From Cellulosimicrobium cellulans (GTDB taxonomy: Bacteria > Actinomycetota > Actinomycetes > Actinomycetales > Cellulomonadaceae), in contig NZ_VEGH01000006.1 of the NCBI RefSeq assembly GCF_007679345.1, positions 62,001 to 126,000 of the forward strand: a stretch of 64,000 nt of DNA, in the 5' to 3' direction. The first letter of the stretch is position 1, and the number at the start of each line of letters is the position of its first letter. Below are positions 1 through 64,000 of the stretch, one piece after another. The notes below the pieces were generated by a model. It had not been told where the DNA came from. It did no database searches and saw only the letters and a list, made by a program, of their open reading frames with translations. A program made the position numbers and the translations under genes.

Positions 1-990
1 CCCCGGATCGCGCAGACCGACCGCGCGGCGGCCGGCCGGTCCGCCCTCGGCGCGGCGCGCTCGGCGGCGGCGACGCTGCCGTTCGTGGCCCGGCTGGCCC
101 GGCTGCTGCGGGACCTGCAGCCCGACGTCGTGCACACGACCTCGCTCAAGGCGGACCTCATCGGCCTGCCCGCCGCCCGGCTCGCCCGCCGCCCCCTGGT
201 CTGGCACGTGCACGACCGGATCGCCGAGGACTACCTGCCGGGCCCGGTCGCCCGGGTCGTCCGCGTGCTCGCCCGGCGCGGGCCGCGGCACGTCGTGGTG
301 AACTCGCAGGCCACCGCCCGCACGCTGCTGCCGCTCCCGCGCGGCTGGACCCTCGCGTACCCCGGCCTCGCCCCCGAGCAGGTGGCCGCCGACCCCGCCG
401 CCCGCCCGGCGCCGGCGAGCCCGGTCGTCGGCCTGGTGGGACGCATCAGCCCGACCAAGGGGCAGCGCGAGTTCGTGGAGGCCGCCGCGCTGCTCGCCGA
501 GCGGTTCCCGGACGCGCGGTTCCGCGTCGTCGGCGCCGCGCTGTTCGAGGAGCAGGCGTACGAGGAGGAGCTGCGCGCCCGGGTCGCCGCGCTCGGGCTG
601 ACCGACCGCGTCGAGCTGACCGGCTGGGTGGCCGACCCGGTGGGGGAGATCGACCGGTTGTCCGTGCTGGTGCACGCGTCGCCGGTGCCGGAGCCGTTCG
701 GCCAGGTGGTCGTCGAGGGCATGGCCCGCGGGGTGCCCGTGGTCGCGACCGCGGGCGGCGGCGTGGACGAGATCGCGGTGGCCGGCGACGGCACGCCGCG
801 GTGCCTCGTGGTGCCGCCGCGGGACGTGCCGGCGCTGGCGGACGCGGTCGCGCGGGTGCTCGACCGGCCGGAGGAGGCCGCGGCGCGGGCCGACCGGGCG
901 TGGAAGGACGTGCAGGCCGACTACGCGATCGCCCGCACCGCCGAGCGGCTCACCGCGGTGTGGCGGCGGGCGACTCCCGCACGCGGCTGA
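1..990 (+). CDS. GT4-family glycosyltransferase, 5' end outside the window
   Basis: The reading frame is open from the first base of the window, so the start lies upstream; the GTG at position 85 is internal. The visible 329 residues are most of a GT-B fold retaining glycosyltransferase. There is a nucleotide-sugar-site GRISPTKGQ segment and the C-terminal E-x7-E region PEPFGQVVVEGMARG typical of GT4. Such enzymes transfer a sugar from an NDP-sugar to a growing glycan at the cytoplasmic membrane face. Its 3' end overlaps by 41 bp with the convergent gene on the other strand. Acceptor and sugar cannot be told from sequence. Confidence 0.85.
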   Translation, partial: PRIAQTDRAAAGRSALGAARSAAATLPFVARLARLLRDLQPDVVHTTSLKADLIGLPAARLARRPLVWHVHDRIAEDYLPGPVARVVRVLARRGPRHVVVNSQATARTLLPLPRGWTLAYPGLAPEQVAADPAARPAPASPVVGLVGRISPTKGQREFVEAAALLAERFPDARFRVVGAALFEEQAYEEELRARVAALGLTDRVELTGWVADPVGEIDRLSVLVHASPVPEPFGQVVVEGMARGVPVVATAGGGVDEIAVAGDGTPRCLVVPPRDVPALADAVARVLDRPEEAAARADRAWKDVQADYAIARTAERLTAVWRRATPARG

Positions 991-2191
991 GCACCGCCTG
1001 CATCTCGCGCACCCGGTCGGACCAGCGCGGCACGTCCGCCGGCGCCGGGCCGATGCCGGCCGGGCGGCCCTCCGCGAGCACCCGCACGACGGCGTCGGCC
1101 AGGTTCTGCGGCGAGGCGGTGGTGACCCGGTCGGCGGGCTGGTCCCGGAACCCGGCGACGGGGGTGGCGACGACCGGGCGGCCGACGGCCAGGTACTCGT
1201 AGAGCTTGATCGGGTCGAGCGAGTCGGTGAAGCCGTCGACCACGTGCGGCACCAGCAGGACGCCGGCGTGCTGCAGGTACCCGGGCACCAGCGCGGCCGG
1301 CCGCGGCCCGAGCACCACCGCGCCCGCCGCGTCCAGCCGGGTCAGGTCCAGCGGGTCGAGCAGCGCCGGGCCGACGAGCACCAGGTGCGCGCCGGTGGCG
1401 CGCAGGTGGGTGGCGACGCGCAGGCAGGCCGCCACGTCGAGCCGGTCCGGGTGCATCGTGCCGACGTACACCGCGTACGGCCCGTCCGGCAGGTCGGCGG
1501 GGCGGGCCTGCGGCGTGCGGTAGGCGTCGACGTCGACGGCGTTGGTGAGCAGCGTGACCGGGCGGTCGGCGCCCTTGGCCCGGGCCAGCGCCGGGGAGCA
1601 CACGACCACCTCGGCGCACCGCTCGACCAGCAGCGCCTCGGCCGCCCGCGTGCGCTCGAGCTCGGCGGGCTCGCGGACCGCGCGCAGCCAGTCGTCGGTC
1701 ACGTCGTACAGCGACCGCCAGCCGGTGGCGCGCAGCACGGCGGCGCCGTCGGGGTCGTTCACCCAGAGCACCGGGTCGGCCATGCCGAGCCGGCGGGCCA
1801 CCCGGGCCACCGTGCGGGCGCGCCGGTCGTCGCCGGCGGGGTCGAGGCGCCGCGGCAGCCACTTGGTCGGCCGGTACGCCCAGGCGCGGCCCGCGGGCGC
1901 GCCGTCGTCCGGGCCGAGCCGGCGCAGCCGCCGGCCGAGCGTGGGGGAGGCGCCGCGGCGCAGGTCGTGCAGGTGGTCGACCGGGGGCTCGACGAACAGC
2001 ACGCGCAGGCCGGGGTCGGTGGCGAGCAGGCCGGCCACCAGGTGCTGGTTGCGGCGCCACACCTCGTCCCACGGCTCGAGGGAGAGGACGACGAGGTCGC
2101 GGCGGTCGTCGCCCGGACGGGCGGGGGCGGCGACCGCCGGCCTCCCGGGGGCCGCGGACGGCCCCGCGTCGTCCCGGGTCCGGGCGCTCAC
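950..2191 (-). CDS. TuaH-like glycosyltransferase (GT4 superfamily)
   Basis: A 413-residue GT-B glycosyltransferase. The N-terminal part (about residues 28-50) carries VLSLEPWDEVWRRNQHL, and LYDVTDDW lies near residue 145; both are characteristic of TuaH-type glycosyltransferases of teichuronic-acid or exopolysaccharide clusters. The C-terminal domain has the DPIKLYEYLAVGRPVV nucleotide-sugar motif. I chose the GTG start at 2191 because it overlaps the stop of the upstream gene by 4 bp (GTGA), implying translational coupling. It is the last gene of the 11-gene leftward operon. Sugar specificity is unknown. Confidence 0.82.
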   Translation of the reverse strand: MSARTRDDAGPSAAPGRPAVAAPARPGDDRRDLVVLSLEPWDEVWRRNQHLVAGLLATDPGLRVLFVEPPVDHLHDLRRGASPTLGRRLRRLGPDDGAPAGRAWAYRPTKWLPRRLDPAGDDRRARTVARVARRLGMADPVLWVNDPDGAAVLRATGWRSLYDVTDDWLRAVREPAELERTRAAEALLVERCAEVVVCSPALARAKGADRPVTLLTNAVDVDAYRTPQARPADLPDGPYAVYVGTMHPDRLDVAACLRVATHLRATGAHLVLVGPALLDPLDLTRLDAAGAVVLGPRPAALVPGYLQHAGVLLVPHVVDGFTDSLDPIKLYEYLAVGRPVVATPVAGFRDQPADRVTTASPQNLADAVVRVLAEGRPAGIGPAPADVPRWSDRVREMQAVLSRVRESPAATPR

Positions 2192-3282
2192 GGGGTCACC
2201 CCCGCCGACGGGGCGGCCGACGTCGACGGGGCGGCGGGCGAGCCCGGCCCGAGCGGCGCGCCGAGCACCGCCGCGTACACCGCCGCGATGCCGTCCGCGT
2301 GCGCCTCCGGCCCGAACCGTCGCTGCTGCAGCGTCCGGAGCTCCTCGCCGTACGCCGCGCGCCGCTCGGGGTCGCGCGCGAGCCTGGCCAGCGCGGCCCC
2401 GGCGGCCGCCACGTCGTCCGGCGGCACGAGCACCGCGCCGTCCGCGGCCCCGACGGTCTCGCAGTGCCCGCCGCCGCGGCCCGCGACCACGGGGGTGCCG
2501 TGGGCCATCGCCTCGACGACCGACAGCCCGTACGGCTCGTCGCCGCGCGGCGCGAAGAAGATCCCGGCGGTGGCCAGCAGGGCCGGCATGTCGGCCCGCA
2601 TCCCCAGGAACCGGACCGACCCGCCGAGGCCGAGCGACCCCGCGAGCGCCTCCAGCTCCGGCCGCAGGGCGCCGTCGCCCGCGAGGTGCAGCTCCCACCC
2701 GTCGGCGGCCAGCCCGGAGGCGGCCCACATCCGCAGCGCGACGTCGGTGCGCTTCTCGGCCTCGAGCCGCTGCGCCATCAGCACCACCCGGCGGCGCTCG
2801 GGCTCCGCGCCGGTGCGCGGCACGGTGGGGACGCCGGGGTGCACGACGGTCGAGGGGCCCTCGACCCGGTCGGCGACGTACGCGCTGATCGCCACCTGGG
2901 CGGCGATGCGCGGCGCGACGAACCGGCCGACCGCGCGGCCCACCGCCGACGACCCGCGGCGGTCCGCGAAGTGCCGGGTGGCGACCACGGGGGCCCGGGC
3001 GGCGGCGGTCGCGGCCAGCTCGGCGGCCGTCATGTGCGCGTGCACCAGCCGGGCGTCCACGCGGCGCAGCCCGGCCGCGGCCCGCAGCGGGGTCGGCGCG
3101 GCCGCCCACCGCACCCCGGAGCCGGCGAGCTCGGCGGGCATCCGGTCGGCCGCGCCGCCGAGCACCTGCACCCGCAGGCCCCGCGCGTCCTGGGTGCGGG
3201 CGAGCGTCGTGACGTACCGCTCGACCCCGGCGAAGGCGTCGGTGCACACCACGTGCACGACGTCGACCGGCGCGGCGGTCAC
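2188..3282 (-). CDS. GT4-family glycosyltransferase
   Basis: 364 residues. The N-terminus has the glycine-rich acceptor-side motif AFAGVERYVTTLA (about residues 15-27). The C-terminal half shows LMAQRLEAEKRTDVAL and the E-x7-E region GDEPYGLSVVEAMAHGTPVV, the classic GT4 signature. The GTG start at 3282 overlaps the stop of the polymerase gene by 4 bp. It presumably adds one sugar of the repeat unit made by this operon. The Ala/Pro-rich C-terminal tail has no evident function. Confidence 0.85.
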   Translation of the reverse strand: MTAAPVDVVHVVCTDAFAGVERYVTTLARTQDARGLRVQVLGGAADRMPAELAGSGVRWAAAPTPLRAAAGLRRVDARLVHAHMTAAELAATAAARAPVVATRHFADRRGSSAVGRAVGRFVAPRIAAQVAISAYVADRVEGPSTVVHPGVPTVPRTGAEPERRRVVLMAQRLEAEKRTDVALRMWAASGLAADGWELHLAGDGALRPELEALAGSLGLGGSVRFLGMRADMPALLATAGIFFAPRGDEPYGLSVVEAMAHGTPVVAGRGGGHCETVGAADGAVLVPPDDVAAAGAALARLARDPERRAAYGEELRTLQQRRFGPEAHADGIAAVYAAVLGAPLGPGSPAAPSTSAAPSAGVTP

Positions 3283-4859
3283 GAGCGCTCCCGGTGGCCG
3301 ACGGGCAGCGGGCCGCGCCGGCGGCGGGGGCGGCCGCCCACGACGGCCTCGCGCAGGTGCCGGGCGCGCCGGCCCGCGGGGCTGTCCGCGGGGCCGGGGG
3401 TGCGGCGCGACGACGGGGGTGGCGGGCCGAGCGCGGCGGGGGCGTCCTCCTCCTCGCCGGAGCGCTGCGCGTGCGCCTGGGCGCCGAGGCAGATGCCCGC
3501 GATGACGAACGGGATCGACACCTGGGCCGCCACCCAGAACAGGTCGAACTGCCCCTGCACGAACCGCATGAGCACGAGGACGAACGCGAGGGTGCCGTAC
3601 CGGGAGTCGACCCGCCACAGGATGACGAGGATCGCCAGGAACATCACCAGGAAGCCGACCAGTCCGACGACCCCGCCGGAGGACAGCATCTCGAACTCGG
3701 CGTTCGGCGGCTGGAAGTTCTCCTCGAACCGGTCGGTGTACCACCAGCGCAGGCCGGCGCCGAACCAGGGGTACTCCTGCCAGATCAGCAGCGACTGCCG
3801 GAACCAGATGAGCCGCTGGTAGGCCGAGTTGTACTGGTTGCCGGACTCGAGCTGGTCCTGCACCAGCGTCCCGATGACGACGGCCGCGCCGGCGATCGCC
3901 AGCAGCACGATCTTCGACCGGTGCCGGTGGGGGTCGGGCCGCAGCGCGACGACCGCGATCGCCACCGCGAGGCCGATCAGCGCCTGCCGCGACTGCGCGA
4001 CCAGGATCCCGGCGAGGAACAGCCCGAAGAGCGCGAGGCACACCAGGTCGTTCCACCGCAGCCAGCGCGGCCGGGCGTAGACGATGATCGCCGCGAACGC
4101 GAGCACGCACCCGATGTAGTTCTTGTGCATGAGCAGCGGCTCGTTGAGGTACACCGGCCCGGTGTTGCCCGACGCGAGGTTCACCGCGAACTGCGCGAGG
4201 GCGGCCAGCGCCACGACGACCGACCCCCCGACGTACAGGCCCAGCGCGAGCCGGGCGTGCCCGGCCGCCCCGATCGCCCAGCCGACCAGGAGCGCCCCGC
4301 CGACCAGCAGCCACTCGTGGAACCACTCGACCGCGTTCGCCGCGTACGGGTTCGCGATCACGGTGAACAGCACCGTGGCCTGGTAGAACGCCGAGGCCCA
4401 CAGCACGTTCCGCATCGGGCGGGTCAGCGGCCGCCGGCAGAACAGCAGGGCCGGCCAGAACGCGGCGAACAGCACGAAGTCCGACACCGACAGCGCCCCG
4501 CCGACCCGGTTCACCAGCAGCAGCAGCGGCATGCCGAGCACCGGCAGCGCCATCGGCATCCGCAGCGTGAGGCCGACGACGAGCACGGCCGCCGCGACAC
4601 CGAGCGCGAGCAGCGGCTGGGTGGAGGTGACCGCGGCGACGACCAGGCCGACGGCGACCAGGCCGCCGCCGGCGAGCGCGCGGCGGCCGGCGGTGGTCGC
4701 GGGGAGCCGCTCGGCGACGGCGCCGCCGAGGGCGGTCCGGTGCGGGCGGATGCCGGGGGCGAGCGCGGCGGCGGGGGCCGGGGCGGACGGGGCCGGGGCG
4801 GACGGGGCCGGGGCGGCGGCGCGGGGCGCGGCGGCCGTGGGCGGGGTGGTGGTCGTCAC
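3279..4859 (-). CDS. O-antigen polymerase/ligase-like membrane protein
   Basis: 526 residues with roughly 11-12 hydrophobic segments from about residue 60 to 475, an Ala/Pro-rich N-terminal tail and an Arg-rich C-terminal tail. The long non-membrane loop after the segment GTLVQDQLESG, with its Tyr/Trp-rich RLIWFRQSLLIWQEYPWFGAG stretch, is the arrangement seen in the Wzy/WaaL O-antigen ligase family. It most likely polymerises repeat units or attaches a glycan to an acceptor outside the membrane. Gene order and 4-bp overlaps on both sides place it inside the polysaccharide operon. Polymerase and ligase cannot be separated by sequence alone. Confidence 0.8.
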   Translation of the reverse strand: MTTTTPPTAAAPRAAAPAPSAPAPSAPAPAAALAPGIRPHRTALGGAVAERLPATTAGRRALAGGGLVAVGLVVAAVTSTQPLLALGVAAAVLVVGLTLRMPMALPVLGMPLLLLVNRVGGALSVSDFVLFAAFWPALLFCRRPLTRPMRNVLWASAFYQATVLFTVIANPYAANAVEWFHEWLLVGGALLVGWAIGAAGHARLALGLYVGGSVVVALAALAQFAVNLASGNTGPVYLNEPLLMHKNYIGCVLAFAAIIVYARPRWLRWNDLVCLALFGLFLAGILVAQSRQALIGLAVAIAVVALRPDPHRHRSKIVLLAIAGAAVVIGTLVQDQLESGNQYNSAYQRLIWFRQSLLIWQEYPWFGAGLRWWYTDRFEENFQPPNAEFEMLSSGGVVGLVGFLVMFLAILVILWRVDSRYGTLAFVLVLMRFVQGQFDLFWVAAQVSIPFVIAGICLGAQAHAQRSGEEEDAPAALGPPPPSSRRTPGPADSPAGRRARHLREAVVGGRPRRRRGPLPVGHRERS

Positions 4860-7069
4860 GCGGCGGCCTCCCGGTCGGTGGTCTCGGGGGCGGGTGCGTC
4901 GGTGCGGGTGGCGGGCGGGGCCGGGCTCGGCTCGGCCTGCGGGTCGACGGCCGGCGCCGGGGCGCCGGGTGCCGGGGTGCCGGGTGCCGGGGTGCCGGGC
5001 GCGGGCCGGGGCGCGCGGGGGTCGCCCAGCGCCGCCTCGGCCCGCAGCGGCCCGCGCAGGTACAGCCGCAGCCGCAGCCGGGCGGCTTCGCCGCGGTCGC
5101 CGGGGAGCAGCGCGCGCGGCACCGCCCCGAGCACCACGGCCGCGCGGGCGGAGGCCCAGCCCGCCGCGCCGTGGTGGGTGCGGAAGTACCGCTCCTGGGA
5201 CGCGTGGAAGTGGGTCTCGCGGCGGGTCGGGTCGGTGCTGGTGCCGCCGCCGACGTGCCCGGCGAGCACGTCCTCGACGACGGCGGACCGCCACCCGGCG
5301 TCGTGCGCGCGGCGCTGCCAGTCGGTCTCCTCGGAGTACAGGAAGAACCGCTCGTCGAACCCGCCGACCGCCGCCAGCGCCGTCCGGCGGAGCAGCAGCA
5401 CGGAACCGATCACGAAGCCCTCGCGCGTCTCGGGCACGCCGAGCCCGACCGCCTGGCGCCAGGCGGCGGCCGGGGTGGGGAAGGGCCAGCGCACCCGCGC
5501 GGGGGTGCCGTCGTCGTCCACCTGCGCCGGGCCGACGGCGGCCAGGCCGGGCTCGGCGCGCAGCGCCCGGTGCAGGGCGCGCACGCCGTCCAGGTCGACC
5601 CGGGCGTCCGGGTTCAGCAGCAGCACGTCCGCGCCGGGACGGGCGGCGCGCACCCCGAGGTTCACGGCCGCGGCGAAGCCGAGGTTGGCACCTGGGTCGA
5701 GGTAGCGCGCGCCGGCGTCCTCGGCGACGCGCCGGACCTCCGGGTCGCCGGAGTTGTCGACCACGGTGACCGGCAGCGCGCCCGCCAGCGGCGTGAGCGC
5801 CCGCCCGAGCAGCCCGGCGGCGTGGTACGCGACGACGACGACCTCGGGATCGCCGGCGTCGCCCGCGGCCGCGCCGCCGCCCGGGCCGCCGCCCGCGACG
5901 ACCTGCCGGTACATCGCCTCGTAGCGCTCCGCGATCGCCGCCCAGGTGTACTCGGCCGCCCGCTCCGCGCCCGTCGCGCGCATCCGCGCCGCCAGGCCCG
6001 CGTCGTCGACCACGGCGACCAGCGCCGCGGCGAGCGCGCCGGCGTCGCCGGGCGGCACGAGCGTCCCCGCCCCGCCGACCACGTCGCGCAGGGCCCCGCT
6101 GTCCGAGGCCACCACGGGCACGCCCGCGGCCATCGCCTCGACCGCGACCCGGCCGAACTGCTCGAGCCAGCCGGGCGTCGGCACGGACGGCACCGCGAGC
6201 ACGTCGAGCCCCCGGTAGAACGCGTCGAGCGCGTCCCCGGACACGTGCCCGTGGAACGTCACCCGGCCCGCCAGGGCGGGCGTCGCGGCCCGTGCGCGCA
6301 GCGCGGCCTCGTGCGGGCCGGCGCCGGCGACGGCCACGGTGATCCGCGGCTCGGCTTCGGCGGCGTCGAGCAGCACGTCGAGACCCTTGTGCGGGTGCAG
6401 GAGGCGGCCGACGTAGCCGGTGCGTGCGGGGGCGGCCGCACCGACTACGCCGGCGTCCGTGGGGGCGCCCTCGTCCCGAGCGCCCCGTGTCCGGGAGCCC
6501 GCGTCCTGAGCTCCCGGGTGCCCGGCGACCGCGTCGCGCGCGCCGGGGGGTTCGACGCCGAGGCCGATGACGTGCGCGGGGGCGGTGAGCCCCTTGGCGC
6601 GCAGCACGTCGCCCGCCTCGGCGTTGCAGACGCTGACCGCGCCGGCCCCGCGCAGCGCGCGCCGCTCCCACCAGCGGAACGGCGCGGGGTAGCGCTTGGC
6701 GATGTTCTGCGCGGAGTACAGGACGTACGGCACGCGCGACCGGCGCAGCGCCCGGAGCAGCAGCACCTCGGCCGTGGCCAGGGCGGCGGGCTCCTCGTGC
6801 AGGTCCAGCACGTCCCAGTCCTCGCCGAGCGCGCGCCAGATCGGGCGCGGGTCGTAGAGGAACACGTTCGGGTGGCGGCCGACCGTGCGCACGCCGACCA
6901 CGTCCTCGCCCGGCTGCGGCTCCAGGTCGACGTCCCGGCCGCCCTCGGCCCACGTGCGCGCGCTGAGCGTCCGCACCGTCAGGCCGCGGGCGCGCAGGGC
7001 GGACTCCCGCCCGCGCCACGCCGTGACGACGGCGCTGTGGGACACCCGGAGCACGCGCATGGGGACCAT
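4856..7069 (-). CDS. Bifunctional glycosyltransferase, GT4-GT2 fusion
   Basis: 737 residues with two catalytic modules. The GT4 module covers about residues 1-390, with GYVGRLLHPHKGLDVLLDA and PTPGWLEQFGRVAVEAMAAGVPVV. The GT2 module of the rhamnosyltransferase type covers about residues 405-650, with VTVVDNSGDPEV, LLLNPDARVD and GGFDERFFLYSEETDW. The tail is a Pro/Ala/Thr repeat (PGTPA units). I chose the ATG at 7069 because GGAGGTGA lies 8 bases upstream; the next ATG (7060) is too far from it. Fusion suggests two consecutive transfers onto one acceptor. A copy of the locus-wide TGTCCGATTT motif lies directly before the ribosome site. Confidence 0.85.
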   Translation of the reverse strand: MVPMRVLRVSHSAVVTAWRGRESALRARGLTVRTLSARTWAEGGRDVDLEPQPGEDVVGVRTVGRHPNVFLYDPRPIWRALGEDWDVLDLHEEPAALATAEVLLLRALRRSRVPYVLYSAQNIAKRYPAPFRWWERRALRGAGAVSVCNAEAGDVLRAKGLTAPAHVIGLGVEPPGARDAVAGHPGAQDAGSRTRGARDEGAPTDAGVVGAAAPARTGYVGRLLHPHKGLDVLLDAAEAEPRITVAVAGAGPHEAALRARAATPALAGRVTFHGHVSGDALDAFYRGLDVLAVPSVPTPGWLEQFGRVAVEAMAAGVPVVASDSGALRDVVGGAGTLVPPGDAGALAAALVAVVDDAGLAARMRATGAERAAEYTWAAIAERYEAMYRQVVAGGGPGGGAAAGDAGDPEVVVVAYHAAGLLGRALTPLAGALPVTVVDNSGDPEVRRVAEDAGARYLDPGANLGFAAAVNLGVRAARPGADVLLLNPDARVDLDGVRALHRALRAEPGLAAVGPAQVDDDGTPARVRWPFPTPAAAWRQAVGLGVPETREGFVIGSVLLLRRTALAAVGGFDERFFLYSEETDWQRRAHDAGWRSAVVEDVLAGHVGGGTSTDPTRRETHFHASQERYFRTHHGAAGWASARAAVVLGAVPRALLPGDRGEAARLRLRLYLRGPLRAEAALGDPRAPRPAPGTPAPGTPAPGAPAPAVDPQAEPSPAPPATRTDAPAPETTDREAAA

Positions 7070-7087
7070 CGTGCCGGTCACCTCCAC

Positions 7088-7118
7088 AAATCGGACATCT
7101 GGTGCAAAAGGTTCACCC
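7088..7118 (-). promoter_or_regulatory. Polysaccharide-locus motif, copy a
   Basis: Read leftward: GGGTGAA, 13 bases, then ATGTCCGATTT, ending just before the GGAGGTGA ribosome site of the GT4-GT2 fusion. It begins inside the end of the upstream gene (stop at 7113). The core matches six other copies in this locus. Its position would allow an internal promoter, an operator or a control site in the leader RNA. Confidence 0.6.
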
Positions 7119-8336
7119 GACCGGCGTGGGTGAAACGCCGGCGACCTCGGTCAGCACGGCGTCCAGCCGCCCGCGCGCCCAGGCCCAGTCGTGCGTCCGC
7201 GCCCACGACCGGCAGCGCGACCCGATCCGGCGGCGCAGCGCCTCGTCGTCCGCCAGCGCCTCCAGCGCCGCCGCGAGCTCCGCCGGGTCGTCCGGGCGCA
7301 CCAGCACGCCCGCGTCGCCCGCGACCTCGGGGATGCCGCCGATCGCTGACGCGACGACGGGGACCCCGCTGGCCATGCCCTCCATGACGGTGAGCGCGAA
7401 CGGCTCGGCCCACCGCGACGGCACGACCACGACGTCCGCCTCCCGGTAGACCGCGGCCACCTGGGCGCGCGGGGTGAACGGCAGCAGCCGCACCCGGTCG
7501 CCGAGCGCCACGGCCTTCGCGCGCAGCTCCCGCTCGTACGGCGACGGCGCCGCGCCCGCGTCGAAGTTCTGCGAGCCGACCACGGTCAGCTCGACGTCGT
7601 CCCGGCCCAGCCGCGCGACGGCGTCGACGACCACGTCCGCGCCCTTGTCCGGGATCATCCGGCCGACGAACAGCACCCGCAGGCGCTCCCCGCGACCCGG
7701 GTCCGCACGCGGCACGAACCGGGTGGTGTCCACGCCGTTCGGCACCACCCGGAGGCGGTCGCGCAGCCGCGCGGGCAGGTGCGCGGCGGTCTGGTCGGCC
7801 AGCGCGCCGCTCACGCACACGATCGCCGCCGCCCGGCCGAGGACGCGGTCGGCCTCGCGGGGGGAGTAGGTGCGCAGCAGCAGGTTGTGCGCGTACAGCA
7901 CCGGCGCGTGCCGCTCGTGCACCAGGGGCACGAGCTGCGGGGCGTTGTGCGCGAGCACCACGCCGGGCTCCCACGCGTCCTGGTCGGCCAGGGTCGGGCG
8001 CAGCGTGCGCCGCACGCCCGGGCGGGGGAGCCCGAGCCGGCCCGCCAGCGCGTCGAGGTACCGGTCCGCCGGGCGCGCGGTGGCGAGCGGGTAGCCCACC
8101 GGGTCCGCGCTGGCGTACCGGTCGGGGTAGGTGCCGTCGGCGACGACGACCCGCGGCCGCGGCGTCGCGTCGGCGGGCAGCGCGGCGCAGAGGCCGTCGA
8201 CGACGGTCGGGATGGCCGAGCCGGTGCGCGGGGAGAAGTGGTCGCCGGGCGTGAGGACGTGCACCTCGGGCACGCGCGCACCCGCGCCCGCCCCGCCGCC
8301 CGCGCCCGCCGCGCCGGCCCCGCCGGACGCGCTCAC
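7113..8336 (-). CDS. GT4-family glycosyltransferase
   Basis: 407 residues. After a Gly/Ala-rich start (residues 1-20) comes HVLTPGDHFSPRTGSAIPTVV, the N-terminal GT-B substrate loop. Later come VVPNGVDTTRFVP, LFVGRMIPDKGADVVV and the E-x7-E region RWAEPFALTVMEGMASGVPVV. These make it a confident GT4 member. The GTG start at 8336 overlaps the stop of the GT2 gene by 4 bp. Its last bases overlap motif copy a, and 43 bp separate it from the fusion gene, the largest gap in the operon. Sugar specificity is unknown. Confidence 0.85.
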   Translation of the reverse strand: MSASGGAGAAGAGGGAGAGARVPEVHVLTPGDHFSPRTGSAIPTVVDGLCAALPADATPRPRVVVADGTYPDRYASADPVGYPLATARPADRYLDALAGRLGLPRPGVRRTLRPTLADQDAWEPGVVLAHNAPQLVPLVHERHAPVLYAHNLLLRTYSPREADRVLGRAAAIVCVSGALADQTAAHLPARLRDRLRVVPNGVDTTRFVPRADPGRGERLRVLFVGRMIPDKGADVVVDAVARLGRDDVELTVVGSQNFDAGAAPSPYERELRAKAVALGDRVRLLPFTPRAQVAAVYREADVVVVPSRWAEPFALTVMEGMASGVPVVASAIGGIPEVAGDAGVLVRPDDPAELAAALEALADDEALRRRIGSRCRSWARTHDWAWARGRLDAVLTEVAGVSPTPVG

Positions 8337-9220
8337 CGGCGCCGGCTCCGCGGCTCGAGCCCGAGCGCGGCCCACACGTCGGCGGCCGGCCCGCGCCAGC
8401 GCGGGATCGTCCACGCCACCGGGATCGTCGCCAGCGCGCGCGCCTTCTCCGCCGCGGGCACGTCCGAGGCGAGCACGCCCCGCGCCAGCTCGACGCTCAC
8501 CTTCGTGTGCGGGAAGGCGAACCGGACCGACGCCGACGGGGCGTGCCACGCCACCTGCGCCTGGCCCTGCTGGGAGAACTGCTCGCTGTGCCGGCGCTGC
8601 AGGAACAGCTGCTCGGGCACGAGTGCGAACGGCCCCTGGCAGGCGAGCTCGGCCAGGATCACCAGGTCGTTGCCGACCGTCGGGCGGATGCCCCGGGTCC
8701 GGCGCAGCGCCTCGGTGCGGTGCAGGCCGTAGAACAGGTGCGCCGCCTGCGCCCGCAGGAAGTGCCCCATCCGCTCGTGCGGGGTCGGCTCGTCGCACGC
8801 GAGGTCGGCGTCGTTCAGGTCCTCGGTGACGATCCCGCCCGCGTCGATGATCTGGGTACGGGGGTACACCAGCACCGTCGCGGGGTCCGACTCGGCGAAC
8901 ACCTCCAGGCAGCGCCGGACGAACGCCGGGCGCCGGACGTCGTCGGCGGCGGCCCAGGTGAAGTACGGGGCTGTCGCCAGGGACAGCACGTGGTTGAAGT
9001 TGAACCGCCCGCCCCGGTTCTCCGGCAGCCGGACGTACCGGATGCGGTCGTCCTCGGCCGCGGCGGCGCGGCAGATCTCCTCGGTGGCGTCGGTCGAGGC
9101 GTTGTCCGAGATCACGATCTCGAGGTCGGCCTCGTCCTGCTCCCGCACGGAGTCGAGCGCGGCGGGCAGGTACTTCTCGCCGTTGTAGACGGGCATGCCC
9201 ACGGTGGCCCTGGGGCTCAT
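8333..9220 (-). CDS. GT2-family glycosyltransferase
   Basis: 295 residues, GT-A fold. It has VGMPVYNGEKYLPAALDSV at the N-terminus, VISDNASTDAT near residue 40 and WAAADDVRRP near residue 95 as the nucleotide-binding and metal-binding region. GDDV-type acidic pairs coordinate the sugar nucleotide in this family. The start is ATG at 9220, preceded by GGAGGTCACC. It lies between the extracytoplasmic glycosidase gene and the next glycosyltransferase in the operon, so it is probably another repeat-unit assembly step. The product is cytoplasmic, with no signal peptide. Confidence 0.85.
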   Translation of the reverse strand: MSPRATVGMPVYNGEKYLPAALDSVREQDEADLEIVISDNASTDATEEICRAAAAEDDRIRYVRLPENRGGRFNFNHVLSLATAPYFTWAAADDVRRPAFVRRCLEVFAESDPATVLVYPRTQIIDAGGIVTEDLNDADLACDEPTPHERMGHFLRAQAAHLFYGLHRTEALRRTRGIRPTVGNDLVILAELACQGPFALVPEQLFLQRRHSEQFSQQGQAQVAWHAPSASVRFAFPHTKVSVELARGVLASDVPAAEKARALATIPVAWTIPRWRGPAADVWAALGLEPRSRRR

Positions 9221-9246
9221 GGTGACCTCCTGCGTCGACGGGGTGG

Positions 9247-12200
9247 TCAGGCCGGGCCGTAGGCGGCCAGGCTGACGAGGGACACGGGCCAGGACGGCTC
9301 CGGCTGCACCGGCTCCCAGGCCGGGAGCAGGCCGCCGGTCTGACCGCCGTAGTTGGCGCTCGGCACGGTGACGTCCCGCTGGGTCGTCGACGGCACCGTC
9401 ACCCGCACGGCGGTGACGTCCGGGACGGCGTCGAAGCGCACGGTGCTGGTCCGGTCGAAGAACGCGTCCGACACCCGGCCGACCTCCGACCAGCCGTCCG
9501 CGGTCTCCACCTCGACCACGGCGTCCTTGAGCCCCGCGGTGCAGCACCGGATGCCGGCCGAGCCGAGGACGACCCGGTCGACCGCGGCGGGCGCGGCCAG
9601 GTCGACCTGCACCCAGGGCTCGACGTCCGGGCCGTCGGCCGTCGTGGGGCCGGCGCGCCAGGGACTCGCCTCCGCGCCCTCGGTCGTGACCAGGTCGGCC
9701 GGTTCGCCCTCCGACGTGGAGGACGCGGTGACCGCCCCGCCGGCGAGCAGGTTGGTCGTCGTGGGCTCCGCGGCCTCGACGTCCAGCTCCGCGCCGCCCG
9801 CGTCGAGGAACAGCGGCGAGCCCGTCACCTGGAGCGTTGCGGGTCCGTCGGCGGGCACCTCGACCTGCGAGGTGCCGCCGTAGACGTCGGTGACGGTGAC
9901 CGTCGCGCCGCCGGGCGCCGAGAGCGCGACCGCGGTGTCCGCGTCGAGGGTCCACACGGCCGTGAGCGGCCCGTCGGCGCCGGAGCCCGCGTCCCCCCTC
10001 CCGGACCGCGGGCCGAGCGTCATCGCCCGGACCACCGGGTCGGCGACCTCCAGGGGCTCCGCCGCGGGGCGGCCCGCCAGCAGGGCGGAGGTCGTCGTCA
10101 TGGCCAGCGCGCCGGGCTTCACGAACGAGCCGACCTGGAGCAGCGACCACGAGTTGTCACCCTCGCCCCACCCGCCCTCGCTGAAGAAGTACATCCACGC
10201 GTCGACGCCGAGGGCGCTCTGCCACAGCGAGGTGCGGGCCACGTCGTACGCCTGACCCCACTCGTTCGCGGGGCCGTCCGACCACCAGCCCGACTCGGTG
10301 TTCCAGATCTCGACGTCGCCGCAGGACGCGAGCACCTCGCGCAGCTCGGCGATCTGGCCGATCGGGCCGTCCGCGCCCTCCTCGTCCCAGGACCGGTTCA
10401 GCCCGGTGTACGGGTGGATCCCGACGACGTCCCACGAGGCGCACGCGCCGGCGTCCACGGCCTGCCGGTACCAGGGGACGATGACGTTGAGGGCGTTGCC
10501 GCCGATGATGCGGGCGTCGGGGTCCACGCCCTTGACCGCGCGGGCGAACGGCGCGAGCACCTGGGTCGCGTAGGCGGCCCCGTCACCGAACCCGGTGTTG
10601 TTCGGCTCGTTCCAGGGCGCCCAGTCCACGATGTCGGGCGCCCCGGCGTGCACAGCGGTGGCGATCGCCGTGACCCAGGCCTCCCACGTCCCGTCGGTCA
10701 CCGCCTGCTGCGCGCGCTCGTCGGCCTCCCCGACCTGCAGGTACAGGTGCACCCCGCGCTCGGCGGCCTCCTCGGCGGCGGCGGCCAGCCCGGCGAACGG
10801 GTCGTCCTCCTCGGCTCCCGGCAGCGCGGAGAGGTCGAGCGCGGCGACCGACGGGGTCGCGCCCTCGGGGACCATCCCCGCGAAGTCGAGCTGCACCCGG
10901 TGCGTCCCGACGCCGAGCTCGTCGGCGAGCTGCACCCCGCGCAGCGGGCCCGCGCCGCCCCAGTCCGCGCCCTCGGCGAGGGAGTCCGGGTCGAAGGTCG
11001 CGCCCGGCGCGCCGACGGCGTACCGCAGGCAGGTGGCCGTGCGGACCTCGCCGGTCGCCTTCTCCACCAGCGTGGCGTGGACCTGGTACGGCCCGGGCCG
11101 TGCCTCGGGGAGGTCCAGCGGCACCCGGCCGCCGTCGGCGGGGATCGCCACCGTGCCGGTGACCGGCTCGACGGCGGGCCGCAGCCCGGGATCGCCCGTC
11201 ACCTCGTAGCGGACCTCGTAGTCGTCGGCCACGGCGCCCCACCACGGGTCGAACGTGGCGTAGGCCTCGGGCGTCTCGCCGTCGGCGAAGTAGTCGTACG
11301 TCGCGTCCGTGGCCAGACCCGCGCCGTAGCCCAGCCGGTCGGTGGTGGTCGCGACGTTCTGGTTCCAGGTGATCGGCGCGTCGAGCAGCGCGCGCATCGT
11401 CGCCGTGGCGGAGCGCGCGAGCTGGACGGTGCCGTCGTCGGACTTCGACAGGAACACGTAGTCGTCCCCGACCCGCAGCAGCGGCGTCCCGTCGACGAGC
11501 CGGAACGTCGAGCCCTGGCCCATCCCGGACAGCGCGACCTTGCGCCACATCCCGTCGGCGCCGATCTCGACGACGCGCCAGGTCGGCCCGGAGAGCAGGA
11601 ACCCCTCGTCGTCCGGTGACGGCACGATGCCGGTCGGGTGCTCCAGGGTCTGCGGCCTGCCGTTGGCCGAGTCCGCGACCTTCGTCCCGCCGACCTCGAG
11701 CAGCTGCTCGCCCGAGGCGGCGAACCGGCGCAGCGTGGTGTAGGACGGCGTGGCCTCGGCGTCGACGTCGCTCAGCACGAACAGGCTGCCGTCGGGCTGC
11801 GGGTAGAAGCGCGGCCCGAACCCCCAGTCCAGCTCCGGGCCGTCCGAGACGGACCCGTCGCCGTGCAGCAGCACCGGGGTGGTCGACCGGGTCAGGACGG
11901 CGGCGCCGACGACCCCGTCCTCGCCGGCGGTCCACGGGATCACCGCCAGCACCTGCCCCTCGTCCCGTGCGCCCAGGTCCCAGGTGGTGCCGGCCCGGCC
12001 GGAACCGGTCCACGAGCCGACGGCGGTGCCCGCCGGGTCGCCCGCCGGTGCGAGCACGGCGCCGTCCGGAGCCAGGGTGAAGCTGCCGGGTGCCGTGCCG
12101 TCCGCCGGCGGCTCGAGCCGGATCGTCCCGTCCGCCGCGCCCGCCTGCGTCCACCGGGTGACGACGAGGGCGTCGTCCGTGCGGACGGAGGTCGCGAGGT

Positions 12201-12504
12201 GCTCACCGACCGCCTCGAGGCCGGAGACCTGACCGCCGACCGCCTGCTCGAGGTCGGCGACCAGGACCTCGGGCTCGGTCGCCGGCGTGCCGGCGGCCAG
12301 CGCCGCGAACCGGTCCGGGTCGGCGACCCCGCACATCCGCACGGTCGGGTCGCCCGCCACCGGGACGTCGGCGGCGGACACCGCCTGCCCGCGGTCGCGG
12401 GTCAGGGCGACCGCGCCCCCCGCGGCCACCAGGGCGACGGCGGTGACGCCGCCCACCACCGCCCAGCGGCGGCGCGCCCGGGGGGTCGCGGTCCTCGGCT
12501 CCAT
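9247..12504 (-). CDS. Membrane-anchored GH39-like glycosidase with discoidin-type domain
   Basis: 1085 residues. A basic N-terminus followed by one hydrophobic helix (about residues 15-35) points to export with membrane anchoring. Residues about 80-500 look like a beta-propeller or sandwich region. A TIM-barrel glycosidase follows, with WAPWNEPN (predicted acid/base Glu633) and EIWNTESGWW (predicted nucleophile Glu737), the clan GH-A arrangement closest to GH39. The last 130 residues (WVQVDLAAPAAVDRVVL) resemble an F5/8 type C (CBM32) carbohydrate-binding domain. The start is ATG at 12504 with GGAGGAACC before it. It may trim or remodel the exported polymer. Substrate is unknown. Confidence 0.78.
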   Translation of the reverse strand: MEPRTATPRARRRWAVVGGVTAVALVAAGGAVALTRDRGQAVSAADVPVAGDPTVRMCGVADPDRFAALAAGTPATEPEVLVADLEQAVGGQVSGLEAVGEHLATSVRTDDALVVTRWTQAGAADGTIRLEPPADGTAPGSFTLAPDGAVLAPAGDPAGTAVGSWTGSGRAGTTWDLGARDEGQVLAVIPWTAGEDGVVGAAVLTRSTTPVLLHGDGSVSDGPELDWGFGPRFYPQPDGSLFVLSDVDAEATPSYTTLRRFAASGEQLLEVGGTKVADSANGRPQTLEHPTGIVPSPDDEGFLLSGPTWRVVEIGADGMWRKVALSGMGQGSTFRLVDGTPLLRVGDDYVFLSKSDDGTVQLARSATATMRALLDAPITWNQNVATTTDRLGYGAGLATDATYDYFADGETPEAYATFDPWWGAVADDYEVRYEVTGDPGLRPAVEPVTGTVAIPADGGRVPLDLPEARPGPYQVHATLVEKATGEVRTATCLRYAVGAPGATFDPDSLAEGADWGGAGPLRGVQLADELGVGTHRVQLDFAGMVPEGATPSVAALDLSALPGAEEDDPFAGLAAAAEEAAERGVHLYLQVGEADERAQQAVTDGTWEAWVTAIATAVHAGAPDIVDWAPWNEPNNTGFGDGAAYATQVLAPFARAVKGVDPDARIIGGNALNVIVPWYRQAVDAGACASWDVVGIHPYTGLNRSWDEEGADGPIGQIAELREVLASCGDVEIWNTESGWWSDGPANEWGQAYDVARTSLWQSALGVDAWMYFFSEGGWGEGDNSWSLLQVGSFVKPGALAMTTTSALLAGRPAAEPLEVADPVVRAMTLGPRSGRGDAGSGADGPLTAVWTLDADTAVALSAPGGATVTVTDVYGGTSQVEVPADGPATLQVTGSPLFLDAGGAELDVEAAEPTTTNLLAGGAVTASSTSEGEPADLVTTEGAEASPWRAGPTTADGPDVEPWVQVDLAAPAAVDRVVLGSAGIRCCTAGLKDAVVEVETADGWSEVGRVSDAFFDRTSTVRFDAVPDVTAVRVTVPSTTQRDVTVPSANYGGQTGGLLPAWEPVQPEPSWPVSLVSLAAYGPA

Positions 12505-12527
12505 CGGTTCCTCCGTCGCCCGCACGC

Positions 12528-13352
12528 TCAGATCACGTCCGCGAAGCCGCGTTCCATCTTCGAGAAGATCAGCGCGCCGCCGACGAACACCGCGACGCTC
12601 ACCCCGGCGGTCGCGGCCAGCTGCCACGTGTCCGGCTGCGCGAGGCCGAGGAGCGCCCACCGGAACCCCTCGAGGATCCAGGTCAGCGGGTTGATGTCGA
12701 ACAGCCAGCGGACCGACTCGCCGACTTCGCTGAGCGAGTACGCGAGCGGGCTGGCGTACAGCAGGGTCTGCAGCGCGAACGGCACCACGTAGGCGATGTC
12801 GCGGAACTTGACCATCAGCGCGGAGGCGGCCATGCCGAGGCCCGAGCCGAGCAGGATCACCGCGAGGATCCACAGCGGAAGCGTGAGCACCGCCCAGGTG
12901 ATCTGGATGTCGTAGAAGATGATCAGCCCGACCATCAGCACGCTCGCCACCAGGAAGTCCACCAGCACCGACAGCACCGACGACAGCGGCACCAGCAGCC
13001 GCGGGAAGAACACCTTGGACACCAGCGCCTGGTTGTTCACCAGCGACGGTGCGGCCCGGGACACGATCCCGTTGAACAGCGTCCACGCCAGCATGCCGGT
13101 GAACGAGAACACGAAGTACGGCACGCCGTCGCTGCCGAGGTCGGCGATCTCGCCGAACACGATCGAGAAGATGCCGGCGCTGAGCAGCGGCTGCAGCACC
13201 ACCCAGATCACGCCGAGCGCGGTCTGGCGGTAGCGCAGCTTGAGGTCGCGGACACCGAACCGGGTGAAGACCTCGCGGGCCTCCCACATCTCGCGCCACG
13301 CCGGCAGCGGCAGGCGGCCGGGCGGGTTGATGACAGTCGTGCGCGTGGCCAT
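12528..13352 (-). CDS. wzm: ABC-2 polysaccharide exporter permease (Wzm type)
   Basis: 274 residues with six predicted membrane helices. The Arg-rich cytoplasmic segment FTRFGVRDLKLRYRQTALGVIWVVLQPLL near the N-terminus is diagnostic for TagG/Wzm/KpsM permeases, as is the C-terminal INPLTWILEGFRWALLG. It forms the membrane channel that exports a lipid-linked polysaccharide or teichoic-acid-like polymer. It lies only 3 bp downstream of the ATPase gene, its obligate partner. The symbol describes the family; the exact polymer is not known. Confidence 0.9.
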   Translation of the reverse strand: MATRTTVINPPGRLPLPAWREMWEAREVFTRFGVRDLKLRYRQTALGVIWVVLQPLLSAGIFSIVFGEIADLGSDGVPYFVFSFTGMLAWTLFNGIVSRAAPSLVNNQALVSKVFFPRLLVPLSSVLSVLVDFLVASVLMVGLIIFYDIQITWAVLTLPLWILAVILLGSGLGMAASALMVKFRDIAYVVPFALQTLLYASPLAYSLSEVGESVRWLFDINPLTWILEGFRWALLGLAQPDTWQLAATAGVSVAVFVGGALIFSKMERGFADVI

Positions 13353-13355
13353 CGC

Positions 13356-14564
13356 TCAGCGCCTCTCGTAGTCGAAGTCGGCGAGGACGAGGCCGGCGTC
13401 GAGCCCCTCGTCGGACACGGCCTGCGGGTAGGGCAGCACCGGGTGGATCTCGAACCGGCCGGCGCCCTCGAACGCGTCGAGCACCCCGGAGGAGCACACG
13501 AACAGGTCCACGGTGTACTCGCCCGGCTTGAGCCAGGGCTCCTTGATCGTCAGCGCGAGCTTCTGCTCCTGCGCCGGGTCCAGCCACAGGCCGCTGACCC
13601 GGGAGTCGCACTGCAGGATCGTGGTGCCGTGCCGGTCGTTGATGTGGCACGAGACGAAGTACTTGCCGATGTAGTCCGCGTTGGCCGACACCAGGAACTC
13701 GATGGTCTTCGGCTCGGTGGTCTTGTAGAGCGGGCTGGACACGGTCGCCGAGGTGATGCGCACCTCGCCCGACCCCGGCCGGCGGTCGATGTCGGTCTGG
13801 CTGATCGCGACCCGGTCCCGGCTGGTCTGGTACAGCTCGATCGCGTCGTCGACGCTCCCGTGCATCACGAGCTTGCCGTGCTCCAGGAAGATCGCCGAGG
13901 TGCACAGGGTCTTGACGGTCTGGACCTGGTGCGACACGTACAGGACGGTCCGGCCCTCGGCGGCGACCGAGCGCATCCGGTCGAGGCACTTGGCCTGGAA
14001 CTCGGCGTCGCCGACCGCGAGCACCTCGTCGACCGCGAGGATCTCCGTGTCCAGGTGCGCGGCGACCGCGAACGCGAGCCGGACGTACATGCCGGAGGAG
14101 TACCGCTTCACGGGGGTGTCGAGGAACTTCTCGACGCCGGAGAACGCGACGATCTCGTCGAAGCGCTGCTTGATCTCGCTCTTGCGCATCCCGAGCAGCG
14201 TGCCGTTGAGGAAGACGTTCTCGCGGCCGGTGAGCTCCGGGTGGAAGCCGGTGCCGACCTCCAGCAGCGAGCCGACCCGGCCCGCGAGCTCGATCCGGCC
14301 CCGGGTGGGCGCGGCGACGCGGGTCAGCAGCTTGAGCAGCGTCGACTTGCCCGCGCCGTTGCGGCCCAGGATGCCGACGGCCTCGCCGCGGGGGATCTCG
14401 AAGCTCACCTCGTCGAGCGCGCGGAACTCCTCGAACTGCGGGCGCTGGAGCGGGTGCCGCAGGCGCTGCAGCACCGCCTCGGCGGCCGTGGACGGGGCGT
14501 CGTCGGAGGTGGCGATCCGGTACGACTTCCCGACCCCGGCGGCCCGGATGGCGACTTCGGTCAT
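13356..14564 (-). CDS. wzt: ABC polysaccharide exporter ATPase (Wzt type) with C-terminal binding domain
   Basis: 402 residues. The N-terminal nucleotide-binding domain has Walker A GRNGAGKST (about residue 73), the signature YSSGMYVRLAFAVA, Walker B ILAVDEVLAVGD and the switch His in VLYVSHQ. Residues about 250-402 form a beta-rich extension like the Wzt C-terminal domain that recognises the terminated end of the polymer. That implies the exported chain carries a specific non-reducing-end cap. The ATG start at 14564 overlaps the previous stop by 4 bp (ATGA). It pairs with the permease downstream. Confidence 0.9.
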   Translation of the reverse strand: MTEVAIRAAGVGKSYRIATSDDAPSTAAEAVLQRLRHPLQRPQFEEFRALDEVSFEIPRGEAVGILGRNGAGKSTLLKLLTRVAAPTRGRIELAGRVGSLLEVGTGFHPELTGRENVFLNGTLLGMRKSEIKQRFDEIVAFSGVEKFLDTPVKRYSSGMYVRLAFAVAAHLDTEILAVDEVLAVGDAEFQAKCLDRMRSVAAEGRTVLYVSHQVQTVKTLCTSAIFLEHGKLVMHGSVDDAIELYQTSRDRVAISQTDIDRRPGSGEVRITSATVSSPLYKTTEPKTIEFLVSANADYIGKYFVSCHINDRHGTTILQCDSRVSGLWLDPAQEQKLALTIKEPWLKPGEYTVDLFVCSSGVLDAFEGAGRFEIHPVLPYPQAVSDEGLDAGLVLADFDYERR

Positions 14565-15640
14565 GACTGGTCTCCGTGGTGGGGGGTCGGGGCGGCGGCG
14601 TACAGGCGCTCGTAGGCGTCGGCCACCGCGGTGAGCGAGAAGGTGCGGGACCGTTCGAGGCCCGCGGCGGACAGCGCGGCCCGGCGCGGGGCGTCGAGCA
14701 GCACGTCGGCCAGCGCGGCGCCGAGGTCGTCCAGCTCGGCGAGCACCGCGGCGCGGCCCTCGTCGGAGACGTACCGGGCGCCGACGTTCGGGGTGGCGAC
14801 GACCGGCAGGCCGCTCGCCATCGCCTCGGCGTACGGGATGCCGAAGCCCTCGTAGGACGACGGCAGGCAGAACACCCAGGCGCGGCGGTACGCGTCGGCC
14901 AGGTCCTCGTCGGACAGCCGGCCGAGCACCTTCACGCCCGGGCCGGGGTCGGCGGGCGCGTCCCGGGTGACCATCCACAGCTCGGCCTCGGGCACCCGCG
15001 GCAGCACGTCCCGGGCGAACGCGGCCGCCAGGTCCTTGCCGCGCTTGCGGCCGTGCCAGGTGCCGACGAACAGCACCACCGGGTGGTCGGCGCGGCCCTC
15101 GGCGTCGCCCGGGGCGAACCGGGCGGTGTCGACGCCGTTGGGGATCACGTCGTGCGACCGCGGCACCCAGCGCCGGGTCTGCGGCGAGACCACGACGACC
15201 CGGTCCGCGACGACGGACGCGAGCACCTCGGTGAACCCCAGGAGCAGCATCCGCAGCTTCTCCTTGGCGCCGCGGATGTGCCGGGCCTCCTCGAAGCAGG
15301 ACCCGTGCACCGTGCGGACGTGCAGCGGGGCGCGCCGGCGCCACAGCCAGTAGTCGTCGCCGTGCGCGTGCAGCACGTCGTAGCCGGTGAAGTCCTGCTT
15401 GCGCAGGTCGGTCGCGAACCGGAACGTGCGCAGCGAGCCCGACATGGCGACGTGCCGGTGGCCGTAGGCCGCGCCCGGCACCGGCGGGCAGTCGCTGAAC
15501 ATGTCGACGTGGTGCCCGCGGCGCGCCAGCTCGGTTGCGAGCTCGTGGGCCTGGAAGCCGACGCCGATCTTGCTGCCCGACGGGAGGTAGTAGGACAGCA
15601 TCGCGATGCGCAGCGGGGCCGCGGTGGTGGCCTCAGCCAT
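14561..15640 (-). CDS. GT4-family glycosyltransferase
   Basis: 359 residues. The N-terminal domain begins RIAMLSYYLPSGSKIGVGFQAHELATELARRGH, the usual GT4 acceptor loop. The C-terminal domain has VIPNGVDTARFAPGD, LFVGTWHGRKRGKDLA and SSYEGFGIPYAEAMASGLPVV with the E-x7-E pair. The start is ATG at 15640 and the gene overlaps the stop of the WbsX-like gene by 8 bp. It is encoded immediately before the ABC exporter genes, so it may act late in chain assembly or capping; that is an inference from gene order only. Confidence 0.85.
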   Translation of the reverse strand: MAEATTAAPLRIAMLSYYLPSGSKIGVGFQAHELATELARRGHHVDMFSDCPPVPGAAYGHRHVAMSGSLRTFRFATDLRKQDFTGYDVLHAHGDDYWLWRRRAPLHVRTVHGSCFEEARHIRGAKEKLRMLLLGFTEVLASVVADRVVVVSPQTRRWVPRSHDVIPNGVDTARFAPGDAEGRADHPVVLFVGTWHGRKRGKDLAAAFARDVLPRVPEAELWMVTRDAPADPGPGVKVLGRLSDEDLADAYRRAWVFCLPSSYEGFGIPYAEAMASGLPVVATPNVGARYVSDEGRAAVLAELDDLGAALADVLLDAPRRAALSAAGLERSRTFSLTAVADAYERLYAAAPTPHHGDQS

Positions 15641-16808
15641 GCGCGACGCCGTCCGTCGGGGCCGGGGCCGCGAGCGGGTGCGGGGTCAGCACCCGGGCCG
15701 GGGTGGTGGCGAGCGTGCTCGTCCCGGTCAGCCCGTCGCGCAGCGCCTCGAGCCACGCGTGGCCGTGCTCCAGGTCGGGCTCCAGGTAGTTGCCCTCGGC
15801 CCACTCGTTCCAGGACTTCACCCACAGCAGCCGCTCGGCGGGCCGGCGGTCCTGCAGGGTCGCGACGGCCTGGCGGACGTGCCGGCCGAACAGCTCGGGG
15901 GAGGAGCCGGTGATCGCGAGCCCGCGGGTCCCGGACCGGGGGGTGTTGTCCCAGTTCGGGTAGATGCACGGCTGCAGGTTCTCGGAGATCCCCTGCGGAG
16001 CGGGCTGGAAGTCGGGCGCGTAGGGGTAGACCTCGGGACGGCCGAGCTTGCGCCCGACCCGCATCCGCAGCACGTCGGCGCGGGTCTGCCGGGCGGGGAT
16101 CCGCATGTACACGCCCGAGTCGAAGCCCGCCGCGTCGACGTCGACGTACTTGGGGCCGCGGCCGAGCAGGTCCGACACCTCGGCCACCAGGTACAGCCCC
16201 GGCAGCCCGGCCGCGCGGGCCATGCCCTGCCAGCGGTCCACGAAGGCCGCGGCGTCCGGCAGGTCCTCCGGGCGGAACACGTAGAACACGGGGCGGTCGT
16301 CCACCCGCAGGTACCGCTCGTCCCGGAACGCGGGCAGCAGCGAGTCGAAGTGCGCCTGCTCGTCGTCCGGGCCGGGGTAGGTCTGCTCCATCAGGACGCG
16401 GTCGCTGGCGCCGTGCCAGATCCCGCTCCAGGTCTGGTTGGCCCAGGCGAGGCAGAACTTCACCGACGGGGCCCCGGACGCGAGCACCTCGGTGAACGGG
16501 CGCTCGAGGATCCGCCGGCCGCCGCCGAACCAGTAGTGCCAGTAGATGAACGCCTCGACGCCGTACTGCTGCGCCAGGTCGCTCTGCGCCTCGCGGGCCT
16601 CGGGCATCCGCAGGTCGTAGAACCCCAGGTCCGCCGGCAGGTGCGGCTGGTTGTGGCCCCGGAACAGCGGGCGGGCCTTCGCGGCGTTGCGCCACTCGGT
16701 GAAGCCCGGGCCCCACCACGCGTCGTTCTCCGGCACCGGGTGGAACTGGGGCAGGTAGAACGTGACGGCGCGGGCGCGCAGGTCCGTGCTGCTGTCGGTG
16801 GACGGCAC
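15633..16808 (-). CDS. WbsX-like glycosyltransferase / GH99-like protein
   Basis: 391 residues. The sequence AVTFYLPQFHPVPENDAWWGPGFTEW at the N-terminus and GFYDLRMPEAREAQ, WANQTWSG and LLWVKSWNEWAEGNYLEPD further on define the WbsX family (Glyco_tran_WbsX), common in O-antigen and exopolysaccharide loci. The fold is related to GH99 TIM barrels, but members are usually annotated as glycosyltransferases. The GTG start at 16808 has a strong AGGAGAGGGGGG ribosome site. It is the first gene of the 11-gene leftward operon, and the shared motif lies about 90-120 bp upstream. Confidence 0.82.
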   Translation of the reverse strand: MPSTDSSTDLRARAVTFYLPQFHPVPENDAWWGPGFTEWRNAAKARPLFRGHNQPHLPADLGFYDLRMPEAREAQSDLAQQYGVEAFIYWHYWFGGGRRILERPFTEVLASGAPSVKFCLAWANQTWSGIWHGASDRVLMEQTYPGPDDEQAHFDSLLPAFRDERYLRVDDRPVFYVFRPEDLPDAAAFVDRWQGMARAAGLPGLYLVAEVSDLLGRGPKYVDVDAAGFDSGVYMRIPARQTRADVLRMRVGRKLGRPEVYPYAPDFQPAPQGISENLQPCIYPNWDNTPRSGTRGLAITGSSPELFGRHVRQAVATLQDRRPAERLLWVKSWNEWAEGNYLEPDLEHGHAWLEALRDGLTGTSTLATTPARVLTPHPLAAPAPTDGVAHG

Positions 16809-16897
16809 GGTCCCCCCTCTCCTGGTGGTCCTGGGTGGCCGAGGGGGACGGGTCGTCGCCCCCAGGCCCGTTCCTGCTGGGATGCAGCCTATGAGTA

Positions 16898-16931
16898 GAT
16901 TTGTCCGGTTTGTCCGTCGACCCCGGGTGAA
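16898..16931 (-). promoter_or_regulatory. Polysaccharide-locus motif, copy b (tandem core)
   Basis: Read on the plus strand, GATTTGTCCG is followed immediately by GTTTGTCCG, then 8 bases, then GGGTGAA. It is the only long AT-containing stretch in a 282-bp gap and lies about 90-120 bp before the start of the 11-gene operon. The core is in the opposite orientation to the gene, unlike copies c, e and f, so a DNA-binding operator fits better here than a strictly strand-specific RNA signal. Confidence 0.55.
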
Positions 16932-17012
16932 GCCGTTGGCATCCGGGTGACGCGCCCGGGGCGGCCGCGCGCACCCGCGCCGGAGGAGGCCGTGCCGGGC
17001 GCGGCAGCTCGC

Positions 17013-17046
17013 GCCGAGCGCGGTAGCGGGAGCCACCGCGCTCGGC
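17013..17046 (-). terminator. Hairpin terminator after the CDP-sugar cassette
   Basis: A perfect 12-bp stem (GCCGAGCGCGGT paired with ACCGCGCTCGGC) encloses a 10-base loop, 45 bp past the stop of the oxidoreductase gene at 17091. There is no T-run, as is usual in GC-rich actinobacteria. Part of the right arm recurs once more just beside it. Confidence 0.55.
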
Positions 17047-17090
17047 GGGAGCCACCGCGCTCGGCGCGCGGCGGCCGGCGGCCGGGCCGG

Positions 17091-18374
17091 TCAGGCCAGG
17101 GCGGCCTGGGCCTCGCGGAGCGCGTCGACCAGGCGGCCCTCGGGGAGGCGGACGTCGTCGTAGGTCAGGGTGGCGTCCTTGGGGACGTCCCGGACGAGGA
17201 CGCAGCCCTCGGCCACGCCGACGGGGAGCAGCCGCTCGTCCCGCGTGATCGCCGCCTTCTCGGCCTGGCCGTAGTAGTGGTACCCGCCGAGCGCGTCGAG
17301 GACGGTGCCCGCGGCCAGGTCGGTCTTGGCCGTCGTCACGACCTCGACGCTCGCCGCCCCGAGCGGCCGGATCGTCGCGTCGCCGAGGAGCGCGGCCCGG
17401 GCGATCGTCGTCGGCACCTCGAAGTGGCACAGGTGGTAGGGCTGGTAGAACGAGTAGAGCGGCCCGGTGCCCAGCTTGTAGAGCTCCAGGTAGTGCCGCT
17501 GCTTCGGGTCGTCGTGCGTCGCCAGGATGTAGACGCCCGGCCCGGGCCGCGCCCCGACCACGTAGTCCACGGCGCCGCCCAGCGCGCGGAGCTCGTCCAC
17601 GTCGTACCGGGTCGTCAGCTCGTCGACGTGCCCGTCGTGGTCCATGCCGAGCATCCCGCGCCGGTGCACGGACATGCCGGTCGCGTTGGCGACGAGCGCC
17701 TGCTCCACCGACACCTTGGTGCCGTCCGCGAACGACGTGACCATGTGCGGGTCCTGCCCCCACCGCTCGGCGAACGCCTTCTGCGTGGTGGGGGTGCGGT
17801 ACTCGTCCTGCAGGCCCTTGATGTTGCCCGCGACCAGCGGCGTCAGCCCGAGCCCGGTGACGAACCGGTGCAGGTTCATCTGCACGCCGGGCTGGTCGCC
17901 GTCGCAGCCCGTGTAGACGACGCCGGCCTTGTCGGCCAGGCGGGCGAGCTCGCCGCCGACCGTGGCGTCGACCTCCGCGTTCATCAGCACCAGGTGCTTG
18001 CCGTGCTCGAAGCAGGCGAGCGCGACGTGCGCGCCGAACTCCACGGCGCCGGTCACGTCCACCACCACGTCGACCGCGTCGGACGCGATCGCCACGCGGT
18101 AGTCGGCGGTCACGGCCGGGGTCCCGGACGCGGCGGCGCGAGCGAGGGCGGCGGGGGAGTCGACCTCGACGACGCCCGTGAGCCCCGCCTCGGTGTACGC
18201 CCGGACGCCCTGCTCGGGGTGCCGGGCGGCGATCGCGACGACGTCCATCCCGGGCACGGAGTTGACGATCTGGTTCACCAGGCCGCGGCCCATGAACCCG
18301 GCGCCGACCAGCGCCACCCGGATCGGCTTCCCGTCGGCCTGGCGCGCCTTCAGCAGCGAGTCGACGACGATCAC
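17091..18374 (-). CDS. NAD(P)-dependent oxidoreductase with C-terminal SAF domain
   Basis: 427 residues. An N-terminal Rossmann fold has VALVGAGFMGRGLVNQI near residues 20-36, followed by a homoserine-dehydrogenase-like region (VVVDVTGAVEFGAHVALACFEHGKHLVLMNAEVD). The last 80 residues contain an SAF-like domain (KTDLAAGTVLDALGGYHYYGQAE, then DVPKDATLTYDDV). This type recurs in nucleotide-sugar clusters of surface polysaccharides, where it is thought to oxidise or reduce a sugar intermediate. The GTG start at 18374 overlaps the RmlC-like stop by 4 bp. The exact reaction is unknown. Confidence 0.75.
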   Translation of the reverse strand: MIVVDSLLKARQADGKPIRVALVGAGFMGRGLVNQIVNSVPGMDVVAIAARHPEQGVRAYTEAGLTGVVEVDSPAALARAAASGTPAVTADYRVAIASDAVDVVVDVTGAVEFGAHVALACFEHGKHLVLMNAEVDATVGGELARLADKAGVVYTGCDGDQPGVQMNLHRFVTGLGLTPLVAGNIKGLQDEYRTPTTQKAFAERWGQDPHMVTSFADGTKVSVEQALVANATGMSVHRRGMLGMDHDGHVDELTTRYDVDELRALGGAVDYVVGARPGPGVYILATHDDPKQRHYLELYKLGTGPLYSFYQPYHLCHFEVPTTIARAALLGDATIRPLGAASVEVVTTAKTDLAAGTVLDALGGYHYYGQAEKAAITRDERLLPVGVAEGCVLVRDVPKDATLTYDDVRLPEGRLVDALREAQAALA

Positions 18375-18922
18375 GGCGCCACCTCGGCGGCGCCGGCCCC
18401 GACCAGCGGCCAGGCGGCGTCCTTGTCCGAGATCACCGTCACCGGCACGGGCCACTCGATGCCGAACGCGGCGTCGTCGTACCGGAAGCCCTGCTCGCCC
18501 TCGGGGGTGTACGGGCCGCTGACCTGGTAGATCACCTCGGTGTCGTCGGCCAGGGTCTGGTACCCGTGCGCGACGTACGGCGGGATGAACAGCGCGCGGC
18601 GGTTGGCGGCGGTGAGCTCGACCATCACGTGCGCCCCGTAGGTCGGGGAGTCCGGGCGGACGTCCACGGCCACGTCGACGATCGCGCCGGCGGTGCATCG
18701 GACGAGCTTGCCCTCGGCGTACGGCGGCACCTGGCGGTGCAGGCCGCGCAGCGTGCCGGCCACGTGGTTGTACGACAGGTTGCACTGCGCGACGGTCGTG
18801 TCCAGGCCGTGCGCCTCGAACTCGGTCGTGTCGAACGTCCGGGCGAAGAACCCCCGGTCGTCCGAGCGGAGCTCGAGGTCGACGATCATCACGCCGTCGA
18901 CGGCGGTCGGGGTGTACTTCAC
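18371..18922 (-). CDS. dTDP-4-dehydrorhamnose 3,5-epimerase-like (RmlC family)
   Basis: 183 residues, a full-length RmlC-type cupin. It shows RGFFARTFD, the catalytic-His region LRGLHRQ (the family usually has LRGLHYQ), KLVRCTAGAIVDVAVDVR and HGYQTLADDTEVIYQVSGPYTPE with the catalytic Tyr. It probably epimerises C3 and/or C5 of a 4-keto-6-deoxy sugar. Its neighbours encode a CDP-glucose synthase rather than dTDP-glucose enzymes, so the natural substrate may be CDP-linked; that is an inference. The GTG start at 18922 overlaps the SDR stop by 4 bp. Confidence 0.85.
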   Translation of the reverse strand: MKYTPTAVDGVMIVDLELRSDDRGFFARTFDTTEFEAHGLDTTVAQCNLSYNHVAGTLRGLHRQVPPYAEGKLVRCTAGAIVDVAVDVRPDSPTYGAHVMVELTAANRRALFIPPYVAHGYQTLADDTEVIYQVSGPYTPEGEQGFRYDDAAFGIEWPVPVTVISDKDAAWPLVGAGAAEVAP

Positions 18923-19947
18923 GGGTTCACCGTCCAGAACAGCTGCGGGTCCACCTGGCCGGTCTTGAGCAGGTGCTCGATCTGCGCCAGGCGGGTGTGG
19001 CCGCGCCCGGTGAAGGTCTCGGTGTCGAGCTGGATCTGCTCGAACACCCGGTGCAGCTGCGCGGCGCCGGCGGCGGCGTCCCAGTCGGTCTCGAAGCCGG
19101 GGAGCACCTCGCGGATCTTCGCGAACGACACGCGGTACGACCGGTTGTCCGCACTCGGCTCGCCGAACGACACCTCGCAGCCGGGGAACTCGGCCCCGAC
19201 CGTCTCGGCGATCTCGCGCACCGTGTAGTTGTTGGAGTCCGCGCCGACGTTGAGCACCTGCGCGTGCACGTCCTCGCGCGGGGCGTCGAGCACCGCGCGG
19301 ATCGCCTTGGCGATGTCCAGGCCGTGCACGAGCGGGCGCCACGGCGTGCCGTCGGAGGTCATCGCGATCCGGTGCGTCGTCCAGGCCAGACCGGCCAGGT
19401 TGTTCAGCACGATGTCGAACCGCTGCCGCGGGGACGCGCCGAACGCGGTGGCGTTGCGCAGGAACGTCGGGGAGAAGTCGTCGTCGGCCAGCGCCGTGAC
19501 GTCCCGCTCGACCAGGGCCTTGCACCGGGCGTAGGCGGTCTGCGGGTCGGTCGGGCTGGTCTCGTCGACCGTGCCGTCGGCGACGCCGTAGACCGAGCAG
19601 GACGACATGTACACGAACCGCGAGACCCCGGCGCGCTTGGCGGCCGAGGCCAGCGCCACCGACCCGTGGTGGTTGATGTCGTACGTGACCTCGCCGATCC
19701 GGTCGCCGATCGGGTCGTTCGACAGCTCGGCCATGTGGACCACCGCGTCGAACCCGGCCAGGTCGTCCGGCGTGACGTGCCGGATGTCCTTGACGAGCGT
19801 GTGCGGGGTCTCGTGGACGCCGTTGTAGAGCCAGCCGTTCTTGTAGTAGCCGGTGTCGAGGCCGGTGACCTCGTCGCCGCGGCCCAGCAGCGTCGGTGCG
19901 AGCAGGCTGCCGAGGTAGCCCTCGGTGCCGGTGACCAGGATGCGCAC
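18919..19947 (-). CDS. Extended SDR NAD-dependent sugar epimerase/dehydratase
   Basis: 342 residues. The NAD-binding motif VTGTEGYLGS is at the N-terminus; the catalytic Ser lies in YMSSCSVYG and the Tyr-Lys pair in TAYARCKALVE. The Asp-Glu pair (STDEVYG) of classical sugar 4,6-dehydratases is replaced by SSCSVYG, so it reads as an epimerase or reductase. It lies 4 bp downstream of the cytidylyltransferase gene and presumably acts on the same CDP-sugar. An ATG start is used. Product sugar is unknown. Confidence 0.8.
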   Translation of the reverse strand: MRILVTGTEGYLGSLLAPTLLGRGDEVTGLDTGYYKNGWLYNGVHETPHTLVKDIRHVTPDDLAGFDAVVHMAELSNDPIGDRIGEVTYDINHHGSVALASAAKRAGVSRFVYMSSCSVYGVADGTVDETSPTDPQTAYARCKALVERDVTALADDDFSPTFLRNATAFGASPRQRFDIVLNNLAGLAWTTHRIAMTSDGTPWRPLVHGLDIAKAIRAVLDAPREDVHAQVLNVGADSNNYTVREIAETVGAEFPGCEVSFGEPSADNRSYRVSFAKIREVLPGFETDWDAAAGAAQLHRVFEQIQLDTETFTGRGHTRLAQIEHLLKTGQVDPQLFWTVNP

Positions 19948-19951
19948 GCGC

Positions 19952-20776
19952 TCAGTCCTCCCAGATCTTCCAGGGGGCGCGACCTGCGTCCCACAGTCCG
20001 TTCAGCTCCGTCCAGTCACGGAACGTGTCCATGCCCATCCAGAAGCCCTCGTGCTCGTAGACCGACAGCTGCCGGTCCCGCGCGAGCTGCTGCAGCGGCG
20101 CGCTCTCGAGCATCACCGCCGGGTCGTCGTCGAGGTACTTGTCGACGAACTCCCGCTCGAAGAGGAAGAACCCGCCGTTGACCCAGCCGTCGGCGAGCGT
20201 CGGCTTCTCGTTGAACTCGACGACCGTGTCGCCCTCGACGCGCATCTCGCCGTAGCGGCTGGACGGGTGCACGCCGGTGAGCGTCCCGAGCAGGCCCTGC
20301 TCGACGTGGTGCCGGAGGGCGCCCGTGATGTCCACGTCGCCGATGCCGTCGCCGTAGGTGAGCGCGAACCGGTCGGCGTCGAGGTGCTGGGCGACCCGGC
20401 GGATGCGCGCGGCGGTGGCCGTGGTCAGCCCCGTCTCGACGAACGTGATCTCCCAGTCCTCCTTGGCGGCGGTGCCGTGGAAGACGGGCTCGGACCCCGT
20501 GCCGTCGCCGCCCAGGTGCAGCGTGAAGTCCGACGTCAGGTGCCGGTAGTCCAGGAAGTACTGCTTGATCAGGTCGCTCTTGTACCCGAGCGCCAGCACG
20601 AACCGGCGGAAGCCGTGCTCGCTGTACGTCTTCATGATGTGCCAGAGGATCGGCCGGCCGCCGATGTCGACCAGCGGCTTGGGCAGCTTCTCGCTGGCCT
20701 CGCGGAGACGCGTCCCCATGCCGCCGCACAGGATCACCACCGGGATGTCGGCGGGCGACAGGTCGCCTGCGGTCAT
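19952..20776 (-). CDS. rfbF: Glucose-1-phosphate cytidylyltransferase
   Basis: 274 residues, normal family length. It has the nucleotidyltransferase signature VVILCGGMGTRLREASEKLPKPLVDIGGRPI (residues about 14-44), YGDGIGDVDI near residue 140 for metal binding, and WVNGGFFLFEREFVD. It resembles RfbF/DdhA rather than RmlA and would make CDP-glucose from CTP and glucose-1-phosphate, the entry to CDP-dideoxy or branched sugars. It is the first gene of a leftward four-gene cassette; motif copy c lies about 100 bp upstream. No CDP-glucose 4,6-dehydratase (RfbG) or RfbH gene follows in this window. Confidence 0.88.
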   Translation of the reverse strand: MTAGDLSPADIPVVILCGGMGTRLREASEKLPKPLVDIGGRPILWHIMKTYSEHGFRRFVLALGYKSDLIKQYFLDYRHLTSDFTLHLGGDGTGSEPVFHGTAAKEDWEITFVETGLTTATAARIRRVAQHLDADRFALTYGDGIGDVDITGALRHHVEQGLLGTLTGVHPSSRYGEMRVEGDTVVEFNEKPTLADGWVNGGFFLFEREFVDKYLDDDPAVMLESAPLQQLARDRQLSVYEHEGFWMGMDTFRDWTELNGLWDAGRAPWKIWED

Positions 20777-20872
20777 GGCTCCTCCTCGGACGGGGGGTGT
20801 GGGATGGCGCCGCGATCGCGCCGCGGCAGCCCCGAGGCTAGTCCGGGCATTTCATGCCAGACAGGTACTAAC

Positions 20873-20896
20873 GGGTGAAAACCGGACATATCACCC
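20873..20896 (-). promoter_or_regulatory. Polysaccharide-locus motif, copy c
   Basis: A 24-bp element: GGGTGA and TCACCC arms around a loop that reads TATGTCCGGTTT leftward, toward rfbF, whose start is about 97 bp away. It has the same length and arm placement as copy e. A smaller inverted repeat (GGCAT, TTC, ATGCC at 20846-20858) lies between it and the gene. Confidence 0.65.
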
Positions 20897-21018
20897 CCCT
20901 GGGTCCGCCGGGGTGGGGTGGGGTCCCCCGGGTGGCCCACGCCCGCTCCGTGGGCCGGCTCGGCGGGGGCGCCGCGCGGGCCGTCCGGGGGCGGTGGGGC
21001 GAAACCTGTCGAGCGTTC

Positions 21019-21046
21019 GGGTGAAAAGCCCCAAATCGGACAAACC
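21019..21046 (+). promoter_or_regulatory. Polysaccharide-locus motif, copy d
   Basis: GGGTGAA, 7 bases, then AAATCGGACAAACC on the plus strand, about 80-107 bp before the deacetylase start. With copy c it occupies the 349-bp divergent region between rfbF and the deacetylase gene. Both copies have the same orientation on the chromosome, so one faces its gene and the other faces away. Nothing else recognisable is present in that gap. Confidence 0.55.
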
Positions 21047-21125
21047 GGGCCTGGTGGTGCGAGCACACTGTCGTCCGGCGGGCCCGCCTGCGGGGACGCC
21101 GGACGGATGCGAGGGGGGAAGGTCG

Positions 21126-21965
21126 ATGGTCGTCGAGAAGCCGGCGCTGCACCGGGGTGCCCGTCCCGCACCGCGGGTCCCGGGGGAGATCCTGGTCCTG
21201 CGGCGGGACCTCGGGGAGTTCGGGGCACCCGCGCCACGTCCGCTGCCCGACCGGGCCGCGCTGCGCCTCGCCCGGCCGCTGCTCCGCGGCCTCGCGCCCA
21301 CGGCGTGCGTGCACACCGCCGACGCGGTCGCGGCCCTGACGTACGACGACGGCCCGCACCCCGACCACACGCCCGGCCTGCTCGACGTGCTCGCCGACCG
21401 CGGCCTGCGCGCCACCTTCTTCGTCCTGGCGGACGCCGCCGAGGCGCACCCGGACCTGGTGCGTCGCCTCGTCGCCGAGGGCCACGAGCTCGCCCTGCAC
21501 GGCCCGGACCACGGCCGGCTCAACCGGCTGCCGGACGCCGAGGCGGTCCGCGTGGTCGCCGACGCCCGGCACCGCGTCGAGGCGGTGGCCGGCGTGCCCG
21601 TCACGCTGTTCCGCCCGCCGTACGGGGCGCACCGGCCCGGGTCGCTGCGGGGCTGGACTCGCTCCGGGCTCGACGTCGTCATCTGGTCCGGCTGGGCGCA
21701 GGACTGGGTCGACGCACCCGTCCAGGACGTCGCGGACCGCGCCCGCGCGGCGCTGCACCCCGGGGGCATCCTGCTGCTGCACGACACCCGGGCGGACCCC
21801 GAGACGCTCGGCGCCGGCGAGGAGCTGCCCCGGTTCGACCGGGCCGCGGTCACCGCCGCGCTGGTCGACCCGCTGCTCGAAGCGGGCTGGTCGTTCGACA
21901 CCGTCGGCGGCCTCCTGGCCCGGTACCCCCGGGTCCGGACCGTGTTCCGGGAGCTGATGTCGTGA
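21126..21965 (+). CDS. Polysaccharide deacetylase (NodB domain, CE4)
   Basis: 279 residues. All NodB motifs are visible: TYDDGPH (motif 1, catalytic Asp and metal Asp), HGPDHGRL (motif 2, metal His pair), RPPYGAH (motif 3), WSGWAQDW (motif 4) and LLHDT (motif 5, catalytic His). CE4 enzymes remove N- or O-acetyl groups from polysaccharides. No signal peptide or membrane anchor is evident, so it may act on a cytoplasmic or lipid-linked intermediate. The ATG follows AGGGGGGAAGG. It is translationally coupled (4-bp overlap) to the following GT2 gene. Confidence 0.88.
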   Translation: MVVEKPALHRGARPAPRVPGEILVLRRDLGEFGAPAPRPLPDRAALRLARPLLRGLAPTACVHTADAVAALTYDDGPHPDHTPGLLDVLADRGLRATFFVLADAAEAHPDLVRRLVAEGHELALHGPDHGRLNRLPDAEAVRVVADARHRVEAVAGVPVTLFRPPYGAHRPGSLRGWTRSGLDVVIWSGWAQDWVDAPVQDVADRARAALHPGGILLLHDTRADPETLGAGEELPRFDRAAVTAALVDPLLEAGWSFDTVGGLLARYPRVRTVFRELMS

Positions 21966-23317
21966 CCGGGCTCCGGGACGGCGTCGCGCGCCCCGCGGGC
22001 GTCGAGCTCACCGTCGTCATCGCCGCCTTCGACGCCGAGGCCACCCTCGGCGAGCAGCTCGACGCGCTCGCGGCGCAGTGCGCGCCGTTCGGCTGGGAGC
22101 TGGTCGTCGCGGACAACGGCTCCACCGACGGCACCGCGGACCTCGCCCGTTCCTACGCGGACCGGCTGCCCGTCCGGGTCGTCGACGCCTCCGCCACCCG
22201 CGGCGCGGGCGCCGCCCGCAACGTCGGCGTGTCCGTCGCGCGCGCCCCGCTGGTCGCGTTCTGCGACGCGGACGACGTCGTCGGCGACGGCTGGCTCGTC
22301 GCGATGCGGACCGCCCTGCGCACGCACGCGTTCGTCGCCGGCCGGTTCGACGGCGAGCGGCTGAACACGCCGCGCGTGCTCCGGTCGCGCACCGTCCCCC
22401 AGACGGCGGGGCTGCAGGAGTCGACCCGGCTGCCCGGGCTGCACGCCGCCGGGGCCGGGAACATGGGCATCCGCGCGGACCTGTTCCGCGCGGTCGGCGG
22501 GTTCGACCCCGGCTGCCTGTTCCTGGAGGACACCGACCTGTGCTGGCGGGTGCAGCTCGCCGGGGTGCCGCTGACCTGGGTGCCGGAGGCCGTGCTGCAC
22601 GTGCGGCTGCGCGGGAGCGTGTGGTCCTCGGCGCAGCAGGGCTACCACTACGGCACGGGTGAGCGCTGGCTCGCGCTGCGGTACCGGGAGCAGGAGGACC
22701 GGCTGCGGGCCCTCGCGGCTGCGGGGGTGGCGGCCGGCGTGCCGGCTGGTGTGCCCGCCGCGGCGGACCAGGGCGGCGCCGGCCGGGCGGCGGGCTCGCT
22801 CGCGGGCGCGGCGTTCGCGGGCGCGGCCGTCGGCATGGCGATGGCGGACCCGGCGCTCGCCGGCGGCCTGGTCCCGGCGGGTCAGCTCGCGGCCGGCGCG
22901 GCGCTCACCGGCGCCGGTCTCACCGGGGCGGGCCTCGCGGCGACGGGCGGTGGCCCGCACCGGCCGGGCGCCGCGCGCGCGGCCCGCCGGCTCGCGGCGA
23001 CGGGCGGCGACCTGCTGCGCGTGCGCTCGCTCGGCGACCTCGGGCGCTGGTCGTGGGACGTCGGCTGGGGCGTCGGGTACGCCTTCGGCCGCGTCGACCC
23101 GCCGGCGCCGGTGCGGGCGCCCGGCGTGGCGTCGGCGCCCGGTGCCGCCGCACCCGGTGCCGCCGCACCCGGTGCCGCCGCGCCCGGTGCCGCCGCGCCC
23201 GGTGCCGCCGCACCCGCTGCCGCCGCGCCCCGTGCGGGGACGTCCGTGCCCGCGCCGGCCCCGTCCGTCGTGCCGGGGCCCGCGGCCGCGACGTCCCGGC
23301 GGCAGGGCGCCGCCTGA
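21962..23317 (+). CDS. GT2-family glycosyltransferase with long Ala/Pro-rich tail
   Basis: 451 residues. The GT2 core spans about residues 14-240: LTVVIAAFDAEATLGEQLDAL, LVVADNGSTDGTADLA, the DxD-type FCDADDVVGDGW and GGFDPGCLFLEDTDLCWRVQL. The Ala/Gly-rich segment 250-330 is probably disordered or membrane-associated. A second conserved block, GDLLRVRSLGDLGRWSWDVGWGVGYAFG, is shared with the GT2 at 27733. The C-terminus holds six near-identical 5-residue repeats. GTG start, 4-bp overlap with the deacetylase gene. The two flanking GT2 paralogues suggest an old duplication. Confidence 0.8.
   Translation: MTGLRDGVARPAGVELTVVIAAFDAEATLGEQLDALAAQCAPFGWELVVADNGSTDGTADLARSYADRLPVRVVDASATRGAGAARNVGVSVARAPLVAFCDADDVVGDGWLVAMRTALRTHAFVAGRFDGERLNTPRVLRSRTVPQTAGLQESTRLPGLHAAGAGNMGIRADLFRAVGGFDPGCLFLEDTDLCWRVQLAGVPLTWVPEAVLHVRLRGSVWSSAQQGYHYGTGERWLALRYREQEDRLRALAAAGVAAGVPAGVPAAADQGGAGRAAGSLAGAAFAGAAVGMAMADPALAGGLVPAGQLAAGAALTGAGLTGAGLAATGGGPHRPGAARAARRLAATGGDLLRVRSLGDLGRWSWDVGWGVGYAFGRVDPPAPVRAPGVASAPGAAAPGAAAPGAAAPGAAAPGAAAPAAAAPRAGTSVPAPAPSVVPGPAAATSRRQGAA
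23138..23227 (+). repeat. 15-bp tandem repeat coding for PGAAA units, six copies
   Basis: Six head-to-tail copies of CCCGGTGCCGCCGCA, with A or G at the last base; the last copy has one further change. It lies in frame within the C-terminal tail of the GT2 at 21962. Near-identity at synonymous sites suggests recent expansion, so copy number may vary between strains. Confidence 0.9.
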
Positions 23318-23320
23318 GCC

Positions 23321-23360
23321 GCGGCGCCGGGCCCGCGCCCCCCTCGCGGCCCGGCGCCGC
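23321..23360. terminator. Bidirectional hairpin terminator
   Basis: A perfect 13-bp stem (GCGGCGCCGGGCC with GGCCCGGCGCCGC) and 14-base loop, three bases after the rightward GT2 stop and 92 bp beyond the end of the convergent oxidoreductase gene. It can serve both genes. The rest of the 134-bp gap shows nothing else. Confidence 0.6.
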
Positions 23361-23451
23361 ACCCGCGCGCGCCCGCGCGAGGTGCCCCACCCGCGACGGT
23401 CCATCGCTGTGCGAGCGGGGCCGCCCGGGTGCGCCGCCGGTGCTGCCCGCG

Positions 23452-24672
23452 TCAGGCCGTGTGCGCCGCCGGCACCGCCGCGTCGAGCTGGTCGACGATG
23501 TGCCGCGCGATCTCCAGCGACGCCGTGGCCGCGGGCGACGGGGCGTTCAGCACGTGCACCTGCCGGCCCTCGCCCTGCAGCAGGAAGTCGTCGACGAGCC
23601 CGCCGTCGCGGCGCAGCGCCTGCGCACGCACCCCGGCGGGGGCGGGCGCCAGGTCGGCCGCGGAGATCCCCGGGACCAGCCGCGACAGGCTCCGGGCGAA
23701 GGCGCGCCGCGACAGCGACCGGCCGACCTCGGCGGCGCCGGGGACCAGGTTGCGCGCGGCGAGCCGCCACAGCCCGGGCCACGCCAGGCTGTCGGCGAGG
23801 TCGCGCGGCGAGACGTCGGTCCAGGTGTACCCCTCGCGGGCGAGCGCGAGCACCGCGTTCGGCCCGGCGTGCACGTGCCCCTCGATGCCGCGGGTGAGGT
23901 GCACGCCGAGGAACGGGAACCGCGGGTCGGGCACCGGGTAGATCAGGCCGCGGACCTGCGCCCCGGCCTCGGGGGTGAGCTCGAAGTACTCGCCGCGGAA
24001 CGGCACGATCCGCGCCTCGGGCTCCAGCCCGCACGCGCGGGCGAGCCGGTCGGCGTGCAGCCCGGCGCAGACCACCAGGGCGTCGGCCTCCCGGTCGGCG
24101 TGCGACGTGCGGATCTCGACCCGGCCGGGTGCGCCGGGGGCGTCGGGGACGGTGCGAGCGGCGAGGACCTCCTCGCCGAACAGGATCCGGCCGCCCGCTG
24201 CCTCGACGTCCGCGGCGAGCGCCCGGCACACGCCGGGGTAGTCGACGATGCCGGTGCTCTCGACCCGCAGGGCCGCGACCGCGCGGACGTGCGGCTCGTA
24301 CTCGCGCGCCTCCGTGGGGCTGAGGCGGCGCGCGGGCACGCCGTTGGCCGCGGCGCGGCCGGCGAGCTTCTCGAGCTGCGGCACCTCCGCGTCCGAGGTG
24401 GCGACGACGAGCTTCCCGCACACCTCGACCGGCACGCCCTTCGCGCGGGCGTAGTCGACCATCGAGCGCGCGCCCGCCGCGGCCATCGTCGCCTTGAGGC
24501 TGCCGGGCGCGTAGTACAGGCCCGAGTGGACGACCCCGGAGTTCCGGCCGGTCTGGTGCAGCGCCAGGCCGTCCTCCTTCTCCAGGACGGTGACCTCGTC
24601 GCCGCGCGCGGCGAGCCGGGCCGCCACCGCCAGCCCGACGATGCCCGACCCGACGACGACGACGTGGCTCAT
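23452..24672 (-). CDS. lhgO: FAD-dependent oxidoreductase, L-2-hydroxyglutarate oxidase-like
   Basis: 406 residues. An N-terminal FAD-binding motif VVVVGSGIVGLAVAARLAARG is followed by LEKEDGLALHQTGRNSGVVHSGLYYAPGS, the LhgO signature. IVPFRGEYFEL and GPNAVLALAREGY are also typical of L-2-hydroxyglutarate dehydrogenase/oxidase. The reaction would be L-2-hydroxyglutarate to 2-oxoglutarate, passing electrons to oxygen or quinone. The ATG overlaps the preceding GT2 stop by 4 bp, so it is the last gene of a glycosyltransferase operon, an odd place for a metabolite-repair enzyme. The specific substrate is inferred from family resemblance only. Confidence 0.72.
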   Translation of the reverse strand: MSHVVVVGSGIVGLAVAARLAARGDEVTVLEKEDGLALHQTGRNSGVVHSGLYYAPGSLKATMAAAGARSMVDYARAKGVPVEVCGKLVVATSDAEVPQLEKLAGRAAANGVPARRLSPTEAREYEPHVRAVAALRVESTGIVDYPGVCRALAADVEAAGGRILFGEEVLAARTVPDAPGAPGRVEIRTSHADREADALVVCAGLHADRLARACGLEPEARIVPFRGEYFELTPEAGAQVRGLIYPVPDPRFPFLGVHLTRGIEGHVHAGPNAVLALAREGYTWTDVSPRDLADSLAWPGLWRLAARNLVPGAAEVGRSLSRRAFARSLSRLVPGISAADLAPAPAGVRAQALRRDGGLVDDFLLQGEGRQVHVLNAPSPAATASLEIARHIVDQLDAAVPAAHTA

Positions 24673-25697
24673 GCCGCGGCCCTCGCCGGGACGACCGCGC
24701 GGCGGGTGGGGTCCGGGGTCGCCACACCGTCCAGCCGGTCCTGCCGCCGGGCGCGCGCCGCTGCGGGGAACCCGGCGACCAGGCCGGCGAGGTCGGCGCC
24801 GACCCGGGTGGCGACCGCCGGCGCCATGAGGCGCTCGCGGGTCGTCGGGCGGCTGCCGTCGGGGCCCGGGCGACCGAGCGCGCGCCGACCGGCGGAGCGC
24901 ACCGCACCGACCTGCGCCTTCAGGGCGGTGACGAGGTAGCGGCGCAGCACGGGCGCACCGAACCCGTAGTTGCGCGCGAGCAGCACCACGTGGTTGCGCC
25001 GCGCGTAGAACTGGTAGCGCCGGTCGAACCGCTGGCCGCCGATCCCGTACGGCGCGGCGATGTGCTCGACCACCGCGCGCGGGGCGTAGACGAGCCGGCC
25101 TCCGGCGGCGCGCAGCCGCAGCGAGATGTCCGACTCCTCGCACAGGCAGGTGCCGGGGTAGTCGCCCCGGATGCCGCCGATCGCGTCCAGCGCCGTGCGG
25201 CGGAACGACATGTTGGCGCCGAGGATGTGGTCCACCCCGATCACGCGGCCCGGGTCCGCCGCGAAGTTGCCGGTCAACGTGCCGTCCGGCAGGAACCGCC
25301 CGACCGAGCCGAGCCCGATGGACTCCTCGCCCGGGATGCCGTTGCGCGCCCGACCGCCGACCGCCACGACCTCCGGGTCGGCGTACGGCAGCACGAGCTC
25401 GTCCAGCCACTCGGGCTCGGCGAACGCGTCGTCGTCCAGGAACGCCAGGACGTCCCCGGTGGTGGCGCGCTCCCCGATCTGGCGCGACTCGGGGAGCTTG
25501 CCCCGGCCGAGGTCGTTGCGCAGGTAGACGACGCCGGGGTGCTGCGCCACCACCTCACGGGTCCGGTCGTCCGGCGACCCGTCGACCACGACGATCTCCG
25601 ACGGCGCCGTCCGCAGCGCGGCCAGGTGCCGCAGGCAGGTCTCGACGTGGTCCGGTCTGCCGTACGTCGCCACGACGACGCTCACGGTCGGGGTCAT
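24669..25697 (-). CDS. GT2-family glycosyltransferase
   Basis: 342 residues. It has the GT2 hallmarks VSVVVATYGRPDHVETCLRHL, IVVVDGSPDDRT, the acidic metal site FLDDDAFAEPEWL and GANMSFRRTALDAIGG. The CEESDISLRLRAAG segment fits the acceptor-side acidic motif. The last 80 residues are Arg/Ala-rich, possibly an amphipathic membrane-contact region. ATG at 25697, 4-bp overlap with the upstream GT2 gene, giving a tightly coupled operon. The sugar transferred is not predictable. Confidence 0.85.
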   Translation of the reverse strand: MTPTVSVVVATYGRPDHVETCLRHLAALRTAPSEIVVVDGSPDDRTREVVAQHPGVVYLRNDLGRGKLPESRQIGERATTGDVLAFLDDDAFAEPEWLDELVLPYADPEVVAVGGRARNGIPGEESIGLGSVGRFLPDGTLTGNFAADPGRVIGVDHILGANMSFRRTALDAIGGIRGDYPGTCLCEESDISLRLRAAGGRLVYAPRAVVEHIAAPYGIGGQRFDRRYQFYARRNHVVLLARNYGFGAPVLRRYLVTALKAQVGAVRSAGRRALGRPGPDGSRPTTRERLMAPAVATRVGADLAGLVAGFPAAARARRQDRLDGVATPDPTRRAVVPARAAA

Positions 25698-26650
25698 GCG
25701 GTGCTCCTCGCGGGGGTGGGCGGGGTCGGTCGCGCGGCGGGGGGCCTGCCGAGCAGAAGGGTGTGCGCGGCCACGGCCGGCGACCGGCGCAGGGCGGCGG
25801 CGCCGGCCAGCCCGGCGGCGCCCCAGTCCCGCGCGCGGGCCCGTGCGCGGGCGGTCCGGGCGGAGGACGCCGCGGAGCGCGCACGGAACCGGCGCAGGTT
25901 CTGCTCCAGGGCGGCGACCGCGGCCGCGTCCCCGGCACGGCGTGCGCCGTCGAGCGTCAGCGTGATGATCTGCTCACCGGGATCGTCCTCGGCGCGGATC
26001 GTCGCGCTGACCCCGCCGGCGTGCCGGCGGTAGCCCACGAGCGCCTCCGGCACCGCGACGAACCGGCCGAGCAGCAGCGCCCGGAGGATCAGCTCGTTGT
26101 CCTCGCCGACCCGGAACGCGGGGTGGAAGCCCCCGATCGCCTGCACCTCGTCCCGGCGGAACAGCAGCGTCACGATCCGGGGGATGTCCACCCGCCCGCT
26201 CAGGAGGTCCAGCCGGCTGCCGCGGGTGAGCGGCCAGGGCTCGTCGAGGCGCTCGCCGTCCTGGTCGACGACCCAGCCGTCGCTCGAGCACGCCGTCGCC
26301 GCAGGATCTGCGTCGAGCCGGGCCACCTGGCGGGCGAGCCGCTCGGGGTGCCACACGTCGTCGTCGTCGAGGTACGCGATCAGCTCCCCCCGTGCGACGG
26401 CCGTCCCGGCGTTGCGGGCGACGGAGACACCCCGGGGTGGCACGTGCAGGACGGTGGCGCGGTGCGCGCCCAGGACGTCGCGGACGGTCCCCTCGAGCCC
26501 CGCGCGGTCGGCCACCCCGTCGCCGACCACCACGACCTCCCAGTCGGTGAACTGCTGGTCGCGCACCGACGCGAGCGCGTCGGGCAGGTAGGGCGACCGG
26601 CGGTTGGTCGGCACGACGACGCTCACCCGCGGGCGCGTCGGGGTCGTCAT
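25694..26650 (-). CDS. GT2-family glycosyltransferase
   Basis: 318 residues. RVSVVVPTNRRSPYLPDALASV opens the GT-A domain; WEVVVVGDGVADRAG and the metal motif AYLDDDDVWHPERLA follow, with IGGFHPAFRVGEDNELILRALLLG at the acceptor side. ATG start at 26650, overlapping the stop of the upstream gene by 4 bp. The C-terminal 60 residues are Arg/Ala-rich without a recognised fold. Second gene of the leftward unit starting at 27495. Confidence 0.85.
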   Translation of the reverse strand: MTTPTRPRVSVVVPTNRRSPYLPDALASVRDQQFTDWEVVVVGDGVADRAGLEGTVRDVLGAHRATVLHVPPRGVSVARNAGTAVARGELIAYLDDDDVWHPERLARQVARLDADPAATACSSDGWVVDQDGERLDEPWPLTRGSRLDLLSGRVDIPRIVTLLFRRDEVQAIGGFHPAFRVGEDNELILRALLLGRFVAVPEALVGYRRHAGGVSATIRAEDDPGEQIITLTLDGARRAGDAAAVAALEQNLRRFRARSAASSARTARARARARDWGAAGLAGAAALRRSPAVAAHTLLLGRPPAARPTPPTPARSTA

Positions 26651-27495
26651 ACCCGCGCCTCCGGGGCGCCGGGCAGGTGGAGCACGCGGTACCGGTCGCG
26701 GTCGTGCCGGCGCAGGACCGAGGCGGCTGCGGCGAGGCGCGGGTGCTGGGTGCGCCACACCCAGTGCCGGTACACCGTCGGCTCGGCGTACTGGTCGGCG
26801 TGGCCGGACCAGGCGAACTTCGCACGCATCGCCGCGTCGTCCCGGACCCAGGAGAAGTGCATGACCGCGTCGCGCGGGTGCACGACCTCGTGCACGAGCG
26901 TCCCCCGCGGGTGGTACGGGTCGGCGTTCCACGGGCGGATGTCGACCCGGTAGTGCGGAGCCAGCGTCTGCCGGCAGTGGTCCAGCCGGGTGCCGGCGCG
27001 GACCGCGAGCGGACCCGGGTAGTGGGTCACGGTGCGGCCCCACCGCGTGCTGGTCTCGAGGAACAGGTCCTCGCCCACCCGGTTGTACAGCCACCGCGCC
27101 GGGTAGTGCAGCGCGTCCGCGCCCGCGTCCTCGGCGCGGCCCAGCGCGCCGAGGAACGGGTCCAGGCGGCGGATCACCTCGTCGGTGTCCAGCGTGAGCA
27201 CCCAGTCCGCCCCCTCGGAGGCCTGGTCGAGCGCCGTCTGACGCTGGTGGGTCTCCACGTCGAGCACCGGTCCGTCGGGGTCCGAGTAGTCGCCGGGCGC
27301 GAGGACGCACTTGCCGTCGACGTCCACGGCCTTCACCTGGGCGATGGCCTCCTCGCCCGGCAGGTGCTGGCCCGCCCAGGACCGGTGACCGCGGTCGTAC
27401 GACACGACGATGCGGTCGACGACCGGGTAGTACGCCCGGACGCTCGCGGCGAGGTACGTGGGGTCCGCCGCGAGGATGTAGGCGTGGCGGCGCAT
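26647..27495 (-). CDS. Glycosyltransferase-like protein (GT2-related)
   Basis: 282 residues starting MRRHAYILAADPTYLAASVRAYYP. The segment VDRIVVSYDRGHRSWAG and the acidic pair in WVLTLDTDEVIRRLDPFL resemble GT-A glycosyltransferases of the DUF616/GT2-like type found in actinobacterial surface glycan loci. I chose ATG at 27495 because it begins the conserved strand; upstream in-frame codons to 27642 encode an Arg/Pro-rich stretch that runs through the regulatory motif. First gene of a four-gene leftward operon. A GT role is likely; details are unknown. Confidence 0.65.
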   Translation of the reverse strand: MRRHAYILAADPTYLAASVRAYYPVVDRIVVSYDRGHRSWAGQHLPGEEAIAQVKAVDVDGKCVLAPGDYSDPDGPVLDVETHQRQTALDQASEGADWVLTLDTDEVIRRLDPFLGALGRAEDAGADALHYPARWLYNRVGEDLFLETSTRWGRTVTHYPGPLAVRAGTRLDHCRQTLAPHYRVDIRPWNADPYHPRGTLVHEVVHPRDAVMHFSWVRDDAAMRAKFAWSGHADQYAEPTVYRHWVWRTQHPRLAAAASVLRRHDRDRYRVLHLPGAPEARV

Positions 27496-27604
27496 CAGGA
27501 CGCCGCCCCGGTGGCGGCGGGGACGCCGGGAGCGGGGGCGCGGAACAGGGCGAGGGGCACGGATGGACCCTAGGTCGAGGCCGGGCGCCGGAGGTACCTG
27601 CAAC

Positions 27605-27630
27605 TGGGTGAAATCGGACATATCCACCCA
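27605..27630 (-). promoter_or_regulatory. Polysaccharide-locus motif, copy e
   Basis: A 26-bp element with perfect TGGGTG / CACCCA arms enclosing GATATGTCCGATTT when read leftward toward the gene starting at 27495, about 110 bp away. It is followed by GTTG, as copy f is. Copies e and f form a mirror pair in the 237-bp divergent region. Confidence 0.7.
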
Positions 27631-27693
27631 TTCGACCGGCACCGGGGCCGACCGGTCCCGGTGCTGCGCCGGCGGCGAGCGTGTGGTCTGCTA

Positions 27694-27719
27694 TGGGTGG
27701 ATCGTCCCGATTTCACCCA
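27694..27719 (+). promoter_or_regulatory. Polysaccharide-locus motif, copy f
   Basis: TGGGTG / CACCCA arms enclosing GATCGTCCCGATTT, then GTTG, ending 13 bp before the ATG at 27733. Relative to its gene it has the same orientation as copy e. Being so close to the start codon, it would lie in the leader RNA or overlap the ribosome site (TTGGGGGC). Confidence 0.7.
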
Positions 27720-27732
27720 GTTGGGGGCACTG

Positions 27733-28686
27733 ATGGTGGAGATCTCGGTCGTGATCGCGGCGCGGAACGCCGCGCGCACGCTGCCGCACCAGCTGCGGGC
27801 GCTCGCCGCGCAGCGGCCGGACGCGGCCTGGGAGGTGCTGGTCGCCGACAACGGGTCGAGCGACGACACGGCCCGGGTCGTCCGGGAGGCCCGCGGCTGG
27901 CTCCCCGGTCTCCGCTACGTCGACGCGTCCGCCGTCCGCGGGGCGGGCGCCGCGCGCAACGCCGCCGTGACCGAGGCGCGCGGGCGCTCGCTGCTGTTCT
28001 GCGACGCGGACGACGTCGTCGCGCCGGGGTGGGCGGACGCGCTGCACCGCGCGCTCGCGGGGGCGGCGCTCGTGGCCGGACGGCTCGAGTGGGCGCGCCT
28101 CAACACCGACGCCGACCAGGCGTCGCGCGCGCTGCCGCAGCAGCGGGGCCTGCAGTACAGCGAGCCGCTGCCGTGGCTGCCCGCGGCGAGCTCCAGCAAC
28201 CTCGGCGTGCGGCGCGACGTGTTCGACCGCCTCGGCGGCTTCGACCCCGCGGCCCGGTTCCTCCAGGACACCGACCTCTGCTGGCGCGCTCAGCTCGGCG
28301 GCGAGAGGCTCGCGTTCCAGCCGGAGGCGGTGGTGCACATGCGGCTGCGGCAGGGCGTCCGCGGCGCCTGGCGGCAGGGGCGGAACTCCGGCATGGGCCA
28401 GCGGTGGCTGGCGGCGCGGTTCGGTGCCGCCCGGGACCTGCTCGCGCGGGTGGCCGGCGAGGCAGAGGCTGCTCCGCCGCCGCGCGCGCGGCGTGCGTGG
28501 CCCGCCCGCGTGGCCCGGCGCGCGGTGCTGGTGGGCGGGGACCTCCTGCGGCTGCGCGGCCGGGGGGACGTGGCGCGGTTGTCCTGGACCACCGGCTTCG
28601 GCGTCGGCTACGCGTTCGGCGGGTTGCCGGACCCCGCCCCGTACCCGCCCGACGCGGTGGCGCTGGAGGCGATCCCGGCGCACTGA
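27733..28686 (+). CDS. GT2-family glycosyltransferase
   Basis: 317 residues. The GT2 core has ISVVIAARNAARTLPHQLRAL, LVADNGSSDDTARVV, the metal motif LFCDADDVVAPGW and GGFDPAARFLQDTDLCWRAQL. It is clearly paralogous to the GT2 at 21962, sharing the ARNA-type loop and the C-terminal GDLLRLRGRGDVARLSWTTGFGVGYAFG block, but lacks the repeat tail. The ATG follows TTGGGGGC; motif copy f sits just upstream. It probably forms its own rightward unit with the next GT2 gene, 162 bp on. Confidence 0.85.
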   Translation: MVEISVVIAARNAARTLPHQLRALAAQRPDAAWEVLVADNGSSDDTARVVREARGWLPGLRYVDASAVRGAGAARNAAVTEARGRSLLFCDADDVVAPGWADALHRALAGAALVAGRLEWARLNTDADQASRALPQQRGLQYSEPLPWLPAASSSNLGVRRDVFDRLGGFDPAARFLQDTDLCWRAQLGGERLAFQPEAVVHMRLRQGVRGAWRQGRNSGMGQRWLAARFGAARDLLARVAGEAEAAPPPRARRAWPARVARRAVLVGGDLLRLRGRGDVARLSWTTGFGVGYAFGGLPDPAPYPPDAVALEAIPAH

Positions 28687-28848
28687 CCGTGCCTCCGGGG
28701 CGGGGTCGGGGAGGCCGGGCCGTCGCGGCGCCGTCCGCGTGCGGGTGCTCCCGCTGCTGCGACCGGGTGACGCGGCTCGCCGTGCCTCGTGGCGGTTTGC
28801 GACGATACGACCTCCCCGGCGGCCGCCGGGGTTCGACGGAGGTGAGTC

Positions 28849-30012
28849 GTGTCCGGGACCGTGCCGGCCCGTGCGGACGTGTCGGTCGTGGTCGTGGCGC
28901 GCGGCGACGAACCGGGCCTCGCCCCGTCGATCACGTGCACGCTCGCCTCGCTCGGCGACGCCGCGCGGGAGCGGCGCGGGGCCGCGCTCCGCGGCGACCG
29001 GCTCGGCGGCGAGCTGGTGCTCGTCCTGCACGACGTCGCGCCGCTCCCGGCGGGCGTCGCGGCCGACCCGCGCGTCCGGGTCGTGGCGGCGCCAGGGGTC
29101 AGCGGCGGACGCGCCCGGAACATCGGCGTCGCCGCCGCCCGGGGGCGGTACCTGCTGTTCACCGAGCCGGACGCGCGGGTGCCGAGCGGCTGGGTCAGGG
29201 CGATGACGGCGCCGCTGCGGGCCGGCCGGGCCGACCTGGTCGCCGGCGCCGTGGTCCCGGCGTCCGACGGGCCGGTCAGGCTCGCCGACGCGGACGCGGC
29301 GGCGTACCTCGACGTCGTGCCCGACCCGCCCGTCGTCGGGCACGGGTTCTCGGGGGTGAGCATGGCGGCGACGCGCGCCGTGTTCGAGGCGGTGGGCTTC
29401 GACGAGGCGCTCGGCACCGCCCGCTACCCGTACACCGCGGACGTCGCGCTGCGGCGCGACGCCGTCGGCGCGGGCTTCCGCGAGGCCGCCGTCGCGGGCG
29501 TCCCGGTGGTGCGCCACCTCCCCTCCGGTGCGCTCGGCCGCGGGGCGCTGGCGGCGCGGGCGCGCGCGCACGGCCGGGGCGCCGCCTACCTCGACCGGCA
29601 CGCCCGTGAGCCCGCCCCCGCGGCGCTGCCGGTCCTGGTCCGGCTGGTCGGTCGTGCGCTGCTGCTGGCCTGGGCCGAGGTGCGCGGCGCCCGGCCGTCC
29701 GTGCTCCTGCCGGCGCACGCCGCGCTAGCCCGGCACCGGGAGCTGCTCCGGCTGCGCCGGGTGCCTGTGCGGGTGCCGCCACGCTCCGCCGCCGGCGACG
29801 TCCCCGGGGGCGCGGGTGCGCCGCGCTCGGCGGCGCCCGTCGCGCTGGTCACGCGCGACTCCGTCCCCGCGACGCCGCTGCCCTCGCCGCCCCCGGCCGC
29901 TGCGGTCGGCCCCGCGCGTGGCCGCACCGGCGACCAGGACCAGGGCGCCCGCGGCTCCGCGCTCGACCTCTGGGCGAGCGCGGGTCTGCGTCGCCGGCGC
30001 ACGGCGTCCTGA
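28849..30012 (+). CDS. GT2-family glycosyltransferase, divergent
   Basis: 387 residues. ADVSVVVVARGDEPGLAPSI and GRARNIGVAAARGRYLLFTEPDARVPSGW give the GT-A fold, but the usual DxD is replaced by EPDA, so metal use may differ. SMAATRAVFEAVGFDEAL marks the acceptor side. The last 90 residues are Pro/Ala-rich. The GTG start has a strong GGAGGTGA 4 bases upstream. No copy of the shared motif is seen in the 162-bp gap before it, so it may be co-transcribed with the previous GT2. Confidence 0.75.
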   Translation: MSGTVPARADVSVVVVARGDEPGLAPSITCTLASLGDAARERRGAALRGDRLGGELVLVLHDVAPLPAGVAADPRVRVVAAPGVSGGRARNIGVAAARGRYLLFTEPDARVPSGWVRAMTAPLRAGRADLVAGAVVPASDGPVRLADADAAAYLDVVPDPPVVGHGFSGVSMAATRAVFEAVGFDEALGTARYPYTADVALRRDAVGAGFREAAVAGVPVVRHLPSGALGRGALAARARAHGRGAAYLDRHAREPAPAALPVLVRLVGRALLLAWAEVRGARPSVLLPAHAALARHRELLRLRRVPVRVPPRSAAGDVPGGAGAPRSAAPVALVTRDSVPATPLPSPPPAAAVGPARGRTGDQDQGARGSALDLWASAGLRRRRTAS

Positions 30013-30044
30013 CCCCGTCGCGCGGGGCGGGCGTCAGGGACGCC
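30003..30044. terminator. Bidirectional terminator spanning two stop codons
   Basis: The arms GGCGTCCTGAC and GTCAGGGACGCC (one bulged G) enclose an inner CCCCG/CGGGG hairpin. The stop codons of the convergent GT2 (30012) and acyltransferase (30034) genes both lie inside it. Confidence 0.6.
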
Positions 30045-31428
30045 GGGTCACGGCCGCGCGGGAGCCCCGGCCGGGTGCCGGCGGCGGCGTCCAGCCGGGT
30101 GCGGTGCGTCCCGGCTGGTCGGCGCGCGGTGGTGGCGCGGCCGGCGGGGTCCACCCGGCGCCGCGTGCCACGGCGGCCACCGCGGCGATCGTGACCGCCG
30201 ACGCCACTCCCGCCGCCGGCGCCCGGCTCGGCGCGCCCCGGGTCGGCCCGGGCAGCGCCGGCCGCTCCGGGGCGGGGTCGAGGGCGGGCGGCTGCGGCGC
30301 CCCGCGGGCCCCGTCCCGGCCGACGGCTGCCGGCGTCCCCGACCACGCCGTCCGGCGAGCCCGTCCGTGCCGGGCACGCGACGCGCGCGTCTCGTGCGCC
30401 CCCGCGGGCGTCGGGCTCGCGGCCGCGAGGATGCGCGCCCGGCCGGGCAGCTCGACGCAGCGCCAGAGGAGGAAGGCGAGCGCCGCCGAGACGCCGAGCA
30501 CCAGCGGGACGGTCGCCCACCCGCGCAGCGGCGTGAGCAGGAGCGTGCGGATCACGAGCTCGTGCAGCAGGTAGAAGGAGAACGACAGCGCGCCCGCGAG
30601 CTTGACGACGGGGTGCCGGGCCCAGCCGTTGCGGCCGGCGACGTCGCCCTGGGCGCACCGCGCGGCGAGGGGGGCGAACAGCGCCGCCAGGACAGCCGTG
30701 AGCACGGTCGGGTGCACCTCCACCGCCGCCGCGCCGAGCACGCCGACGGCCAGGCCGCCGAGCCACACCGGCGCGGGAAGGCGAGGCTGCCAGCCGTCGC
30801 GCACCGCGAGCGCCACGACCATGCCGAGCAGGAACTCCGGGAGGCGGCTCAGGGGGAGGTGGAACAGGAGGGGGATGGTCGCCGGCCACACCACGCCGAC
30901 CGCCGGCGGGATGAGCAGCGCGACCGCGGCGACGACGGCGCGGGTGCGCGCCGTCATGCGGCGCAGGGCCCACAGCATCCCGGGGAAGGCGGCGTAGAAC
31001 GCGATCTCGCAGGACAGGGACCACGTCACGGCGTTGACGGCGAACACGGTGGTGTTGTCGGGCGACCAGGACTGGAGGAGGAACAGCCCGGCGAGCGCGG
31101 TCGCCGGGCTGATCGCCGACCCGACCAGCAGGACCGTCACCGCCAGGCCGAGCAGGTAGGTCACGAGGTGGTTGGGGTAGATCCGTGCGGCCCGCCGCGT
31201 GTAGAAGGCCCGCAGGCTCGTGCCCGGCCGCGTGGTCCACGTCAGCACCAGGCCGGAGAGCACGAAGAACAGGCCGACGCCGGTGTTGAACGCGCTGGAT
31301 CCGCGGATCACCTGCAGGTTCCAGAGGTTGACGTGGTAGAGCATCACGAGCAGCGCGCCGGCCGCCCGCAGCCCGTTCAGGCTCCAGAGCACGGGCACGG
31401 CGTCCTCGCGCGCGGTCGTACCCGTCAC
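30034..31428 (-). CDS. Acyltransferase 3 family membrane protein (OafA/YrhL type)
   Basis: 464 residues. The N-terminal membrane domain (about residues 10-345, some 10 helices) starts SLNGLRAAGALLVMLYHVNLW, with the catalytic-type His, and FFVLSGLVLTW; RRAARIYPNHLVTY follows. This family transfers acetyl or other acyl groups to surface glycans. The C-terminal 110 residues are Arg/Pro-rich and cytoplasmic-like. I chose GTG at 31428 because GGAGGG lies 4-5 bases before it; the longer upstream frame runs through the promoter. It probably O-acylates the polymer built by this locus. Confidence 0.83.
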   Translation of the reverse strand: MTGTTAREDAVPVLWSLNGLRAAGALLVMLYHVNLWNLQVIRGSSAFNTGVGLFFVLSGLVLTWTTRPGTSLRAFYTRRAARIYPNHLVTYLLGLAVTVLLVGSAISPATALAGLFLLQSWSPDNTTVFAVNAVTWSLSCEIAFYAAFPGMLWALRRMTARTRAVVAAVALLIPPAVGVVWPATIPLLFHLPLSRLPEFLLGMVVALAVRDGWQPRLPAPVWLGGLAVGVLGAAAVEVHPTVLTAVLAALFAPLAARCAQGDVAGRNGWARHPVVKLAGALSFSFYLLHELVIRTLLLTPLRGWATVPLVLGVSAALAFLLWRCVELPGRARILAAASPTPAGAHETRASRARHGRARRTAWSGTPAAVGRDGARGAPQPPALDPAPERPALPGPTRGAPSRAPAAGVASAVTIAAVAAVARGAGWTPPAAPPPRADQPGRTAPGWTPPPAPGRGSRAAVTRRP

Positions 31429-31505
31429 ATCGCCCTCCGGGGTGGCAGTCGTCGGCCGGGGCTGGTCGCGGCTGCGCGGGAGCCCCGCGGCAGGCCTGTC
31501 GTTGC

Positions 31506-31541
31506 GGTGCAAATTAGGACAAAGGGTGCAGATCATGTCAA
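31506..31541 (-). promoter_or_regulatory. Promoter of the acyltransferase gene overlapping motif copy g
   Basis: Leftward, TTGACA (31541-31536) is a perfect -35 box, followed after 19 bases by TAATTT or after 17 by CCTAAT as -10. The -10 lies inside TTTGTCCTAATTTGCACC, a relaxed copy of the locus motif. A regulator bound there would cover the promoter. The leader would be about 75 bases. Confidence 0.6.
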
Positions 31542-31583
31542 GAGGGGTGCGACCGTCCGGGTGAGTGTGTCGGTGGTCGCTCG

Positions 31584-31624
31584 TACAGTGGACGCCTACG
31601 ACCCCGGATCCGCTGGATCCGGGG
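31584..31624 (+). promoter_or_regulatory. Putative mfd promoter and leader hairpin
   Basis: TACAGT (31584-31589) fits a -10 box. From 31602 to 31624 a perfect 10-bp stem (CCCCGGATCC with GGATCCGGGG, loop GCT) follows, then TTCTCG. The hairpin would form at the very 5' end of the mfd transcript, or act as a weak attenuator. No good -35 box is visible. Confidence 0.4.
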
Positions 31625-31670
31625 TTCTCGTGCTGACCGCGCCCCGCCGCCGGCACCCCGGAAGGAACCC

Positions 31671-34600
31671 ATGAACGTCGCCGGACTGCTGCCCGTCCTC
31701 CTCACCGACCCCGCCGTCGCGCGCGCCGTCTCCCTCGTCCCGTCCCGCGGCGAGGTCGACGTCGTCGGGCCCGCCGGCATCCGCCCGCCCCTGCTGGCCG
31801 CGCTGACCGGCGCCCGCGGCGACGCCCCCGCCACCGGGGGCAAGCGCCCCGGCCGCCCGCTCGTCGTCGTCACCGCCACCGGCCGCGACGCGGACGAGAC
31901 GGCCGCCGCCCTGCGCTGCTACCTGCCGGACGACGACGTGGCCGTGCTCCCGTCCTGGGAGACGCTGCCGCACGAGCGGCTCTCGCCCCGCAGCGACACC
32001 GTCGCGCGCCGGCTGGCCGTGTTCCGCCGACTCGCGCACCCGGACCCCGAGCCCGGCCACACCGGGCCGATCCGGGTCCTCGTCATGCCCGTGCGCGCGC
32101 TGCTCCAGCCCGTCGTGGCCGGGCTCGGCGAGCTGGAGCCCGTCTCCCTGGACGTGGGCCAGCGGGCCGACCTGTCCGACGTCGCCGAGCGGCTGGTCGC
32201 CGCCGCCTACAGCCGGGTCGACATGGTCGAACGCCGCGGCGAGTTCGCGGTGCGCGGCGGCATCCTCGACGTGTTCCCGCCGACCGAGGACCACCCGCTG
32301 CGCATCGAGTTCTGGGGCGAGGACGTCGAGGAGATCCGCTGGTTCTCCGTCGCCGACCAGCGCAGCCTCGAGGTCGCGAGCCACGGCCTGTGGGCGCCGC
32401 CGTGCCGGGAGATCCTGCTGACCGACGAGGTGCGCGAGCGCGCCGCGTCCCTGGTGGAGCGGCTGCCCGGCGCGGTGGACATGCTCGACAAGCTCGCGCA
32501 GGGCATCGCCGTCGAGGGCATGGAGTCGCTGGCCCCGGCGCTCGTCGGCGACATGGTCCCGGTGCTCGACCTGGTGCCGGACGACGCGCTGCTCGTGCTC
32601 GCCGACCCCGAGCGGGTGCGGCGCCGGGCGCACGACCTCGTCGCCACGACCGAGGAGTTCCTGCAGGCCGCGTGGACCTCGGCCGCCGCCGGCGCCGCGA
32701 CGCCGCTCGACCTGTCCGCCGCCTCGTTCGCGTCGTTCGCCGAGGTGCGGGCGCTCGCGGCCGTGCGCGGCCTGGGCTGGTGGACGCTGAGCCCGTTCAC
32801 GCTGGACGCGGACGCCGTCGACGCGGCGGACGGCACCGCGGCCGCCGACGACGTCCGCAGCAGCGACGACGGCGTCGAGACGGTCGTCGTCGCGGCCCGG
32901 GACGTCGAGCGGTACCGCGGGGAGGTCGACCGGGCCGTCGCCGACGTGCGCCGGCTGCAGCAGGACGGCTGGCGGCTGCTGCTCGCCACCGAGGGCCACG
33001 GGCCCGCGCAGCGCATGGCCGAGCAGCTCCGCGCCGCCGACGTGCCCGCCCGCCTGGTCCCCGAGCTCGAGGGCGACCTCGAGGGCGGCGTCGTCCTCGT
33101 GATGCCCGCGCAGGTCGGGCCGGGCTTCGTGTCGGAGGACCTGCGGCTCGCGGTGTTCTCCGAGTCCGACCTCACCGGCCGCCCCGGCTCGTCCACCCGC
33201 GACATGCGCAAGATGCCGAGCCGGCGCCGTAACGTCGTCGACCCGCTGCAGCTGCGCCCGGGCGACTTCGTGGTGCACGAGCAGCACGGCGTCGGCCGGT
33301 TCGTGGAGCTGATCTCCCGGACCGTCGGGTCGGGCGCCGCCGCCGCGACCCGCGAGTACATGGTCATCGAGTACGCGTCGTCCAAGCGGGGCCAGCCGGG
33401 CGACCGGCTGTTCGTGCCGACCGACCAGCTCGACCAGGTGACCAAGTACGTCGGCGGCGAGGCGCCCAGCCTGAACAAGATGGGCGGCTCGGACTGGGCC
33501 AAGACCAAGGGGCGGGCCCGCAAGGCGGTCAAGGAGATCGCCGGCGAGCTCATCCGCCTCTACAGCGCCCGGATGGCCACCAGCGGCCACGCGTTCGGCC
33601 CGGACACCCCGTGGCAGCGCGAGCTGGAGGACGCGTTCGCCTACGTCGAGACGCCCGACCAGCTGGCGACGATCGACGAGGTCAAGCGGGACATGGAGAA
33701 GCCGATCCCCATGGACCGGCTGGTCTGCGGAGACGTCGGCTACGGCAAGACCGAGATCGCGGTGCGCGCGGCGTTCAAGGCCGTGCAGGACGGCAAGCAG
33801 GTCGCCGTCCTGGTGCCGACCACCCTGCTCGTGCAGCAGCACCTCGACACGTTCACCGAGCGGTACGCCGGGTTCCCGGTGACCGTGAAGGCGCTGTCGC
33901 GGTTCAACACCAAGGCCGAGTCCGAGGCCGTGGTCGACGGCCTGCGCGACGGCAGCGTCGACGTCGTCATCGGCACCCACCGGCTCATCACCGGCGAGGT
34001 GCGGTTCAAGGACCTCGGCCTGGTCATCATCGACGAGGAGCAGCGGTTCGGCGTCGAGCACAAGGAGACGCTCAAGGCGCTGCGCACCAACGTCGACGTG
34101 CTGGCGATGTCCGCCACCCCGATCCCGCGCACGCTGGAGATGGCGGTCACCGGCATCCGCGAGATGTCCACCCTGGCCACCCCGCCGGAGGAGCGGCACC
34201 CGGTGCTCACCTTCGTCGGCGCCTGGGAGGAGAAGCAGATCTCCGCCGCCATCCGCCGCGAGCTGCTGCGCGAGGGCCAGGTGTTCTACGTGCACAACAA
34301 GGTCGAGTCGATCGAGCGCACCGCGGCCCGGCTCAACGAGCTCGTGCCCGAGGCCCGGATCGCGGTCGCCCACGGCAAGATGAACGAGCACCAGCTGGAG
34401 CAGGTGATCGTCGACTTCTGGGAGAAGCGGTTCGACGTCCTGGTGTGCACGACGATCGTCGAGACCGGCCTGGACATCTCCAACGCGAACACGCTGATCC
34501 TGGAGCGCGCCGACCGGCTCGGCCTGTCCCAGCTGCACCAGCTGCGCGGGCGCGTCGGCCGGGGCCGCGAGCGGGCGTACGCGTACTTCCTGTACCCGCC

Positions 34601-35324
34601 GGAGAAGCCGCTCACCGAGACCGCGCACGACCGGCTGCAGACGATCGCCGCCAACACGGACCTCGGCGCCGGCATGGCCGTGGCGATGAAGGACCTGGAG
34701 ATCCGCGGCGCGGGCAACATGCTCGGCGGCGAGCAGTCCGGGCACATCGAGGGCGTCGGCTTCGACCTGTACATCCGGATGGTCGGTGAGGCCGTGGCGT
34801 CCTACCGCGGCGACCAGCCCGAGGAGCTGCCGGACGTCACGGTCGAGCTGCCCGTCGACGCGCACATCCCGCACGACTACATCGCGCACGAGCGGTTGCG
34901 CCTGGAGGCGTACCGCAAGCTCGCGGCCGCGGCGGACGAGCAGACGCTCGAGGAGATCTCCGCCGAGCTCGTCGACCGGTACGGCCCGATCCCGGAGGCC
35001 GTGACCAACCTGTTCGCGGTGGCCCGGTTCCGGCTGCACGCCCGCACGGCCGGGCTCACCGACATCACCGCGCAGGGCAAGTTCGTGCGGTTCGCGCCGG
35101 TCGACCTGCCCGAGTCGGCGCAGCTGCGGCTCAAGCGGCTGTACCCCGGCTCGGTGCTCAAGCCCGCGCTGCGCACCGTGCTGGTGCCGTTCCCGACGAC
35201 CGCGCGGATCGGCGGCAAGCCCCTGCACGGCGAGGCGATCATGTCGTGGGCGCGGCAGCTGATCGACGCGGTCGTGCTCGGTGACGTGTCCGCGGCGGCG
35301 GGGGTGGGCACGGCGGCGCGCTGA
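31671..35324 (+). CDS. mfd: Transcription-repair coupling factor Mfd
   Basis: 1217 residues, the usual length. The N-terminus is UvrB-like (RGGILDVFPPTEDHPLRIEFWGEDVEEIRWF near residue 195). The RNA-polymerase-interaction domain begins at RPGDFVVHEQHGVGRF (about residue 530). The RecG-like translocase has Walker A GDVGYGKTE (about 690), the DEEQ box IIDEEQRFGV (about 787) and SATPIPRTLEMA. The C-terminal TRCF domain follows. Mfd removes RNA polymerase stalled at lesions and recruits UvrA. ATG with GGAAGGAACCC upstream. Downstream neighbours were originally probably the SurA-like lipoprotein and mazG, now separated by a toxin-remnant island. Confidence 0.97.
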   Translation: MNVAGLLPVLLTDPAVARAVSLVPSRGEVDVVGPAGIRPPLLAALTGARGDAPATGGKRPGRPLVVVTATGRDADETAAALRCYLPDDDVAVLPSWETLPHERLSPRSDTVARRLAVFRRLAHPDPEPGHTGPIRVLVMPVRALLQPVVAGLGELEPVSLDVGQRADLSDVAERLVAAAYSRVDMVERRGEFAVRGGILDVFPPTEDHPLRIEFWGEDVEEIRWFSVADQRSLEVASHGLWAPPCREILLTDEVRERAASLVERLPGAVDMLDKLAQGIAVEGMESLAPALVGDMVPVLDLVPDDALLVLADPERVRRRAHDLVATTEEFLQAAWTSAAAGAATPLDLSAASFASFAEVRALAAVRGLGWWTLSPFTLDADAVDAADGTAAADDVRSSDDGVETVVVAARDVERYRGEVDRAVADVRRLQQDGWRLLLATEGHGPAQRMAEQLRAADVPARLVPELEGDLEGGVVLVMPAQVGPGFVSEDLRLAVFSESDLTGRPGSSTRDMRKMPSRRRNVVDPLQLRPGDFVVHEQHGVGRFVELISRTVGSGAAAATREYMVIEYASSKRGQPGDRLFVPTDQLDQVTKYVGGEAPSLNKMGGSDWAKTKGRARKAVKEIAGELIRLYSARMATSGHAFGPDTPWQRELEDAFAYVETPDQLATIDEVKRDMEKPIPMDRLVCGDVGYGKTEIAVRAAFKAVQDGKQVAVLVPTTLLVQQHLDTFTERYAGFPVTVKALSRFNTKAESEAVVDGLRDGSVDVVIGTHRLITGEVRFKDLGLVIIDEEQRFGVEHKETLKALRTNVDVLAMSATPIPRTLEMAVTGIREMSTLATPPEERHPVLTFVGAWEEKQISAAIRRELLREGQVFYVHNKVESIERTAARLNELVPEARIAVAHGKMNEHQLEQVIVDFWEKRFDVLVCTTIVETGLDISNANTLILERADRLGLSQLHQLRGRVGRGRERAYAYFLYPPEKPLTETAHDRLQTIAANTDLGAGMAVAMKDLEIRGAGNMLGGEQSGHIEGVGFDLYIRMVGEAVASYRGDQPEELPDVTVELPVDAHIPHDYIAHERLRLEAYRKLAAAADEQTLEEISAELVDRYGPIPEAVTNLFAVARFRLHARTAGLTDITAQGKFVRFAPVDLPESAQLRLKRLYPGSVLKPALRTVLVPFPTTARIGGKPLHGEAIMSWARQLIDAVVLGDVSAAAGVGTAAR

Positions 35325-35464
35325 GGCGGCCGGGGCGACGGCACGGCGCGCCCACCGCCGGGTCGCCGGTGCTCGCCGTCGGCGTCCGTCGCGGGTGCGT
35401 CCGATCGGGTGAACGACGTGGTGAACGCCGGACGCGGCTTCACCCGGCGCGGTAGGCATCAGTA
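35325..35464. other. Gap after mfd, left edge of toxin-remnant island
   Basis: 140 bp without a gene. It contains an 8-bp inverted repeat, CGGGTGAA (35406) and TTCACCCG (35439), and a GTCCGAT just before the first arm, faintly recalling the polysaccharide motif. The RHS-like coding similarity begins abruptly near 35465, so a junction lies about here. Confidence 0.4.
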
Positions 35465-36139
35465 GCGACCACGGCGTACATCGAGCACGACGCCAACGGA
35501 ACCCCGCTGATCATGCGCGGCGCGGTCGGCAACCTCGACGGGCAGTCGATGTACATCTACGACAACCTCGGCTCTCCGCTGACGATCATCACCCAGAGCA
35601 ACACCACGTCCGACGCCTGGGAATGCGACCCCTACGGCGTAGCCGACCTGACCGAGGAGTCCATCGCCCAGGTCTACACACCGTTCGCCTACACCGGCGG
35701 CCTCAACGACCGCGTCACCGGCTGGACCCTCAACGGCGCCCGCTACTACGACGCCGGCGAAGGCCGCTGGACCCAGATGGACACCCTTGATTCACCCCTC
35801 GACCCGTCCAACGCCAACAGGTACGCCTACGCAGCGAACAACCCCATCAACTTCATCGACCCGACCGGCCTCTACGGCACCGCGGACATCGTCGGCGACG
35901 TCGTCGGGGTCGCCGTGACGGCGCTCTTCACCGCCGCAGGCACGGCGATCGGCACGCTCGTGGGGAACGTGCCGGGCGCAGTCTCGGGTCGCACCATCGG
36001 TAGATGCGTCGGTGGGTGCATTGGTGGCTACCTCGGCGACTCGATCTCGAACATCTGGGGAGAGCGGGGCGGGTATGACGCGGGCAGCGGGCTCAGAGCA
36101 TGTGCGGCTGGCGCCCTGACTGCTGGCATCGCCGGCTAG
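35465..36139 (+). pseudogene. C-terminal remnant of an RHS-repeat polymorphic toxin
   Basis: The open frame from about 35465 encodes only the end of an RHS core: YIEHDANGTPL, MYIYDNLGSPLTIITQSN, FAYTGGLNDRVTGWTLNGARYYDAGEGRWTQMD and NRYAYAANNPINFIDPTGLYG. The roughly 89 residues after DPTG are the variable toxin tip. They are hydrophobic and Gly-rich (VVGVAVTALFTAAGTAIGTLVG, then GRCVGGCIGGYLGD). No signal, filament or bulk RHS repeat precedes it, and the only ATG (35513) lies inside the core, so it is a truncated or orphan tip. The tip's activity is unknown; hydrophobicity hints at a membrane-acting toxin. Confidence 0.75.
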
Positions 36140-36155
36140 AGATGCGGGGAAGAGC

Positions 36156-36392
36156 ATGAGGTGGAGTTGGTCCGCCGCGCTGGTCATCGTCGGGCTGCTG
36201 CTCAAGATCGTGCTCAGCCCGATCGATGAGACTCTCGGCAACTGGGTAGGTGGGAGCGTCGCTTTCGGCGGAGTCGTCGTGCTCCCGCTCATCCACTGGC
36301 TCCGCAGTCGCGAGCGCGCGCACGAGACGGCCAGCAGCGGCGTCGATCGACAGGAGGATCCCAAACGGTCAGGTGACGACGAACTGCACTGA
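36156..36392 (+). CDS. Small two-helix membrane protein, candidate immunity protein 1
   Basis: 78 residues, two hydrophobic segments (about 6-24 and 31-48) separated by PIDETLGNWVGG, and a charged tail. It lies 16 bp after the RHS tip, the usual place for the cognate immunity gene. It is homologous to the protein at 37295 (shared D-E-T/S-L-G-x-W-V-G and a C-terminal WLRSR/WVRSR). Codon and base use are less GC-rich than the neighbours, which supports acquisition. The immunity role is inferred from position and membrane character. Confidence 0.6.
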   Translation: MRWSWSAALVIVGLLLKIVLSPIDETLGNWVGGSVAFGGVVVLPLIHWLRSRERAHETASSGVDRQEDPKRSGDDELH

Positions 36393-36510
36393 TGCGTGTG
36401 CTTCGTCGGCTGAGTTCTCGGCTCGCGGGGGTCATCGCTCTGGTGGATCTTCGCGGTTGGTGGTGATCACGTTCAGCGACCGGCGGCTCGCCGGACCGGT
36501 TGACCGCGAG

Positions 36511-36650
36511 GCGGCGAACACCCCATCAACGACGTCGACCCCACGGGCCGATACACCATCGATGACGTCGTTGGCGATGTGTTCGACTTCCCGGTCCCTG
36601 GCGGGGCTCCTCCCGCGTTGCGGCACGACGTGATCCATCGTCGTGCCCGT
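36511..36650 (+). pseudogene. Second RHS tip fragment, frameshifted
   Basis: The end of an RHS core is recognisable as AAN, a one-base deletion, then NPINDVDPTGRYTIDDVVGDVFDFPVPGG. Relative to tip 1 the junction motif is NPIN-x-x-DPTG, and both tips continue with DxVGDV. Only about 30 tip residues are preserved before the frame runs into the duplicated lipoprotein segment. A 9-bp hairpin, GGCACGACG with CGTCGTGCC (36622-36647), lies over its end. Confidence 0.55.
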
Positions 36651-36683
36651 GCTCGCCGACGTCGTCGCGATCACGGACAGCCC

Positions 36684-37082
36684 CACCCCGACCGGCCCCA
36701 ACGATGGGCCCGGTCGGGCGACGGAGAGCGACGAGAGGCCAGGTGTGCGGTGTCGCGGAAGACGGTCCGGCGGACGGTGTCCGCCGTCGGGGTGCTGGCG
36801 GTGGCGGGCGTGCTGGCCGCGTGCGGCGGCGGGCGGCCCGGCGCGGCGGCGGTGGTCGACGGCCGTTCGATCCCGACCTCCGACGTCGAGACGGCGACGC
36901 AGGAGCTCGGCCCCGTGCTGCAGGGCGTGACGTCCTCCGCGATCCTCGGCGTGCTCGTCCAGGAGCCGACGGTCGCCGCGGCGGCGGCCGACGCGGGCGT
37001 GGCGGTCTCCGACGAGCAGGCGGCGGACGCGCTCGACCAGCAGGTGGCGGCCGCGGGCGGCGAGGCCGGCCAGGAGTTCTCC
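36684..37082 (+). repeat. 399-bp direct duplication, copy 1
   Basis: Matches 37512-37910 at an offset of 828 bp. I count four base differences, all in the upstream part or near the start codon and first codons; the remaining coding part is identical. It contains the promoter region and the first 111 codons of the SurA-like lipoprotein gene. The match ends abruptly after GGAGTTCTCC. Confidence 0.9.
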
Positions 37083-37148
37083 TTCGTGCGAGGACGACGG
37101 ACCCACGACGTAGGGCTCCAGCACGTGCCGGTCTCGCGACCGTGCTGA
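36750..37148 (+). pseudogene. Truncated duplicate of the SurA-like lipoprotein gene
   Basis: A 132-codon frame starting at a GTG: a lipoprotein signal with LAAC lipobox and the first part of the SurA-like domain identical to the intact copy at 37578. After GGEAGQEFS the sequence switches to 21 unrelated residues. The -10-like TACGAT of the intact copy reads AACGAT here, so this copy is probably poorly expressed. The 146 bp after its stop hold only a 9-bp inverted repeat (GATGCCGGC at 37147, GCCGGCATC at 37250). Confidence 0.75.
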
Positions 37149-37294
37149 TGCCGGCCTCGGCTGCAGTGATGCCGACAGCGCGGGGGCGATCTGCAGACCG
37201 TGCACCGGACGCGTTGTCGGCTCGTGCCCGTGGTGCTGTACTCAGCGGTGCCGGCATCTGCGAACCGCCCTGCTCCGCTGTCGAACGAGGTCAC

Positions 37295-37492
37295 ATGAAC
37301 CCGACCCTGGCGTGGTCGTTCCGCGTGACCGGGATGGGCCTGGTTCTCCTGTTCGCGCTCAGCCAGGTGGACGAGTCACTGGGCGCGTGGGTGGGATGGA
37401 CCCTCATCGGTTGCGGCTCTGTCGGGGTCCCGATCGTCGGGTGGGTGCGCTCACGTCGGCGAAGGCGGGCTGAGTCCGCGTTCGAGCGGTGA
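37295..37492 (+). CDS. Small two-helix membrane protein, candidate immunity protein 2
   Basis: 65 residues; two hydrophobic segments flank QVDESLGAWVGW, and a basic tail ends it. It aligns along its length with the protein at 36156. The start is ATG, with GAGGT 4 bases upstream. It lies beyond the second RHS tip fragment and the truncated lipoprotein copy, so it was probably the immunity partner of the second tip. Alone it would be an orphan immunity gene. No domain name is claimed. Confidence 0.55.
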   Translation: MNPTLAWSFRVTGMGLVLLFALSQVDESLGAWVGWTLIGCGSVGVPIVGWVRSRRRRRAESAFER

Positions 37493-37511
37493 GCGGGAAC
37501 GGCGCAGCCAG

Positions 37512-37910
37512 CACCCCGACCGGCCCCTACGATGGGCCGGGTCGGGCGACGGAGAGCGACGAGAGGCCAGGTGTGCGGTGACGCGGAAGACGGTCCGGCG
37601 GACGGTGTCCGCCGTCGGGGTGTTGGCGGTGGCGGGCGTGCTGGCCGCGTGCGGCGGCGGGCGGCCCGGCGCGGCGGCGGTGGTCGACGGCCGTTCGATC
37701 CCGACCTCCGACGTCGAGACGGCGACGCAGGAGCTCGGCCCCGTGCTGCAGGGCGTGACGTCCTCCGCGATCCTCGGCGTGCTCGTCCAGGAGCCGACGG
37801 TCGCCGCGGCGGCGGCCGACGCGGGCGTGGCGGTCTCCGACGAGCAGGCGGCGGACGCGCTCGACCAGCAGGTGGCGGCCGCGGGCGGCGAGGCCGGCCA
37901 GGAGTTCTCC
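37512..37910 (+). repeat. 399-bp direct duplication, copy 2
   Basis: The intact partner of 36684-37082. It retains TACGAT as a -10-like box (first base T, where copy 1 has A) about 40 bp before the GTG start at 37578. The duplicated block flanks the small membrane-protein gene at 37295, which places the foreign material between two copies of host sequence. Confidence 0.9.
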
Positions 37911-38132
37911 CCGGCGTCGGTGGCGGTCATGCGGTACCTGCTCGAGATCCAGGCGATGCAGAGCGCGGACGACGCCGACACGCTGCTCGCCTCCCTGCAG
38001 GAGGACCTCGGGTCGATCGACTTCACGGTCAACCCGCGGTTCGGCAGCGCGGACGAGCTGGGCACCATCGGGACGACGGCCTACCCCTGGATCGTCTCCG
38101 CCGACGGCACCGCGGCGACCCCCGCGCCGTGA
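37578..38132 (+). CDS. SurA N-terminal-like lipoprotein
   Basis: 184 residues. The signal peptide [17 protein letters not shown] ends at a lipobox (LAAC), predicting lipid attachment outside the membrane. The mature part has [25 protein letters not shown] and a [27 protein letters not shown] helix typical of SurA/PrsA N-terminal chaperone domains. The PPIase domain itself is absent. It probably assists folding of exported proteins. GTG start; its stop overlaps the mazG start (GTGA). The gene lies between mfd and mazG. Confidence 0.8.
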
Positions 38133-38791
38133 GAAGGGCCGACCCCGCCGCCGTCGCCGACCCGCTGCGGCGGCTCGTCGCGGTGATGGACCGCCTGCGC
38201 TCCCCGGGCGGCTGCCCGTGGGACGCCGAGCAGACCCACGCGTCCCTCGTGCCGTACGTGCTCGAGGAGGCCTACGAGGTCGCGGAGGCGGTCGAGGGCG
38301 GGGACCGGGCGCACCTGCGCGAGGAGCTCGGCGACCTGCTGCTGCAGGTGGTGTTCCACGCGCGGATCGCCCAGGAGGACCCGGCCGAGCCGTTCGACGT
38401 CGACGACGTCGCGGCCGACCTGGTCGCGAAGCTGGTCCGGCGGCACCCGCACGTGTTCGGCGACGCCCGGGTGGCGGACGCCGACGGCGTGAACCGGCAG
38501 TGGGACGCCATCAAGCGCGAGGAGAAGCAGCGCGAGTCGGTGCTCGACGGGGTTCCGCTCGCGATGGGCGCGCTCGCCCGGGCGCAGAAGATCGCCGCGC
38601 GGGCGGAGCGCTCCGGGCTGGCGGAGGCCGCGCCCGCACCGGGGGCGACCGGCAGCGGCGCGGCCGACCTCGGCGCCCGGCTGCTCGCGCTCGTCCAGGA
38701 GGCCCGCGCCACCGGGCTCGACGCCGAGGGCGAGCTCCGGCGCGCGACCGCGGCCTGGGAGCGGGACCTGCGGGCGGCCGAGCGCGGCTGA
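38129..38791 (+). CDS. mazG: Nucleoside triphosphate pyrophosphohydrolase MazG
   Basis: 220 residues. [36 protein letters not shown] and [19 protein letters not shown] give the ExxE...ExxD metal-binding MazG fold; [23 protein letters not shown] is conserved in the longer MazG type. It hydrolyses aberrant or excess NTPs to NMP and pyrophosphate. The GTG start overlaps the lipoprotein stop by 4 bp. The C-terminal MazG half is shorter than in E. coli, as often seen in actinobacteria. Confidence 0.93.
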
Positions 38792-38850
38792 CCGCGCCCG
38801 ACCCCGCCCGACCCCGCCCGACCCCGCCCGACCCCGCCCGATCCCGCCCG
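38791..38850 (+). repeat. 10-bp tandem repeat after mazG, six units
   Basis: Head-to-tail ACCCCGCCCG units: four perfect copies, flanked by one imperfect copy on each side (ACCGCGCCCG first, ATCCCGCCCG last). It begins at the last base of the mazG stop codon and fills part of the 200-bp gap before pntA. No hairpin or coding role is visible. Confidence 0.9.
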
Positions 38851-38991
38851 ACCGCGGCGCGCCGGGCCGAAGGTCCGGGCCCCCGGCGAGCCCCGGGCAC
38901 CAGGATGGGCGAGGCTCGGGGTGCACCCGCGGCCCGGTGCCCCCTGCCGGTGACGGCGGGCGGCACCGCGACACCGGACGAGGAGGGGTCG

Positions 38992-40554
38992 ATGCGGATC
39001 GGCGTCCCGAAGGAGGCCCGACCGGGCGAGCGGCTCGTGGCCGCCACGCCCGCCACCGTGGGCCGGCTCGCGAAGCTGGGCTACGAGGTGGTCGTCGAGC
39101 ACGGCGCCGGCGAGGCCGCGAGCTTCCCCGACGCCGCGTACGCCGAGGCGGGCGCGGCGCTCGGCGCCGCCGCCGAGGTGTGGGCGAGCGACGTGGTGAC
39201 GACCGTGAACGCCCCGGCCGACGCGCAGGTCGCGGCCCTGACGCCGGGCGCGACGCTGGTGTCGATGCTGGCGCCGGCCGCGCACCCCGAGCGGGTCGCG
39301 GCGCTGGCCGCCCGCGGCGTCACCGCCCTGGCCCTCGACGCCGTGCCGCGCGTGTCCCGGGCCCAGGCGCTCGACGTGCTCAGCACGATGTCGAACGTCG
39401 CGGGCTACCGCGCGGTCATCGAGGCCGCCGAGGAGTTCGGCGGCATGTTCACCGGCCAGGTCACGGCCGCGGGCAAGACCCCGCCGGCCACCGTGTTCGT
39501 CATCGGCGCGGGCGTCGCGGGGCTCGCGGCGATCGGCGCCGCCGGCAGCCTCGGCGCCCAGGTGCGGGCGTACGACGTGCGGCCCGAGGTCGGCGAGCAG
39601 ATCGAGTCGATGGGCGCGTCGTTCGTGCAGGCCGCCGCGGCCCAGCAGGAGGTGAGCGCCGACGGCTACGCCCGCGCGCTCACCGCCGAGCAGGAGCGGC
39701 TGACCGCCGAGATGTACGCCGCGGAGACGGCCAAGGCCGACATCGTCATCACCACGGCCCTGGTCCGCGGCACCGCGCCGCGCACGATCAGCGCCGAGAT
39801 GGTCGCGGCCATGCGACCCGGCTCGGTGATCGTCGACCTGGCCGCGTCCGGCGGCGGCAACTGCGAGCTCACCGTGCCGGGGGAGAAGGTCGTCACCGCG
39901 AACGGCGTGACGATCCTCGGCTACACCGACCTCACCAGCCGGATGGCGCGGCACACCTCGCAGCTGTTCGGCACCAACGTCGTCAACCTGCTCACGCTGC
40001 TCACCCCCGGCAAGGACGGGGCGCTGGTCCTCGACCTCGACGACCCGGTGCAGCGCGGCATGGCCGTGACCCGGGCGGGGGAGGTGCTCTGGCCGCCGCC
40101 GCCCGTGCAGGTGTCCGCGGCGCCGGCGGCGGAGCCCGCTCCGGCGCCGGCACCGGTCGACCCCGCCGAGCAGGCCCGGCTCGCCCGCGAGGCTGCGCGC
40201 CGCCGCGGGCAGCGCCAGATGGCCGGCCTCGCCCTCGGTGCCGTGCTGCTCGCCCTCGCGATCACGTTCTCGCCGGCCGCGTTCGCCGGGCACTTCACGG
40301 TGTTCGTGCTCGCGGTGTTCGTCGGCTACTACGTCATCTCGAACGTCAGCCACTCGCTGCACACGCCGCTGATGGCCCAGACCAACGCCATCTCCGGGAT
40401 CATCCTGGTCGGCGCGCTGCTGCAGATCGGCAGCGAGAGCTGGGTCGTCTCCGCGCTCGCGTTCGCCGCGGCGGCGGTCGCCGCCATCAACATCTTCGGT
40501 GGCTTCCTGGTGGCCTACCGGATGATCGGGATGTTCCGGAAGGAGGAGGCCTGA
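38992..40554 (+). CDS. pntA: NAD(P) transhydrogenase subunit alpha
   Basis: 520 residues, E. coli-like with domain I and membrane domain fused. The N-terminal NAD-binding domain has [42 protein letters not shown], the nucleotide motif [15 protein letters not shown] (about residue 172) and the mobile loop. A Pro/Ala linker (about residues 385-405) leads to four hydrophobic helices (415-515). The enzyme couples proton entry to NADPH formation. ATG with GGAGGGG upstream. pntB starts 1 bp after the stop. Confidence 0.95.
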
Positions 40555-40555
40555 G

Positions 40556-41944
40556 ATGCTCACCTCCGCAGCCCAGGGCGTGTACCTCGTCGCCGCCGTC
40601 CTGTTCGTCCTCAGCCTCGCGGGGCTGTCGAAGCAGGAGACCGCCCGCCGCGGCAACCTGCTCGGCATGGTCGGCATGGCGCTCGCGCTGGTCGCCACCG
40701 TCCTGCTCAGCGTCGACGTCTCCGAGCGCAGCCCGCTCGTCACCCTGCTGCTCATCGCGCTGGTGCTGATCATCGGCATCGCCGTCGGCACCTGGCGGGC
40801 CCGCTCCGTCGAGATGACGCAGATGCCCGAGATGATCGCGATGCTGCACTCGTTCGTCGGCGCCGCGGCCGTCCTGGTGGGGTTCAACTCCTACCTGACC
40901 GAGACGCACGCCGACGCGGTGCACCTGGTCGAGGTGTTCCTCGGCGTGCTCATCGGCGCCGTGACGTTCACCGGCTCGATCGTCGCCTACCTCAAGCTGT
41001 CGGCGAAGATGTCGTCCGCGCCGCTCACGCTGCCCGGCCGCAACTGGCTGAACCTCGGCGCCCTCGTGGCGTCGGCCGGCGCGCTGGGCTGGTTCCTGGC
41101 GTCGCCGTCCCTGGTGCCGCTGCTGCTCATGACCGTCGTCGCGCTCGCGCTCGGCTGGCACCTCGTGGCCGCGATCGGCGGCGGCGACATGCCCGTCGTC
41201 GTGTCGATGCTCAACTCGTACTCCGGGTGGGCCGCGGCGGCCGCGGGCTTCATGCTGGACAACGACCTGCTGATCGTCACCGGCGCCCTCGTCGGCTCCT
41301 CCGGCGCGATCCTGTCGTACATCATGTGCCGCGCCATGAACCGGTCGTTCGTCAGCGTGATCCTCGGCGGCTTCGGCGCCGAGGGCGGGACCGTCGTCTC
41401 GTCGGGCTCGACCGAGGTCGGCGAGCATCGCGAGATCCAGGCCGCCGAGGTCGCCGAGCTGCTCAAGTCCGCGTCCAGCGTCGTCATCACCCCGGGCTAC
41501 GGCATGGCCGTCGCCAAGGCGCAGTACCCGGTCGCCGACCTGGTCGCGCGGCTCCGCGCCGCGGGCGTCGAGGTCCGGTTCGGCGTGCACCCCGTCGCGG
41601 GCCGGCTGCCCGGGCACATGAACGTCCTGCTCGCCGAGGCGAAGGTGCCGTACGACATCGTCCTGGAGATGGACGAGATCAACGACGACCTGGCCTCGAC
41701 CGACGTCGTCCTGGTCATCGGCGCCAACGACACCGTGAACCCCGCCGCGCTGGACGACCCGGGCTCGCCGATCGCCGGCATGCCCGTCCTCGAGGTGTGG
41801 AAGGCCAAGCAGGTGATCGTGTTCAAGCGGTCGATGGCCACCGGGTACGCCGGCGTGCAGAACCCGCTGTTCTTCCGCGAGAACACGGCGATGCTGTTCG
41901 GCGACGCGAAGGACCAGGTGGAGCGCATCGTCGCCGCGCTCTGA
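40556..41944 (+). CDS. pntB: NAD(P) transhydrogenase subunit beta
   Basis: 462 residues. The N-terminal 260 residues hold about nine membrane helices ([59 protein letters not shown]). The C-terminal NADP-binding domain III has [42 protein letters not shown] and [12 protein letters not shown]. It completes the proton-pumping transhydrogenase with PntA. The ATG is preceded by GGAGGAGGCC in the pntA end, so translation is coupled. Confidence 0.95.
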
Positions 41945-42030
41945 CAGGCGTTCACCGTCCGGTTGCCGAAGGTCCCACCGACGCACCGGACGGCGCGCAC
42001 TAGGCTGAGGTCGCAAACCGACCCGTTTGA

Positions 42031-43323
<1,293 letters not shown>

Positions 43324-43339
43324 GCCCCCAGGCTCTCGA

Positions 43340-43379
43340 CCGGAGGCCGGTGACCCCGCACGGGGTCGCCGGCCTCCGG
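43340..43379 (+). terminator. Terminator after eno
   Basis: An 18-bp stem (CCGGAGGCCGG... with ...CCGGCCTCCGG, one G-T pair) and 4-base loop begin 17 bp after the enolase stop. The remaining 180 bp to the next gene show a possible -10 box (CACAAT at 43550) and nothing else. Confidence 0.75.
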
Positions 43380-43561
43380 CGCGTCCGGGCCCGGGGCGCG
43401 AGGTCGGCGTCTCGTCCGCGCGGTCGGCACCCGCCGCGCCCGACCCGGCCGCGGCGCGCGGCCCCCGGCACGCCCCGCGGCTTGTGCGGATCGTGTGCGG
43501 GCGCGGACACGGCCGGGCCGCCTGCGCTTCCGGCGCCCGTGCGCGGGGCACAATCGGGACC

Positions 43562-44545
43562 ATGCCCGCCCCTCGTCGTCCCGCCGCGCCCCGCACCGGC
43601 GCCGACGACGACGCGACCCGCGACGGCGGGCGGGGCCCAGCCCCCCGCACCCCGGCGCCGAAGAGGGCGGCCCCCCGCACCGCGAGCGTCCCGCGGTCGC
43701 CAGCGCCGGCCCCGCGCTCGGGCGGCACCCCGGCGACCCGCTCCGCCGCCGCGTCGCGGTCGGCCTCCGCCCCGGCGACCCGGTCCGGCGCCCCGGCGGC
43801 ACGGACCCCTGCGGCGCGCACCCCCGCGACCCCGCGCACCGGCACCCCGCAGCAGTCCGTCCCGCGCCCGGCCACCCCGCGGCCCAGCGCCTCCCGTGCC
43901 CGGTCCGCCCCGCCGCGCCCGGCGGCCGGCCGGCCCAGCAGCTCCCGGCCCGGCGGCCGCGGCGGCTCGGGCGGCGACCGCCGCGGCGCCCGTTCCGAGA
44001 CCGTGCAGCAGCGGGTGCCGCGGCTGTTCACCGTCCGGGCGATGGTCATGTTCGTGGTGCTGTCGATCGCGTTCGTCCTGGTGTTCCCGACCCTGCGGCA
44101 GTACCTCGACCAGCAGGTCCGCCTCGAGCAGCTGCGCGCCGAGGTCGCCGCGGCCGAGCAGGACAACGAGGACCTGCAGGCGGAGCTCGACCGGTGGTCC
44201 GACCCCGCCTACGTCGAGGCCCAGGCGCGCGAGCGGCTGGCGTTCGTCATGCCGGGGGAGCGCGCGCTGCGCGTGGCCGACCCGGAGGTCGTGCCCGACG
44301 ACACCGCGGCCGACCCGGAGGTCACCTCGCCCGGCACCGTGGAGTCCGACGACCCGACCCGGCCCTGGTACGCCCAGGTGTGGGACTCCGTGCAGGTCGC
44401 GGGCGCCGCGGGCACGGGGTCGACCGGCTCGGCGGGCACCGGGACCGACGGGTCCGCGGGCACCGGCACGCCGGGGGAGAATGGGACCGCGCCGGAGGGC
44501 ACCGGGACCGAGGGGTCCGAGGGGCCGACCGCGCCGACCCCCTGA
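43562..44545 (+). CDS. FtsB/DivIC-like septum formation initiator protein
   Basis: 327 residues. A long Pro/Arg/Ala/Ser-rich cytoplasmic tail (1-150) precedes one membrane helix (AMVMFVVLSIAFVLVFPTL, about 161-179). A coiled coil (LRQYLDQQVRLEQLRAEVAAAEQDNEDLQAELDRW) and the conserved DPAYVEAQARERLAFVMPGE of the DivIC/FtsB family follow. The Gly/Thr-rich end is unusual. It would act in the divisome with FtsL and FtsQ. I chose ATG at 43562; CACAAT ends 7 bases before it, so the transcript may be leaderless. The position eno/ftsB-like/DUF501/ppx is conserved in actinobacteria. Confidence 0.85.
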   Translation: MPAPRRPAAPRTGADDDATRDGGRGPAPRTPAPKRAAPRTASVPRSPAPAPRSGGTPATRSAAASRSASAPATRSGAPAARTPAARTPATPRTGTPQQSVPRPATPRPSASRARSAPPRPAAGRPSSSRPGGRGGSGGDRRGARSETVQQRVPRLFTVRAMVMFVVLSIAFVLVFPTLRQYLDQQVRLEQLRAEVAAAEQDNEDLQAELDRWSDPAYVEAQARERLAFVMPGERALRVADPEVVPDDTAADPEVTSPGTVESDDPTRPWYAQVWDSVQVAGAAGTGSTGSAGTGTDGSAGTGTPGENGTAPEGTGTEGSEGPTAPTP

Positions 44546-44569
44546 CGCCGACCGCCCCGAGGACCGCAC

Positions 44570-45130
44570 GTGACCGACCTGCCCCGCACCCCGGCGCCCG
44601 CGCTGCCCGACCCGGCGGCCGTGCCGCGCGCCCGGCACGACGCCCCCGAGGTCACCGAGGCCGACCTCGTCGTCCTGCGCGAGCAGCTCGGCCGGCCCGC
44701 CCGCGGCGTCGTCGGCGTCGCCGCCCGGTGCGCCTGCGGCCGGCCGCTCGTCGTCCGCACCGCCCCCCGGCTCGACGACGGCACCCCGTTCCCGACGACC
44801 TACTACCTCACCTGCCCGCCCGCCGTCGGCGCCGTCAGCACCCTCGAGGCCACCGGCCTGATGAAGGAGCTCACCGCCCGCGTGCAGGACGAGCCGGAGC
44901 TCGCCGCCGCGTACCGGCGCGCGCACGAGGCCTACCTCGCCGACCGCGCCGAGCTCGGCGACGTGCCGGAGATCGCGGGCATCTCGGCCGGCGGCATGCC
45001 GACCCGGGTGAAGTGCCTGCACGTCGTCGTCGGGCACGCGCTCGCCGCCGGGCCGGGCGTGAACCCCGTCGGCGACGACGTGCTGCTGCGGCTGCGCGAC
45101 GTGTGGCGCCCGGACCGCTGCACCTGCTGA
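44570..45130 (+). CDS. DUF501 domain protein
   Basis: 186 residues covering the DUF501 family: VTEADLVVLREQLGRPARGVVGVAARCACGRPLVVRTAPRLDDGTPFPTTYYLTCP, SRLE-like VGAVSTLEATGLMKEL, and AGISAGGMPTRVKCLHVVVGHALAAGPGVNPVGD. Conserved Cys and His residues suggest metal or nucleotide binding, but the family has no established function. It is nearly always encoded between the FtsB-like and Ppx genes in actinobacteria. GTG start, 24 bp after the previous stop. Confidence 0.88.
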   Translation: MTDLPRTPAPALPDPAAVPRARHDAPEVTEADLVVLREQLGRPARGVVGVAARCACGRPLVVRTAPRLDDGTPFPTTYYLTCPPAVGAVSTLEATGLMKELTARVQDEPELAAAYRRAHEAYLADRAELGDVPEIAGISAGGMPTRVKCLHVVVGHALAAGPGVNPVGDDVLLRLRDVWRPDRCTC

Positions 45131-45173
45131 CCCCGGGCGCGCGGCCCGCGCCGGGGATGGGATGATCTGTCGC

Positions 45174-46145
45174 GTGACGCGTGTGGCTGCCATCGACTGC
45201 GGGACCAACTCCATCCGGCTCCTGGTGGCCGACGTCGACGCGGAGGCGGGGACCCTCACGGACCTCGACCGCCGCATGGAGGTCGTCCGGCTCGGCCAGG
45301 GCGTCGACCGCACCGGCCGGATCGCCCCGGAGGCGATGGCCCGCACGCTCGACGCCACCCGCCGGTACGCGGAGGTCTGCCGCGACCTCGGCGTCGAGGC
45401 CGTCCGGTTCGTCGCCACCAGCGCGTCCCGCGACGCCGAGAACCGCGACGAGTTCGTCGCCGGCGTCCGCGAGGCGCTGGGCGTCGAGCCCGAGGTGATC
45501 GGCGGCGTCGAGGAGGCCGCGCTGTCCTTCCGCGGCGCGACCGGGGTGCTCGGCGCCACCCACGACGGCCCGTTCCTCGTCGTCGACCTGGGCGGCGGCT
45601 CCACCGAGGTGGTGCTCGGCGAGCGAGAGCCCGAGGCCGCGTACTCGATGGACGTCGGCTGCGTCCGGATCACCGAGCGCCACCTGCTGTCCGATCCGCC
45701 GACCGCCGAGCAGGTCGCCGCGGCCGAGGCCGACGTGCGGACCGCCCTGGACGTCGCCGCGCAGCACGTCCCGCTCGGGCGAACCGTGACGCTCGTCGGG
45801 CTCGCCGGGTCCGTCACCACGATCACCGCCCACGCGCTCGGCCTGCCGGCCTACGACCGGGACGCCATCGACGGCGCCGTCCTCGCGGTCGACGACGTGG
45901 TCGCGGCCTGCGACGACCTGCTCGCCCGCGACCACGACGCCCGCGCGGTGCTCGGCTTCATGCACCCCGGCCGGGTCGACGTCATCGGGGCGGGGGCCCT
46001 GGTGTGGCGGGCGGTCGTCGAGCGCGTGCGCGCCGAGGTCGAGGCCGCCGGCGGCACGCTGACCGAGGTCGTCACCTCGGAGCACGACATCCTCGACGGC
46101 ATCGCCTGGAGCGTCGCCGAGCGCGCAGGCTCCGCGACCGCCTGA
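45174..46145 (+). CDS. ppx: Exopolyphosphatase / pppGpp phosphohydrolase (Ppx/GppA)
   Basis: 323 residues. VAAIDCGTNSIRLLVAD is the N-terminal phosphate loop of the ASKHA fold; FVATSASRDAENRDEF, VVDLGGGSTEVVLGE (about residue 138) and GLAGSVTTITAHALG complete it. It hydrolyses polyphosphate or pppGpp. I chose the GTG at 45174 because the conserved sequence begins there; no clear ribosome site precedes it, and a GATGAT element ends 7 bases before, so it may be leaderless. An ATG at 45162 is an alternative. Length matches the short Ppx1-type proteins of actinobacteria. Confidence 0.92.
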   Translation: MTRVAAIDCGTNSIRLLVADVDAEAGTLTDLDRRMEVVRLGQGVDRTGRIAPEAMARTLDATRRYAEVCRDLGVEAVRFVATSASRDAENRDEFVAGVREALGVEPEVIGGVEEAALSFRGATGVLGATHDGPFLVVDLGGGSTEVVLGEREPEAAYSMDVGCVRITERHLLSDPPTAEQVAAAEADVRTALDVAAQHVPLGRTVTLVGLAGSVTTITAHALGLPAYDRDAIDGAVLAVDDVVAACDDLLARDHDARAVLGFMHPGRVDVIGAGALVWRAVVERVRAEVEAAGGTLTEVVTSEHDILDGIAWSVAERAGSATA

Positions 46146-46176
46146 CCCGCGCTCTCCTGCGCCGAGAGAGGACGCG

Positions 46177-46216
46177 CGCGCCGAGGTAGGACCGTGCGCG
46201 GTCCTACCTCGGCGCG
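46177..46216 (+). terminator. Terminator after ppx, with extra repeat arm
   Basis: A perfect 17-bp stem (CGCGCCGAGGTAGGACC and its complement) with loop GTGCGC, 32 bp after the ppx stop. The right arm GGTCCTACCTCGGCG is repeated once more at 46219-46233, so a competing fold is possible. Confidence 0.75.
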
Positions 46217-46340
46217 GAGGTCCTACCTCGGCGAGCGTCAGCGGCGCGCGTGCGGGCGTGCGGGGGAGCGGGGGGCGGCGGGCGGGGTCCGCGGGGAGGC
46301 GGTCCCGACACGCCCGTGCGATCCGGTAGCGAACTTCGCC

Positions 46341-46366
46341 CGGTACTGCGCAATCTGTACTACCGT
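46341..46366 (+). promoter_or_regulatory. Putative promoter/operator of the PadR-HAAS pair
   Basis: CGGTACTG...GTACTACCG forms an imperfect 25-bp palindrome. TACCGT (46361-46366) can serve as -10, with TTCGCC as a weak -35 at 20 bases spacing. Overlap of palindrome and -10 suits autorepression by PadR. The stretch 46234-46340 shows nothing else. Confidence 0.45.
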
Positions 46367-46501
46367 GTGTCCTGCGGGAGCCGAGGAGGGTCGGCTCCCG
46401 CACCAGACAGCGGGTGCCGCGGCCGACAGGGGGCCGACCGCGGCGCCCGCCCCGCACCGCAGCGGCCGCCGGACCCCGGCCGGCCGCGACAGGAGGCCCG
46501 G

Positions 46502-46831
46502 GTGGACACGACCCAGCTGCTCAAGGGAGTGCTCGACGTCGCGGTGCTCGCCGTCGTCGCCGAGGAGGACGGGTACGGCTACGACGTCGTCCGCCGGCTG
46601 CGCGCCGCGGGCCTGGCCGAGGTGGGTGACGCGTCCGTCTACGGCACGCTCCGCCGGCTGTACTCCCAGGGCGCGCTGACGTCCTACGTGGTGCCCAGCG
46701 ACGAGGGCCCCCACCGCAAGTACTACGGGATCAACGCGCAGGGCCGGGCCATGCTGGCCGCCCAGCGCAAGGACTGGCGCGAGTTCGCGGGGACGATGAC
46801 CCGCCTGCTCGACGGGGAGGCGGCGGCGTGA
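46502..46831 (+). CDS. PadR-family transcriptional regulator
   Basis: 109 residues. The winged-helix domain is clear: LLKGVLDVAVLAVVAEEDGYGYDVVRRLRAAGLAEVGDASVYGTLRRLYSQGALTSYVV, then GPHRKYYGINAQGRAML. PadR proteins repress their own operon and neighbouring genes, often for membrane or stress functions. The GTG start has AGGAGGCCCG upstream. It overlaps the next gene by 4 bp, the common PadR-HAAS arrangement, so the partner is probably its target and possibly its signal source. Confidence 0.9.
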   Translation: MDTTQLLKGVLDVAVLAVVAEEDGYGYDVVRRLRAAGLAEVGDASVYGTLRRLYSQGALTSYVVPSDEGPHRKYYGINAQGRAMLAAQRKDWREFAGTMTRLLDGEAAA

Positions 46832-47988
46832 ACGGCACGAGGGCCCAGGACGAGATCCGCGAGGTGGTCGCCCGGTACGCGGCGGAGGTCCGCCGGCGGC
46901 TGGGTGACCTGCCGCCCGACCAGGTGGACGACCTGACCGACGGGCTGGAGGCGGACCTCGCCGACGCGTTGGCCGACGGTCCGCCCCCTGCGGCCGTCGA
47001 CGGGGACGACGGCCCTGTCGACCTCGGGGTGCGGTTCGGTGCCCCCGAGGCCTACGCCCGCGAGCTGCGCACCGCGGCGGGGCTGCCGGACGAGGCGGCC
47101 GCGCCGGCGAAGCCGTGGCCCGAGCGGGTGCAGCGGCTGCGGGCTGCAGCGGGGCGCGTGGGTGCCGCGGTGCGCCGGCAGCCGTGGGCCGAGCCGGTCG
47201 CGCGCGCGGCCACCGAGCTGAGGCCGCTGTGGTGGGTCGCCCGCGCGTGGATCGGCTACCAGGCGATCATGTGGCTGCTCATCGAGTGGAGCGCGCTCCT
47301 GTGGCAGGTGCGGCCCGAGCGCGACGGAGTCCCGAGCCGCGGGGTGCACTGGATCATGCTGCTCGGCCTGGTCGTCCTCTCGGTCCAGTGGGGCCGGGGG
47401 CGCTGGGGTGCCGCGCAGCTGCCGCGGCTGTCCCGCGTGGTCACGGTGGTCGCGCTGGTCCTGCTCGTGCCCGTCGCGTGGTTCACCTCCGAGTCCCGGT
47501 TCTACGGGCCCGAGGTGAGCGACGTGCGGTACGTCGAGGTGCCCGCCGCGGACTCGCGGCCGAAGGACGGCGTCTGGGTGGACGGGATGCAGGTGAGCAA
47601 CCTCTTCGTGTACGACGCGGACGGCGACCCGCTGACGGACGTGCAGGTCTACGACGACCGCGGGCGCCCGGTGCGCACGACGACGGACAACGGGTGGTCG
47701 GCGTGGTCCCTGCCGGGGGTCGAGGAGCCCTGGTCGTTCGTGCCCGCGGCGGACGAGGACGGGCGGTCCCGGTGGAACGTGTACCCGCTGCGGGGCGCTC
47801 CCTACGAGGACTTCGACTGGTCGAACCCCGCGGGCACGACGGACACGGCGGAGCTCCTGGACGAGGCCCCGCGCACGCCGCCGATGCCGTTCGCGAAGGC
47901 CCCGGCCGTCGTGGGCGCCACCCAGGACTCAGGTCCCGGGGAGGTGGCGTCTCCCGCGCCCTCGGCGGCGCCGACTCCGGCTCCCTGA
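46828..47988 (+). CDS. HAAS-domain membrane protein encoded with PadR
   Basis: 386 residues. The first 95 residues (VARYAAEVRRRLGDLPPDQVDDLTDGLEADLADAL) match the HAAS signalling domain usually encoded beside PadR regulators. Helices at about 145-165, 175-190 and 198-218 follow, and the remaining 160 residues contain a beta-rich region (VYDADGDPLTDVQVYDDRGRPV) that should be extracytoplasmic. It may sense an envelope condition and modulate PadR; that is an inference. The GTG start overlaps the PadR stop by 4 bp. Confidence 0.72.
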   Translation: MNGTRAQDEIREVVARYAAEVRRRLGDLPPDQVDDLTDGLEADLADALADGPPPAAVDGDDGPVDLGVRFGAPEAYARELRTAAGLPDEAAAPAKPWPERVQRLRAAAGRVGAAVRRQPWAEPVARAATELRPLWWVARAWIGYQAIMWLLIEWSALLWQVRPERDGVPSRGVHWIMLLGLVVLSVQWGRGRWGAAQLPRLSRVVTVVALVLLVPVAWFTSESRFYGPEVSDVRYVEVPAADSRPKDGVWVDGMQVSNLFVYDADGDPLTDVQVYDDRGRPVRTTTDNGWSAWSLPGVEEPWSFVPAADEDGRSRWNVYPLRGAPYEDFDWSNPAGTTDTAELLDEAPRTPPMPFAKAPAVVGATQDSGPGEVASPAPSAAPTPAP

Positions 47989-48066
47989 CGTCGGGTCGCC
48001 TACGGAACCGGGACTTTGTGCCCAGAATCACGTGGTCCCGGTTCGCCTCAGGGAAGTCATGGGACG

Positions 48067-48080
48067 TACCGTTGGATCCA
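48067..48080 (+). promoter_or_regulatory. -10 box of a leaderless ndh transcript
   Basis: TACCGT (48067-48072) is 7 bases before the ATG at 48080, so transcription should start at or next to the start codon. There is no ribosome-binding sequence. This spacing is typical of leaderless genes in actinobacteria. Confidence 0.55.
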
Positions 48081-49606
48081 TGTCTGAGTCCACCGTCACG
48101 ACCCCGGCGCCGCAGTCCGCCACGTCGCGCAAGGTGCCGCGCATCGTCATCCTCGGCGGCGGGTCCGTGGGGCTGTACTCCGCCCGCCGGCTCCGTCGTC
48201 GCCTGGGCAACCGGGAGGCCGCGATCGTCGTGGTCGACCCGCGCCCGTACATGACGTACGCGCCGTTCCTGCCCGAGGCCGCCGCCGGCTCCATCGACGC
48301 GCGCTACGTCGTCGCGCCGCACCGCCGCGCCCTCAAGGGCATCGACGCGCTCCAGGGCAAGGTCTCCGAGATCAAGCACGCGGAGCGCAAGGTCCAGATC
48401 ACGCCCGAGGAGGGCGAGCCGTACTGGATCACCTACGACCACCTGATCGTGGGCCTCGGCTCGGTCGCCCGCACGCTGCCCATCCCGGGCCTGGCGGAGC
48501 AGGCGATCGGCTTCAAGAACGTCGAGGAGGCCATCGCCGTCCGCAACCACGTCCTGGGCCGGATCGACCGCGCGTCGTCCACCTGGGACCCGGAGCTGCG
48601 CAAGCGCATGCTGACCTTCACCTTCGTCGGTGGCGGGTTCGCCGGCGTCGAGGCGATCGCCGAGGTCGAGGACATGGCGCGCGACGCGGTCAAGCAGTAC
48701 CCGTCGCTCGACGCGGCGGACCTGCGGTTCGTCCTGGTCGAGGGCTCGCGCCGGATCCTGCCCGAGGTCTCCGAGGAGCTCGGCGGCTACACGCTCGAGC
48801 AGCTGCGCAAGCGCGGCATCGAGGTCTACCTCTCGACGTTCCTGAACTCCTGCGTCGACGGCCACGTCGTGCTCTCGGACAAGACCGAGTTCGACTCCGA
48901 GACCATCGTGTGGACCGCGGGCGTCAAGGCCAACCCGGTCCTGCAGAACTCGGACCTGCCGCTCGACAAGATGGGTCGCGTCACCACGCTCGCGACCCTG
49001 CAGATCGTCGACGCCGACGGCCACGTCGTCCCGGACGCGTACGCCGCCGGCGACTGCGCCGCGGTGCCGGACCTGTACAACCCGGGCTCGTTCTGCCCGC
49101 CGAACGCCCAGCACGCGATCCGCGAGGCGACCCACCTGGCCGACAACCTGGCCCGGGTGCTGCGCAGCGCGGAGCCGACCGACTACAAGCACAAGAACAT
49201 CGGTGCGGTCGCGTCCCTCGGCATGTACAAGGGCGTCGCGCAGTTCCTCGGCAAGATCAAGGTCCGCGGCTTCTTCGCGTGGGTCCTGCACCGCTCGTAC
49301 CACGTCATGGCGATGCCGACGCTGAACCGCAAGATCGCGATCATGTCCGGCTGGACCGCGAACCTGCTGTGGCGCCGCGAGACCGTCGCGCTCGGCTCGA
49401 TCCACGACCCGCGCGCCGAGTTCCGCGCCGCGTCCGTGCCGCCGAAGCCGAAGCCCGAGGCCGCGCCGGCCGCCGCCCCGGCCAAGGACGAGGACCACGC
49501 CGCGGTCCCCGGCGCCGAGGTGAAGCCGTCCGGCACCGGCAAGGCCGACGACACCTCGCCGGCCGACGGCTCGCCCGCCGAGGCGAAGCCGGCCACGAAG
49601 GCCTGA
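48080..49606 (+). CDS. ndh: Type II NADH dehydrogenase (NDH-2)
   Basis: 508 residues. Two dinucleotide-binding motifs are visible: FAD site RIVILGGGSVGLYSARRL (about 20-37) and NADH site FTFVGGGFAGVEAIAE (about 181-196). YAAGDCAAVPD near residue 335 closes the FAD site. The C-terminal RGFFAWVLHRSYHVMAMPTLNRK region is amphipathic and membrane-binding. It passes electrons from NADH to quinone without pumping protons. The last 60 residues are a Lys/Ala/Pro tail of unknown role. I chose ATG at 48080; another in-frame ATG at 48059 overlaps the -10 box. Confidence 0.93.
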   Translation: MSESTVTTPAPQSATSRKVPRIVILGGGSVGLYSARRLRRRLGNREAAIVVVDPRPYMTYAPFLPEAAAGSIDARYVVAPHRRALKGIDALQGKVSEIKHAERKVQITPEEGEPYWITYDHLIVGLGSVARTLPIPGLAEQAIGFKNVEEAIAVRNHVLGRIDRASSTWDPELRKRMLTFTFVGGGFAGVEAIAEVEDMARDAVKQYPSLDAADLRFVLVEGSRRILPEVSEELGGYTLEQLRKRGIEVYLSTFLNSCVDGHVVLSDKTEFDSETIVWTAGVKANPVLQNSDLPLDKMGRVTTLATLQIVDADGHVVPDAYAAGDCAAVPDLYNPGSFCPPNAQHAIREATHLADNLARVLRSAEPTDYKHKNIGAVASLGMYKGVAQFLGKIKVRGFFAWVLHRSYHVMAMPTLNRKIAIMSGWTANLLWRRETVALGSIHDPRAEFRAASVPPKPKPEAAPAAAPAKDEDHAAVPGAEVKPSGTGKADDTSPADGSPAEAKPATKA

Positions 49607-49630
49607 CGCGCGCCGCACGGCCCGCAGCAC

Positions 49631-49669
49631 CGGAGCCCGTCCACCCCCTCGCGGGGTGGGCGGGCTCCG
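49631..49669 (+). terminator. Terminator after ndh
   Basis: A 17-bp stem (CGGAGCCCG... with ...CGGGCTCCG, one T-G pair) with loop CTCGC, 25 bp after the stop and 35 bp before the tRNA gene. Confidence 0.75.
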
Positions 49670-49703
49670 TCGTGCCGGCGGCCGTGCTGGCAGGATGGGC
49701 GCG

Positions 49704-49777
49704 GCCCCCGTAGCCCAACCGGCAGAGGCAGCCGGCTTAAACCCGGCCCAGTGCGGGTTCGAACCCCGCCGGGGGCA
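49704..49777 (+). tRNA. tRNA with anticodon UAA and short variable region
   Basis: A 74-base cloverleaf: 7-bp acceptor (GCCCCCG with CGGGGGC), short D-stem (GCC/GGC) with GG in the loop, 5-bp anticodon stem (GCCGG/CCGGC) with loop CTTAAAC, 5-base variable region CCAGT, T-stem GCGGG/CCCGC with loop TTCGAAC, discriminator A. CCA is not encoded. Anticodon UAA nominally means leucine, but bacterial tRNA-Leu has a long variable arm, absent here. Identity as tRNA-Leu is therefore doubtful, though the fold is perfect. Confidence 0.85.
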
Positions 49778-49952
49778 CCCGCACCCGCGTGCGGCGCGGC
49801 GAAAACCCGGAGACACCGCGCCGTCCCCTCGGGAATCATCGAGCGCGTCTGGGACGTTGGTCCCGACGTGCGCCTCCCTCGGGCGTCCGCCGGCTCGGCC
49901 GCGGACCCGCTCGCGCGCACCTCACCGCCGACCCCACCCGCGAGGGAGACCT

Positions 49953-51491
49953 ATGACCACGCACGACGACACCGCCCTGCGCGACCGCGCACCGGGCGCC
50001 GGCGCCGGGCCGGCCGCCGCGCCCGCCGCGCCCTCTGCCGAGGCGGCCCCCGCCGGACCGGTGCGGCTCGCGCCGGGGGACCGGACGCTCATCGGCCTGC
50101 TGCTCGTCGCCGGCTTCACCGTCATCCTCAACGAGACCGCGATGGGCGTCGCCCTGCCGGTCCTCATGCAGGAGATGGGCGTGACCGCCGCGACGGGCCA
50201 GTGGCTGACCACCGGCTTCATGCTCACGATGGCCGTCGTCATCCCGGCGACCGGCTGGATCATGAACCGGTTCCGGCTGCGGCCGATCTTCATCACCGCG
50301 ATGTCGCTGTTCGTGGCGGGCACCGCGCTCGCCGCCGCGGCGCCGGGCTTCGGCGCGCTGCTCGCGGGCCGCGTCGTCCAGGCGAGCGGCACCGCCGTGA
50401 TGCTCCCGCTGCTGATGACGACCGCGCTCACCCTGGTCCCGCCGAGCATCCGCGGCCGCACCATGGGCACGATCTCGATCGTCATCTCGGTGGCCCCGGC
50501 CATCGGCCCCACGATCTCCGGCCTGGTGCTGTCGCAGCTGTCCTGGCGGTGGATCTTCCTGGTCATGCTGCCGATCGCCGGGATCGCCCTCGCGCTCGGC
50601 GCGTGGAAGGTCCGGGACGTCACCGAGCCGTCCGACCACCGGCTGGACGTGCTGTCCCTGGTCATGTCCGCCGTCGGCTTCGGCGCGCTGATCTTCGGCC
50701 TGTCCAGCATCGGCGAGTCCGCCGGCGGGCACACCCTCGTCGCGCCGTGGGTCCCGATCGCGGTCGGCGTGCTCGCGCTCGCCGCGTTCGCGCTGCGCCA
50801 GATCCGGCTGCAGGGCACGCACGACGGCCCGCTCATGGACCTGCGCGTGTTCACCCGGCGCTCGTACACCGTGTCCGCGCTGGTGCTGATCGTCGGCTTC
50901 ATGGCGATGTTCGGCGCGCTGATCGTGCTGCCGATCTTCCTGCAGGACGTCCTGGCGCTGGGCACGCTGGAGACCGGCCTGCTGCTGCTCCCGGGCGGCC
51001 TGGTCATGGGTGCGCTGTCGCCGCTGGTCGGCCAGCTGTACGACCGGTTCGGCCCGCGGCCGCTGGTCACGCCGGGCGTGCTCGCGCTGAGCACCGCCCT
51101 GTGGCTGCTGTCCACCCTGCACCCGGGCACCCCGGCGGGGGCCGTGGTGGCGGTGCACACGCTGCTCAGCATCGGCCTCGCGTTCATGATCACGCCGCTG
51201 TTCACCTCGGCGCTCGGCTCGCTGCCGCGCGACCTGTACGGGCACGGCAGCGCGATCGTGAACACCCTGCAGCAGCTCGCCGGCGCCGCCGGCACCGCGC
51301 TGTTCATCACCGTGCTGTCGACCACGACGGCCGCGCGGCTCGCGGACGGCGCGGACGCGCTCACCGCCACCGCGGCGGGCGTGCGCGGGGCGTTCCTGTG
51401 GGGCGGCGTCGTCGCGCTCGTCGCGCTCGCCGCCTCGCTGCTGGTCCGGCGGCCCCCGGCCGACGCCGACGCCCCGGTGGCGCTGCACTGA
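49953..51491 (+). CDS. MFS multidrug efflux transporter, DHA2 family
   Basis: 512 residues, about 14 membrane helices, an EmrB/QacA-type drug:proton antiporter. A soluble Ala/Pro-rich start (1-40) precedes LIGLLLVAGFTVILNETAMGVALPVL (helix 1 with its conserved N and P); WLTTGFMLTMAVVIPATGWI and the motif-C-like IVISVAPAIGPTISGLVL follow. It probably exports drugs or metabolites. ATG with GAGGGAGACC upstream. It stands alone between the tRNA gene and a strong terminator; the 175 bp before it show no clear promoter. Confidence 0.9.
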   Translation: MTTHDDTALRDRAPGAGAGPAAAPAAPSAEAAPAGPVRLAPGDRTLIGLLLVAGFTVILNETAMGVALPVLMQEMGVTAATGQWLTTGFMLTMAVVIPATGWIMNRFRLRPIFITAMSLFVAGTALAAAAPGFGALLAGRVVQASGTAVMLPLLMTTALTLVPPSIRGRTMGTISIVISVAPAIGPTISGLVLSQLSWRWIFLVMLPIAGIALALGAWKVRDVTEPSDHRLDVLSLVMSAVGFGALIFGLSSIGESAGGHTLVAPWVPIAVGVLALAAFALRQIRLQGTHDGPLMDLRVFTRRSYTVSALVLIVGFMAMFGALIVLPIFLQDVLALGTLETGLLLLPGGLVMGALSPLVGQLYDRFGPRPLVTPGVLALSTALWLLSTLHPGTPAGAVVAVHTLLSIGLAFMITPLFTSALGSLPRDLYGHGSAIVNTLQQLAGAAGTALFITVLSTTTAARLADGADALTATAAGVRGAFLWGGVVALVALAASLLVRRPPADADAPVALH

Positions 51492-51538
51492 CAGGTGCGC
51501 GCCGGACCACCACTCAACGGTGGTCCGGTGCGCACCTG
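51492..51538 (+). terminator. Terminator after the MFS gene
   Basis: A near-perfect 20-bp stem (CAGGTGCGC and CCGGACCACC with their complements, one G-T pair) and a 7-base loop, starting right after the stop codon. The strongest terminator in the window. Confidence 0.8.
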
Positions 51539-51573
51539 AGGGGTCGCGCGCAGCCGCCAACCTGTGCGGTGTG

Positions 51574-51604
51574 CGTCGGCGGGGCAGCCGGCGCGCTGCC
51601 GACG
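51574..51604 (+). promoter_or_regulatory. Leader hairpin before lipoprotein 1
   Basis: CGTCGGC and GCCGACG arms around a loop beginning GGGGCAGCCG, 12 bp before the ATG at 51617. The same hairpin, with a compensating base-pair change, precedes the paralogue at 52975. Confidence 0.45.
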
Positions 51605-51616
51605 AAGGAGCGCGCG

Positions 51617-52690
51617 ATGACGCCGTCCCGACCCCTGCACACCGTCCGCACCGCCGTGGTGGGCCTCGCGCTGCTGGCGCTCGCCGTCACCGGCTGCACC
51701 CGCGGTGGTGGTGGTGATGCGTCGTCCGCCGGCCCCTCCACGTGGACGCCGGGGCCGCTCGACGAGTACCTGTCCCGGATCTGGGGGTACTCGCTCGACG
51801 ACGACCGGTCGAGCGAGGACCTGCAGGCGGAGCACGACCAGAGGGAGCGGCGGGTCGAGGAGCTGGTCGCCGCCTGCATGGCCGAGGAGGGTTTCGACTA
51901 CACGCCCGCCGACCGGAGCGGCGCCGTCGCCGTCTCGACCGACGACCTGGACGTCGAGTGGGGCAGCCGCGAGTTCGCCGAGCAGTACGGCTACGGGATC
52001 AGCACCGACCCCTGGGGGAACGAGGGCCGTGCCGCGGACTCCGGCACCTGGGAGGACCCGAACGAGGAGTACGTCGCCGCCATGTCCGAGGGGGAGGCCG
52101 CGGCGTACTGGGAGGCCCTGTGGGGCCCCATGACGGAGCACGACGAGGAGGAGCCCGCGGAGTACGACTGGACCACCGCCGGCTGCTACGGCGCGGCGCA
52201 GCATGAGGTGTACGACCGGGGAGAGGTCGCCGACCAGTTCGCCGCCCTCAGCGACGAGGTCGACCGGTTCTGGCAGACGACCCGGGACGACCCGCGGGTC
52301 GCCGACCTCGACGCGCGGTGGTCCTCGTGCATGGCGGACGCGGGCTACCCCGGCTTCACCGGCGCCGACGGCGCGCGGGACGACCTCCACACCGAGTGGT
52401 GGGACCTGCAGGGCTGGGACGACCCGGAGTACCAGGCGCTCGCCGAGGGCTGGGACTGGGACGCGCAGCCGGACGGCCCGCCGGACCCGGAGGTGGACGA
52501 GGCGGCCACCGCCGCGTTCCGGGACAAGGAGATCGCGCAGGCCGTCGCGGACGCCGCGTGCAAGGAGCAGATCGACTACGACGCCGCGTGGGTGCGCATC
52601 TACCACGAGCTGCAGGAGGACTTCGTGGAGCGGCACCGCGACGAGCTCGAGGCGTGGGCTGCCGCCGCGGCTGTCGCGCGGGAGGGCTGA
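51617..52690 (+). CDS. Lipoprotein of unknown function, twin 1
   Basis: 357 residues. The signal peptide TAVVGLALLALAVTGC ends at a lipobox Cys (about residue 27). The mature protein is very acidic, with conserved words TWTPGPLDEYLSRIWGYSLDDDR, VAACMAEEGFDYTPAD, REFAEQYGYGISTDPWG and EYDWTTAGCYGAAQHEVY. Paired Cys residues suggest disulfides. It is homologous to the protein at 52975 along its whole length. I know no characterised family. It lies upstream of an efflux-type ABC system, so it may be its substrate-side partner or cargo. ATG with GAAGGAG upstream. Confidence 0.75.
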   Translation: MTPSRPLHTVRTAVVGLALLALAVTGCTRGGGGDASSAGPSTWTPGPLDEYLSRIWGYSLDDDRSSEDLQAEHDQRERRVEELVAACMAEEGFDYTPADRSGAVAVSTDDLDVEWGSREFAEQYGYGISTDPWGNEGRAADSGTWEDPNEEYVAAMSEGEAAAYWEALWGPMTEHDEEEPAEYDWTTAGCYGAAQHEVYDRGEVADQFAALSDEVDRFWQTTRDDPRVADLDARWSSCMADAGYPGFTGADGARDDLHTEWWDLQGWDDPEYQALAEGWDWDAQPDGPPDPEVDEAATAAFRDKEIAQAVADAACKEQIDYDAAWVRIYHELQEDFVERHRDELEAWAAAAAVAREG

Positions 52691-52974
52691 CGTGGCCGCG
52701 GGGCACCACACCTGCCGCGGTGGTCCCGTCCGGCGGGCCCGGTCCGCGGCGGCCTCGTCCGCCCCCCGGGGGACCGGACCGCTCCCCGACGTCCGCCCCG
52801 GGGTGGACGTGGGGGTCCCGGCGCCGTCGCTAGCGTCTGCCCCAGTGGACGCGCGACGCCGGACGAACGCGTGCTGATCTCCCGAAACGCCCACGCGGGA
52901 CGGGTCGTCCACGCCATGCTGGGCACGCGCGTCGGTGGGGCAGCCGACGCGGTCACCGACCGAAGGGCCGCACG
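52691..52974. promoter_or_regulatory. Gap between twin lipoprotein genes, with leader hairpin
   Basis: 284 bp without a gene. At 52931-52960, GTCGGTG pairs with CACCGAC around a loop that starts GGGCAGCCG, placed like the hairpin of twin 1. The sequence around it is also similar, so the leader was duplicated with the gene. The rest (52691-52930) shows no clear promoter boxes. Confidence 0.45.
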
Positions 52975-54033
52975 ATGACCTCCTCCCGACCTCTCCGTCC
53001 CGCGGCCGTCGCCGTGCTCGCGGTCCTGGCGCTCGCCGGGTGCTCCGGGGGCGGGGGTGACGGCGGGTCGTCGAAGTCGACCGAGTGGACGCCGGGCCCG
53101 CTCGACGAGTACCAGGCCCGCATCTTCGGCTACTCGCTCGACGACGAGCGCACCGACGAGGAGCTGCAGGCCGAGTCCGACCGGCAGAACCGCCGCGTCG
53201 AGGAGCTGATCTCCGCGTGCATGGCGGACCAGGGCTTCGACTACACGCCCGCCGAGAACAACGGCGGCGTGGTGATGAGCTCCGACGACGACCTCGACGT
53301 CGAGTGGGGCACCCGCGAGTTCGCCGAGCAGTACGGCTACGCGATCAGCACCGACCCGTGGGGCGACATGGACACCGGCGAGAGCACCGAGTGGGTCGAC
53401 CCCAACGCCGAGTACGTCGAGGCCATGTCCGAGAGCGAGGCCGCCGCCTGGTCCGAGGCGCTGTACGGGCCGCCGATCGAGGGAGACGGCGAGGAGGCGC
53501 AGGAGTACGACTGGACCACCGCCGGCTGCTCCGGCGCGGCCCAGCACGAGGTCTACGAGGGCGGTGCCGCGACCGACGAGTTCTCCGGCCTGCAGGACGA
53601 GCTCAACCGGTTCTACGAGACCGTCCAGGCGGACCCGCGGGTCGCCGAGCTCGACAACTCCTGGGCCTCCTGCATGGCCGACGAGGGCTTCGACTCGCTG
53701 ACGGACGCGTCCACCGCGACGGAGGCGCTCTACACGGAGTGGAACGGCCTCCAGGGCTGGGAGGACCCCGAGTACCAGGCGCAGATGGAGTCCTGGGACT
53801 GGGAGGCGCAGCCGGACGGCCCGCCGGCCCCCGAGGTCGACGAGGCCGCGGTGAAGGCGTTCACCGAGAAGGAGATCAACCAGGCCGTCGCCGACTTCGA
53901 CTGCCAGGAGAAGGTGGACTACATCGCCGAGCGCATGCGGATCGACCACGAGCTGCAGCAGGAGTTCGTGGACCAGCACGGCGACGAGCTCGAGGCCTGG
54001 GCCACCGCCGCGACCGCCGCGCGGGAGGGCTGA
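52975..54033 (+). CDS. Lipoprotein of unknown function, twin 2
   Basis: 352 residues. Signal peptide AAVAVLAVLALAGC with lipobox, then GGGGDGGSSK linker. The mature part repeats the words of twin 1: EWTPGPLDEYQARIFGYSLDDER, ISACMADQGFDYTPAE, REFAEQYGYAISTDPWG, EYDWTTAGCSGAAQHEVYEGG and LQGWEDPEYQAQMESWDWEAQPDGPP. Five Cys residues outside the lipobox align with twin 1. It ends 1 bp before the adaptor gene, pointing to co-transcription with the ABC system. Function is unknown. Confidence 0.75.
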   Translation: MTSSRPLRPAAVAVLAVLALAGCSGGGGDGGSSKSTEWTPGPLDEYQARIFGYSLDDERTDEELQAESDRQNRRVEELISACMADQGFDYTPAENNGGVVMSSDDDLDVEWGTREFAEQYGYAISTDPWGDMDTGESTEWVDPNAEYVEAMSESEAAAWSEALYGPPIEGDGEEAQEYDWTTAGCSGAAQHEVYEGGAATDEFSGLQDELNRFYETVQADPRVAELDNSWASCMADEGFDSLTDASTATEALYTEWNGLQGWEDPEYQAQMESWDWEAQPDGPPAPEVDEAAVKAFTEKEINQAVADFDCQEKVDYIAERMRIDHELQQEFVDQHGDELEAWATAATAAREG

Positions 54034-54034
54034 C

Positions 54035-55762
54035 GTGGCCGCTGGGCACGACGTCGTCCCGTCCGACCCCGACGGCCCCGTGGGGCCTGCCGGGCCCGCT
54101 GCCGGGGACGCCCCCGAGGCCGGTCGCCGGTCCTGGCGCACGGGCAACCGCACGCTCGTCGTGCTGGCGGGCGTCGCGGCGGTCAGCCTGGTCGCCGGTC
54201 TCGGGCTGTCCCGCCTGGTGCTGAACCCGGCGGAGGCGGCCGCCCGGACCGCGCCCCCCGAGGCCGGGCCGATCACGGTGCCGGTGGAGAGCCGCGAGCT
54301 GAGCAACGACGTCACCGTGCGCGGCGACGTCGTGTTCGACGACGCCGTCGACCTGCGGGTGGAGACCGCCGACCTCGGCGAGCGCGCGGTCGTCACCGGC
54401 CAGGTGCCGGAGGTCGGCGCGACGCTCGACGCGGGCTCCGTGGCCCTCGAGGTCGCCGGCCGCCCCGTCCTCGTGCTGCCCGGCGGCCTGCCCACCTACC
54501 GCACGCTCAGCCTCGGCGTCTCCGGGCCCGACGTGCTGCAGCTCAAGGCGGCGCTCGGCGCCCTCGGGATCGGCGCCGGCGACGCGACCTCGGACGCGTA
54601 CGACCGGGCGACCGCCCAGGGCGTCGCCGAGCTCTACCGGCGCGCCGGGTACCCGGCGCCGTCGCCGTCCGACGAGGCCGCCCAGGCCGTGACCGACGCC
54701 GAGCGGGCCGTGCGGTCCGCGCAGGCCGAGGTGAGCGCGGCCGAGGGCGCCCTGGCGTCCGCCGGCGGCGGGTCCGGCGGAGCAGCGGTCGCCCAGGGGG
54801 ACGCCGACATCCGCTCGGCCGAGCGGGCCGTCGCCGCCGCGCAGATCGCACTCGACGCTTGCCTGACTGCTCCTGAGCCCGAGTGCGGTCCCGCCATGAG
54901 GGTCGGCCTCCAGAACGACGTCGACAACGCCCGTGACCAGGTCGGCGTCGCCCAGGCCGCGCGCGCCGAGCTCGACGCCGCCCCGAACACCTCGGGCGAG
55001 CGCGCGGCGCTGACCGCCGCCCGCGACGGCCTCGCCGACGCCCGCGAGGCGCTCGCGGACGCGCAGGACGCCACCGTCGTGGCCCTGCCCGCCAGCGAGG
55101 TCGTGTTCCTCGAGACCCTGCCCCGCCGGGTGGACGCCGTGTCCGTGCGGCGCGGCGGCACCGTCGAGGGCTCGGTCATGAGCGTGTCCGGCGCGACCCT
55201 GCAGGTCGTCGCGACCGCCGCCCGCGCCGACGCGGCCCTGCTCACCGTCGGCGCGACGGGCACCGCGGTGCTCGACGGCCAGGAGTTCCCCGTGACCATC
55301 AGCGCCATCGAGGCGGCCGGCGCGTCCGGCGGCTCCGGCGGCGGCTCCGGCGGCGACGCGGGCGACGGCGGGTCCGGCGGCGGCTCGGGCGGCGACGCCG
55401 GCGCGGGGCGGTCCACGATCACCCTGCTGCCCGGCGAGCTCACCCCCGAGCAGGTCGCCGCGCTCCAGGGGAGCAACGTGCGGGTCAGCATCCCGGTGTC
55501 GTCCACCGGCGGGGCGGTCCTCGCCGTGCCGCTGGCCGCGCTCACGGCCGGCCCGGGCGGGGAGTCGCGCGTCGAGGTCATGGGCGACGACGACACCACC
55601 GCGCTCGTCGAGGTCGAGACCGGCCTCGCCGCCGGCGGCTACGTCGAGGTCACCGGCGCGGGCGGAGCGACGCTCTCCGAGGGCGACCTCGTCGTCATCG
55701 GGCAGTCCGGCGGCGCGACCGACGCCGCGACCGGGGAGCCGGACGAGGACGCCGAGGCGTGA
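54035..55762 (+). CDS. Efflux periplasmic-adaptor-type protein with peptidoglycan-binding-like segment
   Basis: 575 residues. One N-terminal helix (TLVVLAGVAAVSLVAGLGLS, about 38-57) anchors it. It continues with a lipoyl/barrel-like ITVPVESRELSNDVTVRGDVVF, a peptidoglycan-binding-like block (LSLGVSGPDVLQLKAALGALGIGAGD), a coiled coil (TDAERAVRSAQAEVSAAEGAL, REALADAQDATV) and C-terminal beta domains. A Gly/Ser-rich insert lies near residue 430. A Cys pair (ACLTAPEPEC) may form a disulfide. It would link the MacB-like pair below to the wall or to substrates. GTG start. Confidence 0.75.
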   Translation: MAAGHDVVPSDPDGPVGPAGPAAGDAPEAGRRSWRTGNRTLVVLAGVAAVSLVAGLGLSRLVLNPAEAAARTAPPEAGPITVPVESRELSNDVTVRGDVVFDDAVDLRVETADLGERAVVTGQVPEVGATLDAGSVALEVAGRPVLVLPGGLPTYRTLSLGVSGPDVLQLKAALGALGIGAGDATSDAYDRATAQGVAELYRRAGYPAPSPSDEAAQAVTDAERAVRSAQAEVSAAEGALASAGGGSGGAAVAQGDADIRSAERAVAAAQIALDACLTAPEPECGPAMRVGLQNDVDNARDQVGVAQAARAELDAAPNTSGERAALTAARDGLADAREALADAQDATVVALPASEVVFLETLPRRVDAVSVRRGGTVEGSVMSVSGATLQVVATAARADAALLTVGATGTAVLDGQEFPVTISAIEAAGASGGSGGGSGGDAGDGGSGGGSGGDAGAGRSTITLLPGELTPEQVAALQGSNVRVSIPVSSTGGAVLAVPLAALTAGPGGESRVEVMGDDDTTALVEVETGLAAGGYVEVTGAGGATLSEGDLVVIGQSGGATDAATGEPDEDAEA

Positions 55763-56502
55763 CGGCCCTGGACCTGCTCGCGGGCGAGGACGCGGACGTC
55801 CGCGGCGAGGGCGACGGCGGGGGCGGGATCCCGCCCGTCGTCGAGCTGCGCGGCGTCGCCCGGGAGTTCCCCGGCGACCCGCCCGTGGTCGCCCTGCGCC
55901 CGAGCGACCTGCGCGTCGAGCGCGGGGACTACCTGTCCGTCGTCGGGCCGTCCGGCTCCGGCAAGTCGACGCTGCTGCACCTGCTCGGGCTGCTCGACCG
56001 GCCGACGTCGGGGGAGTACCTGCTCGACGGGGAGCCGACGTCCGAGGCCACCGAGGCCCGGCGCACCGCGCTGCGCGGCGGCCGGATCGGCTTCGTCTTC
56101 CAGCAGTTCCACCTGCTGCCGCACCGGACGGTGCTCGACAACGTCCTGCTCGCCACGCTGTACAGCGGCGTCCCGCGGGCCGAGCGGCGTGCCCGGGCCC
56201 TCGCGGCCCTCGACCGCGTGCACCTGGGCCACCGCCTGACGTTCCTGCCCACCACGCTGTCGGGCGGCGAGCGGCAGCGCGTCGCCGTCGCCCGCGCCGT
56301 CGTCGCGTCGCCCGGCGTCCTGCTCGCGGACGAGCCGACCGGCAACCTGGACACGCACAACTCCGCGGAGGTGCTCGACCTGTTCGACGAGCTGCACGGC
56401 GACGGGCTCACGCTCGTGGTCATCACGCACGACGACGTCGTCTCCGCCCGCGCCCGGCGCCGGGTCCGGATCGCCGACGGCCGGCTGACGGAGCTCGCGT
56501 GA
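55759..56502 (+). CDS. ABC transporter ATPase, MacB/LolD type
   Basis: 247 residues. Walker A GPSGSGKSTLLHLLGLLDRPTSGEYLLDG, Q-loop FVFQQFHLLPHRTVLDNV, signature LSGGERQRVAVARAV, Walker B VLLADEPTGNLD and switch VVITHDD are all intact. The LolD/MacB hallmark LLDRPTSG is present. It powers the FtsX-type permease encoded next, a mechanotransmitting rather than classical transport design in characterised relatives. The GTG start overlaps the adaptor stop by 4 bp. Confidence 0.92.
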   Translation: MTALDLLAGEDADVRGEGDGGGGIPPVVELRGVAREFPGDPPVVALRPSDLRVERGDYLSVVGPSGSGKSTLLHLLGLLDRPTSGEYLLDGEPTSEATEARRTALRGGRIGFVFQQFHLLPHRTVLDNVLLATLYSGVPRAERRARALAALDRVHLGHRLTFLPTTLSGGERQRVAVARAVVASPGVLLADEPTGNLDTHNSAEVLDLFDELHGDGLTLVVITHDDVVSARARRRVRIADGRLTELA

Positions 56503-57761
56503 CCGCCCCCGCGCTGACCGCGCCGCGCGGCAGCACGCCCCGCGGCGACCGGTTCGGCCTCCGCGACCTGGTCCGGGAGTCCGCCGCCGGCATCGACGCC
56601 CGGCCCGGCCGGCTGTTCCTCACCATCCTCGGCACCGTCCTGGGCATCGCCTCGGTCGTCGTGACGGTCGGTCTCGCGCAGACCGCCGCCGGCCAGATCG
56701 CCCGCCGGTTCGACGCCGTCGCGGCCACGCAGGCCATGGCGACCGCGAGCACCACCCGCGGCGCCGACGGGAACCAGCGCGCCACCGCGCCGCTGCCGTG
56801 GGACGCCGCCGAGCGCGCCGAGCGGCTCGCGGGCGTCGAGGCGGCGGGGCTCGTCGCCCCGGTCGACGTCGACGGCGCCGCCGTCACCGCCGTCCCGGTC
56901 AACGACCCGTCCGCGCCCGCCACCACCTCCGTCGCCGTGCTGGCCGGCACCGGCGACCTGCTCGACGCCGTCCGCGGCGAGGTCGTGACGGGCCGCTCCT
57001 TCGACGCGGGGCACGACGCCCGCGCCGACCGCGTGGTCGTCCTCGGCGTCCGCGCGGCCGACCGGCTCGGCGTGTCCCGGGTCGACCGGCAGCCGTCCGT
57101 GTTCATCGGCGACCGCTCGTACACGGTGATCGGCATCGTCGACGGGATGCAGCGCCGGACCGACCTGCGCGACGCCGTCGTGCTGCCCGTCGGCACCGCC
57201 CGGGCCGACTTCGGCCTCGCGGCGCCGGAGGAGCTGCACCTGCGCATCGCGGTCGGTGCGGGGCCGGTCGTGGGGGAGCAGCTGCCGATCGCGCTGTCGC
57301 CCAACTCCCCCGAGACGGTGACGGTGCAGGTGCCCGGCGGCTCGGGCGGGGTCCGCGCGGACGTGCAGGCCGACATCAGCACGATCTTCCTGGCCCTCGG
57401 CGGCGTCGCCCTGCTGATCGGCGGCCTGGGCATCGCCAACGTGACCCTGCTGTCCGTCATGGAGCGGACGGGGGAGATCGGCCTGCGCAGGGCCCTCGGC
57501 GCGCGCCGCCGGGACATCGCGGCGCAGTTCATGCTCGAGTCCGCGACGGTCGGTCTGCTCGGCGGCATGGTCGGAGCGTCGCTCGGCGTCGCCGTCGTCG
57601 TCGCGGTCTCCGCCGCGCAGTCCTGGACGCCGATCCTGCACCTGGGCGTCGTCCTGGTCGCCGCCGCGGGCGGCGCGGTGGTCGGCCTGCTCGCGGGCGT
57701 CTACCCGGCGCTCAAGGCCGCGCGGGTCGAACCCATCGCGGCGCTGCGCGGAGGCGTGTGA
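56499..57761 (+). CDS. MacB/FtsX-type ABC permease
   Basis: 420 residues. Helix 1 (FLTILGTVLGIASVVVTVGL, about 41-60) is followed by a large extracytoplasmic domain (65-285) and three C-terminal helices. ANVTLLSVMERTGEIGLRRALGARRRDIAAQFMLES is the FtsX/MacB coupling region. The gene overlaps the ATPase gene by 4 bp and completes a lipoprotein/adaptor/ATPase/permease operon. It probably exports a peptide, lipid or lipoprotein-bound molecule. Confidence 0.9.
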   Translation: MTAPALTAPRGSTPRGDRFGLRDLVRESAAGIDARPGRLFLTILGTVLGIASVVVTVGLAQTAAGQIARRFDAVAATQAMATASTTRGADGNQRATAPLPWDAAERAERLAGVEAAGLVAPVDVDGAAVTAVPVNDPSAPATTSVAVLAGTGDLLDAVRGEVVTGRSFDAGHDARADRVVVLGVRAADRLGVSRVDRQPSVFIGDRSYTVIGIVDGMQRRTDLRDAVVLPVGTARADFGLAAPEELHLRIAVGAGPVVGEQLPIALSPNSPETVTVQVPGGSGGVRADVQADISTIFLALGGVALLIGGLGIANVTLLSVMERTGEIGLRRALGARRRDIAAQFMLESATVGLLGGMVGASLGVAVVVAVSAAQSWTPILHLGVVLVAAAGGAVVGLLAGVYPALKAARVEPIAALRGGV

Positions 57762-57774
57762 CGCCCGGGGCGGC

Positions 57775-58425
57775 TCAGCGGTACGCGTCCCAGGCGGGCG
57801 AGGGGTAGAGCACGCGCTCGAACTTCGCCCACTCGGTGACCAGGTCGACCGCGGGGAGCCGGAACGAGCGGATCTGCAGCCCGTCCATCGCCTCGATCGT
57901 CATCTCGACCAGGTCCCGCAGCCCGTCGAACGGTCCCACCTGCGGCGGCAGCCGCCAGGTGAAACCGCGGTAGAACCCCCAGACCTGGTCGGGCCGGTCG
58001 AGGAAGTACCGGTGCGCCGGGTGCTCGGGCGACGACGCCTCCACGCCCAGCACGGTGTAGAGCCGGAGCAGCTCCGGGCGCGCCGCGTTGAAGGAGACGA
58101 GGAACCGGAAGTACCCCGGCAGCGAGATCCCGTCCGGGTGCGTCGCGGCGGGGTCGCCCGTGGCGACGTAGTCGTCCGGGGTGCCGCGCCGGTCGTACAG
58201 CTGCGAGACGACCAGCTCCAGCAGGCCCTCCTTGGACCCGACGTGGTGCAGGAGGCCCGCCTGGGTCAGGCCGACCTCCTGCGCCACGTCGGCGAGCGCC
58301 ATGCCGGTGAACCCGTGCCGCGCGATGAGGCGGGTCGCGGCCTCGAGGATCTGCGCCTGGCGCTGCTCCGGGGTCAGGCGCACCCGGCGGCGCACGGCCG
58401 GCGGGTCCTGGTGCTGCGTCGTCAC
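57775..58425 (-). CDS. TetR-family transcriptional regulator
   Basis: 216 residues. The N-terminal helix-turn-helix is clear: RQAQILEAATRLIARHGFTGMALADVAQEVGLTQAGLLHHVGSKEGLLELVV (about 21-72). The C-terminal ligand domain is unlike any I can name. GTG start with AGGAAGCAGGAG upstream. It lies 80 bp downstream of the GH42 gene on the same strand; a perfect palindromic operator sits before GH42, so this regulator probably represses GH42 and perhaps itself. Confidence 0.88.
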   Translation of the reverse strand: MTTQHQDPPAVRRRVRLTPEQRQAQILEAATRLIARHGFTGMALADVAQEVGLTQAGLLHHVGSKEGLLELVVSQLYDRRGTPDDYVATGDPAATHPDGISLPGYFRFLVSFNAARPELLRLYTVLGVEASSPEHPAHRYFLDRPDQVWGFYRGFTWRLPPQVGPFDGLRDLVEMTIEAMDGLQIRSFRLPAVDLVTEWAKFERVLYPSPAWDAYR

Positions 58426-58505
58426 GTCTCCTGCTTCCTCCGGGCCGGCCCACCGCGGGCGGGGCCACGACGCAGACTAGCCGCGCCGCGCCCCCGCCCG
58501 GGCGG

Positions 58506-60560
58506 TCAGGACTCCAGGACGACCAGGTCCCACGCCCCGATCGTGAGCGCGTCGCCCGCGGTGACGGCCGCGCCGTCCGCCAGCACCGAGCGACCGGCCA
58601 CCGGCGCCGCGACCGTCACCGGGTCCGCCGAGTAGTTCAGCAGGTAGGTGACGGCGTTGCCCGCGGCGTTGGTGCCGCGGCGCACCGAGACGGTGCCCGC
58701 CAGGTCCTGCGCCCAGTCCGCGATCCCCGCGTCGCGCACCGCGAGCCCGAGCGCCGCACGCAGCAGCTCCGGCGACGTCATGGTGCCGAGGTGCAGCGAC
58801 TGCCCGTCGCCCACCCGGTTCCGGGTGATCGCCGCGTACCCGCCCCAGGCGGGGTGGTCGTACGACGCGAGCACCTCCGCGCCCTGCGGGTGCAGCAGCT
58901 CGAGGAACGCCTGCGCCCCGGCCGCGGCCCCCTCGGCGGCGCCCGGGACCGCGGCGAGGTCGCCGTGCAGCGCCAGCCCGACGCCGTCGCCGGGCACCGT
59001 GTACTGGTTGTAGGTCACGCCGGTGACCCCGGTCAGCCCGTGCGGCGCGGTGTCGTGCCAGACCTTCACGTACTCGTCCGCCACCGCGGTGCGGAACGTC
59101 GTCACCAGGTGGCCGCCGCCGCGCACGTACGCGTCGAGCCGGTCGACGGTCGCCTGCGGGGCCGCGTACAGCACCGGCGCCACGACCAGGTCGTACCGGG
59201 CCAGGTCCTCGTCGTCGACCGACACGAAGTCGACCTCGACGTTCAGGTCGAACAGCGCGTCGTACACCCAGCGCAGCACGTCGTTGTAGCCGATCGACGA
59301 GCCGAACACCCCGTCGATGAAGCCGACCTCGATCGTGAACCACTGCAGCGCGGTCAGCGCCTCGTTGCTGACCATGATCGCCGCGCGGTTGTGCTTGCGC
59401 AGGTGGATGAGGGACGAGCCGACCCGCCGGGCCTCGCGGCCGAACACGCCGGCCTCCTCGTACGTCGGGTTGGACTGCAGGTCGTGCGAGAGCAGCCCGC
59501 GCCAGTACGTCTCGAAGGAGTTGTGGATCGAGTGCCAGTGCCAGTACATGAGGCCGTCGGCGCCGCTCGCCAGGTGGCTGTACGCCTGCAGCCGCAGCTG
59601 GCCGGGGTAGGGGAGCCAGCCGAGCTGGCCCTGCGCCTGCGTCTCCAGCACCAGGTAGTTCGCGCCGCCCTTGATCGAGCGGGTCATGTCGCCGCCGAAC
59701 GCGATCTCCTTGCCGGTCAGCCGCGACTGCGTCGGGTGGTAGATGTCCACGCCCGCGACGTCGACCGTCGGCGCGGCGCGGAAGTGGTCCACCGCGGGCT
59801 GCAGCCCGTACGACCAGCCGGGCGTCCAGTCGAAGTCGAAGTTCTGCGTGACGAACTGGTCCTCGCGGGCGTACTCGCGCACGATCGCGGCCTGCCAGCC
59901 CAGGAACTCCTCGACCAGGCGGCGGCGGAACTTGTCGAACTCCGCGCCCAGCGAGCCGTTGATCGTCCCGCGCACGTCCGGGAAGTCCTCCCACGCGTCC
60001 ACCCGGTTCGACCAGTAGTCCAGGCCGAAGCGGGCGTTCAGCGCGGCCAGATCACCGTCGAACTCCTCGCGCAGGTACTTCACGAACCGGCGCTGCACCG
60101 CGGGGCCGGCGGTGTCGTGGTACTTGGTCTCGTTGTCGATCTGGAACCCGATCACGCCGCGGCGGGGCGCGGTGTGCCGCATGAGCTCCCGGATGACCCG
60201 CTCGGCGTGGAACAGGTACGTCGGGTTGGTGATGTCCATGATCTGGCGGGCGCCGTACCGGCCCTCGCCGGCCCGGGTCGTCGCCAGCACGGCCGGGTGC
60301 GACTGCACCAGCCACGCCGGCACCGCGTAGGTCGGCGTCCCGACGATCACGTGGATCCCGGCCGCCTCGAACGCGTCCAGGGCGCGGTCGACGTGCGTGA
60401 AGTCGAAGACCCCCGGCTGCGGCTCGAGCGTGCTCCACGTCGACTCGGCGATCCGGACGACCGTGATGCCGGCCGCCTTCATCATCGCGACGTCCGTCTC
60501 GATCCGGTCCGTCGGCATGTACTCGTCGTAGTACGCCGCACCGAACAGGAGCTCGTCCAC
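58506..60560 (-). CDS. Beta-galactosidase, glycoside hydrolase family 42
   Basis: 684 residues, the usual GH42 length. The TIM barrel has LFGAAYYDEYMP, VVRIAESTWSTLEPQPGVFDF, the acid/base Glu144 in IGFQIDNETKYH and the nucleophile Glu306 in YLVLETQAQG; HWHSIHNSFETYWRGLLSHD is typical too. A trimerisation domain and a small C-terminal beta domain follow. No signal peptide, so it hydrolyses galactosides inside the cell. The GTG start has GGGTGAACC before it. A TetR-type operator lies 84 bp upstream. Confidence 0.93.
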   Translation of the reverse strand: MDELLFGAAYYDEYMPTDRIETDVAMMKAAGITVVRIAESTWSTLEPQPGVFDFTHVDRALDAFEAAGIHVIVGTPTYAVPAWLVQSHPAVLATTRAGEGRYGARQIMDITNPTYLFHAERVIRELMRHTAPRRGVIGFQIDNETKYHDTAGPAVQRRFVKYLREEFDGDLAALNARFGLDYWSNRVDAWEDFPDVRGTINGSLGAEFDKFRRRLVEEFLGWQAAIVREYAREDQFVTQNFDFDWTPGWSYGLQPAVDHFRAAPTVDVAGVDIYHPTQSRLTGKEIAFGGDMTRSIKGGANYLVLETQAQGQLGWLPYPGQLRLQAYSHLASGADGLMYWHWHSIHNSFETYWRGLLSHDLQSNPTYEEAGVFGREARRVGSSLIHLRKHNRAAIMVSNEALTALQWFTIEVGFIDGVFGSSIGYNDVLRWVYDALFDLNVEVDFVSVDDEDLARYDLVVAPVLYAAPQATVDRLDAYVRGGGHLVTTFRTAVADEYVKVWHDTAPHGLTGVTGVTYNQYTVPGDGVGLALHGDLAAVPGAAEGAAAGAQAFLELLHPQGAEVLASYDHPAWGGYAAITRNRVGDGQSLHLGTMTSPELLRAALGLAVRDAGIADWAQDLAGTVSVRRGTNAAGNAVTYLLNYSADPVTVAAPVAGRSVLADGAAVTAGDALTIGAWDLVVLES

Positions 60561-60643
60561 CGGTTCACCCTTCGTCGCGCGATGCCGGGTGCCCGCGCGC
60601 GGCGCGGTCTCCGGCCGGTCCTCCGTCGGACCGGTCGCCACTC

Positions 60644-60663
60644 TACCTACCGAACGGTAGGTA
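60644..60663 (-). promoter_or_regulatory. Palindromic TetR-type operator before GH42
   Basis: Perfect 9-bp arms TACCTACCG and CGGTAGGTA with a 2-base centre. Read leftward, TTGCCG (-35-like) lies just upstream of it and TAGAGT (-10-like) overlaps its end, 19 bases apart, so a bound repressor would block the GH42 promoter. It is also about 125 bp before the divergent dehydrogenase gene and may affect both. Confidence 0.8.
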
Positions 60664-60788
60664 ACGGCAAGCGCCCCGCCCCCCGGATGCCGGATGCCCC
60701 CGGCAGACGGACGATCGCAGGATCCGTCGCGCGGCTCCGCGCGGCGACCAGGGCGGGCCCACGCGGCCGCCGGACGAGGGGAGCCAGC

Positions 60789-61937
60789 ATGCGCGCAGTC
60801 GTGTACCGCGGTCCGAAGCAGGTCGAGGTCGTCGAGGTCCCGGACGCCCGGATCGAGCAGCCCACCGACGTCCTCGTCCGCATCACCACCACCAACATCT
60901 GCGGCTCCGACCTGCACATGTACGAGGGGCGGACCTCCGTGGAGGAGGGGAAGGTCCTCGGCCACGAGAACATGGGGGTCGTCGAGGAGGTCGGCCCGGC
61001 CGTCACCCGGATCCGCGTCGGGGACCGGGTCAGCGTCCCGTTCAACATCGCGTGCGGCACCTGCCGCAACTGCCTCCAGGGCTGGACCTCGTTCTGCCTG
61101 CGGACCAACCCGCTCGAGGGCATGGTGGGCGCCGCGTACGGCTACGCGAACATGGGGCCGTACGACGGCGGCCAGGCGGAGTACCTCCGGGTGCCCTACG
61201 GCGACGTCAACCTGCTCGAGCTCCCCGAGGGCACCGAGCACGAGAACGACTTCACCATGCTGAGCGACATCTTCCCGACCGGCTGGCACGGGACCGAGCT
61301 CGCCCGCATGCAGCCCGGCGACGACGTCGCGGTGTACGGCGCCGGGCCCGTCGGTCTCATGGCCGCGCACAGCGCGCTCATCCGCGGGGCGTCCCGCGTG
61401 TTCGTCGTCGACAAGGAGCCCGACCGGCTGCGGCTCGCCGAGAGCATCGGCGGCATCGGGATCGACTTCTCCGCCGGTGACCCCGTCGAGCAGATCATGG
61501 ACGCCACCCGCGGCCGCGGCACCGACTGCGGCGTCGAGGCCGTCGGCTACCAGGCGCACGACCCCTCCGGGGACGAGCACCCCGAGCTGGTCCTCGACAA
61601 CCTCGTCGCCACGGTGCGCGCGACCGGTGGCATCGGCGTGGTCGGCGTCTACATGCCCGAGGACCCGGGCGCCGCGGACGAGGGGGCGAAGCAGGGGCGG
61701 ATCGGGTTCGACTACGGCACCTTCTTCACCAAGGGCCAGCACATGGGCACCGGCCAGGCGCCCGTCATGCGGTACAACCGGCAGCTGCGCGACCTCATCG
61801 TCGCGGGGCGGGCCACGCCGTCGTTCATCGTGTCCCACGAGCTGCCGCTCGACCAGGCCGCGGACGGCTACCGCCGGTTCGACGACCGCGAGGAGGGCTG
61901 GACCAAGGTGCTGCTGCGCCCGGGTCAGGCGGCCTGA
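60789..61937 (+). CDS. Zinc-dependent alcohol dehydrogenase, formaldehyde-dehydrogenase-like
   Basis: 382 residues. The catalytic zinc site is in TTNICGSDLHMYEGRTSVEEGKVLGHENMG, the structural zinc cysteines in FNIACGTCRNCLQGWTSFC, and the NAD fold in AVYGAGPVGLMAAHSAL (about 185-201). Length and the PEDPGAADEGAKQGRIGFDYGTFFTKGQHMGTGQAPV region resemble the glutathione-independent formaldehyde dehydrogenase group. Substrate is unproven; sugar alcohols or aldehydes are alternatives. ATG with GGGGAGCC upstream. It is divergent from GH42. Confidence 0.85.
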   Translation: MRAVVYRGPKQVEVVEVPDARIEQPTDVLVRITTTNICGSDLHMYEGRTSVEEGKVLGHENMGVVEEVGPAVTRIRVGDRVSVPFNIACGTCRNCLQGWTSFCLRTNPLEGMVGAAYGYANMGPYDGGQAEYLRVPYGDVNLLELPEGTEHENDFTMLSDIFPTGWHGTELARMQPGDDVAVYGAGPVGLMAAHSALIRGASRVFVVDKEPDRLRLAESIGGIGIDFSAGDPVEQIMDATRGRGTDCGVEAVGYQAHDPSGDEHPELVLDNLVATVRATGGIGVVGVYMPEDPGAADEGAKQGRIGFDYGTFFTKGQHMGTGQAPVMRYNRQLRDLIVAGRATPSFIVSHELPLDQAADGYRRFDDREEGWTKVLLRPGQAA

Positions 61938-61943
61938 GCGGCC

Positions 61944-61978
61944 CGGTCGGCCGCGCGGGGGCGCCGCGCGGCCGACCG
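61944..61978 (+). terminator. Terminator after the dehydrogenase gene
   Basis: A perfect 13-bp stem (CGGTCGGCCGCGC with its complement) and 9-base loop begin 7 bp after the stop codon. Confidence 0.7.
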
Positions 61979-62073
61979 TCCCGGCGCCCGGTGGCGCTCC
62001 CGCCCGGGACGGCGGACACTGGCCCCCTGTGCAGCGCCGCGCAGCGCGCCCGTCACGTCAGGGGAGCGCACCC

Positions 62074-62913
62074 ATGTCCACCCGGGGGTCCGACGAGGTC
62101 GTGCGCATCGACGCCGACGCCTCGCTCGACGCGTTGATCCACACCCTCACCCACCACGCCGCCCGCACGCTCGGCGTCGTCGCGTCCGCCTGCTCGGCCG
62201 CCACCGTCCGGGGGTGCGACCGCTGGCTGTCCGCGGCCTCCGTCGGCGTCGCGCGCTGCGACGCCGTCCAGGACCGGCACCGGCTCGGGCCGCGCTACCT
62301 CGTCCGCAAGACCGGCGCCCCGGCCGTGGTCGCCGAGGTCGGCGCCGACGAGCGGTGGCCGGTGTGGAGCCACGCCTGCGCGGTGCAGGGCTTCCGCTCG
62401 GTCCTGGTGGTGCCCGGCACCTACGGGGACGTCACCGTGCACCTGTCCCTGTACTCGCCCGAGACGCCCGACTGGTCCGCCGTCACGCCGCGCGCGCTCG
62501 GGCTGGCGCACGGGATCGCGACCGTGGTCGCCGCGCGGGACGAGATCATCGAGCTCGGGCAGACCATGGACGACCTGCTCGCCAGCAGCCGCTCGCAGGC
62601 GGTGCTCGACCGCGCCGTCGGCGTCGTCATGGCCCGGCGCGGCTGCGACGCGTCCGAGGCGATCGCGTACCTCAAGGCCGCGTCCGGCGCCCGGGACGCG
62701 CGCGAGGTGGCGGCGGGGCTGATCGCCGGGGCCGCGGCGGGTGGCGGGCTGGTGGCGCAGCGGGACGACGAGATGACCCTCGGGGGTCGCCCCGCCGGGG
62801 GCGCGACCGCCGGCGGCCACCCGGTGACGGCGTGGGACGACGCCGGCGCGACCGGGCGGGGTGGCCCGGGGGGAGCAGGCCCGTCCGGCGGGGTGCACCC
62901 GGACGTCGCCTGA
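62074..62913 (+). CDS. GAF-ANTAR domain RNA-binding regulator
   Basis: 279 residues. A GAF-like sensor domain covers about residues 15-165 (VVASACSAATV, TGAPAVVAEVGADERWPVW, GFRSVLVVPGTYGDVTVHLSLYS). A C-terminal ANTAR helix bundle covers about 175-235 (QAVLDRAVGVVMARRGCDASEAIAYLKAASGARDAREVAAGLI). ANTAR proteins bind paired RNA hairpins and prevent termination. A Gly/Ala-rich tail of 45 residues ends it. No target hairpin pair was identified nearby. ATG with AGGGGAGC upstream. Confidence 0.85.
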   Translation: MSTRGSDEVVRIDADASLDALIHTLTHHAARTLGVVASACSAATVRGCDRWLSAASVGVARCDAVQDRHRLGPRYLVRKTGAPAVVAEVGADERWPVWSHACAVQGFRSVLVVPGTYGDVTVHLSLYSPETPDWSAVTPRALGLAHGIATVVAARDEIIELGQTMDDLLASSRSQAVLDRAVGVVMARRGCDASEAIAYLKAASGARDAREVAAGLIAGAAAGGGLVAQRDDEMTLGGRPAGGATAGGHPVTAWDDAGATGRGGPGGAGPSGGVHPDVA

Positions 62914-62955
62914 CGCGGCCCGGCGCCGCAGCGGCCCGGCGCCGCAGCGGGTCGG

Positions 62956-62969
62956 TACAGTGCGGTGCG
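62956..62969 (+). promoter_or_regulatory. -10 box of a leaderless TusA-like transcript
   Basis: TACAGT ends 7 bases before the GTG start at 62969, and no ribosome site is present. A 16-bp direct repeat (GCGGCCCGGCGCCGCA, twice) lies directly upstream at about 62915-62946. Confidence 0.55.
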
Positions 62970-63268
62970 TGCTGTCCCCGGCAGGCCCCGAGCCGGTGCA
63001 CGTCGACGGCGGTGACCTCGGCTGCGCCCGCCTGCTCGTGCTGCTCCGGGCCCGTGCCCGGGAGCTCCCGCCCGGCACCGTGGTGCACCTGACGACGTCC
63101 GACCCGGTCGCGCCCATCGACCTGCCGGCGTGGTGCCGGATGACGGGGCACCGCTACCTGGGGCCGGTGCCGGACGGCCCGGCGCCGGCGACGTATGCGA
63201 TCGAGGTCGCGGCGGACGCGCGGCCGACGGACCCGGACCGCCCCTGGCACGTCGCGCCGGACGCCTGA
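62969..63268 (+). CDS. TusA/SirA-like sulfur-carrier protein, atypical
   Basis: 99 residues. VHVDGGDLGCARLLVLLRARARELPPGTVVHLTTSDPVAPIDLPAWCRMTGHRYLG follows the TusA fold pattern, including the D-P and W/F-C-x-x-T-G-H words. The usual CPxP at the helix start is GCAR here: the Cys is kept but the prolines are lost. Canonical TusA proteins relay sulfur on this Cys; whether this one does is open. Shares no operon with the convergent siderophore gene 28 bp on. Confidence 0.65.
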   Translation: MLSPAGPEPVHVDGGDLGCARLLVLLRARARELPPGTVVHLTTSDPVAPIDLPAWCRMTGHRYLGPVPDGPAPATYAIEVAADARPTDPDRPWHVAPDA

Positions 63269-63296
63269 CCCGCCCGGCACCGCGGCCCCGGCCGGC

Positions 63297-64000
63297 TCAG
63301 TCCAGTCCCGCGGCCGCCTCGGCGTCCTCGATCCCGCGCAGCCAGTCGCGCTTGCCCGCTCGCCAGCCCTCGTCGTCGGCGCCGGCCCGCCAGTACCCGG
63401 AGATCGACAGGTCGCCCTTGCCGAGCCCGCGGTCGACGCGCAGGTACCGGCGCAGCTCGCGCACCGACCCGGCCTCGCCGTGCACGAACGCGTGCACGCG
63501 GCCGACGGGCCACGGCAGGGCGCGGACCGCCTCGACGAGCCGGGCGCCCGGGGCGGCGTCGCCGGTGTGCACCCAGTGCAGGGCGATGCCGTCGGGGACG
63601 TGCAGGGCCTGCTCCTCGGCGCGGTCGCGCACCTCCAGGACGGCGTGCCCGGAGGCGGCGCCGCCGAGCCGCTCGAGGGTCACGGCGACGGCGGGCAGTG
63701 CGGAGGCGTCGCCGGCGAGCAGGTGGTGGTCGGCCGTCAGGTCGGGGGTGTAGCCGCCGCCCGGGCCCACCACGACGACCTCGTCCCCGGGCGCCGCGGC
63801 GGCGGCCCAGGGTCCGGCGATGCCCTCGGCCCCGTGCACGACGAGGTCGAGCGTGAGGGTGAGCTCGAGGTCGTCGAACCCGCGGACCGTGTAGGTCCGC
63901 ATCCGGGGCTGGTGCTCCGGCGGCAGGGCGGCGCGGGCGGCCTCCATGTCGACGCGCCCGTCCGGGGTGGTCCACGCGGCGAGGACGTCCGCGCCGGAGG
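63297..64000 (-). CDS. Siderophore-interacting protein (SIP family), N-terminus outside the window
   Basis: About 234 residues are visible, and the frame stays open to the window edge; the ATG at 63947 is internal to the conserved sequence. PRMRTYTVRGFD is the FAD-binding RxYTVR motif, PWAAAAAPGDEVVVVGPGGGY the flavin/NADPH loop, and HAFVHGEAGSVRELRRYLR with the C-terminal ISGYWRAGADDEGWR the SIP ending. Such enzymes reduce ferric siderophores in the cytoplasm with NAD(P)H, releasing iron. Neighbouring uptake genes, if any, lie outside. Confidence 0.88.
   Translation of the reverse strand, partial: SGADVLAAWTTPDGRVDMEAARAALPPEHQPRMRTYTVRGFDDLELTLTLDLVVHGAEGIAGPWAAAAAPGDEVVVVGPGGGYTPDLTADHHLLAGDASALPAVAVTLERLGGAASGHAVLEVRDRAEEQALHVPDGIALHWVHTGDAAPGARLVEAVRALPWPVGRVHAFVHGEAGSVRELRRYLRVDRGLGKGDLSISGYWRAGADDEGWRAGKRDWLRGIEDAEAAAGLD

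Follow-up and report, generated by a model that had tools for sequence, protein, structure and literature searches.

Most of the RHS tips described so far are enzymes, and Tse5 is the worked-out pore former. The list of Tse5 homologues in the available excerpt of PMC10684867 points the same way, namely to RHS tips being mostly enzymes. Orphan modules, rhs-CT/rhsI and cdiA-CT/cdiI, with a DPxGL-type junction are described in the accessible part of PMC3150448, the CdiI proteins of ionophore toxins are given as predicted two-helix hairpins of 72-100 residues in the excerpted text of PMC11630599, and strings of immunity genes are recorded for firmicutes in the available section of PMC9484751. Among the open-licence papers listed, no title or abstract opening described a comparable actinobacterial RHS lineage; orphan toxin/immunity pieces are already known, and it is their membrane-tip version in this bacterial group that seems little described.

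Here we describe such pieces in a 2.2-kb insert lying within a window of 64,000 nucleotides (the whole stretch of DNA that was analysed). The insert holds, in this order, the end of an RHS core with a tip (tip 1), the small gene imm1, a second RHS junction stub, a copy of the 5' end of a lipoprotein gene and the small gene imm2 (Table 1), and the locus sits inside a 305-kb contig of an assembly of 4.58 Mb (51 contigs, 99.99% complete). A first, sequence-only reading had placed the pieces between mfd and mazG; mfd is indeed the left neighbour, whereas the immediate neighbour at the right is a SurA-like lipoprotein gene (SurA_N_3, E 3.1e-5, 24.3 bits, below the cut-off of 27.2) and mazG comes after that gene. 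As had been noticed, GC is lower in the insert (0.679 in 35326-36689 and 0.695 in 37083-37511) than in mfd (0.738) and in the lipoprotein gene with mazG (0.773). The Rfam scan of 30000-42000 returned no RNA element, PADLOC gave no match and a consensus search found neither promoter nor terminator. Within 35326-35464 there is one 27-nt match (E 0.001), to another place in L134. The 393-bp duplication and the glycine zipper treated below were absent from the first reading and were found in the later analysis.

Table 1. Features of the insert and of its flanks, in window positions.
Feature	Position	Strand	Basis
mfd, left flank	31671..35324	+	TIGR00580, 1038.9 bits; five insert-free relatives align up to 35324-35336
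Insert left end	35326..35464	.	Past 35336 without match to the spacers of five relatives
RHS core C-terminal fragment, without the gene's N-terminal part	35465..35869	+	TIGR03696, 6.6e-20
RHS junction NPINFIDPTG	35840..35869	+	Read from sequence
Tip 1, 89 aa, predicted glycine-zipper membrane toxin domain	35870..36139	+	PF13441 below cut-off; chain of nine Gly at i+4
Glycine zipper, nine Gly, tip residues 24-56	35939..36037	+	Exact four-residue spacing
imm1, 78 aa, proposed immunity gene of tip 1	36156..36392	+	Position; hydropathy (two predicted helices)
Second RHS junction stub (tip 2), out of frame, without body	36516..36600	+	Sequence match
Copy of the lipoprotein gene's upstream region and 5' end	36690..37082	+	4 differences from 37518-37910; spacing 828
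Stretch from duplicate to imm2	37083..37294	.	Genus search: matches of <50 nt only, among the matches listed
imm2, 65 aa, imm1 relative, proposed orphan immunity gene	37295..37492	+	Pairwise similarity; hydropathy
Intact SurA-like lipoprotein gene (37578-38132) with upstream region, right flank	37518..38132	+	SurA_N_3; G112 homology resumes at 37518
mazG, right flank	38132..38791	+	PF03819, E 1.6e-28

We propose, at a probability of about 0.72, that the locus is an orphan toxin/immunity remnant, with a putative glycine-zipper pore-former as its tip and membrane proteins as its immunity genes, that was inserted and then enlarged by a second recombination. The insert would be the remains of a polymorphic toxin system of the RHS type from Cellulomonas and Actinotalea, intact members of which would consist of a secreted RHS shell of ~1200 residues with a short membrane-active tip at its end and usually a small membrane immunity gene directly behind. 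The end of one shell would have survived here with its tip and immunity gene, and behind these a second tip, reduced to a stub, and another immunity gene. If delivered or expressed, tip 1 would use glycine-zipper packing of helices to enter the cytoplasmic membrane and would dissipate the membrane potential, imm1 would block it within the membrane, and imm2 would do so for a related tip. The depolarising action and the role of membrane proteins as immunity are proposed by analogy to Tse5/Tsi5, the CDI ionophores and EsxX.

As far as the accessible portions of the sources go, the locus is nearest to the orphan rhs-CT/rhsI and cdiA-CT/cdiI modules (PMC3150448), with which it shares a detached C-terminal fragment, a DPxGL-type junction, a small gene behind and, in relatives, arrays behind full-length genes. 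It is unlike them in being actinobacterial, in standing at a housekeeping site with no parent RHS gene found, and in the duplication of a piece of the neighbouring gene. With Tse5/Tsi5 of Pseudomonas aeruginosa it has in common an RHS shell with a C-terminal fragment that forms pores, here by prediction (PMC10684867), and a membrane-bound immunity protein, as Tsi5 is and imm1 and imm2 are predicted to be (PMC12744356, in the part available); Tse5 differs in its type VI secretion and in its fragment of residues 1169-1317 (PMC10684867), whereas the tips counted here measure 55-103 residues and their shell bears a Sec-like signal. The CDI ionophore toxins, in the same excerpt of PMC11630599, also combine membrane-active C-terminal tips (predicted here) with polymorphic pairs, and imm1 resembles their two-helix CdiI hairpins, although they have CdiA as carrier, were studied in E. 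coli and consist of a five-helix ionophore with an entry domain. EsxX/TelE (PMC12744356) likewise carry an extended GxxxG zipper and have membrane immunity genes that occur as orphans, but use an LXG carrier and type VII secretion and also have soluble cytoplasmic immunity proteins. Finally, Tox-WTIP with Imm17, in the portion of the 2012 survey at hand (PMC3482391), pairs a predicted pore-forming tip, found also with RHS repeats, with a two-helix immunity protein; by eye, its RxxR and W-TIP motifs were not seen in tip 1.

The first reading had taken a lack of similarity of the fragment to RHS cores as a reason to give it up; the similarity is strong, as 35465-36136 scores 71.4 bits (E 6.6e-20) against TIGR03696, with a curated cut-off of 32.5. 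What is present of the RHS core is its final ~130 residues, which the junction joins to the 89-residue tip. The fragment aligns only from residue 1001-1004 of the 1237-residue RHS frame of G113, thus starting abruptly within the core, and it does not hold YD/RHS repeats together with an N-terminal export part in the same gene, as a full-length RHS gene does. Its layout is that of an orphan rhs-CT/rhsI module, namely a core fragment, a DPxG junction, no N-terminal part and a small ORF next; the usual location of such modules behind a full-length parent, which an orphan module does not require, is not seen at the mfd locus. Neither the RHS fragment nor the 1237-residue frame nor TIGR03696 found another RHS match in the genome, a 51-contig draft in which loss in gaps is possible, in agreement with the earlier statement that no full-length RHS gene is present. 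Core dN/dS is 0.22 between the orphan and G113, 0.33 between the orphan and G034 and 0.29 between G113 and G034, both full-length. As the values for the orphan are near that of the full-length pair, the orphan core appears to have diverged mainly under coding constraint and hence to have been detached late.

The insert had also been read as holding two RHS tips, one of them frameshifted, that diverge after a shared start. Tip 1 with its NPINFIDPTG junction stands, and there is a second junction out of frame, the stub EHPINDVDPTGRYTIDDVVGDV of ~85 bp at 36516-36600, but the body of the second tip is missing, so that it is not a tip that merely diverges. The stub is 74% identical to the first junction over 66 nt, and its best match outside its own genome is the junction of the full-length G113 RHS gene (90% over 39 nt).

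The site is empty in close relatives. In five of them homology stops at 35324-35336 and resumes at 37514-37521; in G112, the closest relative (mfd 98.6% identical at the protein level), 41 bp lie between the two homology ends, and the site is also empty in G091, G106 and others. We examined the interval in 38 other Cellulomonas genomes, 35 of them wholly and three (G020, G025 and G032) partly. In 32 of the 38, mfd and the lipoprotein gene are separated by no more than about 330 bp (some values extrapolated from partial matches), which leaves no room for the insert. Larger gaps occur in G009 (about 9.4 kb), G024 (about 11.7 kb) and G029 (about 1.5 kb); for G020, G025 and G032, mfd lies outside the roughly 10 kb covered, so linkage to mfd is unsupported there. 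Queries with the RHS core, the tip and the imm genes gave no match at 20 loci that included the six larger intervals, and the insert is particular to its own genome among those examined. In addition, the mfd-mazG interval was considered as a hot spot for toxin islands and rejected, as only 6 of the 38 genomes have a gap >1 kb or no mfd nearby and the contents resemble ordinary genes. From the N-termini, we take the genes in G009, G020, G024, G025 and G032 to be a cluster of the aceA/aceB/pck type (glyoxylate cycle, PEP carboxykinase) and the gene in the G029 interval to be acyltransferase-like. The cluster lies upstream of the lipoprotein gene (L105-L108 and L111, in G025, G032, G024, G020 and G009), with mfd on its other side in G024 and G009.

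These data bear on how the pieces came to the site. A full-length RHS gene could have stood between mfd and the lipoprotein gene and been deleted, leaving its tail and displaced orphans; orphans do occur behind a full-length gene in G113, G059 and G066, but no RHS piece was found in the interval in the 38 other Cellulomonas genomes (three partly seen) and the fragment begins abruptly within the core, which makes this history unlikely. The same survey speaks to the possibility, raised at the outset as one that would count against a remnant, that intact fragments are conserved at this site across genera, of which it gave no sign. The earlier proposal that the array was left by tip exchange at this locus finds no support; no examined genome has a full-length RHS gene there, and insertion of an array tail fits better. 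The description of the pieces as orphan RHS tip and immunity pieces holds well, with full-length relatives that have the same kind of junction elsewhere in the genus.

Tip 1 ends at the stop at 36139. Its nine glycines at exact i+4 spacing were matched in 5 of 200,000 shuffles of its own composition, for a feature picked after seeing the sequence. Among 15 other tips, only that of G107 fell below 5% (296 of 20,000 shuffles), those of G203 and G059:C10 being slightly above (1,013 and 1,165 of 20,000) and the other 12 giving nothing; judged from these sequences, the zipper would be a property of one tip family at most and not of the lineage tips generally. Two glycine-zipper Pfam families scored tip 1 below their cut-offs (19.3 vs 28.9 bits and 16.8 vs 25), with an E of 9e-4 for PF13441, and the AF2 model is helical at low confidence (pLDDT 52). 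The helix predicted from hydropathy covers residues 5-29, mostly ahead of the zipper (24-56).

When tip 1 was aligned to other tips and compared with shuffles (28 pairs tried, the top pair being G295 with G107), G059:C10 reached z 4.7 (0/500), G295 z 4.4 (2/500) and G107 z 4.1 (1/500). G295 belongs to another family and its RHS core is unlike that of the lineage (score 125 vs 426 and more), and one tip type on differing cores is as predicted by tip exchange. At L159 (G295:C55), a tip-1-like tip with DAVGDV near its start follows the RHS core of a different lineage and is itself followed by a 50-aa membrane ORF. With tip 1 as the query, two of 396 order-level genomes gave a match (membership of G295 in the 396 is not evident), its own genome and one with a weak match containing an internal stop.

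The two small genes at 36156-36392 and 37295-37492 were rightly seen as coding for membrane proteins, and they are related (39% identity over 46 aa, pair E 2e-9). imm1 starts 16 nt past tip 1 and has two predicted membrane helices at both thresholds (1.5 and 1.6), whereas imm2 has two at the looser threshold of 1.5 and zero at 1.6. Being small, with two predicted helices and adjoining the tip, imm1 fits the two-helix immunity pattern of CdiI and Imm17; neither gene matched a named immunity family in Pfam or NCBIfam above cut-off or in PADLOC. The membrane-toxin/immunity reading becomes slightly less likely through two of these results, the poorer membrane prediction for imm2 and the position of the helix predicted in tip 1, most of which falls outside the zipper. 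Matches to imm1 at E 0.01 or better, mostly weak, occur in 16 of 221 family genomes including its own, and no RHS piece was found at the six imm1-like loci that were checked, one of them in the close relative G027; such genes may be orphan immunity genes or belong to a general family of small membrane proteins. In L116 (G005:C5), a locus without an RHS match, an imm1-like gene near 4236-4466 stands behind a short ORF that is hydrophobic and rich in Gly/Ala, perhaps a candidate stand-alone pair of peptide toxin and immunity protein.

Sequences more than about 40% identical to the fragment are found in Cellulomonas and Actinotalea. The full-length frames of this lineage are about 1080 to 1240 residues from stop to stop, and a Sec-like signal near the N-terminus was recognized, by eye and hydropathy, in nine of ten, the tenth frame having no N-terminal part; the protein of G113, the sole one scanned, has RHS repeats and DUF6531. 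At L062 (G113:C12, 7104-12593), a full-length RHS gene is followed by three core fragments, at least one of which in this array has a tip unlike that of the full-length gene. Orphans also lie behind a full-length gene in G059:C14 and G066, while in G064:C32 two orphans are present with no full-length gene in 19 kb, the full-length gene of G064 being on another contig. Orphans start at differing points on the left, between residue 880 and about residue 1100 of the G113 protein, an argument against recombination at one fixed site.

The tips of the lineage that we read are nearly all short, hydrophobic and Gly/Ala-rich, and mostly a small membrane protein gene comes next. A fixed rule applied to 29 loci (L033-L061) gave 15 lineage tips from L033-L045, L045 being the least similar (38%); two tips ran off the locus, other loci gave no motif, and the frameshifted G113 fragment and the G059:C14 full-length gene were left out of the count. 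The 15 tips are 55-103 residues long with a mean hydropathy of 0.54 to 1.52 (positive in 15/15), and 12 have a predicted membrane helix. A membrane helix is predicted for the ORF that follows in 12 cases and not in one (a doubtful ORF), and in two no following ORF was called; behind four tips from other RHS genes in the same run there was no membrane ORF. The G059:C14 full-length gene is an exception, its tip having no predicted helix and no membrane ORF behind. In 30 RHS loci chosen by score from a TIGR03696 search of 149 genomes of the order, a hydrophobic tip with a membrane ORF next was found at all five loci most similar to the lineage, including the mfd locus and each with a short tip, vs 4 of 25 others (Fisher p 0.0009, for a grouping made after seeing the data and with four of the 25 lacking a called next ORF, one of these running off the locus); one of the four non-lineage tips is 255 residues long.

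Matches were also found in 11 plasmid records, and the three loci viewed (Microbacterium, Curtobacterium and Glaciihabitans) all have, by eye, short hydrophobic tips with small hydrophobic ORFs behind. On the plasmid of Glaciihabitans sp. INWT7 (L104, 4944-6373), an orphan RHS core fragment lies directly ahead of an IS3-family transposase gene. A viral origin was considered and dropped, as 21 stretches of viral contigs fit a pattern and none is a relative.

It is conceivable that such a tip serves the RHS protein as a helix for anchoring or release, with the small membrane gene coding for its partner or chaperone and with no toxin involved. That all 15 counted tips are hydrophobic and that tip toxicity is only predicted would suit this idea, but toxin tips behave as these do, differing from one another on cores that remain alike and recurring in similar form on an unlike core, for which reasons we consider it improbable.

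We suspect that the present form of the locus arose in two steps, in which the tail of an array arriving from elsewhere would have been inserted downstream of mfd, and a later recombination, homologous at the right in the lipoprotein gene and illegitimate or end-to-end at the left inside that gene, would have brought imm2 and duplicated 393 bp. An incoming fragment with imm2 and the lipoprotein gene, joined in this manner, would give exactly the observed order. The 393-bp direct repeat (36690-37082 and 37518-37910) takes in the 5' end of the lipoprotein gene together with the region upstream of it. Its copies differ at 4 sites: copy 1 has two private changes and copy 2 has one, and at the remaining site the relatives are mixed. 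As copy 1 is about 3% divergent from G112, the duplication is probably younger than the split from G112. A transposon or a phage, instead of recombination between strains, could have placed duplicated DNA on both sides of imm2, but no transposase-like or integrase-like ORF was noticed in the insert by eye, the right edge is collinear host sequence and the usual target-site duplications are shorter than this repeat, which leaves little room for such an origin.

Whether the locus still serves the cell is a separate matter. As no parent shell was found, the toxin is probably not secreted now, and any use that the locus has today is most likely immunity towards neighbours whose tips are related. 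The pieces could instead be inert scrap of horizontal transfer, with small membrane ORFs that are unexpressed or not protective, a tentative reading that is compatible with the remnant proposed above. It draws on tip 2 being merely a stub, on the failure to find a promoter consensus and on the two private changes of lipoprotein copy 1, one of which falls inside TACGAT, read as promoter-like. Set against it, the reading frames of tip 1 and imm1 are open and without obvious damage, and plausible ribosome-binding sites can be read ahead of imm1 and imm2. The word graveyard, once used for the locus, thus suits the second unit and not tip 1 with imm1.

Beyond this locus, we entertain the speculative view that an RHS lineage of the Micrococcales is a near-exclusive secreted launcher of membrane-piercing tips of 55-103 residues, each paired with an immunity protein of one to three helices, and that orphan units may move alone to unrelated chromosomal places and persist there as an immunity store that grows by recombination within the species, copying host sequence as it does. 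If true, a Gram-positive RHS lineage that exchanges such tiny membrane peptides would offer a compact model in which to study how a hydrophobic tip is kept in a shell and let go, and it would equally suit the question of how small membrane proteins tell one tip from another. The insert itself presents orphan units in a genome in which no parent RHS gene was found, and so lends itself to testing whether such units are retained for immunity.
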